From Planctomycetota bacterium (GTDB taxonomy: Bacteria; Planctomycetota; Phycisphaerae; Phycisphaerales; Phycisphaeraceae), in NCBI GenBank assembly GCA_024276075.1, contig JAJRXX010000056.1:1-40321 (forward strand): 40,321 nucleotides of DNA, in the 5' to 3' direction. Below, piece after piece: positions 1 to 40,321 of this stretch (within the stretch, counting starts at the first letter, position 1; every line of letters starts with the position of its first letter). The notes below the pieces were generated by a model that worked only from the letters and a program-made list of their open reading frames with translations, did not search any database and was not told the DNA's origin. Made by a program: the position numbers and the translations under genes.

Positions 1-173
1 GTGCTCAGGCCCATGTCGATCAGCAGCTTGTTGTCGTCGTCGAAGGTATACGCTGCCAGCGAGGGATTGAGCACCAGTGCCAATGCCGCAATCAATATCA
101 GCACCGTGAAGATAGGCTGACGTATGCTCTCGATAAACGTGTGCCGACTGATGGTGAACAATTGTTGGATCAT
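1..173 (-). CDS. ABC-2 type transporter permease, N-terminal fragment (runs off the window)
   Basis: The reverse strand reads an ATG at 171-173 and stays open to the window edge (57 codons). It begins MIQQLFTISRHTFIESIRQP, followed by a hydrophobic helix (about residues 22-42) and an acidic stretch, FDDDNKLLIDMGLST. A short cytoplasmic start with an FxESIRxP-like segment before the first membrane helix is what ABC-2/NosY-type exporter permeases show, and the DDDNKLLIDMGLS segment is familiar from planctomycete members. The gene is divergent from the SPFH operon starting at 329, and no clear Shine-Dalgarno is visible before its ATG. The rest lies outside the window, so substrate and ATPase partner are unknown. 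The family call is inferred from a short N-terminus only. Confidence 0.6.
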   Translation of the reverse strand, partial: MIQQLFTISRHTFIESIRQPIFTVLILIAALALVLNPSLAAYTFDDDNKLLIDMGLS

Positions 174-328
174 GTCATTAAGACCGGCGGCACGGTTCGC
201 GTGGCGTGCACCACGGGATTGCACTGGGGTAATACGCACCGTGGGCGTGCCTGGTTTGGAGACACGCGTACCCCGCTGTGGTGGTCGCACACTGATTACT
301 TGATGGTTAGCAGACACGGGAAAGTGGC

Positions 329-2362
329 ATGAGTCAAGACCCGCACAGCTACGATCGCGCGAGCCAAGCGGCGTTGATCGGCCTAATGGTGCAGGCGGTA
401 TTGACGCTGGTGATGGCGGTGCTGTGTTTTTATACCGCCAGCCCGGCGGTATACGCAGCCTTATGGTACGTGCTGGGAGGGCTACCGATCTGGGCGGTGC
501 TGCTGATGGTCTATCACCAGCACCAGCTCGAACGCGCCGAGGCACTCGAAACCGATCAACTCGCTGGCGCAAACCCGTCGCGTGTGGCGGGGGCGAAGCT
601 TTTCGACGAACAGGGCGATGACCTGCTGCTGGCACGTCGGCGTCTGGGGCATCTATATAAATGGGTCCTGAATGCTGTGAGTCTGTGCGTCGGTGTGTAT
701 TTGCTGGCGATGGGCCTTTGGTTGGTATCGGATCAATATGACGCACATCGAGCGGGAAGGCTAATCGGCGACGCGATCGGGCTGGGGGTCAATACAGCGG
801 TGGTGATGGGCGTGCTGGCGGGGTCTGCGTTCGTGGCGTTTGTCGTGGCGAGATACGAGTCGGGTATGACCGAGATAAGCGCGTGGCGGTTGCTTCGCGG
901 CGGAGCGGGGTACCTGATCGGAACGAGCGTGGCGGCGACGCTACTCTTGATAGGGGTGCTGTTCGCACATTATGGTAATCCGGCTGTGCTTGGCGTGATG
1001 GGTGTAATCGTGCCGAGCCTGATGGTGTTGGCTGGATCGGAGATGCTCCTGGCACTGCTACTGAGCACGTACCGCCCACGGCGTGCTGGCGAAGTGCCGC
1101 GACCCGCGTTTGACAGCAGGCTCATGGGATGGATGACCAATCCCGGATCGATTGCCAAGGCTCTGGGCGACGCGATTAATTACCAACTCGGGTTCGAGGT
1201 CTCGCGTAGCTGGTTTTTTCAGTTACTGGGTCGTGCTGTGACGCCCCTGACGGGTTTCTCGCTGGCGGTGCTCGTGGGGATCAGTTGCGTGGTCATCGTA
1301 TCGCCACACGAGCGTGCGATCGTAACAAGCCTTGGCCGAGTACACGGTCAACCACTGGGACCTGGGCTACACGTGAAGTTTCCCTGGCCTGTGCAGAAGG
1401 CAGAAAAGTACGGCGTCGGACGCGTGCACCAGGTACTGGTCGGATCGACCCAGGCTGTGCCGCATGCCGACGACGCGATCCTCTGGGACAAGCCCCATAC
1501 GCACGACGAGCAATACCTGATCACCGCCCCGACGCCGCTGACTGGCGGAGGAAGCACGAGAGACGACGAGGCGCAGGGGGCGTCGGGTATTTCGTTGGTA
1601 GGCGCTGAAGTAGCGGTTCAGTACCGGATCGCAGACCTGGAGCGATACGTGTCGGCAGCTCGGAACGGCCGAGCGATGATTACCGCAATCGCTGAGCGCC
1701 GGGTCAACGCGTATTTTTTGATGAACGACATCGACACGCTTCTAGGCAAAGGCCGAATGGTCGCGGGTCGCGATCTGCTGGGGCTTATCCAGGATGACGT
1801 GGATGGAGTTGGCTTGGGTATCGACATCGTTTTTGTCGGGTTGATCAGCATCCACCCGCCTGCGGATCAAGGCGTAGCGGGGGCGTTTCTGACGCAGATC
1901 GGAGCGATGCAGGAGCGAGGGAGTATGATCGAGCAGGCACGTCAAGAAGCGGTGGAGCTATTGGCCTCGGTGGCTGGATCACATGACAAGGCGCTGGCGA
2001 TCAATGGCGCCATCGAAGCGCAGCAGGAGGTTCCGTCCGCGAATCACCAAGCGGAAATTGAGAAGCTGCTGACTACCGCTGGGGGCGAGGCGGCGCAGAT
2101 CATCTACGAAGCCAGGGCTGATCGATGGGAGCGTGTGACCACGGAGCGTGCTGCGGCAGAGCGGTTCGACGCAGAGGTACTGGCGTATCGTAGCGCACCA
2201 GGATACTACCGCGCGAAGCGATACCTCGACACGCTGGCGAAGAGCCTGGCGGGGGCACGCAAGTACATCGTCACGACCGGCCGGGACGTGCCGCCGATCT
2301 ACCGCATCGACCTAAAGGATACGGGGTCGGCGATCGAATCGATTTTTCAGCAGGGCCAGTAG
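329..2362 (+). CDS. Polytopic SPFH/Band-7 domain membrane protein (HflK-like)
   Basis: A 677-residue protein. The first 325 residues carry about seven hydrophobic helices (roughly 13-35, 41-62, 111-133, 150-174, 193-215, 219-246 and 305-325). A Band-7/SPFH domain follows, beginning VSPHERAIVTSLGRV and containing GPGLHVKFPWPVQKAEKY (about 345-361), the typical opening of HflK/prohibitin-type proteins. The last 150 residues are charged, Ala/Glu-rich and helical, as expected for oligomerisation. HflK in E. coli has a single membrane helix, so the N-terminal multi-helix module is an extra. In bacteria HflK/HflC form large membrane assemblies around the protease FtsH; no ftsH is present here, so a partner is only inferred. 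The ATG at 329 is the first gene of a plus-strand run that continues with two more SPFH genes and an ABC transporter. The Shine-Dalgarno is weak (GGGAAAG at 318-324). Confidence 0.85.
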   Translation: MSQDPHSYDRASQAALIGLMVQAVLTLVMAVLCFYTASPAVYAALWYVLGGLPIWAVLLMVYHQHQLERAEALETDQLAGANPSRVAGAKLFDEQGDDLLLARRRLGHLYKWVLNAVSLCVGVYLLAMGLWLVSDQYDAHRAGRLIGDAIGLGVNTAVVMGVLAGSAFVAFVVARYESGMTEISAWRLLRGGAGYLIGTSVAATLLLIGVLFAHYGNPAVLGVMGVIVPSLMVLAGSEMLLALLLSTYRPRRAGEVPRPAFDSRLMGWMTNPGSIAKALGDAINYQLGFEVSRSWFFQLLGRAVTPLTGFSLAVLVGISCVVIVSPHERAIVTSLGRVHGQPLGPGLHVKFPWPVQKAEKYGVGRVHQVLVGSTQAVPHADDAILWDKPHTHDEQYLITAPTPLTGGGSTRDDEAQGASGISLVGAEVAVQYRIADLERYVSAARNGRAMITAIAERRVNAYFLMNDIDTLLGKGRMVAGRDLLGLIQDDVDGVGLGIDIVFVGLISIHPPADQGVAGAFLTQIGAMQERGSMIEQARQEAVELLASVAGSHDKALAINGAIEAQQEVPSANHQAEIEKLLTTAGGEAAQIIYEARADRWERVTTERAAAERFDAEVLAYRSAPGYYRAKRYLDTLAKSLAGARKYIVTTGRDVPPIYRIDLKDTGSAIESIFQQGQ

Positions 2363-2436
2363 CGTTCCGATGCGCGACGTGCGGGTTGGATTGTTGCTTG
2401 ATGGATTAGCTACTTATTAAACGGAGTTGTGCCGCG

Positions 2437-3342
2437 ATGGAAGTAAAACACAGATTTACGGTTTTCATCGGCCTGCTGGTCGTCGCTGTGCTGGTGACGT
2501 ACATGTTCGCGTTTCAGGTGCGATACGATCAAGTGGCTGTATTGACCACGTTTGATCGGGTAGGAACGGACGCGGTCAAACATGAGCCGGGGCTCTATTT
2601 CAAGCTCCCCTGGCCCATCCAGAAAGTTCAACAGTACGACACGCGAGTGCGTCTGCTTGACCATCGGCTCGAGCAGGTGTCGACGCAAGACGGCAAGAGC
2701 GTGGTGATCCGCACGTACATGGCGTGGCGGATCGACGACCCGACGGCGTTTTTCGTGAATCTACAGAGCCCCCAGGGTGCACAGGCCAAGCTCGCGCCGT
2801 TGCTGAGTGAAGAGGTCAGCGGCACGGTCGGGCGCTACCGGATGGACCAACTCGTCAACACCGACCGCGACCAGGTGATGCTCGCACGCATTGAGCAAGA
2901 GGCGCTGGCGAGACTGGATCGCCGACTATCGTCGCTGGGGTATGGGGTCAAAGTGCAACAGGTGGGCATCCGGCGTCTGGTGCTGCCACAGGAGAATACA
3001 GAGCAGGTGTTTGAGACGATGCGTCAGACCCGTCAGCGTCTGGCGGCACGGGCCCGCGTGTCGGGTGAGGCGCAGGCGAACGCGATCACAAGCCAGGCCG
3101 AGTCTGCCAAGCGACGAATACTCGCCTTCGCAAAACGACGTGCACAGGCGATCCGTTCCGAGGGTGACAAGGAAGCGGCTCAATACTACGCGGCGTTTAA
3201 GCAGGACGAGGCGTTGGCTATATTCCTGCGACGAATAGAAACACTCGAAAGCGTGCTGCCTCACAATACGACGTTTATCCTCGATGCCGAACAGCTTTCG
3301 CTCGAGGACCTGTTTGGTGGCGGCACGGCTGGACACGAGTAA
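2437..3342 (+). CDS. hflC: HflC-like SPFH domain protein
   Basis: A 301-residue protein of normal HflC length. One N-terminal membrane helix (residues 7-26) is followed by the SPFH domain: VRYDQVAVLTTFDRV, then EPGLYFKLPWPIQKVQQYDTRV (about 50-71). HflC-typical segments come next: TQDGKSVVIRTYMAWRIDDP, a GYGVKVQQVGIRRLVLPQEN segment and an Ala/Arg/Glu-rich helix carrying GEAQANAI and SEGDKEAAQYYAAF. The protein should sit in the inner membrane with the domain outside the cytoplasm and pair with an HflK-type partner. It lies between two other SPFH genes, 74 bases after the first and 18 before the third, which suggests a hetero-oligomer. GGAG at 2422-2425 precedes the ATG. The family assignment is solid; the symbol follows similarity to HflC, and the process it serves here is unknown. 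Confidence 0.88.
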   Translation: MEVKHRFTVFIGLLVVAVLVTYMFAFQVRYDQVAVLTTFDRVGTDAVKHEPGLYFKLPWPIQKVQQYDTRVRLLDHRLEQVSTQDGKSVVIRTYMAWRIDDPTAFFVNLQSPQGAQAKLAPLLSEEVSGTVGRYRMDQLVNTDRDQVMLARIEQEALARLDRRLSSLGYGVKVQQVGIRRLVLPQENTEQVFETMRQTRQRLAARARVSGEAQANAITSQAESAKRRILAFAKRRAQAIRSEGDKEAAQYYAAFKQDEALAIFLRRIETLESVLPHNTTFILDAEQLSLEDLFGGGTAGHE

Positions 3343-3360
3343 TAGCACAGGGTCATAACG

Positions 3361-4644
3361 TTGAACGAGCAGACGACAAATCGATTGGACGACGATACCG
3401 CTGGGGCGGATACAGCCCAGGGACCCCTTGATCCCGCGCAGCGGTCGCTGGCCGATGCGCTACACGTGAGCTTCTGGGTGCTCAAACTGGTCATGCTCCT
3501 GCTGGTCGTGCTGTATTTATTTAGTGGTGTGTTTAACGTCAGCGAACACGAAAAGGCGGTTCGGCTGCGGTTCGGTCGTATCGTCGGTGGGACCGGCAGA
3601 CAGGTGCTCGACCCGGGCGGGCCGTACTTTTCGCTACCATTTCCATTTGAGCAGATCGTAACCGTGCCGACCGCGCCTCGTCAGATCGAGCTGGATCGGG
3701 TGTTCTGGTACGAGACCAACGCAGATGGTGGCTTGGCCAGCTCGAGTGACGGCGGCAAGGCGGGGCCGCTCGATCCACGCAAAGACGGCTCGCTGCTGAC
3801 AGGTGACACGGAGATCATCCACGCGCGTTGGTCGGTGACGTATGTGGTGGATGACCCGATCTCGTATCTGGCGCGAGTAAAAAGTACGGCTGTGGCGGAG
3901 CGGATGGTGCGCACGGCCACACAACAGGGTGTGGTGTACGCGGTGGCGGGATTGACAGCTGACCAACTCCTGCGTTCGCAGGACGTAAGTGCTGCCAGGC
4001 GCCGTGCGCAAGAGGTGCTCGACAGCCTGGAGTCTGGGATTAAGGTCATCAGCCTATCGGTGCGTCATCCGACGTTTCCGCTGTCGGTTCAACCCGCGGT
4101 CCAGGCAGTACTCAACGCTGAGAGCGTACGAGCTAAGCTGATCGAGGAGGCGCAGGAGCAGTGGGGACGCATGCTCATCGGTGCTGCGGGCGAAGGCGCC
4201 GATCCGCTGCTGGGTCTGATTGAGGAATACGAAACAGCGAGCTTGTCGAACGATGCGCAGCGTCTGGACGAGCTTGAGCATCGGTTCGACACGGCGTTTT
4301 TAGGTCTCGAAATCGAATCGGGTGGCCGGGTAATCGGCATCGGGGGCGAGGTGGCACGCATGATGCACGAAGCGATGACGTATCGCACCGAGGTGGTCGC
4401 CGCGGTTCGCAACGAAGCGGACTATTTCAATAGCTTGCTGCCACAGTACCGAGAGAACCCGCATATCGTTCGTAGCCGACTGTGGCAGGACGCCAGACAG
4501 CGCATCCTCAGCGGCGATGTAGAAACCATGTACCTCCCACGCGGCCAAGCGTATCTCGACATCAACCGTGACCCGAAAGTGCGCCAGAATCGTGAGAAGA
4601 AACGGCTCATTCGGGAAGACGAAGCCCGCCAAGCTAACCCCTAG
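3361..4644 (+). CDS. hflK: SPFH/Band-7 domain protein (HflK-like)
   Basis: A 427-residue protein starting at a TTG codon, since no ATG or GTG precedes its membrane helix in frame. A polar N-terminus of about 35 residues is followed by one membrane helix (about 37-58) and then an SPFH domain with VSEHEKAVRLRFGRIVGG and PGGPYFSLPFPFEQIVTVPTA, the layout of HflK. TGDTEIIHARWSVTYVVDDP corresponds to the conserved strand region of HflK. The C-terminal 170 residues are helical, with a Leu/Glu/Asp-rich stretch (about 265-305) and REKKRLIREDEARQANP at the end. It is the third consecutive SPFH gene, 18 bases after hflC, and the ABC ATPase starts 10 bases after its stop. The name rests on domain order. 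Two HflK-like proteins flanking one HflC is unusual, and which one pairs with HflC cannot be told from sequence. Confidence 0.85.
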   Translation: MNEQTTNRLDDDTAGADTAQGPLDPAQRSLADALHVSFWVLKLVMLLLVVLYLFSGVFNVSEHEKAVRLRFGRIVGGTGRQVLDPGGPYFSLPFPFEQIVTVPTAPRQIELDRVFWYETNADGGLASSSDGGKAGPLDPRKDGSLLTGDTEIIHARWSVTYVVDDPISYLARVKSTAVAERMVRTATQQGVVYAVAGLTADQLLRSQDVSAARRRAQEVLDSLESGIKVISLSVRHPTFPLSVQPAVQAVLNAESVRAKLIEEAQEQWGRMLIGAAGEGADPLLGLIEEYETASLSNDAQRLDELEHRFDTAFLGLEIESGGRVIGIGGEVARMMHEAMTYRTEVVAAVRNEADYFNSLLPQYRENPHIVRSRLWQDARQRILSGDVETMYLPRGQAYLDINRDPKVRQNREKKRLIREDEARQANP

Positions 4645-4654
4645 ACCTTTGGCT

Positions 4655-5950
4655 ATGACGCATTCAACGGGATCGGACAATTTGCCACGCGTAAGCCAAG
4701 CCGTCGCGCCCGACCGACACGACGCTGCGCTGGTGTCTGAGCACACGGACGGCGACGCTGTCATCCGCTGTATCGGGTTGACCAAGGTCTTCCGCGACTT
4801 TTGGCTGCATGGCCGAGTGCGAGCGGTAGACGGCATCGATCTGGAGGTGCGTCGTGGTGAGGTGCTCGGGCTGCTGGGTCCAAATGGATCGGGCAAGTCC
4901 ACGACCATCAAGATGATCCTGGGGTTGCTACACCCGACGTCGGGGCGCGTGGCGGTGTTCGGCAAGCGCCCGGAGGACGTGGCTACGAAACGGTTCATCG
5001 GCTACCTGCCCGAGGAGTCGTACCTGTACCCCTTCTTGAACGCGCGAGAGACGCTTGATTACTTCGGGCGGCTGTTCCACCAGGGACGCCATCAGCGGCA
5101 ACGGCGCATCGATATGCTCCTGGAGATGGTTGGTCTTGAAGCGGTCGGGCGTCGGCCAATCGGGGAATATTCCAAAGGCATGCAGCGTCGTATCGGCCTC
5201 GCGGCGGCGCTGATCAATGACCCCAAACTGCTCATACTCGACGAGCCAACGAACGGGCTCGATCCCCTGGGCACACGCCAGATTAAGGACCTCATCCTAG
5301 ACCTCTCGCACCGGGGCAAGACCATTCTGCTGTGCTCGCACCTATTGGCTGACGTCGAGGACGTCTGCGATAGGGTGGCGATCATGTTCGGCGGGAAGGT
5401 TCGCGTCAGCGGCACCGTCGACGAGTTACTCGCACAGCAAGACATGACCACGCTCCAGATCAGTCAGCTCGACAATCAAACCGTCAGCGATATCGAGTCG
5501 CTGCTGCAAGCGCGTGGCAAGCATATCGAGAAAATCGACAAACCGCGTCAGAAGCTCGAGTCGCTGTTTCTCGAGATCGTCCACCGTGCACAGGCTGAGG
5601 GCATCACCACGAGCGGTGCGCGCGTCGGCGGTCCGATCGCGGCATTCTTACAGGAAGGGCCCGACCACGAGCCGCAGGAGGAGCGTGCTGGCTCAATCAT
5701 CGACCGCTTGGTTGGGGACACATCCACTCCACAGACACAGACCCCATATCCCGCGCAGCAAGACGAAGGTCCATTACCTAAATCCGATCGATCTGGCGCC
5801 GCGCCGCCGCAAGCGTCGAGCCAACCGCGGGGCGATACGCCAACCCTTGACGGGCTGGTCGAGGGCAGTTGGCAATGGTCCGATCGGGATCAAGAAAACG
5901 CCTCAGACGGCGGCGACAGAGACCCGAATTCGAGTCGTGGACCGTCATAG
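4655..5950 (+). CDS. ABC transporter ATP-binding protein (CcmA/NatA type) with long C-terminal tail
   Basis: The nucleotide-binding subunit of an ABC-2 exporter. From the ATG at 4655 (431 residues) the Walker A motif GPNGSGKST lies at 75-83, the signature is YSKGMQRRIGLA, Walker B is LLILDEPTNGLDP and the H-loop is LLCSHLLADVEDVCDRVAIM. The open frame extends upstream to 4568, but that would overlap the SPFH gene by 77 bases; 4655 gives a 10-base gap. Beyond residue 310 the protein has about 120 polar, Pro/Gln/Asp-rich residues that ABC ATPases normally lack and that look disordered. The permease starts 50 bases downstream, so the two probably form one transporter. Its substrate is unknown. 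Sharing an operon with three SPFH proteins suggests an envelope task; that is inference. Confidence 0.9.
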   Translation: MTHSTGSDNLPRVSQAVAPDRHDAALVSEHTDGDAVIRCIGLTKVFRDFWLHGRVRAVDGIDLEVRRGEVLGLLGPNGSGKSTTIKMILGLLHPTSGRVAVFGKRPEDVATKRFIGYLPEESYLYPFLNARETLDYFGRLFHQGRHQRQRRIDMLLEMVGLEAVGRRPIGEYSKGMQRRIGLAAALINDPKLLILDEPTNGLDPLGTRQIKDLILDLSHRGKTILLCSHLLADVEDVCDRVAIMFGGKVRVSGTVDELLAQQDMTTLQISQLDNQTVSDIESLLQARGKHIEKIDKPRQKLESLFLEIVHRAQAEGITTSGARVGGPIAAFLQEGPDHEPQEERAGSIIDRLVGDTSTPQTQTPYPAQQDEGPLPKSDRSGAAPPQASSQPRGDTPTLDGLVEGSWQWSDRDQENASDGGDRDPNSSRGPS

Positions 5951-5999
5951 TCGTGTCGGTGTGAGCAGGATTGACGGGTAGACTTTGGAGGTCTTGGAC

Positions 6000-7688
6000 G
6001 TGACGGTCATACAAAAGGACGAGCCCTGGCTAGCGAGAGTGGGTGAGCGCCTATTGAAGCGAATAATCGTGGCGTTTATCGTCATTGCGGCAAGCGGTAC
6101 TGCCTGGTTACTAGACAGTCCGGGCGTCACGATGGCGTTAATCGGCGCCGCGGCGATGTGGCTGGGGTTCGTGCTGGGCGTGTGGTGTATTCGCGCGTTG
6201 CTGTCGCCGGGGTGGCCCGTGCTCGGGGTTGCGCGCACGCTCATCGACGAAGCCGTCCGCATGAAGATCGTCGCCGTCTTCGGGTTTGGCTTGCTCGTAT
6301 TCGTCCCCTTCCTGCCATTCCTGCTGGACCCGAACGAGCAGTTGCGATACCGCGTGCAGTTTTTTCTTACTTGGGCGTTGTCGGGTACGTCGGTGCTCAT
6401 GAGCGTGATGACGCTGTTCCTGGCTTGCACAACTATTTGTAATGAGATCGAAAAGAAGCGTATTTTCCTGACGCTGACCAAGCCGATCGGCCGTGGTCAA
6501 TACCTGCTGGGAAAGTGGCTGGGCATAGCGCTACTGAACCTGCTGCTGATCAGTGTGGCGGGCGTGGGCATCTATGTCTTTGCAAAGGTCCTCGCGCAGC
6601 AGGAGGCACGAGACGCTTACGATCGTCGGGCTGTGGGTAGGCAGGTCTTAACGGCTAGACGATCGGTCGGCGCAGAACCGCCTGCGGGTATGGACCTGTC
6701 GGCGCTGGTCGATGAGCGTTACAAGCAGCTTCGGACACGCGACACGGGCCCGTACCCGCAGCAGGATACGGACACGCAGTTACGCAGAGCAATCGAGCAG
6801 GCGGTCGTCGCGAAGTGGCACACAATCCCGCCTCGCGATACGCAGCGGTATTTGTTTACACAACTGCACGACGCGAAGCGCGTCGACGGGTGGCTTCAGC
6901 TACGGATTAAACCGGTGTCGTCGGTGGAACCACCAGATCGCTTGGTACGTTTGGCGCTGTGGCTAAACGGGAGACCCTACCCGGTTGACCCACGGATCGG
7001 TCGGCAGCTGCCACTCGTGGTGGCGGACAATCACTTCCACGTGATCGACCTACCCGTGTCGGCGATCGACGACGAGGGACGACTGGAGTTGCGCATCGGC
7101 AACGTGAACTTGGTCAATCCTCACGCAACGCACGCATCGAGTGTGAATCTGGCACCCGGGACTGGCTTGGAGTTGCTGTACCAAGCGGGTCGATTCGAGC
7201 CGAACCTGGTCCGGGGATTGGGATTGATCTGGCTGAGGCTGGGATTTCTGGCCATGATAGGCTTGGCGGCGGGATCGTTATTAGACTTTCACGTGGCGTG
7301 TTTGTTGAGCCTGCTGGTCTACATCACCGCCACGGCTAATACCTTCCTCGCTGAGTCCATGCAGTACTACGTGACCATCCCCAGGACGGAGATGTCCCTG
7401 GTAGAAATGGCTCTTTGGTGGCCCCAGGTGTTTATCGATCGGCTGATACAGGGCGAAGTCTGGGGCGCGGCCAAGGTCGTGATCCGCCTAATCGGTAATA
7501 CGTTCGTCTTGCTGGTGCCCTCATTTAGCAAGTACAACCCCGTGCCGCTGATCGCCGACGGAAGACTGGTGGGATACGGCGTGCTGGGCGAAGCCACGGT
7601 TTGGGTCGGGTTGATCTGGACCGGTTCGTGTGGCGTCATCGGGTGGCTGATGCTTCGAGGTCGTGAACTGGCACGGGTGACGGTTTGA
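6000..7688 (+). CDS. ABC-2 type transporter permease with large insert
   Basis: A membrane subunit of 562 residues. Four N-terminal hydrophobic helices lie within the first 200 residues. EIEKKRIFLTLTKPIGRGQY, just after a helix, is the hallmark cytoplasmic loop of ABC-2/NosY-type permeases. A soluble insert of about 200 residues follows (Arg/Asp-rich, then beta-rich), and three or four further helices close the protein. The frame is open from a TTG at 5985, but GGAGG at 5987-5991 stands 8 bases before the GTG at 6000, so I chose GTG. It follows its probable ATPase directly. The insert should lie on the outer face of the membrane and may contact substrate or the neighbouring repeat protein. 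The substrate is not deducible from sequence. Confidence 0.85.
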   Translation: MTVIQKDEPWLARVGERLLKRIIVAFIVIAASGTAWLLDSPGVTMALIGAAAMWLGFVLGVWCIRALLSPGWPVLGVARTLIDEAVRMKIVAVFGFGLLVFVPFLPFLLDPNEQLRYRVQFFLTWALSGTSVLMSVMTLFLACTTICNEIEKKRIFLTLTKPIGRGQYLLGKWLGIALLNLLLISVAGVGIYVFAKVLAQQEARDAYDRRAVGRQVLTARRSVGAEPPAGMDLSALVDERYKQLRTRDTGPYPQQDTDTQLRRAIEQAVVAKWHTIPPRDTQRYLFTQLHDAKRVDGWLQLRIKPVSSVEPPDRLVRLALWLNGRPYPVDPRIGRQLPLVVADNHFHVIDLPVSAIDDEGRLELRIGNVNLVNPHATHASSVNLAPGTGLELLYQAGRFEPNLVRGLGLIWLRLGFLAMIGLAAGSLLDFHVACLLSLLVYITATANTFLAESMQYYVTIPRTEMSLVEMALWWPQVFIDRLIQGEVWGAAKVVIRLIGNTFVLLVPSFSKYNPVPLIADGRLVGYGVLGEATVWVGLIWTGSCGVIGWLMLRGRELARVTV

Positions 7689-7712
7689 TACGCATCCGTG
7701 TGTGTTTTGGGT
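7689..7712. repeat. Degenerate transposon-end-like repeat after a stop codon
   Basis: The sequence TACGCATCCGTGTGTGTTTT begins immediately after the TGA of the permease gene. A near copy starts at 9699 (TACGCATCCGCGTCTATTTT, 4 differences in 20), and the first nine bases are the end of the inverted repeats of the IS630-type remnant at 39986-40318. All three are preceded by a TNA triplet. No matching right end is visible here, so this is at most a relic end. Confidence 0.35.
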
Positions 7713-7758
7713 ATGGCGCGACGGTTAAAGCGTGCCCGGGAATCTGTCAGGCAAATCA

Positions 7759-9687
7759 ATGACAAACGACCGCATCAATGTGTGTGTGGCTGTGGTGGTT
7801 TTCGCCCTGTGCGTCGCGGGGTCGGGCGCACTGGTGGGCCCGATCAACCGTGACCGTCAGCGGCTGGGGGTGATTTCGATCCAGACGTTTGACCGCACGA
7901 TGCCGCCGGCTGTGACGCTGGCGACCACGGCGTTGGGGTCGTTCCGGGGGCTAGCGGTCGATGTGCTTTGGTTCCGCGCCAACCGTCTCAAGGAGGAAGG
8001 GCAGTTCTTCGAGGCGAATCAGCTTAGCCAATGGATTACCTCGCTCCAGCCACGGTTCCCACAAGTCTGGTCGTTCCACGCGTGGAACATGGCGTACAAC
8101 ATCTCGGTCGCTACGCACACGCCCGAGGAGCGCTGGGAATGGGTCAGCAAGGGCATTGCGCTGCTGCGCGACAAGGGGATCGTCTACAACCCCACGGCCA
8201 TCCGGCTCTATCGAGAACTGGGCTGGATCTTCTTCCACAAGATCGGCCACTACATGGACGACATGCACTGGTACTACAAGCTGCGGTTGGCATCGTCGTG
8301 GCAGGAACTGCTGGGCGCACCGTCGCGCGGCGCCACGACCGAACAGATGGTCGATGAATTTCGTCGGATCGCTAATGCGCCGGTGTCGATCGAGCTGTTG
8401 ATCGATCAGCACGGGGGCGTCGAGGAATTGCTCGTGGCGTTTAAAAAACTCGGCTACGGGCCCGACGAGACGCTGCTGCGCCAGATCGGCAAGATAGACA
8501 TGTACAAGGGTTGGTCCGAGCTTCGGCTGATGGGAGACTACCGGTTCGACCCACGTAAGGCATTCGACCCCGGGCTGGCGCAGCTGCTCGCCCAGCCGGC
8601 ACACGCGAGCGCGGTCGAGCCGCTGGTGGCGTTTCTGCGCAGGGACGTTCTAAGACGGAACTACCACATGGACCCGGCGTTTATGCTCAAGCTCATGGAG
8701 CTCTACGGCCCTATGGACTGGCGACACCCCGCGTCGCACGGGTGCTACTGGTCTGAGATGGGCGTGAAGATGGCGGTGAGGCAGGACCAAGCAAAACACC
8801 GCGGCAAATTGAGCAGCCTCACTGAGATCGACCTACTCAATACCAATCGCCAATCGATCCAGTCGCTTCAGCAGTTGGCTTGGAACGGGCGTGTGGCGTT
8901 TGACCCGATCGCTGGGCGCATCGACTTTATGCCCGATACGAGGTTTATTCCTGCTTACGATCACGCGATGGACATGGCCAAACAGCGCATCGAAAGCGGT
9001 GCGTTCGGCGGAATGAACGCCGACAGCTTCGCGATGGGACACGAAAACTTCCTGCTCAAGGCGATGACCGACCACTACCTCTACGGTGATATGCAGCAAG
9101 CGCAATACTTTTACAAGAAAGTCCGTGACCTCTACGGCAATCGACCACAGAACCGAGATACCGGCCGATACCGAAAACCGCTGGGCGAACTCGTGACCGA
9201 TCAACTGATCCATCACCTGGAGTTGATGACCAATACCAGACAGTTCATCCGCGCGATGCTGGGTAGGGCGTTTGACCATGGCCTGGGTGAAAACGACATG
9301 AAGGTGTTTGACCGTTACGTCCAGATCGCGAGTGTCGCACACAGCCGGTACCAGGCTGACAAAGACCGCGACCCCACCGCATCGCGAGGACGGATGAGGC
9401 TATTGCCGTTTGATCAGGTTCTAGCGGAGACGTATTTAGCTTATATGCAGTCGCCGGACCTATCGCTGCTGACGCGCTCCAGGGCGTGGGGCAACACGCC
9501 TCTCGAGCTGCGCCGGCGTGTCTACACGCGGCTGCGTCCGGTAATCGCTCAGCAAGCTGAGGCGGCAGGACTGGTTACTGATCTGGCGTTCCCGGCACCG
9601 CTGGGCGGCGCACCCTCGGACGACACGCAGAGGTCGCCGCGGCAGGCAACAGATGTTGAAGCACCCGTACGGATCGAGAGGCAGTGA
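7759..9687 (+). CDS. Membrane-anchored helical repeat (TPR-like) protein of unknown function
   Basis: From the ATG at 7759 (642 residues) there is one N-terminal hydrophobic segment (INVCVAVVVFALCVAGSGALV), probably an uncleaved anchor, then a long soluble region rich in Trp, Tyr, Arg and Glu. Helical stretches such as LKEEGQFFEANQLSQWITSLQP, VWSFHAWNMAYNISVATH and PTAIRLYRELGWIFFHKIG resemble degenerate tetratricopeptide units. A GTG start at 7732 would add nine residues; AGG at 7744-7746 supports the ATG only weakly. The gene is the last of the SPFH/ABC run, 70 bases after the permease, and is probably co-transcribed. I recognise the type as recurring beside ABC-2 exporters in planctomycetes but know no assigned function. 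A role as periplasmic partner of the transporter is inference. Confidence 0.72.
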   Translation: MTNDRINVCVAVVVFALCVAGSGALVGPINRDRQRLGVISIQTFDRTMPPAVTLATTALGSFRGLAVDVLWFRANRLKEEGQFFEANQLSQWITSLQPRFPQVWSFHAWNMAYNISVATHTPEERWEWVSKGIALLRDKGIVYNPTAIRLYRELGWIFFHKIGHYMDDMHWYYKLRLASSWQELLGAPSRGATTEQMVDEFRRIANAPVSIELLIDQHGGVEELLVAFKKLGYGPDETLLRQIGKIDMYKGWSELRLMGDYRFDPRKAFDPGLAQLLAQPAHASAVEPLVAFLRRDVLRRNYHMDPAFMLKLMELYGPMDWRHPASHGCYWSEMGVKMAVRQDQAKHRGKLSSLTEIDLLNTNRQSIQSLQQLAWNGRVAFDPIAGRIDFMPDTRFIPAYDHAMDMAKQRIESGAFGGMNADSFAMGHENFLLKAMTDHYLYGDMQQAQYFYKKVRDLYGNRPQNRDTGRYRKPLGELVTDQLIHHLELMTNTRQFIRAMLGRAFDHGLGENDMKVFDRYVQIASVAHSRYQADKDRDPTASRGRMRLLPFDQVLAETYLAYMQSPDLSLLTRSRAWGNTPLELRRRVYTRLRPVIAQQAEAAGLVTDLAFPAPLGGAPSDDTQRSPRQATDVEAPVRIERQ

Positions 9688-9745
9688 TGCCCGATTCATA
9701 CGCATCCGCGTCTATTTTGTACGTGTCATATATCCATTAGTATTT
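9688..9745. repeat. Relic transposon-end-like repeat within the 9688-10129 gap
   Basis: This is the first part of a 442-base gap without a gene. TACGCATCCGCGTCTATTTT at 9699-9718 is preceded by TCA and resembles the terminal repeat of the element at 39986. A matching end, ATGCGTA followed by TCA, exists at 10086-10095, so a 394-base element spanning the whole gap is possible. The shorter 9991-10092 element explains that right end equally well. The rest of the gap holds the hairpin repeat at 9746-9875 and the miniature element at 9991-10092; I see no gene in it. Confidence 0.3.
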
Positions 9746-9875
9746 GAACCTGTTTCAAACCCCCCCTCCCCTTAAGGGGAGAAATTGGGTGAGGGGTGAA
9801 AGCCCCGCAAATCATGGGCACACGACCCTCCCCCTACCCCCTCCCTGACAGGGAGGGGAGTTATGAAACCAGTTC
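9746..9875. repeat. GC-rich double-hairpin intergenic repeat
   Basis: Two strong palindromes, CCCTCCCCTTAAGGGGAG (about 9766-9783) and CCTCCCTGACAGGGAGG (about 9840-9856), are joined by GGTGAGGGGTGAAAGCCCC. They are bounded by imperfect inverted arms, GAACCTGTTTCAAAC and GTTATGAAACCAGTTC. Such CCCTCCC/GGGAGGG repeat units are dispersed in many bacterial genomes. This is the only copy in the window, so repeat status rests on recognition. A transcript from the upstream operon would fold strongly here, so it may also act as a terminator. Confidence 0.55.
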
Positions 9876-9990
9876 TTGTGACATTTGATCCCACGGACAA
9901 GAACTGTAGAACAATACTTATGGTGATTGGTATCACTGAATTGTTATGATCAAACAGAAAGCTCTGGCGGGTGGCTGGGCATGCGACTCA

Positions 9991-10092
9991 TACCAATCAA
10001 GATTGGTACTTGCGCAACATCTGCGAACGCAGGAACAGAACAGACAATAACTTACATCACCTACAACGCGCTAGAAATATACGCAATGCGTA
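9991..10092. mobile_element. Miniature element, family B copy 1 (102 bp)
   Basis: Starts TACCAATCAAGATTGGTAC and ends AATATACGCAATGCGTA. Each end is a hairpin: ACCAATCAAGATTGGT at 9992-10007 and ATACGCAATGCGTAT at 10079-10093. It is flanked by TCA on both sides (9988-9990 and 10093-10095). It aligns along its length with copies at 31653-31754 and 35846-35967, which share the core TACTTGCGC and the tail CGCGCT(A/G)(A/G)AAA. It has no coding capacity. It lies 37 bases before the lpxR start, so it occupies that gene's promoter region. Confidence 0.8.
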
Positions 10093-10129
10093 TCATGACG
10101 CTCCGAACACGATGCGATAGGTATACCGG

Positions 10130-11149
10130 ATGAAATGGACTGCGTTGATCACAGTGATGGCGGCGATGGTTCTTTGCAGCGATGCTCGTGCGCAACAGGA
10201 CCTGCTAGACGAACCTGAGGCCGACCCGTTTGTCATTGCGTTTTACTTCGAGAACGACGGCACGTTTGTGAAACGTAACAAAGCTACCGATCGGCACTAC
10301 ACCAACGGCGTGAAGCTCACGTTGACGCACCAGCCCGCGTGGGCGAAGCGGTTGGCGTCGGTGTTGCCGTTTAGCCCCTCGCGCGAAGGCGAGCAACTCA
10401 AGACCGCGGCTGGTTACGCGTTTGGTCAAAACATCTACACACCCGACCGGATCGAGGTGGTCGCCCTTCAGCCAAATGATCGCCCCTATGCGGGTTGGCT
10501 GTACGCAGGCGCCTATGTACAACGTGCCACACAGGACGTCTTCGACCATTTCGAGGCGAACATCGGTTTGATCGGGCCGTCGTCGCTTGCGGAAGATACA
10601 CAGCGTTTGATACACGACCTGTTTGACGCGACCGAGCCGCGCGGCTGGGACAATCAACTCAGCGACGAGGTGGGCTTCGACTTTACATTTCGGCGTCACT
10701 GGAAGCTGCCGCTGCTGACGTCTCAAGGATCGAAAGTGGTTGAGCTGATCCCGCAGGCCGGGTTTACGGTGGGTACTGTCCATCGACACGCTGAGGTTGG
10801 CGCACTGGTGCGGTTGGGCGTGAACTTTCCCGACGACTTCGGTCCGGGGCGTATCGAACAGCCCGCCGCCGCCACGGGCTTGGGGGCTAAGCAGAACGGT
10901 GCATACACCTTTGTGCGTGTAAGTGGTCGTCTCGTCGAGTACAACCTCTTCCTTGAGGGCAATAGTTTTCGCTCAAGCCACGGCGTGGAGCCCGAGACGC
11001 TTGTGGGCGAGGTCCAAGTCGGTTTCGTGGTGACGTATGGTCGGCTGGAGCTGGGGTATTCACAGACTTTCTTATCACAGCAGTTCAAGGGGCAAGGCGA
11101 AAAAGACAGTTTCGGTGCATTGACGCTCTCCTGGACCAGTCGATTTTGA
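10130..11149 (+). CDS. lpxR: LpxR-family outer-membrane lipid A deacylase (DUF2219)
   Basis: LpxR removes the 3'-linked acyloxyacyl chain of lipid A in the outer membrane. The protein has 339 residues, with a signal peptide ending about SDARA at 17-21. Family motifs follow in order: FENDG (about 40-44, the catalytic Asn-Asp pair), TDRHYTNGVKL (53-63), NDRPYAGWLY (116-125) and GLIGPSSLAEDTQRLIHDLF (146-165), with the catalytic His at about 162. It ends in Phe after alternating beta-strand sequence, as outer-membrane barrels do. The start at 10130 fits the signal peptide; the Shine-Dalgarno is weak. The gene stands alone behind a repeat-rich gap and may have its own promoter. Family membership is clear; the true substrate in a planctomycete, whose lipid A is poorly known, is inference. 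Confidence 0.85.
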   Translation: MKWTALITVMAAMVLCSDARAQQDLLDEPEADPFVIAFYFENDGTFVKRNKATDRHYTNGVKLTLTHQPAWAKRLASVLPFSPSREGEQLKTAAGYAFGQNIYTPDRIEVVALQPNDRPYAGWLYAGAYVQRATQDVFDHFEANIGLIGPSSLAEDTQRLIHDLFDATEPRGWDNQLSDEVGFDFTFRRHWKLPLLTSQGSKVVELIPQAGFTVGTVHRHAEVGALVRLGVNFPDDFGPGRIEQPAAATGLGAKQNGAYTFVRVSGRLVEYNLFLEGNSFRSSHGVEPETLVGEVQVGFVVTYGRLELGYSQTFLSQQFKGQGEKDSFGALTLSWTSRF

Positions 11150-11330
11150 TAGCCACAGACCTCTCCGGAGGTATCCCCCACGGACCCGCATGAGAGATAC
11201 GACACACCCAATGGGGTAGAGATGGGCAGTACGTTTCTGGCGGGCGAGGCGCATTCGGTTATATTGGACACACGAATTTCATTTGGCGAAATCGCCTTCA
11301 TATCGTGGGCAATCAGCAAAGGAAACGATC

Positions 11331-11930
11331 ATGACCATCGAAGAACGCCTGGATCACTTGGAAAAAGCCAACCGTCGGTGGAGGGTATTTGCCGTGTCTC
11401 TGAGCCTCGTCTTGGCGGTGGGCTTGTTCATGGCTCAGGGGCGAAGCCAAATGGTCCCCGACGTGATCCGCGCTAAGAAGATCGAGGTCGTGGGTAAAAA
11501 CGGTGCGCCGGTCGTCTCGCTGAGCGCATGGGACCGTGGCGGGCGCATCCACACCATGACCAACACGGGCAAGATGCTCTTCGAAGCCACCGCTGGCGAG
11601 GTCAGTGTCTACAACAACAAGGGTCAGAAGCTTGTAAAACTCTCAGCCACCAAGGAAGGCGAGGGTCTGCTTGCCACGTACAACCACAAGGGCGAGGGCG
11701 TGGTGGCAATCGGCGCCACCAAGGAAGGCGAAGGCGCGCTGGCGACTTACAACGGCGCAGGGCAAAAGCTCGTCACGATCACCGCTGCGGACAACGGCGG
11801 CGCCATCAGTGTCTGGAACACGACGGGTGAGGCGATCTGCACCGCACGGGTCGACGAAAACGGCAACGGCGAGGTCGGCGCCTGGAACCGTGACGGCAAA
11901 GGCCGAACACTCACCCCAAGCGAAGAATAA
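11331..11930 (+). CDS. Small membrane-anchored beta-repeat protein of unknown function
   Basis: A 199-residue protein. The N-terminus (EERLDHLEKANRRWR) looks like a short coiled coil, then one membrane helix (about 18-36), then a repetitive exposed region. Units of about 22 residues recur, of the form ATKEGEGLLATYNHKGEGVVAI / ATKEGEGALATYNGAGQKLVTI / AADNGGAISVWNTTGEAICTA, suggesting stacked beta hairpins. The ATG at 11331 is preceded by AAGGAAAC at 11319-11326; the frame is open from 11283 but lacks a site there. Similar coiled-coil/helix/Gly-repeat proteins are familiar in planctomycetes, without known function. It lies 181 bases after lpxR and faces the convergent NPCBM-like gene with only eight bases between stops. 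Whether it belongs with lpxR is uncertain. Confidence 0.72.
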   Translation: MTIEERLDHLEKANRRWRVFAVSLSLVLAVGLFMAQGRSQMVPDVIRAKKIEVVGKNGAPVVSLSAWDRGGRIHTMTNTGKMLFEATAGEVSVYNNKGQKLVKLSATKEGEGLLATYNHKGEGVVAIGATKEGEGALATYNGAGQKLVTITAADNGGAISVWNTTGEAICTARVDENGNGEVGAWNRDGKGRTLTPSEE

Positions 11931-11938
11931 GATCACGA

Positions 11939-13162
11939 TCAGTCGGCGTGAGGCTCGATGAGGATGACGACGTCTTGGAGCACCACGCGATCCATGATCG
12001 GGCCGTTGACAGCGGAGTCGACCTCGATCGTCAGATTCGTGCCGTCGACGGGAACGTTGAACTGGGCCACGGGGTCGCGGTGATTGAGGCGCTTTCGAAA
12101 AACAACCCTCCCATCCACTGTAAATATGATTTCGAAGTCAGCCCAACCCTGTGAGCGGCTGGGTGCTGACTCACTTACAAACGCGGCCGTTCCAGCCAGG
12201 CGGGTCGATCCCTCTGATAAGACATAACGGATGCTCACCGGCGCGTGTAGATAGACGGCCGTACCCGCCACGCGAGGGCCTAGGTCGACGCCGAACACCT
12301 CACCGCCACCGACCACCTCGATCGGCAGTTCAGAGAGGTCCTTCAGGTAGGCGCGTCCGATCGACAAATCTATGCGATTGATCTGCGTGAGGGGTACTTC
12401 GATGGTGGATTCATCGCCCGGTAGCGCGGGGTGAAACGAGGCGCGCCCCGACGCCACGCTAACGGTGCTGGTCAACACTTTGCTCCCGTCTTCGAGCCAA
12501 AGCATATTCGCGTCACCGGCTGGGCGTCGGCGCGGATTTGCAAGGCGCATCGCGCGTATCTGATCGCTGGAAAGCATCAATAGTTGGCCGAGGCCTTGCT
12601 GCTCGAACGCCACGCCCGACGCGCTGACCCGAGTGACAAAGCCGGTCAATCGGTCTCCGTTTGCCAACTCGACCCAATCCGATTCCGGGGACTGGACGTT
12701 TGACAGCGAGCTACTCGTAGACCACAGCACACGGACCTGATCGAGAGTCAAGGACAGCTCGCCAAGGACGGGGTGGTGCCAACGGATCGTCTGCGTCGGC
12801 TCGTCACAGCCAACCCACCGTCCCGCCAACCGCTGCCCATCAGTCAGCTCGACGATACGGGTCGCTTGGCGGGCGTTCTGCTGCGGCTGAGGGTCGTCCT
12901 GGGTGAGCGTATCGTTTGCCGACGTGGTCCCTACGGGGCGCCGGATCTGAATAAATTGGTCCAACGGCTCGACACGCAAGCGGCGATCGGCGTCAAAGAA
13001 GCTGACCACACCATCATCGAGGCCCTGCAGGTTCACGTAATGCGCCTGGAGTTGGCGGTCGATGAGGACCATCGGGGTCACCGCCCACGCTCGATGAGGC
13101 GCCCCCGACACGCACGCAACGACGAGGAGCTGGATGGCGATCAATCCGTAGCGGCGCGTCAT
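11939..13162 (-). CDS. Secreted NPCBM-like carbohydrate-binding domain protein
   Basis: A 407-residue exported protein from the ATG at 13160-13162, whose signal peptide MTRRYGLIAIQLLVVACVSG ends near HRAWA. The frame stays open to 13288, but the extension would overlap the upstream gene and hide the signal peptide. The middle has two similar beta units, GQRLAGRWVGCDEPTQTIRW and ANGDRLTGFVTRVSASGVAF. The C-terminal 150 residues read GTAVYLHAPVSIRYVLSEG ... GWADFEIIFTVDGRVVFRKRL ... LTIEVDSAVNGPIMDRVVLQD, matching the NPCBM/NEW2 fold that binds sugars beside glycosidases. It is the last gene of the long minus-strand operon, 32 bases after the toroid gene, with GGAG about 12 bases before the start. 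The domain call is by pattern and moderately sure; the ligand is unknown. Confidence 0.68.
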   Translation of the reverse strand: MTRRYGLIAIQLLVVACVSGAPHRAWAVTPMVLIDRQLQAHYVNLQGLDDGVVSFFDADRRLRVEPLDQFIQIRRPVGTTSANDTLTQDDPQPQQNARQATRIVELTDGQRLAGRWVGCDEPTQTIRWHHPVLGELSLTLDQVRVLWSTSSSLSNVQSPESDWVELANGDRLTGFVTRVSASGVAFEQQGLGQLLMLSSDQIRAMRLANPRRRPAGDANMLWLEDGSKVLTSTVSVASGRASFHPALPGDESTIEVPLTQINRIDLSIGRAYLKDLSELPIEVVGGGEVFGVDLGPRVAGTAVYLHAPVSIRYVLSEGSTRLAGTAAFVSESAPSRSQGWADFEIIFTVDGRVVFRKRLNHRDPVAQFNVPVDGTNLTIEVDSAVNGPIMDRVVLQDVVILIEPHAD

Positions 13163-13194
13163 TTTTTTTATCGCTCCGTTGGAATGCACACGTA

Positions 13195-14295
13195 TCACCT
13201 TTGAAAGATCGGAAGAAGGCGGTTGGGAACCTGAAGGATTAGCATCGCCATGGCTGTGCCGTAGGCGTCGCCGTGGTCGGAGGGCCAACTCCCCTCAGGC
13301 TTTTGCTGCTTCAAGAACATTTCACGCACGAACGGGAACCATTTTTCCCAATACTGCCCCCCCGCGAGATACATAGCCTGTACGGCGTAGTAGTGGCCGT
13401 AGTAGTAGTGGCCAAAACCGCCGTCCCCGACGCCCTGTTTGTGTCGCAGCAAGTACGCCAATCCGCGGCCTAGCGCTTCGTCCTCGTAGACGCCAGCGTA
13501 GTAGAGGCTCGCCACACCGGCTGCTGAGCGTGGAAACGCCGAACCGCCCGATCGGAGCATGTACCGGAATCCGCCGTCAGAAGGGTTCTGACACTGGTGG
13601 ACGTATTGGACAGCTCGATCGATGGTGTCCTTGGGCACGGTGATGCCCGCGTTGCGCGCGGATCGCAGTGCCATGATCTGACAGATGGTCACGGAAATGT
13701 CCGCGTCAAACGGTCTGGGGTGATAGCGCCAACCGCCCTCGGGGTTCTGGGTTGTCACAATCAGGTTCACAGCTTTGATCAGTGCCTCGCGTGCTCGGCG
13801 GTCACCCGTCATGCCGTAGACCTCACCCAAAAATAGCGTGGCAAACCCGTGGCCATACATGGGCCCGTGCGAGGTATCGGCGGCGATCAGGCCTGTCTCG
13901 TGTGCGTGTTGTAATACAAAGTCGAGTCCCCGCGCAACGTTGTCGCCGTAGGCTCCGCGTCCGGGTAGGTGCCCGTCCGCCATGAACGCCATGCACGCCA
14001 GCGCGGTCACACCCACGTGCCGCCCGTAGCGGTCGGCGGTGTAGCTGCCGTCCTGGCCCTGCGCGTTTGCCAGAAATTCCAAGCCTTGCTCTACAGCCTG
14101 GCGCAGCTCGGGTGTGATCTCGACAAATGTATCTGCTGCACGAGCCACGCGCCAGACGCCGAGCAAAATGCTGATCATCACCAGAGGGCACACGATGCGC
14201 CACACAATGCGACGTCCGGAAAATCTCCGAATAGACCGATCCGTTGACGTACCTGATTTACCCCTGCCGATGTTGTGGTGCAAGCATTCAGGCAT
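13195..14295 (-). CDS. Secreted alpha/alpha-toroid protein with prenyltransferase/squalene-oxidase repeats
   Basis: A 366-residue protein with a basic N-terminus, one hydrophobic segment (about 32-53) ending ARA, and then five repeats of the terpenoid-cyclase/prenyltransferase toroid: NAQGQDGSYTADRYG, TTQNPEGGWRYHPRPFDADI, CQNPSDGGFRYML, GDGGFGHYYYGHYYAVQAMY and QQKPEGSWPSDHGDAYGTA. The Gln-x-x-Asp/Glu-Gly-x-Trp/Phe elements are of the QW type. No cyclase DxDD or DCTAE acid motif and no lipid-enzyme partner is seen, so it is more likely a binding or structural toroid than a terpene cyclase. Export is predicted. It lies nine bases after the Gln/Ser-rich gene in the MoxR operon. Such toroid proteins recur beside MoxR/VWA genes in planctomycetes; their role is unknown. 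Confidence 0.78.
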   Translation of the reverse strand: MPECLHHNIGRGKSGTSTDRSIRRFSGRRIVWRIVCPLVMISILLGVWRVARAADTFVEITPELRQAVEQGLEFLANAQGQDGSYTADRYGRHVGVTALACMAFMADGHLPGRGAYGDNVARGLDFVLQHAHETGLIAADTSHGPMYGHGFATLFLGEVYGMTGDRRAREALIKAVNLIVTTQNPEGGWRYHPRPFDADISVTICQIMALRSARNAGITVPKDTIDRAVQYVHQCQNPSDGGFRYMLRSGGSAFPRSAAGVASLYYAGVYEDEALGRGLAYLLRHKQGVGDGGFGHYYYGHYYAVQAMYLAGGQYWEKWFPFVREMFLKQQKPEGSWPSDHGDAYGTAMAMLILQVPNRLLPIFQR

Positions 14296-14304
14296 GTGAT
14301 TTGA

Positions 14305-15051
14305 TCATTCCTCTTGTTCCGCCAGGCGACGGTAATAGTCCCTGGTCAACTGCTCGTAAACGGAACTGAAGCGTTCGTTTAATCCTTGGAGCAGTTCCTG
14401 TCTCAACCGGGGTGGCAGGTCGCCCCAGCGCTCGCGGCTGGTATTTTCCATCGTCGGGCTGATGTTCGTGCTTGAGGGTTGTCCGCCCGTGGGTGAGCCT
14501 CCTCCTTGTGATCCTGAGCTTGCCGCTGTGCCGCTGGATTGCCCGCCTTGTTGCTGTGCTGAGTTCTGGGCGCTACCGGTGCCCTGCTGCTGCTGGCTCT
14601 GGGATGAGCCCGAGGACCCCGACGAGCTGCTGGATTGCCCTTGCTGCTGCGCTGCGGCAATTACCTGATCGAGTTTGGCGAGGATCGATTCCTGCATCCG
14701 CTGCGTCGCCAAGCCAGGGTCGTGTTCGTTACCGAGTTGATCGGCGGCGTGCTGCATTTCCTTAATCGCCTGCTCAAAGACATCAGCAGCGGGCTCGTCG
14801 TCGGAAAGCTCACGCAGGGCATCGGCGTGGCCGACTGGCTGTGACTGAGAGCTTGGGCTCTGGTCGGCTGGCTGGGATTCCGAATATTCGGGCTTGCTAA
14901 TCTCGATATCGAGCAACTCGTCGAGCGTCGGCTGGGCCTGAGCGATGCAGATCGATATCGATACGCTCGGCGCCGCAGCCACAGCCACGATCCATGCACA
15001 TCGTCGGACAGCCCATCGCCATGTATCAGTGGTCTTTTTCATCTCAACCAT
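14305..15051 (-). CDS. Secreted Gln/Ser/Gly-rich protein with conserved C-terminal helix
   Basis: A 248-residue protein. The N-terminal hydrophobic region, ending near CIAQA, looks like a signal peptide. A segment starting LDELLDIEISKPE and a helical stretch (about 88-137) precede a low-complexity linker made of Ser, Gln and Gly (about 138-195). The C-terminus WGDLPPRLRQELLQGLNERF, followed by a Tyr/Arg-rich helix, is the conserved part; I have seen WGxLPxRxR helices in comparable planctomycete proteins. The ATG lies one base after the stop of the 1191-residue gene, implying translational coupling; a second ATG three codons in is equally possible. The product probably associates with the coiled-coil protein or the VWA proteins outside the membrane. 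The function is unknown. Confidence 0.7.
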   Translation of the reverse strand: MVEMKKTTDTWRWAVRRCAWIVAVAAAPSVSISICIAQAQPTLDELLDIEISKPEYSESQPADQSPSSQSQPVGHADALRELSDDEPAADVFEQAIKEMQHAADQLGNEHDPGLATQRMQESILAKLDQVIAAAQQQGQSSSSSGSSGSSQSQQQQGTGSAQNSAQQQGGQSSGTAASSGSQGGGSPTGGQPSSTNISPTMENTSRERWGDLPPRLRQELLQGLNERFSSVYEQLTRDYYRRLAEQEE

Positions 15052-15052
15052 T

Positions 15053-18000
15053 TTAGTCCTGTTGCGGTCTGATAAGACTGGGATTGCGCTGCTGGGATTG
15101 TTCGCGCACTTGCTCCATCAGACGCTCGCTTAGGCCCGCGAGTTCCCGCTGCTGCTCTGAGAGCTCTATCAGGGTTCGGATCATGTGATCCGGTTCAGTA
15201 TCGCCAGCCTGCCCGTCGAGGTGCCGCGTGTCTTGATACACCATCTCCTGTACGCCTCGCAGGAGTTTGAGCTCCGCCAACGGCGGCATGAGCGGAGCGT
15301 CCCCGCCGCCGCTACCACCACCCCCACCGCCACCACCACGCGCGCCGGCGAATTGCTTGGACGACTGATCCTGTGCCAGCGCGTCGGCCATGCGCTTGAG
15401 CGTCGAAGCGATCATCGATTGTTGGGTGAGCACGTTTTGATCCGCTTCGACCGCACGCAACCGTGAGACAACCTTCGTCGCGGCGCGATCGATCATCTCA
15501 TGCAAATGGGAAAAGACCAGGGTCTGCTGCACACGCTCCCGCAACGCCTTTGCAGCTACCTTTAGGTCAGCTTGGCGGTGGCCCAGGCGGATCATTCTGG
15601 CACGCTGCATCCGCGTGGGCTGGTCCACGTCGGCGACGTCGGCGGTCTTGGCACGGATGTCCTGCTGCTCCTGTGCCAGACGTAAGTATTGCTTTCGCAA
15701 TTCCTGACGTTTCTTCGACGCTTCCTGGGCGTCGGCCTGTTGATGAAGTTTCTCAACCGACGCCAGTGCAAGATTCAGGTGTTCCAATGATGCGTCCTGT
15801 GCATCACGGACAGCGTGGTGTTGTGCAGCGCGCAATGCCACAACGGCTGACGACTGCGCTTCGACCGCGGCGTCAAGGTGATCGGCTGTCTGACCGGACT
15901 CGACCGCGACACGCGCGCGGTCGGCGACGACCATGGACCTGCGGCGCAAACCCGCTGCCTGCGGCTCGACCGCCACGAGATCGATCGCTTCGGCGTCGAG
16001 CAGGTCGCGCTGGGCCTGCTGCTGCTTGATGAGCTTGCGGATCGACTCGATGAGCTGGACGTACATCCGGCGGAGTATGACTTGGCGGCGCTCTTGCATC
16101 TGCACGAGCTCCTCAAGCATCTGCTCGATGACATCGAGCGCGGCCTGCTGATCGTTGCTCGCGTCGGATAGGCGGTTTTGGCTTGCCTTGTTCCCCGCCT
16201 GTTTGAGTGTCGACGCTAGCCCCTGACGCTGTGCGATCGACGCCGCTTCGGTCATCACCGCCGCGGCCGCCTGGTCGTCGGGATTCTCACCCTGCCGAGA
16301 CAACACGTCGGCTGTGCTGTGCATGCGTCTAAGCAGCGGTTCGATCTGCTTGGCCAACGCTTCCTGACGCTCGGACACGTCCTTCAATGCCTGCCTATCG
16401 ATCTTGTCGAGCTGATCGACGGACCAGCCCAGCGTACGCGGCATCAGTCGGCGGGTATCGGCTGATAGTGCTTCCTGCATGGCTTTGAGTTGTTGTAGCT
16501 GTAGCTGCACCGCCAACACGTCGCGACCCTGGTCGAGCAGCTCGATCAACTCGTCGAGGCTGGCGTCGACTTTTTCCTGGTCGGCGCGTGCCGTGGCGCG
16601 GTGCTGGGCTGTTTGTCCCGGGTCGTCCCGCACTAACTTCAGACCGCGCGTGGCGGACCGTGATACCCGCTCGCCTTGATCGAACAACACCGCAGCCCGA
16701 TCGAGCAACTGGTACATCTGGCCGGCTTCTTCGGGTGACAGACGGTTACGCGATAGTCTTTGATCGAGTTTGGCAATCTGCTGGGCCTGGGCTTTGAGGT
16801 AGTCGGTGATCTGTTCCTGTCTGGACTGAGCACGGTTTGCGGGTTCATCCAATAGGCTCCGCTGCTGGGCCCGCATCCGGATCGCTTGCTGCCTGACCCC
16901 CGCTAGCTCCGCTCGGGCCTGACCGATCAGCGTGGCGGTGTCGATGATCAGCAACCGCCGAAGCGTCGAGCGAACAGGGTCGTGGCGATCGCCGTTTAGC
17001 TCGTACACGTCTTGCGCCACGGCGCCCAGCAGCACCTGGTCACCGGTTTTAAGACCCAACGACTGGAGGTCCAGCGCCTGGCTAACCCGCAGCCTCACGC
17101 TGGGGTCGATCACCTGAGCGATTTGAGTCTGCGATGTCGCTGTGTCGCCCCCGTCGGCTCCCCCCAGCGTGACCCGCGACTCCAATACCAACGACTCGAC
17201 GCCCACGTCGTCCTGCGCGAAGGCTGCGACATCAACCACGGCTGTAGCGAGAACCGCTTCATCGGCTACGGGCTGAGTCATCGACACCGCGGGCGGGGCG
17301 TCCGATACCGCTTCGACGCGATACAGCCGTTCCGATAGGTTGCTTAGCCCATGCCGATCAGTAATGCGTACGAATGTTTGGGCGGTGTGGTCTAGCGTAA
17401 ATGATTGTTGGATGCCCATGGCCCCGGCCCCGCTACCCAAACCCTGTCCCAGCACCACCATCGCGGGTGAATATCCATTCAACCCAGGCAAGAAGCTGTC
17501 CCACCCGGCGCTAGGGGTGCGTATCGGCTTATTGAACACAACACGCAAATCGACACGCGACCCCGTCAGAGCGCTGACCACTACAACGCGGCCCTGCTGA
17601 TCGGACAGCACCGTGTTCTGAGGCTCCTTCAGACCGCGTGCATACATTGGCGGTTGAATCATGGCGGTCACCGACACCACAGCGGGTCGTGCTACGAGCT
17701 TGAGAGACTGCGGCGGTGTGGCGTCGTCCCCGGCTGTGAAATAGAACTCTACAGTTGGTAACTCGTCTGCGCTTTGTCGGCCCGACACCGCTTCGGTCAT
17801 GTCAACCAATTTTTCAAATACCCCTTGCTGCGCGGGTATCTCGCCATCGGAGGCGTCCACCCCAGACTGTACAGCTTCGGCTTGCTCGTTCATCAACAAC
17901 GAGTGCCAAGGCCCCCGAACCCCCGCTGGCTCGATCAGCCGATATGTCACCCACGTGCGCATGCCGGTGTAATAGCCCCGCTCGACATGTGCTTTAAACC

Positions 18001-18628
18001 GCACCGGTGTGTCCACGGGCCAGGCATGATCTTCGAGCATGTTGCGTATCTGTGTCCACCGAGGCCACTGGGTATCACCCAACGGGAACGCCCACCTCTG
18101 CGCCGCTAGACGGCTAGCATCGGGCGCCGCGAGCACCACACCCCCGAGCACCGCCAAGACGACCCCCGCCAACATCAGCCACTGCAATGTTTGCCTCGGA
18201 TCAATCAACCGCCGCAGCGATCGCCCCTCGAGCCCGTGCTGCGCCCGGTCGATGCTCTCCTGCATCAACCCCTTCATGACCGATCCGCCTTGGCTGTCGG
18301 ACCCGCTGTTGGCAAACTCGACGCCGCTGGCGAGCACACCCGATAGCTGCGGATACAGGCGCTCCGCGCGTAGTGCCAGCAAGCTCAACCCGGGACGAAA
18401 TCGCGCTGCTGCATACACACGGGCCATCAACCACGCCAGCGACAAGATCAATACAAATAGGTCGATCCCCAAGCGCAGCCAACCGGGTAGCCGCAGCGCC
18501 CAGTCGAGCACCGCGCACACCAGCGCGACGCTGATCAATACGCTCGCCCACCGCGCCGACGACTGAGTCAGGAGCATCGCTCTGGCTATCCGCCTAACGT
18601 GTTCGAGTTGTTTCGTCGCGTCACGCAT
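15053..18628 (-). CDS. Large coiled-coil membrane protein (DUF4175-like)
   Basis: A 1191-residue protein. Two adjacent membrane helices (about 26-70) and a third (about 150-170) lie near the N-terminus, the layout of DUF4175-type proteins of MoxR clusters. A beta-rich region of Ig-like character follows (VSVTAMIQPPMYARGLKEPQ, VDVAAFAQDDVGVESLVLES). From about residue 570 to the end it is almost all helix, very rich in Gln, Ala, Arg and Leu, with predicted coiled coils, interrupted by a poly-Gly stretch and ending near LMEQVREQSQQRNP. It sits between the second VWA gene (48 bases) and the Gln/Ser-rich gene. It should span the inner membrane with a long periplasmic rod. The architecture is seen directly; function and partners are inference. 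Confidence 0.75.
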   Translation of the reverse strand: MRDATKQLEHVRRIARAMLLTQSSARWASVLISVALVCAVLDWALRLPGWLRLGIDLFVLILSLAWLMARVYAAARFRPGLSLLALRAERLYPQLSGVLASGVEFANSGSDSQGGSVMKGLMQESIDRAQHGLEGRSLRRLIDPRQTLQWLMLAGVVLAVLGGVVLAAPDASRLAAQRWAFPLGDTQWPRWTQIRNMLEDHAWPVDTPVRFKAHVERGYYTGMRTWVTYRLIEPAGVRGPWHSLLMNEQAEAVQSGVDASDGEIPAQQGVFEKLVDMTEAVSGRQSADELPTVEFYFTAGDDATPPQSLKLVARPAVVSVTAMIQPPMYARGLKEPQNTVLSDQQGRVVVVSALTGSRVDLRVVFNKPIRTPSAGWDSFLPGLNGYSPAMVVLGQGLGSGAGAMGIQQSFTLDHTAQTFVRITDRHGLSNLSERLYRVEAVSDAPPAVSMTQPVADEAVLATAVVDVAAFAQDDVGVESLVLESRVTLGGADGGDTATSQTQIAQVIDPSVRLRVSQALDLQSLGLKTGDQVLLGAVAQDVYELNGDRHDPVRSTLRRLLIIDTATLIGQARAELAGVRQQAIRMRAQQRSLLDEPANRAQSRQEQITDYLKAQAQQIAKLDQRLSRNRLSPEEAGQMYQLLDRAAVLFDQGERVSRSATRGLKLVRDDPGQTAQHRATARADQEKVDASLDELIELLDQGRDVLAVQLQLQQLKAMQEALSADTRRLMPRTLGWSVDQLDKIDRQALKDVSERQEALAKQIEPLLRRMHSTADVLSRQGENPDDQAAAAVMTEAASIAQRQGLASTLKQAGNKASQNRLSDASNDQQAALDVIEQMLEELVQMQERRQVILRRMYVQLIESIRKLIKQQQAQRDLLDAEAIDLVAVEPQAAGLRRRSMVVADRARVAVESGQTADHLDAAVEAQSSAVVALRAAQHHAVRDAQDASLEHLNLALASVEKLHQQADAQEASKKRQELRKQYLRLAQEQQDIRAKTADVADVDQPTRMQRARMIRLGHRQADLKVAAKALRERVQQTLVFSHLHEMIDRAATKVVSRLRAVEADQNVLTQQSMIASTLKRMADALAQDQSSKQFAGARGGGGGGGGSGGGDAPLMPPLAELKLLRGVQEMVYQDTRHLDGQAGDTEPDHMIRTLIELSEQQRELAGLSERLMEQVREQSQQRNPSLIRPQQD

Positions 18629-18676
18629 GCATCGTGCTCAATTCAATGGTCGCCCGTCACGACAATACCAACTGCG

Positions 18677-21142
18677 TCACGCCAGCCGGATCATCTTTCT
18701 GCCTACCCACTCAACGGTTAACAGCAGCATCACCGCGATCAGTGCCAGGAGCGAGTCCCATAGTGATTCATGTACGTCGTTCGGTGTGCGTCTGGCGCGG
18801 TTGGGGATTAGCCGTACAAGGTCCTGCATCCGATCCAGTGGGACTAACTGACCGCCCGTTTGTTGTGCCAGCGCACCGAGCCGAGCGTGGTCGGGCATCG
18901 GGTGGCGTAGCTCATCATCAGGGTATATCACCTCGATCGGCACGGTGTTATCAAGGTCCGACAAGACCGGCTCAACGACGCGCAACGCCAGTCGCCCCCC
19001 TGACGTCGGACGCCAAATCGCGCGGTACACACTCTGGCTACCGTCCCGACCCGATTCATCGATCCCCGCGCTCTCATCGGCTACGGGCAGCAATTCGATC
19101 TGCTCGACCACCCGCCCGGCACGATCGGTGCTCGCTGGTTCTTGCCCCGGCGCGGTCACCGATACCACCACGCGGGGCAGGTCACGCTCGAGCAGCGCAG
19201 CATCTTCCAACTGTAACTCGACCACCACCGCTTGGTTCAGCTCGACGCGTGGGTGTGAGATTCTTAGTTGAGCGCGTCCGGTTTCTTTTCGGATGCTCTG
19301 GCGACCGAGCATCCGGATCAGTTGCAACCAGAACCGTTGGAAATACAGATCACCCCGCCCGTAGCGCCACCGCCAGGTATCGTCGGTCGCCACATACAAG
19401 ACCTGTCCCGCACCGTACCGCAGGCGCAGCACCAGCGGCACAGTCGAGCCTTGATTAGCCAGCGATGCTGTCATGAGTACGTCTGCCGACGGCTTTAGCA
19501 CACCCACCGCCTGCGCCCACGTCAGACCCGGCAGTTTTTTAGGCCAATGGCTGTTGATCGAATCCGAAAACTCGTCCGGACCGACGGCACCCTCTTCGTC
19601 GAGTATGAACAGGCTCAGCGCCCGTGCCAACTCCGTGGGTTTCGCTGCCATCGGTCCACGCGACCACTCAATCGGCTCGACCATCCCGGGCTGCTTCATG
19701 GGCAACAGCTCGGCGAGCTGAGTCGTCTCGTAACTGTAGGGTGTGTGGTAACCCCCGCCGATCCATAGCAGACCCGCGCCGCCTGATGCCACACGGTCGC
19801 GCAGCATAGCGCGTTGCTGGAGGCTCAGGTAATCGGAAGGCACGTCGCCGAGAATCACCACGTCGAACATCCGCCACTCCCCGCTATCACGCGGCAACCG
19901 CCCGATCGGCAGGTCGCCCTCCTGGACAAACGCCTGATCCGAGCTGATCAGCAGCACGCTGCTCTCGATGCTCTTTTCACGCGCAAGCACACCCTGGAGG
20001 TAACGGTACTCCCAACGCGGGTACCCCTCGACGTAGAGCACACGGATGGGGCGATCGATTAACTCGACGCGTACGTGGCGTTCGTTGTTCTCACTGATTA
20101 ATTCGCGGTGCTTGGTCCGCGGTGTTTGTGTCGTGGTAGTGGTCGCGTGTCCCGGGGGGTCGTAAGTCAGCTCGACGCGCCACGCCGCCGGCCCGGCCAC
20201 GCCTGATTGACCCGCCAAACGTATCGGCTCAGCTAGCCCTTGATCGCCCGCGGTTGCCTCGTCGAGGGTCTGGCCCGTCTGCGCGTCCACCAGACGCACC
20301 CGCACCGCGTGTGGATCGACGTCGGCGTCGACGGGGTAACGATCCACCCAAACGGTGACGGGGACCCTGTCGTTAACAAATGCACGGTCGGGCGCATCGA
20401 CCCTCGACAGGCTCAGGTCCACCGCGTCCAACGACCCGCCCAAGGGCACAGGGAAAACGCTTACCCCCTGTTGCTTGAGGCGGCGCACCAGGTCCGCGCC
20501 CGTGTTTTGGTGGCTGCGCCCATCAGTAAACAGCACGATCCCGCTGACCGGTCTGCCCGCTGCACGCACCAGCGATTGTTCGATCGCTGCGCGCAACGCT
20601 GTCGAACGGCCCGCAGGAGCACCTGTACCCCGACCATCGCCACTATCGTCGTATGGCGGATCGATCGGGTAGACCAATTCATCAAATCCAAACCACTTTA
20701 GCTGGTGATCGCGTCCGATCTTATCGGGTTCAAACCACTGGGCTTGCTCTTTGATCGCGGTGAGCAGAGCCCTGTCTCGGCTAACGGGGTCTTGGGTATC
20801 ATTGCTGTCTAACAACGCGTCTTCGATTGTCATCGACGCGCTGCGGTCGACGAGCATCAGCAACCAATCTTGTTCGACCTCTTCCCGGTTGAGCACGAGT
20901 ATCGGTCCCGCGAGAATCATCGCCACCGCCACGAGCAATACCGATCGGATCACCGTTAATATCACCCGCCCCAGTCCCGGGCCGTGCAGGCGGTTGTAAC
21001 TCCAACCCGCCATCCCCGCAGCCGCCAAGACGATCAGCGCCCACGCCCACGCGGGCAGTGGATAGCGCCAGTCGAGTCGGGTATCCACCTGGGACCAACT
21101 CAGATGATCCAAACCCAGTAAACGATCGATCAACCAAGACAC
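18677..21142 (-). CDS. VWA-domain membrane protein with class I glutamine-amidotransferase-like domain
   Basis: An 821-residue protein starting at GTG with GAGGGG about nine bases upstream. Two membrane helices (about 31-49 and 60-84) precede a von Willebrand A domain whose metal site is DRSAS (Asp99, Ser101, Ser103). A later segment, IRVLYVEGYPRWEYRYLQ, with FDVVILGDVP and GGAGLLWIGGGYHTPYS, is the GATase1-like fold found in large BatA-related proteins; the catalytic Cys is not evident. One helix at the very C-terminus (LLALIAVMLLLTVEWVGRKM) re-enters the membrane. It lies 53 bases after the BatA-type gene. VWA proteins beside MoxR ATPases are substrates or adaptors of the ATPase in envelope assembly; that is family knowledge, and the exact role here is unknown. 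Confidence 0.82.
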   Translation of the reverse strand: MSWLIDRLLGLDHLSWSQVDTRLDWRYPLPAWAWALIVLAAAGMAGWSYNRLHGPGLGRVILTVIRSVLLVAVAMILAGPILVLNREEVEQDWLLMLVDRSASMTIEDALLDSNDTQDPVSRDRALLTAIKEQAQWFEPDKIGRDHQLKWFGFDELVYPIDPPYDDSGDGRGTGAPAGRSTALRAAIEQSLVRAAGRPVSGIVLFTDGRSHQNTGADLVRRLKQQGVSVFPVPLGGSLDAVDLSLSRVDAPDRAFVNDRVPVTVWVDRYPVDADVDPHAVRVRLVDAQTGQTLDEATAGDQGLAEPIRLAGQSGVAGPAAWRVELTYDPPGHATTTTTQTPRTKHRELISENNERHVRVELIDRPIRVLYVEGYPRWEYRYLQGVLAREKSIESSVLLISSDQAFVQEGDLPIGRLPRDSGEWRMFDVVILGDVPSDYLSLQQRAMLRDRVASGGAGLLWIGGGYHTPYSYETTQLAELLPMKQPGMVEPIEWSRGPMAAKPTELARALSLFILDEEGAVGPDEFSDSINSHWPKKLPGLTWAQAVGVLKPSADVLMTASLANQGSTVPLVLRLRYGAGQVLYVATDDTWRWRYGRGDLYFQRFWLQLIRMLGRQSIRKETGRAQLRISHPRVELNQAVVVELQLEDAALLERDLPRVVVSVTAPGQEPASTDRAGRVVEQIELLPVADESAGIDESGRDGSQSVYRAIWRPTSGGRLALRVVEPVLSDLDNTVPIEVIYPDDELRHPMPDHARLGALAQQTGGQLVPLDRMQDLVRLIPNRARRTPNDVHESLWDSLLALIAVMLLLTVEWVGRKMIRLA

Positions 21143-21195
21143 GGGCTTTGCCCCTCAAAATTGGTACACAAATCTCATCAATGACCACACCCGCG

Positions 21196-23547
21196 TTAGT
21201 CGGTCCGTTTGAGCGTGTCACGTGCCAATACCGACCACAGCCTCCCGCTCCAACCTTGGCCCGGAACCGTCGCATGACTAAACCAACGCGCCAAGCACAT
21301 CTCCGCGATCACCAAACCGAGCGCGATCCATAACAACGGCCACGCCATAGCCGCCGTCACCACTTGCTTCGCTAATACCCGGGTCGGGTCCGTCCAATCC
21401 AACCATTGCCATTGTCCCAGGGTATCGAGCCACTGCACAAGGCGCTGTGGATCAACCGATCGCGTGTCGCCGCCATGTGGGTCTGGATTTACCACCAGCG
21501 CCTGCCCGACCGACGCGGGCCACGCACGGTACACACCCGGCTGGTCCACCGCGGTCACCGCCTCGACGCCACGATCGGTGCGCCTCAATCGCAGGCGGTT
21601 TTCTTCCACACCCCCCGCACTACTACTGACCAACTGCTCCGCATCGGCCCATCGATCACCCAGCACCAGTGCATCACCGCTGGTCCAGGATCGATCACTA
21701 GCTGCTCCGGGGTCTCCCAGCACGCCCCGGATCGCTTCGTGCAGCAGTGGGACAAACAACGGCTTGGTGGGCAGGTTCGTCCACGCCGAGTCGATCGCTG
21801 TCGTCAGCAATAGCACGGAGCCTTCCCCAAGGCTTTGAACGGCAAGCAACGGGTCACCATCGGCTGTCTTGAGCCAGACCGACTCTTCAGCCACACCGGC
21901 TAGCTCCAGGTACCGGCTCACTCGCACGGGTTGTAACAGCACTTGCCAATCAGCGGCGATCAGCGCCAGCGGCTCGGGGACCCGCGTGTCCGTCGCAAGC
22001 ATCCTGACCGTCTGGTCACCCTGGCCGACCCGGACCGGCTCGATGCCCAACTGCCAATCAATACCCAACCCCTCTCGCAGGCCCGCGCCCCACACCGCCG
22101 GCCCATCGCCAGCGGGAGCGATCAACCACACCAACCCCCCACCCCGCGCTAGACGACCCAGAGAACCCCAGCCGTCAGCCGTCAGCAGGTCGGGCCGAAC
22201 GACGAACACACAGTCAAGCTCATCCAATGACTGATCGTTTAACGACTGGGCGTCGACGGTGCTCAGTTCGATGACCTCACCGCCACTATTGGCGTCAGAC
22301 GTATAAGCGCTGGGCGCCAGTGCAATGCGTAGCCAATCCCCCGGCGCGAACACGTTTGACCCTGCTGCGAAGCCAGCGTGTTGCCCGATTTCGCTGTCGA
22401 CGATCCCCACGCGCACACGTGTGCGCAGCTCGACCACGCTCCATCGCTCGTCGTCAGCAGCCAACCCGCCTCGATATACCGTCGCGTCGTCTTGCTCGAC
22501 GACGCGTGCCCTGATCGCAACGAGCCCGCCCTGTGTAGACGCAGTGTCTGACGTGCGTGCTAGCGGTACAGACACTTGCACCACCGCCTCGCTATGTCCC
22601 GCCGACCAGCGATGGTCGCGCGTGACTTCGGCTATCGGCTGCGATGTGCGGTCGCCGAAGACGGTCAGTTGCACCCGGCTGGTCATTCGCGACCCGTCAT
22701 TAACAAACCGTCTCAAATGCACGCGCACCGGCACGGTGGGTATCTGGCCCGGCGCGACAGGCAGTACCACCCGACGCTGAGGGGTCAGTGCGGACACCTG
22801 GACATTGACGATCTGAGGCATCGGCCTAACGACTAGCAACTCCGCACGCTTGGCAAGTTCCGCCACACCAGGGGGCACAACACGATCGACCGGCAAGGCG
22901 TCGTTGGCGAAGTCGCTGATCACGACCACCACGACATGCTCCGGACTGCGATCACGACGCTTCAACTCCGCGTTGACCAACTCAAGGGTGCCCACCAGAT
23001 CACTTCGGCTGTGGCGCGGCTGAATCGACTCAATCAACCGGCGCACCGCGTTGCGGTCAAAACGATCGAGGTTACGCACAGCTTCACCCGGGCGACCGGC
23101 GCGCCAAACCCCTACACGATCAGACGGTGTCAGGTCGTCCACGATCGACATCGCCAAGCCTCGCAGCTTTTCAAACCGCCCACGACCCGTTTCATCGATC
23201 GCCTGTGTGCTTAGCGAATCGTCGATCACCAGACACACCAATCGCCCCGGTACCGCGCCCAATCCGCCGCTGGCGCAGCCGCTTAGTAATGGACCGCTCA
23301 ACGCCAATCCCAAGACCATCGGTATCAGGCACCGCACCGCAAGCAGCAGCATCTGCTCAAGCCTGAGCCGCTGACGATGTCGCCGCTGTGCCTCGATCAG
23401 GAAGCGCATCGCGGCCCAGACCATGGGCCTGCGGTGTAACTTGGTCATAAGGTGTATCGCCACAGGGATCACGACCGCCGCCAACCCCGCCAGCGCCATT
23501 GCTGGGTATCCCAGCGTCCATGCCTGCGCCACCACGCGGATCACCAT
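21196..23547 (-). CDS. BatA N-terminal/VWA domain membrane protein
   Basis: A 783-residue protein. The BatA-type N-terminus has a helix (about 13-34), the linker LHRRPMVWAAMRFLIEAQRRHRQRLR and a second helix (about 65-88). A VWA domain follows with a metal site in LVIDDSLST (Asp109, Ser111, Ser113) and VVVVISDFAND later. The rest is beta-rich and includes a GATase-like stretch (LDCVFVVRPDLLTADGWGSLGRLARGGGLVWLIAPAG). A C-terminal helix (MAWPLLWIALGLVIAEMCLA) ends the protein. Its ATG overlaps the stop of the DUF58 gene by one base (TAATG) and GGGAG stands ahead, so the two are translationally coupled. In Bacteroides, BatA-E were linked to oxygen tolerance. Here it probably forms a membrane complex with the neighbouring VWA protein and MoxR, by inference. 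Confidence 0.85.
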   Translation of the reverse strand: MVIRVVAQAWTLGYPAMALAGLAAVVIPVAIHLMTKLHRRPMVWAAMRFLIEAQRRHRQRLRLEQMLLLAVRCLIPMVLGLALSGPLLSGCASGGLGAVPGRLVCLVIDDSLSTQAIDETGRGRFEKLRGLAMSIVDDLTPSDRVGVWRAGRPGEAVRNLDRFDRNAVRRLIESIQPRHSRSDLVGTLELVNAELKRRDRSPEHVVVVVISDFANDALPVDRVVPPGVAELAKRAELLVVRPMPQIVNVQVSALTPQRRVVLPVAPGQIPTVPVRVHLRRFVNDGSRMTSRVQLTVFGDRTSQPIAEVTRDHRWSAGHSEAVVQVSVPLARTSDTASTQGGLVAIRARVVEQDDATVYRGGLAADDERWSVVELRTRVRVGIVDSEIGQHAGFAAGSNVFAPGDWLRIALAPSAYTSDANSGGEVIELSTVDAQSLNDQSLDELDCVFVVRPDLLTADGWGSLGRLARGGGLVWLIAPAGDGPAVWGAGLREGLGIDWQLGIEPVRVGQGDQTVRMLATDTRVPEPLALIAADWQVLLQPVRVSRYLELAGVAEESVWLKTADGDPLLAVQSLGEGSVLLLTTAIDSAWTNLPTKPLFVPLLHEAIRGVLGDPGAASDRSWTSGDALVLGDRWADAEQLVSSSAGGVEENRLRLRRTDRGVEAVTAVDQPGVYRAWPASVGQALVVNPDPHGGDTRSVDPQRLVQWLDTLGQWQWLDWTDPTRVLAKQVVTAAMAWPLLWIALGLVIAEMCLARWFSHATVPGQGWSGRLWSVLARDTLKRTD

Positions 23548-24494
23548 TATCTACTTCTCCCTTTCTGTACCGCCGCCGCCCGCCACGCCAAAAACCTGCC
23601 CAACGGCGCGCCCAATGACTTGGATGTGTCCAGCAGCGTGTAGTCGAAACGAAACTGCCTGGTAATGCGCTCGACTTCCTCGAGGTGCTCTTGGAGCGCT
23701 CGCATGTATCCCTCCCGAAGCGCCGACGGGTCGAGACCCATTTCCCCCTCGCCCTCAAGACCTAAAAACCGGCTCGGCGCGCGAAACGGGAATGTCAGCT
23801 CAGCGGGGTCCAGCGTCTGCATGACCATGACGTCATGACGGCTAAACTGAGCGCGTGCCAAACCTCTCTGCAACGCGGCTGGATCGTCAATCAGGTCACT
23901 GACCAACGCGATGACGCTGCGCTGCCTGAGCTTTGCGAGGACATGCTCGAACACACGGTCCAGCGGCGTGCCACGGCCTTTTGACGGGTCGGTATCCTTG
24001 ACCGTCGGGAGGTTTGTCGACCGGGACGACAGTGCTTCGATGATCGCGCGCCAATGCCCGTGCGCATTGGACGTGCGCGTGGTCGCCTCGACCGTATCGT
24101 TGAATATCACCAAGCCCACGCGGTCTTGCTGACGCAACGCCAGGTGTGCCAATGCGCCGGCAACGGTAGCGGCCAGGTCATACTTGCGCCACGGGCCGGA
24201 CGTGTACGCCATCGACCCCGACGCGTCGACCAGGATCACCAGGTCAAGGTTCGTCTCCTGCTGATACTGCTTGAGATAGAGTTTGTCGGCGCGGCCGAAC
24301 ACCTTCCAGTCCAGGTAACGCAAATCGTCACCGGGGACGTACTGGCGGTGCTGGGCGAACTCGATGCTAAATCCCTGATGCGGTGAGCGGTGCATGCCCA
24401 CCATGAGGCCCTCGACGACCATTCTTGCCCGCAGTTCGAGCGAATCGACCGCCGACAGCGTCGCTGGATCGAGATACTCTGTTGCCGTTTTCAT
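23547..24494 (-). CDS. DUF58 domain protein
   Basis: A 315-residue soluble protein. It carries the DUF58 core SPHQGFSIEFAQHRQYVPGD, continuing DLRYLDWKVFGRADKLYLKQY (about 37-77), followed by a VWA-like half with metal site DASGSM (Asp90, Ser92, Ser94) and VIALVSDLIDDP. DUF58 proteins are the usual partner encoded after MoxR ATPases and are thought to link the ATPase to metal-binding VWA clients. No membrane helix is present, so it should be cytoplasmic and act at the membrane through its partners. It lies 123 bases after moxR and overlaps the BatA-type gene by one base. All core residues are present and the length is normal. The biochemical activity is unknown for the family. Confidence 0.9.
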   Translation of the reverse strand: MKTATEYLDPATLSAVDSLELRARMVVEGLMVGMHRSPHQGFSIEFAQHRQYVPGDDLRYLDWKVFGRADKLYLKQYQQETNLDLVILVDASGSMAYTSGPWRKYDLAATVAGALAHLALRQQDRVGLVIFNDTVEATTRTSNAHGHWRAIIEALSSRSTNLPTVKDTDPSKGRGTPLDRVFEHVLAKLRQRSVIALVSDLIDDPAALQRGLARAQFSRHDVMVMQTLDPAELTFPFRAPSRFLGLEGEGEMGLDPSALREGYMRALQEHLEEVERITRQFRFDYTLLDTSKSLGAPLGRFLAWRAAAVQKGRSR

Positions 24495-24617
24495 AGCTGC
24501 TCTCGCCGGTGCTGACCGACCTTACAGAGACGGTGAAGACTCAGCGGGCAGGCTGTGCTGTACAGCCCGCTCAAAACGATTACGGACACCGCGTAACGCT
24601 CATCACAAACGCCCGTA

Positions 24618-25709
24618 TCACCGCATGACAGCGTCCATCTGACGCGACGTGGCCGGGTCGGCGTCTTCGGGTGAGATCAGTTCCAGCAGTTGATCGATCA
24701 GTTGATCGGCGTTGACGCCGTCGGCCTCAGCATTGAAATTGACGATCAATCTATGCCGCAACACAGGGTGCGCCACAGCACGTATATCTTCGATCCTCAC
24801 GTGGCTGCTGCCTTGCAAAGCTGCCCTGGCCTTGCCGGCAAGAACGAGGTACTGGCTGGCACGTGGCCCGGCACCCCAGGCTAAATATTTCTCGATAAAC
24901 GGCGGTCGGTCATCGCTGTGCCCTTTGACGGGCTGACGCGTCGCACGCACCAGACGAAGCGCGTAACGCACCACGTGATCCGCCACCGGCACCTCACGAA
25001 CCAAATCCTGTGTCTGCTGAACAGTCTGTGCGTCGAGAACCGGTTCGACCTGGGCTTGCGACCCCACCGTCGTGCGCTGCACAATCGTCAACTCTTCTTG
25101 CTCACCCGGGTAATCGACGTGGACCATGAACATGAACCGATCGAGCTGCGCCTCGGGCAGCGGATACGTGCCCTCCTGTTCGATTGGGTTTTGCGTAGCC
25201 AAAACAAAGAATGGCTGGGGCAGGTCGTTGCACTGACCACCGATGGTCACGTGGTGCTCCTGCATGGCTTCGAGTAGCGCGGCCTGTGTCTTGGGTGGAG
25301 TGCGGTTGATCTCATCGGCGAGGATCATATTGGCGAAGATGGGACCCTTCATAAACCGAAACTCACGCCGCCTCGTCGATCGATCCTCCTCCATCACCTC
25401 GGTACCCGTAATATCGCTGGGCATTAGATCGGGAGTGAACTGAATGCGGTTAAAGGTGAGGTTGAGCGTGCGTGCAATGGTGGATACGAGCAGCGTCTTA
25501 GCCAATCCGGGCACGCCGACCAGAAGTGCATGTCCGCGGCAGAACAACGCGAGGAATATCTGGTCGATCACCTCTTTCTGGCCCACGACTACCTTGCTGA
25601 CCTGGCTGTGAAGCTGGTCGTAGGCTTCACGCACACGGCGTATACGCTCTTGTGCCGGTCCCGATGCGCCTTGGGCTGATGTGTCTGGCTGATGATCTTC
25701 TTGAGGCAA
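24618..25709 (-). CDS. moxR: MoxR-family AAA+ ATPase
   Basis: A 363-residue AAA+ chaperone of the MoxR type. Walker A is GVPGLAKT (65-72), Walker B is MILADEI (128-134) with Asp132/Glu133, and the segment INRTPPKTQAALLEAMQE that follows is diagnostic. FVLATQNPIEQEGTYPLPEAQLDRF carries sensor 1 and the family signature. MoxR ATPases remodel VWA-protein complexes, for example for metal insertion. It heads the eight-gene minus-strand operon. The only in-frame start before the conserved region is TTG at 25709, with a TGA a few codons upstream; a shorter GTG start near REAYDQL is possible. It is divergent from mutM, with 64 bases between the starts; no strong promoter consensus is visible there. 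Confidence 0.92.
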   Translation of the reverse strand: MPQEDHQPDTSAQGASGPAQERIRRVREAYDQLHSQVSKVVVGQKEVIDQIFLALFCRGHALLVGVPGLAKTLLVSTIARTLNLTFNRIQFTPDLMPSDITGTEVMEEDRSTRRREFRFMKGPIFANMILADEINRTPPKTQAALLEAMQEHHVTIGGQCNDLPQPFFVLATQNPIEQEGTYPLPEAQLDRFMFMVHVDYPGEQEELTIVQRTTVGSQAQVEPVLDAQTVQQTQDLVREVPVADHVVRYALRLVRATRQPVKGHSDDRPPFIEKYLAWGAGPRASQYLVLAGKARAALQGSSHVRIEDIRAVAHPVLRHRLIVNFNAEADGVNADQLIDQLLELISPEDADPATSRQMDAVMR

Positions 25710-25773
25710 TCGAATACCGTTTCAGTAATACTAAAGAAGAAGTATACCATCGCAGCCACTAGAATCGGTGCCC

Positions 25774-26655
25774 ATGCCCGAACTGCCCGAAGTCGATACC
25801 CTGCGGCGTTCGCTGCGACGCAAACTGGTCGGTCGCCACATCACAACAGTAATAGTACGACGACGTGACGTCGTTCACGGCTGCGTTACACCGACAGCGT
25901 TGCTACGCGGCTGCCATGTGACTCGAATCGACCGGCACGGCAAGCAATTGGCTATATGCGGGTCCGCACAGGACGGTTCTAAACGCTTTTCCAACCCTTG
26001 CATCTGTATACACCTGGGTATGAGCGGATCCATGCGGCTGACCCCAGGTGATCGTTCTCCCGACAAGGCTAGTCGTATACGCCGTTTAACTTTCGCACCT
26101 CACACCCACGTCGTTTGGCGGCTCGACGATGGCAGCACACTGGCATATCACGACCCCAGACGATTCGGCGGGGTCTGGACGTTCCCCAATATCGCAACGC
26201 TACGTAAACAACGCTGGCACCGTCTAGGACCCGATGCACTGCGTGTTACGCCAACCCAACTTCATCACGCCCTTGGACGAACCTCACGACCGATCAAGCC
26301 CGCTCTGCTCGATCAAACGCTCGTAGCGGGTCTGGGAAACATCTACGTCGACGAACTACTGTTCGCCTGCGGGATACACCCGTTAACGATTAGCTGCTCA
26401 CTTGGTGTGAACAATATTCAACTACTTATTGACCACCTCCGGCCATTGCTCCGCAGGGCGATACGTAACGGCGGGTCCACGCTCCGCGATCACGCCGACG
26501 TAAATGGGCAGGCGGGTCGATTCCAGCAGCAGCATCAGGTCTACGGCCACGCAGGGCAACCCTGTCAGGCTTGTGATCGTCCACTCAGATCAATAATTGT
26601 ATCTGGGCGGACTACGGTGTATTGCGAAAGTTGTCAGCAAACCCCTTCTGACTAG
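25774..26655 (+). CDS. mutM: Formamidopyrimidine-DNA glycosylase (Fpg/MutM)
   Basis: This enzyme excises 8-oxoguanine and other oxidised purines and nicks the abasic site. Starting at the ATG at 25774 (293 residues) it begins MPELPEVDTLRR, so after Met removal Pro is the N-terminal nucleophile and Glu3 the second catalytic residue; a GTG two codons upstream would block that. Lys57 lies in RHGKQLAI, and IHLGMSGSMRL and the helix-two-turn-helix segment DQTLVAGLGNIYVDELLF are present. The C-terminal zinc finger has four Cys (264, 267, 284, 287), with the DNA-contacting Arg in SGRTTVYC. All key residues are intact and the length is a little above the usual 270. It is divergent from moxR; its 3' side opens on the putative oriC region. 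Confidence 0.97.
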   Translation: MPELPEVDTLRRSLRRKLVGRHITTVIVRRRDVVHGCVTPTALLRGCHVTRIDRHGKQLAICGSAQDGSKRFSNPCICIHLGMSGSMRLTPGDRSPDKASRIRRLTFAPHTHVVWRLDDGSTLAYHDPRRFGGVWTFPNIATLRKQRWHRLGPDALRVTPTQLHHALGRTSRPIKPALLDQTLVAGLGNIYVDELLFACGIHPLTISCSLGVNNIQLLIDHLRPLLRRAIRNGGSTLRDHADVNGQAGRFQQQHQVYGHAGQPCQACDRPLRSIIVSGRTTVYCESCQQTPSD

Positions 26656-27021
26656 TTCTATTAAGTATTAAATATATAATCTTCGTCGTAATAAGAGTCC
26701 TGTCGGAATGTGGAAAACCAGGCCATTAACTATACAATGTTTTAAAATACAACCACTTAAGAACACATTGAAAATTGAACAATCTGTCGGAATTAAGGGT
26801 GTGACAGGATGGTAACGGACCGCTGTATCTGTGAATGGATGGCGAAACATTGTTCACCACAAGGTTTCGCTTGGCAAGTGGCAATAGGTTGTGTGCATTT
26901 TGACTCGTGTTGAAAGCAAATCCACGGGTTATCTACAGGTCTTATCGACAGGCTTCCGGGGGATTTGGGGTGCACTTGGAGCGGATGGAACTGAGGTCGA
27001 GAAGACCTTTGATGATAATTA
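26656..27021. other. Gene-free AT-rich stretch with DnaA-box-like sites (possible oriC)
   Basis: With the elements after it this stretch fills a 621-base gap between mutM and the 3' end of dnaA. The first 130 bases are strongly AT-rich, for example around 26663-26685 and 26725-26780. Sites resembling the DnaA box TTATCCACA are TTATCTACA (26929-26937) and TTATCGACA (26942-26950), four bases apart and on the same strand, TGTGGAAAA (26709-26717, the reverse of TTTTCCACA) and TGTGAATGG (26830-26838). Together with the adjacent dnaA this suggests a replication origin. Against it, none of the boxes is perfect and the flanking genes converge on the stretch. No gene is seen. Confidence 0.4.
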
Positions 27022-27122
27022 GAGCACCTTGCATAAATAATCGCCATGTCAGTTCTGGAGTAGGGCAGGTCATTGACCTGCCTTCTTCTTGGGGAGATGG
27101 AGAATAATTACGCAAGTTGCTC
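27022..27122. mobile_element. Miniature element, family A1 copy 1 (101 bp)
   Basis: Begins GAGCACCTTGCATAAATAAT and ends AATTACGCAAGTTGCTC, forming imperfect inverted ends of about 25 bases with 5 mismatches. TA dinucleotides border it (27020-27021 and 27123-27124). The centre holds the palindrome GGCAGGTCATTGACCTGCC. Read in the opposite orientation it is identical, base for base, to 40123-40223. It encodes nothing. TA flanks with short inverted ends fit a miniature derivative of an IS630/Tc1-type transposon. Confidence 0.85.
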
Positions 27123-27124
27123 TA

Positions 27125-27246
27125 GAGCACTTGGCATAATTAATCACCATTGACCGGGTGGCACGGCTTGCTTGCAAGCCGTGAAATACAGATGCCTGTT
27201 ACACCTACGATCCAATCAAGATTGAAAATATTGACGCCAGTTGCTC
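27125..27246. mobile_element. Miniature element, family A2 copy 1 (122 bp), uninterrupted
   Basis: Abuts family A1 copy 1, sharing the TA at 27123-27124, and ends before the TA at 27247-27248. Ends are GAGCACTTGGCATAATTAAT and its imperfect inverse GACGCCAGTTGCTC, related to the A1 ends. It contains a 10-bp stem palindrome, CACGGCTTGCTTGCAAGCCG. The same element occurs at 31576-31802, there interrupted by a family B element; this copy preserves the empty site TGTTACACCTACG. It lies 30 bases beyond the dnaA stop. Confidence 0.82.
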
Positions 27247-27276
27247 TAGTTGCTTGCTGGTAGAGGGGGTGCTGTT

Positions 27277-28692
27277 TTAGACAGCGATATCGATGCGTTC
27301 TTCCAAGACCTCGATTTGATGTGTCATATCGGGGTCTTGTGAGATACGGTCTTCGACGGTCCTGACGGAGTGCATGACGGTGGTGTGGTCGCGTCCGCCG
27401 AAGTAGCCTCCGATTTCCTCGAGGCTGAACCTCGTCCATTTCCGTGCGAGCCACATGCACACCTGTCTAGGACCCGCGATCGACTTATGGCGGCGCTTCG
27501 ATTGGAGATCGCTGAGCTTAACGTTGTAGAAGGCGGTTACAGCCCCGGTGATGTCTTGGAGGGAAACCTGTGATGCGGATTTTGCTGAGGGCTTGCCCAG
27601 CGCCTCGTAAGCCAACGTCAGGTCGATCGGGCGGTTGCGGAGCGAAGCGTGCCCCTGGAGCGTGGTGATGGCACCCTCAAGCTCCCGAGCGTTTGACTCG
27701 ATGCGCTTGGCGATGAATTCGATGACCTCGTCGGGGATGTCCAGGCCCCGCAACTCGGCTTTGGCGCTGACGATCGCGACGCGGGTCTCGTAGTCGGGCC
27801 TGCTTACGTGGGTTACGAGCCCCCACTGGAACCGGCTGACCAGGCGCTCTTCGAGTTGGGGGATCTCGGCTGGCGGGGAGTCACTCGATAAGACGATCTG
27901 CCGCTTCGATTGATACAAAGCGTTGAACGTGTGGAAGAATTCTTCTTGCGTGCGTTCGCGGTTGGCTAGGAAATGGATATCGTCAATGACGAGCAGATCG
28001 ACGTGTCGGTAGCGGTTGCGGAATTGGCTCATCTGCCCGCGCTGCACGCAATCAATGAATTGATTCATAAACGTGTCGCATGACAGGTAGCAGATGTTCA
28101 TCGAGGGATCGTTCTGCATCACTGTCTGGCAGATGGCTTGGAGCAAGTGGGTCTTGCCCAAGCCGACACCCCCGTGGATGAACAGCGGGTTGTACGTCAG
28201 GCCGGGTTGATTCGCCACGGCAACCGACGCGGCGTAAGCGAGGTGATTGCCCGGGCCGGTGACAAAGTTATCGAAGGAGTAGTCGGGGCTAAGGACGATC
28301 TGGTCTTGGTCATATACATCGTCGTGTTCTTGACTGGCGTATCCGGACGGCGCTGGCGGCGTGGTGAGGTGGTGTGGTCTGCCCCCGGCTGTGGCGACAG
28401 CGGCTGCTTCGGGAACCCGTCTTGTGGGCTGGACTGTTGCAAGCTCCTCGTCGCCCACAAATCGTACCGCGACCAGCGCGCCGGTTGCGGCTTGTGCCGC
28501 TTCAGTAAATTGATCGAGGCACCGCCTCTGGAGGTAGTTCTGTTGGACGTTGTTGCCGGTGTGTATCTTCAGCAGACCCGAGTCGAGTGAGACGGGCTTG
28601 AGCGCGTCGAACCAGCGACGACAGATCGGGGCGTGTCGGCAGCGCAGGTACTCCATTATGTCGCGCCACAACACCGAGTCTAGCCTGGCCAT
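27277..28692 (-). CDS. dnaA: Chromosomal replication initiator protein DnaA
   Basis: DnaA binds DnaA boxes at oriC and opens the duplex. The 471-residue protein has the four usual domains: an N-terminal helical domain (about 5-70), a linker to about 130, and an AAA+ domain beginning DYSFDNFVTGPGNHLAYAA. Walker A is HGGVGLGKTH (173-182) and Walker B is LLVIDDIHFLANRERTQEEF. The C-terminal DNA-binding domain has the basic helix SKRRHKSIAGPRQVCMWLAR and the signature GGRDHTTVMHSVRTVE. All motifs are intact. The gene reads leftward from the ATG at 28692, with a promoter-like pair upstream at 28805-28833. It lies downstream of the phosphofructokinase gene on the same strand but 319 bases separate them, so it is probably transcribed alone. 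Confidence 0.98.
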   Translation of the reverse strand: MARLDSVLWRDIMEYLRCRHAPICRRWFDALKPVSLDSGLLKIHTGNNVQQNYLQRRCLDQFTEAAQAATGALVAVRFVGDEELATVQPTRRVPEAAAVATAGGRPHHLTTPPAPSGYASQEHDDVYDQDQIVLSPDYSFDNFVTGPGNHLAYAASVAVANQPGLTYNPLFIHGGVGLGKTHLLQAICQTVMQNDPSMNICYLSCDTFMNQFIDCVQRGQMSQFRNRYRHVDLLVIDDIHFLANRERTQEEFFHTFNALYQSKRQIVLSSDSPPAEIPQLEERLVSRFQWGLVTHVSRPDYETRVAIVSAKAELRGLDIPDEVIEFIAKRIESNARELEGAITTLQGHASLRNRPIDLTLAYEALGKPSAKSASQVSLQDITGAVTAFYNVKLSDLQSKRRHKSIAGPRQVCMWLARKWTRFSLEEIGGYFGGRDHTTVMHSVRTVEDRISQDPDMTHQIEVLEERIDIAV

Positions 28693-29011
28693 CTCTGGAT
28701 CACTTAACGTTGGGTGTGTCTGGGTTAGATCAAAAAACTGCAGCCGTCAGCGTCACCAAGCTGCGCTGGGGGGCGATGACCGATTGCTTAACTCAACACA
28801 AACAAAATTAAACCGTGATGCCTGTGGTGTCAACTACTTTTTTACGATGTTGTCAGTTTGTGCGTGAAGATGAAAATTGATAAGTGGGCGGCGCATTATA
28901 AGGTCGGTATCCGCGCAGAACTGGGAGGGGAGATCAATTTACCCTAGTGATCTTCCCCGTTTTGCGTGAGGCTGTCGTCGGGATCACAAAACGGATTTTA
29001 AGGATTCTTTT
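28693..29011. other. dnaA upstream region
   Basis: A gene-free gap of 319 bases between dnaA and the end of the phosphofructokinase gene. It holds the putative dnaA promoter (28805-28833). A separated inverted pair, CAAAACGG and CCGTTTTG (28985-28992 and 28960-28967), lies near the phosphofructokinase stop; its loop is too long for a convincing terminator. I found no good DnaA box in it. Confidence 0.5.
28805..28833 (-). promoter_or_regulatory. Putative sigma-70 type promoter of dnaA
   Basis: Read on the minus strand, a perfect TTGACA (28828-28833) is followed after 17 bases by TAATTT (28805-28810), a 4/6 match to the -10 consensus. It points toward dnaA, whose ATG lies about 112 bases downstream. 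This rests on consensus matching only. Confidence 0.5.
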
Positions 29012-30247
29012 TTACTCAGCACCGATTCTCAGGGACTCGACCACGGGTAGCGCTCCGATCAGCGGTTGGAGGTATTGCTTAAACGTGGGTGCGATGTCGT
29101 TGCCCCCGATGATGAATTTTCGGTCGAGTGTGCGGGTTTTACCCGCGACGCTCTTCAGGTCGATCAGTTGGTACTCGATGCGGTATGGATTATCGCTAAC
29201 ACGCTGGATGGCGATGGACCCGTCAAGGTTGCCCATCAAGGCCGCCTCGGCGGCTTTTCGGCCTACCATGCGCGCTTCCTGAGCGTCGACCGCTGAGTAG
29301 CATCCCGCGAAGCTACGCTGAAGGTAACCGAACGTGTCCGCACGGACGCGCGTTTTAGCGCCCATGTGGTCACGGATCGCCTGGCAGAAGTAGTCACTAA
29401 GCGCACCGGTGCCGGATAGTTGGACGTTATTGTGGTCGTCTGTATCGATTTTCCCGCTAGACGCCTCCGCTAGTTCGGCGCCCAACGGTTTATCCGCGCC
29501 TTCACGGTGTATCCCCTCGCTCACAGCGATGAGGCATCGCCCCAGGCGTTTGTACACGTCCTCGACGTCTTTGAGAAAATCATCAAGGCGGAACGCGACT
29601 TCGGGCACGTAGATCAGGTGTGGCCCATCGTTGACGTTGTGGCGTGCCATCACGCTCGCTGCGGTCAGGAAGCCCGCGTGTCGGCCCATGATGACGTTGA
29701 TCTTGATCCCGGGCAGCGCACGGTTATCCAGGTCGTCTCCCATGAATGCTTGGGCGACGAACTTCGCTGCCGACGCGTAGCCCGGTGTGTGGTCGTTGTG
29801 CATCAGGTCGTTGTCGATTGTTTTGGGAACGTGGAAACAGCGCAGCTCATAGCCCTTGGTGTCGGCCAAGTCGTTAACGATTCGGCAGGTGTCGGAGCTG
29901 TCGTTGCCGCCGATGTAGAAGAAATACCGAATGTTGTGCTTGGCGAAGTGCTCGAATATGCGTTGGCAGTATTCCTCGTCCGGCTTATCGCGGCTGGACC
30001 CCAAGGCGGCGCTTGGCGTCTGTGCGACGCGGTCGAGCCGCTGCTGGGGGACGTCTTGTAATTCGATGAATTGGTCGTTGACGATCCCACGGACACCGTG
30101 GTGGCAGCCGAGTATTTTCTCGACGCTGCCATGGCCACGGAGCGTCTCGACAACACCTACCAGGGATTGATTAATGACCACCGTGGGTCCGCCGGATTGG
30201 CCAATCACAGCGTTGCCTTTTAGCAAGGGGTTACCAGTTTCGTTCAT
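29012..30247 (-). CDS. pfp: PPi-dependent type 6-phosphofructokinase
   Basis: This enzyme interconverts fructose 6-phosphate and fructose 1,6-bisphosphate. The 411-residue protein has the PFK nucleotide/PPi loop VIGQSGGPTVVINQSL (14-29), YIGGNDSSDT (111-120), VPKTIDNDL (140-148) and INVIMGRHAGFLTAAS. Asp116 in GGND and Lys142 in PKTIDND replace the two Gly residues of ATP-dependent enzymes; this Asp/Lys pair is the recognised mark of PPi use, so PPi as phosphoryl donor is likely and the reaction would be reversible. The start at 30247 has GGAG about 13 bases upstream. It is followed on the same strand by dnaA and preceded, 108 bases away, by the rhomboid gene. Donor specificity is predicted from residues. 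Confidence 0.92.
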   Translation of the reverse strand: MNETGNPLLKGNAVIGQSGGPTVVINQSLVGVVETLRGHGSVEKILGCHHGVRGIVNDQFIELQDVPQQRLDRVAQTPSAALGSSRDKPDEEYCQRIFEHFAKHNIRYFFYIGGNDSSDTCRIVNDLADTKGYELRCFHVPKTIDNDLMHNDHTPGYASAAKFVAQAFMGDDLDNRALPGIKINVIMGRHAGFLTAASVMARHNVNDGPHLIYVPEVAFRLDDFLKDVEDVYKRLGRCLIAVSEGIHREGADKPLGAELAEASSGKIDTDDHNNVQLSGTGALSDYFCQAIRDHMGAKTRVRADTFGYLQRSFAGCYSAVDAQEARMVGRKAAEAALMGNLDGSIAIQRVSDNPYRIEYQLIDLKSVAGKTRTLDRKFIIGGNDIAPTFKQYLQPLIGALPVVESLRIGAE

Positions 30248-30355
30248 AATCGTTGTTGCTCCGTCGATAGCTGATCCATATGGTTATCTACAATCAAGCC
30301 TGACATTTTAGGGGACATCCCGTATTGGCAAAAGCAGGGTAGGCTGCGGGGTCGT

Positions 30356-31489
30356 TTACCCTGATATTTCTTGTAGTACGTCTTGGGCTAATTGTTTCTG
30401 GTCAGGGCCTTCGAGCCGATTGATCGCTGCGGACAGGAGTTCCTTGGCGCGCTGGCGGCGGTTGAGGTACCGGGCGTAGATCAAACCCAGGATCAGCTCG
30501 ACCTGCTCACGCTGACTGTAGGCTGTGTAGGTGTTCAGGAACAGCTCGTACGCCTGAGCCGCGCTGCTGTACCGCTGTTGTGACATCAACTGGTTTGCCA
30601 GGTCAAGCTGCTGCTGCTGACCCATCACCTGGCCGGCGTCTAGATCGAGTAGTTGCGTGTACGCCTCTGCGGCGCCTTCGAGGTTGTGCGTGCTCACTGC
30701 CTTTCCGATCTGGGCGCGGAGCTGCATGATCTGCTCCCGCTGAGGGTTGGCGGGCTGATTGTCGTCTGTGTCGGGTGGCCCCGTAGTATCGCCGTGGCCC
30801 CAGGGTTGGTAGCCCTTGCGCGTTAGTGCTGTGAATTGCGCTTTACGCCTGCGGTGTTCGATCAGTGCTAACAGGTCGTAAGGCTCGCGTGGCAGCAGCC
30901 CGATCCACATGAGTCCCATCGCGATTCCGAATCCATATGCGTAGCCCGACAAGTGCGCCAGGTACGCCACGCCGCCGAATTGTGCCAGGAACATCACCGC
31001 GTCCTGAGCAATGTAGAACAGGATGACCACCATGCTCGACACCTCGATCACGCCGATAAAGATGAACCAATAGACAATTGTGATGTTGCTCATAGGGAAC
31101 CAGACCAGGTACGCCCCACTGACCGCCGCCACCGCGCCGCTCGCGCCCAGCACGGGGTTCGGCTCGACCAACGCGTGTCCCAGCCCGGCGAGTATCCCAC
31201 CGGCCAGATAAAAGCACAGGTAACCCAGCTTGCCGAGCCGATCTTCGACGCTGTTGCCGAACACATACAAAAACAGCATGTTGCCTATCAGATGCATCCA
31301 ACTCGCGTGCAGGAACTGGTACGTGATGAATTGATAGAACCGCGGCAGGGCGGGGTTGAGCACAAACGCCGACACGGACCCACCGCGATTGGATATGAAC
31401 ACGAAGATCAGCACGTTCACAGCAATGATGCTGCGGTTGACCCAGGGCGTGTGGCGCAGTTGGCGATCAGTACGGACCGGGAAGAACAT
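30356..31489 (-). CDS. Rhomboid family intramembrane serine protease with C-terminal TPR-like tail
   Basis: A membrane protease that cleaves transmembrane helices. From the ATG at 31489 (377 residues) the start MFFPVRTDRQLRHTPWVNRS is typical of this rhomboid branch. HASWMHLIGNMLFLYVFG (about 61-78) is the conserved His/Asn loop, GASGA (115-119) holds the catalytic Ser118 and AHLSGYAYG (178-186) the catalytic His179. About six membrane helices are visible. After residue 200 a cytoplasmic tail of 175 residues has two helical pairs resembling TPR units (NLEGAAEAYTQLLDLDAG, QRYSSAAQAYELFLNTY). The frame is open to 31591, but the added residues derive partly from a miniature element (31576-31802), so I reject that start. 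The Shine-Dalgarno spacing at 31489 is poor. Substrates are unknown. Confidence 0.9.
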   Translation of the reverse strand: MFFPVRTDRQLRHTPWVNRSIIAVNVLIFVFISNRGGSVSAFVLNPALPRFYQFITYQFLHASWMHLIGNMLFLYVFGNSVEDRLGKLGYLCFYLAGGILAGLGHALVEPNPVLGASGAVAAVSGAYLVWFPMSNITIVYWFIFIGVIEVSSMVVILFYIAQDAVMFLAQFGGVAYLAHLSGYAYGFGIAMGLMWIGLLPREPYDLLALIEHRRRKAQFTALTRKGYQPWGHGDTTGPPDTDDNQPANPQREQIMQLRAQIGKAVSTHNLEGAAEAYTQLLDLDAGQVMGQQQQLDLANQLMSQQRYSSAAQAYELFLNTYTAYSQREQVELILGLIYARYLNRRQRAKELLSAAINRLEGPDQKQLAQDVLQEISG

Positions 31490-31575
31490 CCCCTCATGGT
31501 AATGCTTATCCGTTTCGGGTGACGTTGAGCGGGATTGCCGAGTGCGAGGGGTGGGCTGGGCACCGTTGATGGCTA

Positions 31576-31802
31576 GAGCAACTGGTGTCATTAATCTTCA
31601 TTGACCGGGTGGCACGGCTTGCTTGCAAACCGTGAAATACAGATGTTTGTTACACCAATTCAATTTAATACTTGCGCGGCGTCTACGAACGTGGGGATAG
31701 GACAGGCAATGGCTTACATCACTTGCGACGCGCTGAAAATATACGCAATGCGTATTACACCTACGATCCAATCAAAATGGTAAATATTGACGCCAGTTGC
31801 TC
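31576..31802. mobile_element. Family A2 miniature element copy 2, split by a family B element
   Basis: Flanked by TA (31574-31575 and 31803-31804). Its ends and the stem CACGGCTTGCTTGCAAACCG match the 122-bp copy at 27125-27246. It is 227 bases long, exactly 122 plus 105, and the extra 105 bases are a 102-base family B element plus one 3-base TTA duplication. One stem base differs from copy 1, so this copy has also drifted. Confidence 0.85.
31653..31754. mobile_element. Miniature element, family B copy 2 (102 bp), nested
   Basis: Begins CACCAATTCAATTTAATACT and ends AATATACGCAATGCGTA, with TTA on both sides (31650-31652 and 31755-31757). It interrupts the family A2 element between TGTTA and CACCTACG, sequences joined directly in the uninterrupted A2 copy at 27125-27246. 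It has the same length as copy 1 at 9991-10092. The left hairpin has decayed; the right one (ATACGCAATGCGTAT) is intact. Confidence 0.85.
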
Positions 31803-31833
31803 TAGCCTATCGGGTCCCGCGTGTGAACGCACG

Positions 31834-32205
31834 CTATGGCCGATACGTCGCTTCGCAGCCGGGTGCTTCCTCGACCTGGACACTCACGAGCGACACACCC
31901 TTGGGCAGGTTTTTGGCCACGGAGGTGCCGATCCACCACGCCACGCGCTCGGCTGTCGGGTTTACGCTGCCGTCGGCAAACGGGGCTATCTCGTTGAGGT
32001 TCCGGTTCCTTGCCGGTTCGATCGCTGAATCGACAAAGCCCTGCAACTCGTGGAAGTCCATGACGGTTTCAATGCTGTCGAGTTGGTTGCTATAGACGGT
32101 CAATCGCACGTGCCAGTCGTGCCCGTGTACCGGCTCGAATGACCCGTCGGGCAGCCGAATCGCATGGGCAGCGGAAAACACGCTTGTGACCGTGATCTCG
32201 TACAT
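31834..32205 (-). CDS. 6-pyruvoyl-tetrahydropterin synthase/QueD-like protein lacking catalytic residues
   Basis: A 123-residue protein of the T-fold QueD/PTPS family with normal length. The zinc-binding His residues are kept: His14 in FSAAHA and His27/His29 in VHGHDWHV. VMDFHELQGFVD and NPTAERVAWWI align with the conserved IDF and NPTSE segments of E. coli QueD. The catalytic Cys that should stand four residues before HGH is Phe23, and the Asp-His pair is Arg66-Asn67 (segment ARNRNLNE). The final Glu of the pterin-binding region (VEEAPG) remains. It may therefore bind a pterin and zinc without the usual chemistry, or use another mechanism. The ATG at 32205 lies 20 bases after the GH26-like gene, without a visible Shine-Dalgarno. 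I recall planctomycete relatives with the same LPDGS-EPxHGH segment. Confidence 0.82.
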   Translation of the reverse strand: MYEITVTSVFSAAHAIRLPDGSFEPVHGHDWHVRLTVYSNQLDSIETVMDFHELQGFVDSAIEPARNRNLNEIAPFADGSVNPTAERVAWWIGTSVAKNLPKGVSLVSVQVEEAPGCEATYRP

Positions 32206-32225
32206 ATTTTGTCAAACGCCAAGGA

Positions 32226-33287
32226 TTATTTTTCTTGAAAACCGAGCAACGGATAAAGGTTTTGGTAGCTATGAAGATAGCGGTTGTCGTGCATCTTCTG
32301 GCGCCAATTATTGAGAACGAGGGGGTCTGCTTTTAGACGGCAATCACCCCATTTCATATGTTCAAATTGTTTCTGGGAATCCCAATCTGCGTTGGCAATG
32401 CTAAACCCTTTGACTTCCGGATTATTTTCTATGAATTCGAAGAAGGGTTTGTACCAGTAGTCCCAGTAGGCCTGGCCGGTTAGCTGTTTTTGACGGGGCG
32501 TCCAGCGGATTGCGCTCGCCTCAACAATCATAATGGGTAGGTCCTTTTCCCGAGCGATTTCAAGTATTCGAGCTCGGTTGTGATCGGGGTAGTAACCTTC
32601 TTCGTCGATTTGGTAGAAGCTAATTCCGATCCAGTTGACGTAAGCGTCTCCGGGATACCAATCCAACGGGTCACGGTTTTGATAGGTGGGCTTGAGAGCA
32701 ATTGATTGCCAAATATAAGAAACATTCGTCACGCCATGTTTAACGAACGAATCGACAACATAGCGGTACGCCTTCTTGTAAGCCTCCGGGTCCTTGTACC
32801 TGCCGTCGTCACACTCACCCGCAAACCGCAGAAAAATAGGCCTCTTGTACGAAGACAATAATTCAGCAAATTTACGGATATGCTCATCTTGTTCCCCTGA
32901 GTTAATCCGGGCTAGCTCCTCTTCATCCGCCCAGATGGAAATCTGCGGAGCCAGGTTTTTATAGTGCTTCAGAACACTTGTGAGGTCTTGGTGGGTATCG
33001 CCGGGCCGATTGGCGTGGGGCGTCTTAAACCCGGTTCTGTAGAGGCTCGTGTAAAACGCGACCCCCGCGGGAAGGCCACAGCGGGTTCCGTTTTCGGTGA
33101 CAGCATCTACATAGTCAGCAAAATCTTCGCCGGTCTGTCCCGCAATGTGCAATACTTTCCCTGGTGGTGGATAGAAACTTGCTCCAAGTTTTTTCGAAGC
33201 GTCAGCGAGGCCAGATTCCTGGCTGTAGCTGATGCAAGCGGGCAGCAAGACAAAAAGCCAAATGCTGCGGAGGAGAATTCTTTTCAT
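32226..33287 (-). CDS. GH26-like exported glycoside hydrolase
   Basis: A 353-residue protein from the ATG at 33287; a TTG two codons earlier is less likely. A signal sequence MKRILLRSIWLFVLLPACIS contains a Cys in a lipobox-like LPAC (Cys18), so it may be a lipoprotein. The (beta/alpha)8 barrel of family 26 is suggested by PIFLRFAGECDDGRY, with Glu158 in the acid/base place, by DAYVNWIGISFYQIDEEGYY, and by LPIMIVEASAIRW, with Glu256 as nucleophile. Family members hydrolyse mannans or related beta-glycans. Codons are more A/T-ended than in the neighbours (many AAA, GAA, AAT), which suggests acquisition from elsewhere. It lies next to tRNA-Asn, a frequent place for foreign DNA. The fold is a fair guess; the substrate is unknown. 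Confidence 0.72.
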   Translation of the reverse strand: MKRILLRSIWLFVLLPACISYSQESGLADASKKLGASFYPPPGKVLHIAGQTGEDFADYVDAVTENGTRCGLPAGVAFYTSLYRTGFKTPHANRPGDTHQDLTSVLKHYKNLAPQISIWADEEELARINSGEQDEHIRKFAELLSSYKRPIFLRFAGECDDGRYKDPEAYKKAYRYVVDSFVKHGVTNVSYIWQSIALKPTYQNRDPLDWYPGDAYVNWIGISFYQIDEEGYYPDHNRARILEIAREKDLPIMIVEASAIRWTPRQKQLTGQAYWDYWYKPFFEFIENNPEVKGFSIANADWDSQKQFEHMKWGDCRLKADPLVLNNWRQKMHDNRYLHSYQNLYPLLGFQEK

Positions 33288-33348
33288 GCGCAAGCTCGCG
33301 GACAGCCATTGGTGGGGACGATTATCTAGACGTGGATTGTTAAAAGAA

Positions 33349-33421
33349 CTCCCCGATCTGGACTCGAACCAGAAACCTAGCGGTTAACAGCCGCTCGCTC
33401 TACCAATTGAGCTATCGGGGA
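33349..33421 (-). tRNA. tRNA-Asn (anticodon GTT)
   Basis: On the minus strand the gene begins TCCCCGATAGCTCAATTGGT and folds as a complete cloverleaf. The acceptor stem TCCCCGA (33415-33421) pairs with TCGGGGA (33350-33356). The D-arm is GCTC...GAGC, the anticodon arm AGCGGCTGTTAACCGCT carries GTT, and the T-arm contains GGTTCGAGTCC. The discriminator base is G, normal for bacterial tRNA-Asn. CCA is not encoded. It is 73 bases long and lies 61 bases before the GH26-like gene on the same strand. Confidence 0.97.
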
Positions 33422-33883
33422 TCGTGTCAGACCCAATGATACCCACGGCGCCGATCGGGGCAATAGCATAACCGTACCGGGTACCAGCACCTTTGTAGCC
33501 GATGGTGACCGCCCGACAGCCGTCGCGCATGGCCGGCGCCAGTCGTGATATTCGTCAACCCCTTACAGACGACACGACCCCTAGGGGTTATAGGCCCTCC
33601 TGCAGTGCGATCAACGTCAAGAAACGGCCCGCAAGTCGAATGTAAATAAACGGGTAGCCCGCCGTGGTGCCCAGGCGTTTTTTGGACCCGGGGTATCGGT
33701 GATGGGCCGGCGTGGACCGGTCGATACACCTTTTACGCACCTGCTGTGCCCGGTACCGGGTCAAGGACGCTCACCCAGCGAGATGGCGCTATGATTCTCG
33801 ACGGGGCACGGGAGCGTCAAGTGAATTATAATCTACGCTTCCGCTGCAATACCGATCACACAGTGAGCAAAGGGTAGTAGAAG
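33422..33883. other. Gene-free gap with palindromes and a -10-like site
   Basis: A gap of 462 bases between tRNA-Asn and the conserved unknown gene. It contains palindromes ACCCCTAGGGGT (33577-33588) and CCCGGTACCGGG (33749-33760), a shorter one at 33474-33484 (GTACCGGGTAC), and a perfect TATAAT at 33827-33832 about 50 bases before the gene at 33884, without a convincing -35. The sequence upstream of the tRNA (above 33421) should include its promoter. No repeat shared with the rest of the window was seen. Confidence 0.45.
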
Positions 33884-34636
33884 ATGGCTACAAGCTACGG
33901 CGCTTTATGCACGGATTTTTACGTTAATCAGAAGCTATCGCTGAAGATGGACCTTCCCAGTGAGCGCGAGACGGTATTGCACCTGTTCGACGCGATCCGC
34001 AAAGCTCAGCCCTCGATGGACCGGTTTCGCCGGTACGAAGGTGAACTGGCACTCGAGTCGTCGCGTCGTAGTGCTGAGTATCGTTGGCTGGCACTTCGAC
34101 GCACGAGCATCCGAACCGGCCACGTCAACCCCGTGGACATGAACGACGCGTACGAGATACATCGTCTTGTGCTGGAGCTAGCACCGTATCACCTGACCAT
34201 CAGCGCGTTGGACATCGACTACGTGGAGCTAATGCTCGGCTTTGACTTGGAGTGCAAATCCAACCACGACGAGGTCGTCTACGATGCGTTGATCGCGGAT
34301 TCCCCGATGGCGGACCTGCTGAGAGTGCCCGGTGCGAAGATCACGGAGGTGCAGCCTCTGTTCGGCTTGTCGCTGGATCAGGAGAAGGAGTTGCAGGCAC
34401 ACTTTGAGGTCAGGACCCGTACCCGTAACCGCCGGGGTCGGACTACAGGGCGTCATCGGCAAGAGCCGATCAGCGTCATGGTGACGGTGCGCAAGTTCGG
34501 GCCGGTCAATAGAGTCGAGGATTTGCTGAGTGTGTTCGACACGCTCACGAGCCACGCCGAGACGCTCGCCACCGAACGGCTTGTGCCGAGCCTGCTCAAC
34601 CCGATCGCAAGGCAGATCACGTCGAATAATGCTTAA
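33884..34636 (+). CDS. Conserved planctomycete protein of unknown function
   Basis: A 250-residue soluble protein beginning MATSYGALCTDFYVNQKLSL. Sequence such as LKMDLPSERETVLHLFDAIR, PSMDRFRRYEGELALESSRR, YRWLALRRTSIRTGHVNP and LVLELAPYHLTISALDIDYVELMLGFDLE is strikingly ordered and, from memory, strongly conserved in planctomycetes. No nucleotide-binding, metal-binding or membrane motif is evident. A basic patch, RTRTRNRRGRTTGRHRQ (about 176-192), could contact nucleic acid or be a flexible loop. A TATAAT at 33827-33832 and AGGGTAG shortly before the ATG suggest its own promoter and ribosome site. It stands alone upstream of ddl, which has a separate promoter. I do not recognise a function. 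Confidence 0.75.
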   Translation: MATSYGALCTDFYVNQKLSLKMDLPSERETVLHLFDAIRKAQPSMDRFRRYEGELALESSRRSAEYRWLALRRTSIRTGHVNPVDMNDAYEIHRLVLELAPYHLTISALDIDYVELMLGFDLECKSNHDEVVYDALIADSPMADLLRVPGAKITEVQPLFGLSLDQEKELQAHFEVRTRTRNRRGRTTGRHRQEPISVMVTVRKFGPVNRVEDLLSVFDTLTSHAETLATERLVPSLLNPIARQITSNNA

Positions 34637-34683
34637 GTAATTCTAAGGCATTTTCGTTTTTGATCGCAACAGATTCCCACGAT

Positions 34684-34710
34684 GAGCCGCGACCGTTAGG
34701 GAGCGGTCTC
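34684..34710. repeat. Short palindromic dispersed-type repeat
   Basis: GAGCCGCGACCGTTAGGGAG followed by CGGTCTC. GACCG...CGGTC forms a stem (34691-34708). From memory, units of the kind CCGCTCCCTAACGGTCGCGG are abundant between genes in planctomycete genomes. Only one copy is in this window, so this call needs a genome count. Its right end abuts the ddl promoter-like TTGACA. Confidence 0.45.
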
Positions 34711-34738
34711 TTGACACAGGGTTGCAACCAAATATAAA
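34711..34738 (+). promoter_or_regulatory. ddl: Putative sigma-70 type promoter of ddl
   Basis: A perfect TTGACA (34711-34716) is followed after 16 bases by TATAAA (34733-34738), a 5/6 match. It lies about 68 bases upstream of the GTG of ddl and directly abuts the palindromic repeat, which may influence it. Confidence 0.6.
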
Positions 34739-34805
34739 AATGCCCTAAAGCCTTGGTTTTTACACCATAGGCCCCGTTCCCGCGGTGCCAAGAGGACGTA
34801 CGACC

Positions 34806-35720
34806 GTGAAAGTGATGGTGCTGGCAGGAGGTCCGGATCGCGAACGCACGGTAAGCCTGCAGTCCGGGATTGAGGTGGTCGAAGCGTTGCGCCAGGGAGG
34901 GCACGACGTGGAGCTGCGCGATGTCATGCCCGGCGATCTTTCCGCTCTGGGCGAATGGGCACGCTGGCCCGGTGACGTGATATTTCCGGTATTACACGGC
35001 CCGTGGGGCGAGGGCGGGCCACTGCAGCGCGAGTTGGAGGCTCGGCGGATTCCGTTTGTCGGCTGCACCGCACACGCGGCTGACCTGTGCATGGACAAAT
35101 ACCGGACCAAGATTGAGCTGACGCGTCACGGCCTGCCGACGCCCCCATCTCAACTGATTACTGGCACGACGCCTCTGACGTTTAATCCCCCACTGGTGAT
35201 CAAGCCCCCCCGAGAGGGCAGCAGCATCGACCTGTGCATATGCCACGACACCGACCACGCCCGTGCCACGCACCGCAAGCTCATGCTCGAGCACACTAGC
35301 CTGCTGGTCGAACGGTACATCGTGGGTAAGGAGGTCACCGTCGGCATCATCGGGGGACCCAGTGGCGACCAGGCGCTGCCCCCGATCCGGATCATTCCGA
35401 GCACCGGATTTTATGACTACGAAGCCAAGTACACCCGCGACGACACGCGATACATCTTGGACCCCCTAGAGATCGGCATCCCGGCGGCGACGCTCGACGC
35501 TGTCCGTGACCTGGCACTGCAAGCGCACGAGGTGTTGGGGTGTCGGCACATGAGCCGTGTCGATTTTATGATCGATCAACAGGATCAGCCGTGGATTCTC
35601 GAGGTGAACACGATCCCTGGTTTCACGAGCCACTCGCTGTTGCCCAAAGCTGCTGCTCACGCGGGCCTGCCCATGCCCAATCTGGTCGATCGCTTGGTGC
35701 GCTTAGCATGTGGAAATTAG
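34806..35720 (+). CDS. ddl: D-alanine--D-alanine ligase
   Basis: This enzyme makes D-Ala-D-Ala for peptidoglycan in the cytoplasm with ATP. From the GTG at 34806 (304 residues), chosen because AGAGGA stands about nine bases upstream, it begins with VKVMVLAGGPDRERTVSLQSG, the substrate-binding start. ATP-grasp features follow: FPVLHGPWGEGGPLQ, MDKYRTKIELTRHGLPTPP, LVIKPPREGSSIDLCIC, the LVERYIVGKEVTVGII strand and HMSRVDFMIDQQDQPWILEVNTIPGFTSHSLLPKAA with the metal-binding Glu and Asn. The length is normal. It is followed by ftsQ with a miniature element between, as in the dcw cluster. The presence of ddl and ftsQ agrees with a peptidoglycan wall in this planctomycete. Confidence 0.96.
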   Translation: MKVMVLAGGPDRERTVSLQSGIEVVEALRQGGHDVELRDVMPGDLSALGEWARWPGDVIFPVLHGPWGEGGPLQRELEARRIPFVGCTAHAADLCMDKYRTKIELTRHGLPTPPSQLITGTTPLTFNPPLVIKPPREGSSIDLCICHDTDHARATHRKLMLEHTSLLVERYIVGKEVTVGIIGGPSGDQALPPIRIIPSTGFYDYEAKYTRDDTRYILDPLEIGIPAATLDAVRDLALQAHEVLGCRHMSRVDFMIDQQDQPWILEVNTIPGFTSHSLLPKAAAHAGLPMPNLVDRLVRLACGN

Positions 35721-36025
35721 ACGCTGACCAAGCTGGGCGCTTTGCTCAAAGCGTGCCTGACACGATCAAGGGGGTGGTGATCAGCGTGGCTGTGGGGTCC
35801 TGTGCTGTAGCGATTGGCGCTGAGCGGGTCGTATTGCCGACCTTATACCAATCAAGATTAATACTTGCGCAGCATCTGCGAACGCGGGAAACAGAACAGA
35901 CAATAACTTACATCGCCTACAACAACTTACATCAACTACAACGCGCTAGAAACATACGCAATGTGTATTACAGTCGCATAGGTAGTCCAGTTGCACAGCT
36001 AGTCGTTGGAGATGACCGTTTATGA
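35708..36025 (+). CDS. Possible small protein, extended by a miniature element
   Basis: An ATG at 35708 inside the end of ddl opens a 105-codon frame whose TGA overlaps the ftsQ ATG (ATGA at 36022-36025). It begins MWKLDADQAGRFAQSVPDTI and has a hydrophobic stretch KGVVISVAVGSCAVAIGA. Codons 47 to about 87 are translated from the family B element. Removing the element and one TTA copy would end the frame after 50 codons, at TAG 35983-35985. Whether either form is a real gene is doubtful: there is no clear Shine-Dalgarno and I recognise no family. Confidence 0.28.
   Translation: MWKLDADQAGRFAQSVPDTIKGVVISVAVGSCAVAIGAERVVLPTLYQSRLILAQHLRTRETEQTITYIAYNNLHQLQRARNIRNVYYSRIGSPVAQLVVGDDRL
35721..36021. 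other. ddl-ftsQ spacer
   Basis: These 301 bases hold the family B element copy 3 (35846-35967) and possibly the small frame starting at 35708. GGAG at 36008-36011 serves ftsQ. No terminator-like hairpin with a T-run is seen, so ftsQ may be co-transcribed with ddl. Confidence 0.5.
35846..35967. mobile_element. Miniature element, family B copy 3 (122 bp, internal 20-bp duplication)
   Basis: Begins TACCAATCAAGATTAATACT and ends CATACGCAATGTGTA, with TTA on each side (35843-35845 and 35968-35970). It is 20 bases longer than the other two copies because AACTTACATCGCCTACAAC is repeated imperfectly as AACTTACATCAACTACAAC. It sits between ddl and ftsQ. Confidence 0.82.
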
Positions 36026-36948
36026 ACTGGTTTCAGGGTAAAAACAAAAGGAAACGGCCCAGCCGGTCGCGTTCGACCAGCCATCAGCCTTGGGACCCGC
36101 AGCGCACACTCGTCGGGCTCAAGGTGCTGGCGTTGGTGGCTGTCGTTACGGCTGTGGTTGCGGGTTGGGGCTACGCGGAACGTCGTCTGGGCGCCTATGC
36201 AGCCGAGTTGAGCGGGCCGACCGTGTACGTCGATCTCACCGACGCGCCGTCTTGGATGAATCCAATTTTACTCGATGAGTTGCGTCGTACGGTGGCCAAT
36301 CAGGTAGGTCGGGACCCGCTCGACAACGACGGCCTTCAACGCGCGGCATTAGCCTTGTCAGCCAACCCGTGGATCGAACGGGTGGGCCGAGTTCAGCGTT
36401 GCCACACCGGTGTGGTGCGCGTCTACGCACAGTACCGCCAGCCCGTCGCTGTGGTGCAGGGCCGTGACGGCTACCACCTCGTGAGCGATCAAGGCGTGCG
36501 TCTGCCGGGTCTGTATCTGAGCCACCAGCTCGATCAGCTCGCACTTCCGCTGATCGTAGGGACCTCACAAGCACCGGGACGCGAGGGCGAGGTTTGGCCC
36601 GGCGCGGATTTGCACGCGGGGTTGTCATTGGTGGCGTTGCTGCAAGACCAGTCTTATTGGTATCAGGTCAGGCAGGTCGACGTCGGTCATCGCGATGCGC
36701 GGGGCCGAATGCGCCTGGTGATGCGTACGGGTGAAGGCGTGGTGCGGTGGGGTTTTCCGCCTGGCGACGAGCGTGCAATCGAGCCGCCTGCTTTAACCAA
36801 GAAGCGTTGGCTCGGTGAGGTGTACCGTCAGCGCGGCTCGATCGACGCGGGAGGCAAAATCGTAGAAGTTTTTGGGCCTGCGGTGTTTGTTCATCAACGC
36901 TCATATGACGACGAGACCGTCCGCGTTGGCTACACTTGGTCAAGGTGA
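36022..36948 (+). CDS. ftsQ: FtsQ/DivIB-type cell division protein
   Basis: A 308-residue bitopic membrane protein. A basic cytoplasmic N-terminus (GKNKRKRPSRSRSTSHQPWD) is followed by one membrane helix (about 34-52) and a periplasmic part. The region ANPWIERVGRVQRCHTGVVRVYAQYRQPVAVV matches the POTRA end of FtsQ (NPWIxxVxVxRxxPxxLxVxVxExxPVA), and GYHLVSDQGVRLPG matches the following beta domain. FtsQ bridges early and late divisome proteins. GGAG about ten bases before the ATG supports the start. The position right after ddl strengthens the call, although sequence conservation of FtsQ is always low. The next gene starts inside its stop codon (GTGA). ftsA and ftsZ do not follow in this window. 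Confidence 0.8.
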   Translation: MNWFQGKNKRKRPSRSRSTSHQPWDPQRTLVGLKVLALVAVVTAVVAGWGYAERRLGAYAAELSGPTVYVDLTDAPSWMNPILLDELRRTVANQVGRDPLDNDGLQRAALALSANPWIERVGRVQRCHTGVVRVYAQYRQPVAVVQGRDGYHLVSDQGVRLPGLYLSHQLDQLALPLIVGTSQAPGREGEVWPGADLHAGLSLVALLQDQSYWYQVRQVDVGHRDARGRMRLVMRTGEGVVRWGFPPGDERAIEPPALTKKRWLGEVYRQRGSIDAGGKIVEVFGPAVFVHQRSYDDETVRVGYTWSR

Positions 36949-37649
36949 GCCAAACACTTACAACCGACGCCGCGCCGAATACGCCCGACCCCGCACCGGC
37001 TCCAGACGATAGCCACGGGCTATCTATCCGAGCGCTGACGACGCTGTGGTCGTGTTGGCTGCTGGGTAGCTGGGCGATCATCTTAGGCATGAAGCACCAC
37101 GTAACCGTTGCTCGGGGCATGGCCTTTGCCGGTGTGCTTGGTATGATGCTGTGCTGGCCTGCGTTACGCTTGAGCCTAGGCCCAACCGAGCATCAGGGTA
37201 GCGAGGCTGCCACCGTCAGGCCTGCCCGGGTCTTTTTGGAGTGGTCGAGTTTATTTTTCATATTTCAGGCAGTGCTTTGGCCGCTGCGCACCGCAGCACG
37301 GTGGGAGTTAGCGCAAACGCTTTGGCTCGACGCCGCGATCGCTGCTTGGGGGCTGATCACCGCTGCCATCGTGGCGTGGGGGTGCCGATCGTTATTACCT
37401 AACCATAGGGTTTGGGCCATGGTGGGCTGTGTGCTGCTGCTGCTGGGTGAGCCTGTTCTCATGGCCATGACCGGGAGCGCTGCGTGGTTCATGCGTGTGA
37501 GTCCTATCCAGGTGATCTGGGTTTTGTCCGACGGCCCGGTGTCGGAGTTGTCCGGGTCATTAGCCTCGCACATTATCGCCGCCATCACCGCTGCCATTGT
37601 GGGCTGGGTGCTGGTCATTATGTTTGGTTTACGCTCTGATAACGCGTAA
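36945..37649 (+). CDS. Polytopic membrane protein of unknown function
   Basis: A 234-residue protein from the GTG at 36945, which overlaps the ftsQ stop (GTGA), implying translational coupling; a TTG at 36936 is an alternative. After a polar, Pro/Asp/Ala-rich start of about 25 residues there are about six hydrophobic helices (around 32-51, 57-77, 97-115, 124-146, 153-172 and 204-228). Charged residues are few and no catalytic motif is seen. Coupling to ftsQ suggests expression with the division protein; a shared function is inference. I do not recognise a family. The following gene, greA, is 112 bases away with its own promoter-like site, so this appears to end the ddl-ftsQ transcription unit. 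Confidence 0.7.
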   Translation: MSQTLTTDAAPNTPDPAPAPDDSHGLSIRALTTLWSCWLLGSWAIILGMKHHVTVARGMAFAGVLGMMLCWPALRLSLGPTEHQGSEAATVRPARVFLEWSSLFFIFQAVLWPLRTAARWELAQTLWLDAAIAAWGLITAAIVAWGCRSLLPNHRVWAMVGCVLLLLGEPVLMAMTGSAAWFMRVSPIQVIWVLSDGPVSELSGSLASHIIAAITAAIVGWVLVIMFGLRSDNA

Positions 37650-37671
37650 ACCAGAATCAGGGCACGCGGTG

Positions 37672-37677
37672 TATAAT
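37672..37677 (+). promoter_or_regulatory. greA: -10-like element upstream of greA
   Basis: A perfect TATAAT directly preceded by TG lies 84 bases before the greA ATG. No TTGACA-like -35 stands at the right distance (37649-37654 reads AACCAG), so this would act as an extended -10 type at best. Confidence 0.4.
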
Positions 37678-37761
37678 GGAGTGATATGTACGCCGCGGCT
37701 TGCAACACGCAAACGGCAACGCGTATCGCATACATGTAACCATTCATTATGAGGAGCGGTC

Positions 37762-38226
37762 ATGGAATTTTTGACCGAAACTGAGAAGCAGGCACTCGAT
37801 GACAAACTCGAACAACTCAAGAACAAACGGCCCCAGATCACCACGCGCATTGCTGAGGCTCGCGCTCTGGGCGACCTGAAGGAAAACGCCGACTACCACG
37901 CCGCACGCGATGACCAGGCATTAAACGAAGCCGAGATCCGCCGGCTAGAGCAGCGACTCAAAACCGTCCAGGTTGCTGATAAGTCCCACGTGCCGGACGG
38001 TGTGGCGTTTGTCGGGTCCGTGATACGCCTGCGCGACCTAGGCGACGGCAGCGAAGACCTGTACAAGCTAGTCGGTCAGGCCAGCGGCAACTTCGATGCC
38101 GACGAGATCGAAGTGACCTCCACGAGTCCCATGGGTGAGTCGTTAATGAAAGCCCGAGTGGGTGAGCAGGTCAAGGTCGATCTGCCACGGGGTACCAAGC
38201 GGTTTGAAATTATTGAGATTATCTAG
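37762..38226 (+). CDS. greA: Transcription elongation factor GreA
   Basis: GreA binds the RNA polymerase secondary channel and stimulates cleavage of backtracked RNA. The protein has 154 residues, close to the usual 158. The N-terminal coiled coil starts LTETEKQALDDKLEQLKN, and its tip IAEARALGDLKENADYHAARDDQ holds the conserved acidic pair used for cleavage (Asp-Leu-Lys-Glu-Asn). The C-terminal domain has GSVIRLRDLGDG, EIEVTSTSPMGESLMKARVG and the closing RFEIIEI. GAGGAG at 37750-37755 precedes the ATG at a good distance. It stands between the ftsQ-linked membrane gene and an exported TPR protein, probably with its own promoter. Confidence 0.95.
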   Translation: MEFLTETEKQALDDKLEQLKNKRPQITTRIAEARALGDLKENADYHAARDDQALNEAEIRRLEQRLKTVQVADKSHVPDGVAFVGSVIRLRDLGDGSEDLYKLVGQASGNFDADEIEVTSTSPMGESLMKARVGEQVKVDLPRGTKRFEIIEII

Positions 38227-38299
38227 GACTTGATCGCAAGTTTTGCCGTCCCCTTGCTAATTGTGATCCTACAATTAACAGAGACGGAGGCTCACCCGC

Positions 38300-39985
38300 A
38301 TGGTCAACAGCAAAGCCAGATTTACCACTTTCGTTATGGTGCCGTGTGCGATCACGTTGCTACTGGCGCTGCACGTGGCCGCTCAGCAGCAAGTCGGTGA
38401 CGGCAGGGGGCTCGACGCGAATTTGCAAATCGGCTCGGGTGGCGTTAATCAGCCAGGCGCTAGGGTGGGATACTTAAGGGGCAACGACATTATCACCGGT
38501 AACGTGCCCGGTCTGGGGTATTTCCACGGCAGCGTACCCTATAAAGCTGGCAATGAGTTCCGCGGTACGCTCGGCAGCGATACGCTCTTCCGCTTCCAGG
38601 CGCGCAGCCTCCCCGTACCACAGGCGCTAGGTACGACCTACATACCCGGAACACAGCAGAGCCCGGTGAGCGTCTACCGAACCTTTTCCAGCGTACCGTC
38701 ACAAGCGGGAGTCCCTATCGGTCAATCTCGTCTCACGACCCCGGCCACCCCATACAACAGCGCTGGCGTGGTCGTTTACACCCCTGCTCAAGCCTATAGC
38801 AGTCCCGCGTCGAGCATGCGTCGGAATGATCAGCCCGTAGGTGTCTATACCCAGCCCGACGGTCGACTACTCGAACTCAGTGCGTCGCCTCTGCTGGGCC
38901 TGCGTGGTCGAGAGGTCGACGCTGCTCGTCTTACCACGGGGCGAACCGACAGCGTCGAGTCCGACGCGGATGAACCCGAGCTACGCCCCCCATCGCCTTA
39001 TGATCTTCAGCAGCCCGACGAGCAGGAAGAACCTGCGCCGTTACGCTCATCACTGCTTCCGCCGCCGAAACCAACTGCCCGGGCCACCCGCCTCATCGTA
39101 GGTACGCGGCCCATCGTTGTACCCGTCGTCCCGCTGGGTACGCACAGCATGGTCCAAGCCCCTGATGCCGTTACGACCAGTCAGGCTTATGAAGACCTTT
39201 TGGCGAAGATCGAGCAGAGTCGAAAACAGGCGCGTGACAATGCGGATAAGTCTAAATCGATACTTTCACTGCCGGGTGTGGACCTTCGGCCACGAGCACT
39301 GCCTTCGGGTTCACCGACTGTGGAGGTGCCCAAGCCTGTTCAGTTAAAGGCCCCCACACCACAGCAGCTCGACTACGCTCATACCGCCCGGCGCACCGCA
39401 CAGCAGGGGCAACATGACAGCCCGAATGATACGAAACGTGCGGACCAAACCCAGGCTATGCATGCGATCTTGCAGAAACTTAATTTCACCCTGCCCCCTG
39501 TGGCAACACTCGCCGACAACAAAGACACACAGGTCGACCAGATCATGCGCCGTGCCCAGGATGAGTTGACCGCTGGGCGGTACATGGATTCACAAGAACA
39601 CTATCGTCAAGCCCTGTGGCTACGGCCAAGTGACCCCATGGCTCGCGTGGGCATGGTACACGCGCAGATCGGCGCCGGTATGTTCCTCTCGGCTCACCTG
39701 AATCTCCGTACGCTTCTCGAACGCCACCCCGAGCTGATCAAGGTGCAGTATCAGCCCCACCTGCTGCCTAGGGCACAACAACTCGACTGGGTCCGCGACC
39801 AATTGGTAGACCTGATCGAGACAACGCAGGAGCCAGGACCGCCTCTGCTGCTGGCGTATCTGGGCTACCAGACCCAATCGCCTGTGGTTACAGAATACGC
39901 TCTCGACCTCGCCGCTGCGCGCGACACCGAAGATACTTTGACCAAGCTGCTACGCACCGTTTGGCTCGAAGAGCAACAGCAGTAA
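38300..39985 (+). CDS. Exported TPR-containing protein of unknown function
   Basis: A 561-residue protein. The signal peptide is about residues 1-28 (FVMVPCAITLLLALHVAAQQ). After it comes GLDANLQIGSGGVNQPG, a Gly-rich motif I associate with planctomycete envelope proteins, then a low-complexity Ser/Pro/Thr/Gln region of about 350 residues. The C-terminus contains a TPR pair around DQIMRRAQDELTAGRYMDSQEHYRQALWLRPSDPMARVGMVHAQIG, and the rest is helical. It has GGAGG at 38285-38289 ahead of its ATG. The TAA stop is directly the left flank of the IS630-type remnant. Export and TPR are seen; the function is unknown. It lies 73 bases after greA and may be co-transcribed with it. Confidence 0.75.
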   Translation: MVNSKARFTTFVMVPCAITLLLALHVAAQQQVGDGRGLDANLQIGSGGVNQPGARVGYLRGNDIITGNVPGLGYFHGSVPYKAGNEFRGTLGSDTLFRFQARSLPVPQALGTTYIPGTQQSPVSVYRTFSSVPSQAGVPIGQSRLTTPATPYNSAGVVVYTPAQAYSSPASSMRRNDQPVGVYTQPDGRLLELSASPLLGLRGREVDAARLTTGRTDSVESDADEPELRPPSPYDLQQPDEQEEPAPLRSSLLPPPKPTARATRLIVGTRPIVVPVVPLGTHSMVQAPDAVTTSQAYEDLLAKIEQSRKQARDNADKSKSILSLPGVDLRPRALPSGSPTVEVPKPVQLKAPTPQQLDYAHTARRTAQQGQHDSPNDTKRADQTQAMHAILQKLNFTLPPVATLADNKDTQVDQIMRRAQDELTAGRYMDSQEHYRQALWLRPSDPMARVGMVHAQIGAGMFLSAHLNLRTLLERHPELIKVQYQPHLLPRAQQLDWVRDQLVDLIETTQEPGPPLLLAYLGYQTQSPVVTEYALDLAAARDTEDTLTKLLRTVWLEEQQQ

Positions 39986-39997
39986 TACGCATCCCGA

Positions 39998-40119
39998 TTA
40001 ATTCGCGGTCGGTATCCATGAGGTGTTGCAGATGGAGTGGAGGTCGGCTTCGGCCAGGGCGTTCCAGGCATCTCGACTGGCGTCGAACAGGTCGTCGTAG
40101 TCTTCGAATACGCGGTTGG
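39998..40119 (-). pseudogene. C-terminal fragment of an IS630-family transposase
   Basis: The reverse strand reads ANRVFEDYDDLFDASRDAWN, then ALAEADLHSICNTSWIPTAN and stop. The pattern Tyr-Asp-x3-Asp-Ala-x3-Asp-Ala-Trp-Asn-x-Leu ending Ser-Ile-x4-Trp is the usual C-terminus of IS630 transposases. The DDE catalytic part is missing, so it is not functional. The stop lies within the terminal inverted repeat. Upstream it is cut by the family A1 element. Confidence 0.78.
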
Positions 40120-40122
40120 CTA

Positions 40123-40223
40123 GAGCAACTTGCGTAATTATTCTCCATCTCCCCAAGAAGAAGGCAGGTCAATGACCTGCCCTACTCCAGAACTGACATG
40201 GCGATTATTTATGCAAGGTGCTC
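40123..40223. mobile_element. Miniature element, family A1 copy 2 (101 bp), nested in the IS630 remnant
   Basis: Identical in reverse orientation to 27022-27122 over all 101 bases, with TA at both borders (40121-40122 and 40224-40225) inside a CTAG target. It carries the 19-base palindrome GGCAGGTCAATGACCTGCC. The identity suggests recent movement. It lies inside the older IS630 remnant. Confidence 0.88.
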
Positions 40224-40321
40224 TAGCCTCCTTGCCAAAAGTTCAATCCGCCCAACTATCCTTAGTCAGGCTACCGACCCATCCTACCAAATCGACCGCG
40301 AATTAATCGGGATGCGTATAA

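Follow-up and report, generated by a model that had tools for sequence, protein, structure and literature searches.

The stretch of DNA that we analysed, hereafter the window, spans 40,321 nucleotides and is contig C49 of an assembly of 2,880,729 bases in 77 contigs; loci elsewhere in this genome are given as contig:position. It contains short repeats of two families, A, with the forms A1 and A2, and B. Their arrangement is as follows, the intact A2, the split A2 and the target duplications being placed by direct reading.

9991 to 10092, plus strand: B, with TCA at 9988-9990 and 10093-10095
27022 to 27122, plus strand: A1, with ends like those of A2 and a different core; it abuts A2, the TA at 27123-27124 being common to both
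27125 to 27246, plus strand: uninterrupted A2 (122 bp), with an empty site for B at TTA; TA at 27123-27124 and 27247-27248
31576 to 31802, plus strand: A2 split by B; TA at 31574-31575 and 31803-31804
31650 to 31652: duplicated target TTA, left copy
31653 to 31754, plus strand: B within A2 (102 bp)
31755 to 31757: duplicated target TTA, right copy
35846 to 35967, plus strand: B with an internal tandem duplication (122 bp); TTA at 35843-35845 and 35968-35970
40120 to 40225, minus strand: second copy of A1, identical to 27020-27125 across 106 bases

Read directly from the window, the empty A2 carries TGTTACACCTACG. In the split copy the same place is interrupted, following TGTTTGTTA, by 105 bases, equal to B and a second TTA, which gives the copy its length (122+102+3 = 227). 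The original prediction had read 31576-31802 as an A2 that had been opened by a 102-bp element from a second family together with a duplicated TTA, with 27125-27246 as the empty form, and is exact to the base; equally exact on direct reading are its coordinates and triplets for the TNA on both sides of the B copies at 9991-10092 (TCA) and 35846-35967 (TTA). The nested B starts with CACC, most other B copies with TACC, and the extra length of the B at 35846-35967 is due to the internal duplication, of about 20 bp. With sizes of 101-122 bp in the window, A1, A2 and B have no gene inside. The identity of the two A1 copies over 106 bases on opposite strands (27020-27125 and 40120-40225) suggests that this element has moved recently. 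Close to the contig end lies a 27-base perfect inverted repeat (39985-40011 and 40293-40319). A listed reading frame on the minus strand, 30356 to 31591, begins inside the A2 end (31573-31591); the actual start probably lies more internally.

How widespread are these elements? First searches of the genome returned at least 40 matches for each family (40 scored, of 144 and 206 candidates). A core pattern of B gave 106 matches with up to three mismatches and a right-end pattern 146 with up to one, in both cases against none for the reversed-pattern control; a pattern for the ends of A gave 367 matches with up to two mismatches, against 20 for its control. The sequence that we read around such matches amounts to 469,434 of the 2,880,729 bases, in 148 stretches picked for their matches rather than as a random sample, and profile searches of these stretches yielded, after removal of overlaps, 128 B, 89 A2 and 40 A1 pieces. 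A1, A2 and B are thus short, gene-less and of high copy (106 B cores, 367 A ends), and they duplicate their target at constant borders (TNA for B, TA for A), as is characteristic of MITEs. Terminal inverted repeats are present in A, the A2 consensus forming a near-complete hairpin (-67 kcal/mol), while the ends of B, judged by eye, form an imperfect inverted repeat. Nearest-neighbour identity among the B copies has quartiles of 91, 95 and 97%.

In family A, TA stands on both sides of 83 of the 91 full-length copies in this genome, and in 76 of them in the form YTA...TAR. The genome holds five matches to PF13358, the catalytic domain of IS630. At the best of these, C45:76151, two ends about 1,016 bases apart agree with the A ends in 18-21 of 27 bases and enclose a gene split over two frames, the larger of which is recognized as an IS630 family transposase (NF033545, 2.2e-39). 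A relative, genome G012, likewise carries a copy, about 1,016 bases long, with overlapping frames of 111 and 220 residues and ends that agree with those of A in 16-21 of 27 bases. The A-like ends around IS630 genes were located with two to four mismatches allowed, and at this setting no A-like pair surrounds the gene at the other four PF13358 loci of the own genome, two of which lie at contig ends, or at six other loci in the relatives G012, G016 and G011 (seven checked of 12 fetched). The TA duplication, together with ends that an IS630-family element in this genome also bears, identifies A by sequence as an IS630-type MITE, and the IS630-family copy at C45 is the likely partner of the gene-less copies. 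Among 61 genomes, A2 DNA matches six including its own; outside the latter it is full-length only in G012, at best 80% identical, and the remaining four genomes match over about 30 bases each, the match lying at the central hairpin in three and at an end in the fourth. Hairpins resembling the A2 core, lacking A2 ends, occur in other genomes of the order (L189, L190, L191 and L194-L196, in G010, G004 and G045); these may represent a separate and older hairpin repeat, captured by A2.

For B, the comparison of empty and filled site had been taken to fix the ends of the family and to reveal a 3-base TNA duplication, and both proposals bear out across the genome: the same borders recur with identical TNA on both sides in 78 of the 101 full-length copies with a recognized right end. 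Differing borders or an absent TNA duplication were therefore not the outcome of the genome-wide tabulation of flanking triplets. The matched triplets are TAA (28), TTA (26), TCA (15) and TGA (9). Where several right ends were possible, the count of 101 favoured the one that gave a match, which affects two of 102 copies and leaves the count unchanged. For a recount, 102 of 129 raw profile hits were kept after exclusion of 25 partial ones and two lacking a recognized right end; the flanks match in 79, 78 of these being TNA, as compared with a mean of 26 of 102 and a maximum of 40 when right flanks were shuffled among the copies (2000 shuffles), a control that retains the preference for TNA itself. 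Among the 23 of 101 copies with unmatched flanks, 12 have TNA on both sides with a differing middle base, which could reflect recombination between two B copies or point mutation. In a logo of the flanks from 68 sites, including one AAT, strong constraint is confined to the T and A of TNA, and the wider flanks of these sites carry little signal except an excess of T nine and ten bases to the right. A repeat resembling GAGCCGCGACCGTCAGGGAGCGG is common to the flanks at C7:70321, C40:37687, C41:8939, C55:177098 and C74:38129, and GGAGCGG lies within 40 bases of six of 102 B copies, while among 5000 control TNA sites it does so at 83; such neighbourhoods are possibly another favoured target area of B.

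Outside its own genome, B DNA matches only one of the 61 genomes, G016, where the match spans 29 bases at the right end. With up to one mismatch allowed, this genome, placed in the same family as ours, has 37 right ends of B; 30 were fetched, of which 17 with a clear left end were measured and 13 set aside, and the measured copies are 101-102 bases long, with identical triplets, all TNA, in 10 of 17. In genome contigs the right-end pattern has seven matches, six in Dive100_bin2.50 (Planctomycetota bacterium) and one in CP070790, where inspection by eye showed no left end of B whose triplet matches. As the flanks are identical, G016 appears to be the same genome as Dive100_bin2.50. Virus contigs gave no exact match to the right-end pattern.

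TNA duplication marks the IS1031 group of IS5, and the duplication expected of an IS5-type (IS1031-like) derivative is present in B (78 of 101). Our search for a B transposase covered PF01609. The own genome has one PF01609 fragment, at a contig start, and by eye the end of this IS5-family fragment is unlike those of B (TACC..., ...GCGTA); none of 17 further matches in G016 and G012, several of them cut by contig ends, has B ends around the gene. Within this set, then, B has no ends in common with an IS5-family element. At three PF01609 loci of G016 (L276, L279 and L282) a whole B-like element stands beside or inside the match. Nor was an autonomous partner found among right ends without a core (21 ends from 20 stretches, with 100 of the 146 matches listed), all of which are B-like or hybrids with A save C4:26375 and C64:2463, where there is no clear B body, or at four loci of G016 whose left sides are unusual.

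The site filled in the window is not the only one of its kind. In the stretches read from this genome, B occupies this TTA of A2 at eight loci, six in one orientation and two reversed, the site reading TGTTACACC in the window and TATTACACC in one host:

Window (C49), C7:67166, C24:57537 and C40:32772: B in A2 with both A2 halves, one shared orientation
C63:42053 and C14:35697: B with the left A2 half only, orientation as in the four intact loci
C3:8703 and C23 end/C7 start: B with the left A2 half only, opposite orientation

The reading of empty versus filled site, made originally on the window, thus extends to all four intact loci; the four with the left half alone prove less. At C3:8703 B is reduced to its right end, adjoining an A1, and the end of C23 and the start of C7, which overlap by 110 identical bases, were counted as one locus. 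A-like sequence lies within 60 bases of 18 of the 101 full-length B copies; four copies have A2 on both sides, and all four sit at the same TTA, one of eight TNA sites in the A2 consensus. Given equal likelihood of the sites and independence of the events, the chance of four inserts sharing a site is (1/8)^3. Counting against this reuse, B at C24:12278 abuts a diverged relative of A2 at a different TTA, with no A2 remainder on the far side.

A general targeting of hairpins by B was considered and not adopted: stems of at least 8 occur within five bases of two of 78 B sites and of 33 of 3000 control TNA sites. Within 20 bases the figures are five of 78 and 36 of 3000, which is above control, but the A2 hosts fall there by design. 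Hairpins like the A2 core are found near four full-length B copies, C4:30874, C55:51044, C55:174343 and C53:9344.

Insertion also runs in the other direction. An A2 lies within B at C17:12655 and an A1 within B at C63:41951, with parts of B flanking both, and A elements mark the start or end of B copies at C25:53114, C39:16295, C57:27635, C63:9671, C30:110172 and C10:51619, and weakly so at C4:62129. At C63:41915-42190 the nest is three deep, the left half of an A2 holding a B that in turn holds an A1. Overall, an A end falls within three bases of B in six of 101 full-length B copies. Such mutual insertion would fit the taste of A for YTAR and of B for TNA, each element, or the sequence flanking it, offering the target of the other.

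Do the filled sites record repeated events or the spread of one? A single composite of A2 and B, formed once and propagated as a 227-bp MITE, would turn the loci with the same site into copies of one event, in line with the agreement of the four intact loci in site and orientation and with the 96.1% identity of the inserts at C49 and C7. These two fall in a clade of three B copies and could be of common origin. The inserts at C24 and C40, however, are only 78-83% identical to them and to each other and lie elsewhere in the B tree, so that the four represent three B lineages; the smallest clade to hold them all comprises 91 of 101 B copies. The hosts speak the same language: with B removed, each has its own nearest empty A2 (97.6, 96.8, 98.4 and 94.4% identical, with a tie of two at C24), and among themselves the four are 87.5-93.8% identical. 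Three B lineages and a different nearest empty A2 for each host point to recurrent insertion rather than to one copied composite, which, with B reversed at two further loci, we regard as quite improbable. On these relationships, at least three of the insertions of B into A2 are independent, and more than three are probable, since two loci hold B reversed.

Two further explanations were weighed. The assembly is fragmented and rich in repeats, contigs C5, C7, C23, C24 and C30 begin or finish inside these elements, and the overlap between the end of C23 and the start of C7 is exactly 110 bases, all of which would suit nested copies that are artefacts of assembly. However, this overlap is longer than B (102 bp) and A1 (101 bp), and mis-joins would not be expected to give target duplications with unlike flanks at four intact loci, which makes an artefact highly improbable. 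Alternatively, B could be no transposon but a REP- or RNA-like repeat with a structural or regulatory role, propagated through recombination. Its right end is indeed a small perfect palindrome, ATACGCA-A-TGCGTAT, that is present in another genus too. Yet the empty site exists, the TNA matches of the flanks far exceed those of shuffled pairings, the consensus folds weakly (-5.6 kcal/mol for 28 copies), and Rfam matches only a tRNA in the window; we consider such a nature of B scarcely credible.

Transposition of both families is the reading that we favour. A1 and A2 would be moved in trans by a transposase of the IS630/Tc1-mariner type, inserting at TA, mostly within YTAR, and duplicating the TA. 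Here the duplication, its context and the similar terminal repeats are observed, and from them we infer the movement in trans. B, in turn, would be moved by a DDE-type transposase that cuts TNA with a 3-base stagger and so duplicates it; the duplication is seen directly, and both the enzyme and its staggered cut are deduced from it. In the window, an A2 copy has taken up a B element at its TTA, which is a preferred landing site of B that was used independently several times in the genome, and A has jumped into B in turn. We hold this account as a whole to be very probable. It can be carried further, to a B that is the non-autonomous side of an undescribed family of TNA-specific transposases, distributed over at least two genera of one family and recognizing, around TGTTTGTTACACC, some feature of A2 that it uses as a permanent landing site, with A using YTAR in B, such that two unrelated MITEs serve as mutual harmless targets. 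This extension is speculative, and we think it unlikely to hold in full.

What sets this system apart from those already described? The type of element and mutual insertion are known; what draws interest is that one site is reused and that no transposase was found for B. The recurrence of one site in empty and in filled form defines, with no experiment needed, where both families begin and end, and constitutes a natural test of target choice, about 100 full-length B copies let the target rule (TNA, with a free middle base) and its exceptions be measured, and the missing transposase turns into a defined search problem. The TNA duplication of B is shared with the eukaryotic NuwaII group, of PIF/Harbinger-IS5 type, for which a 3-base TNA duplication is proposed in PMC4482050; the same paper gives the duplication of bacterial IS5 as ANT, not TNA. 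For A, the counterpart is ISY100, an IS630/Tc1-mariner element that inserts at TA with TA duplication; TA insertion by such an IS630-family enzyme was demonstrated in vitro (PMC2170065). The reference list of that paper names by title a CTAG preference of IS630, to which the YTAR setting of most A copies compares. Elements of this type duplicate TA as A does, but A has no gene. Correia elements and other prokaryotic MITEs, covered in the review PMC10969869, are high-copy and short, with terminal inverted repeats; by description, Correia elements resemble ours in copy number and length, in another host. The word 'nested' is absent from that review, and none of the papers searched joins 'nested MITE' with bacteria and insertion sequence, which is not proof of absence. 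The passages of PMC3049150 and PMC2170065 that we consulted did not contain one exact triplet reused inside another repeat or MITE. The closest parallel is with Streptococcus pneumoniae, whose BOX, RUP and SPRITE repeats are, according to PMC3049150, small interspersed repeats that insert into one another, RUP being 107 bp long with ends resembling IS630-Spn1. Likened by description, these and the A and B families agree in being small, mutually inserted repeats, although the host differs.
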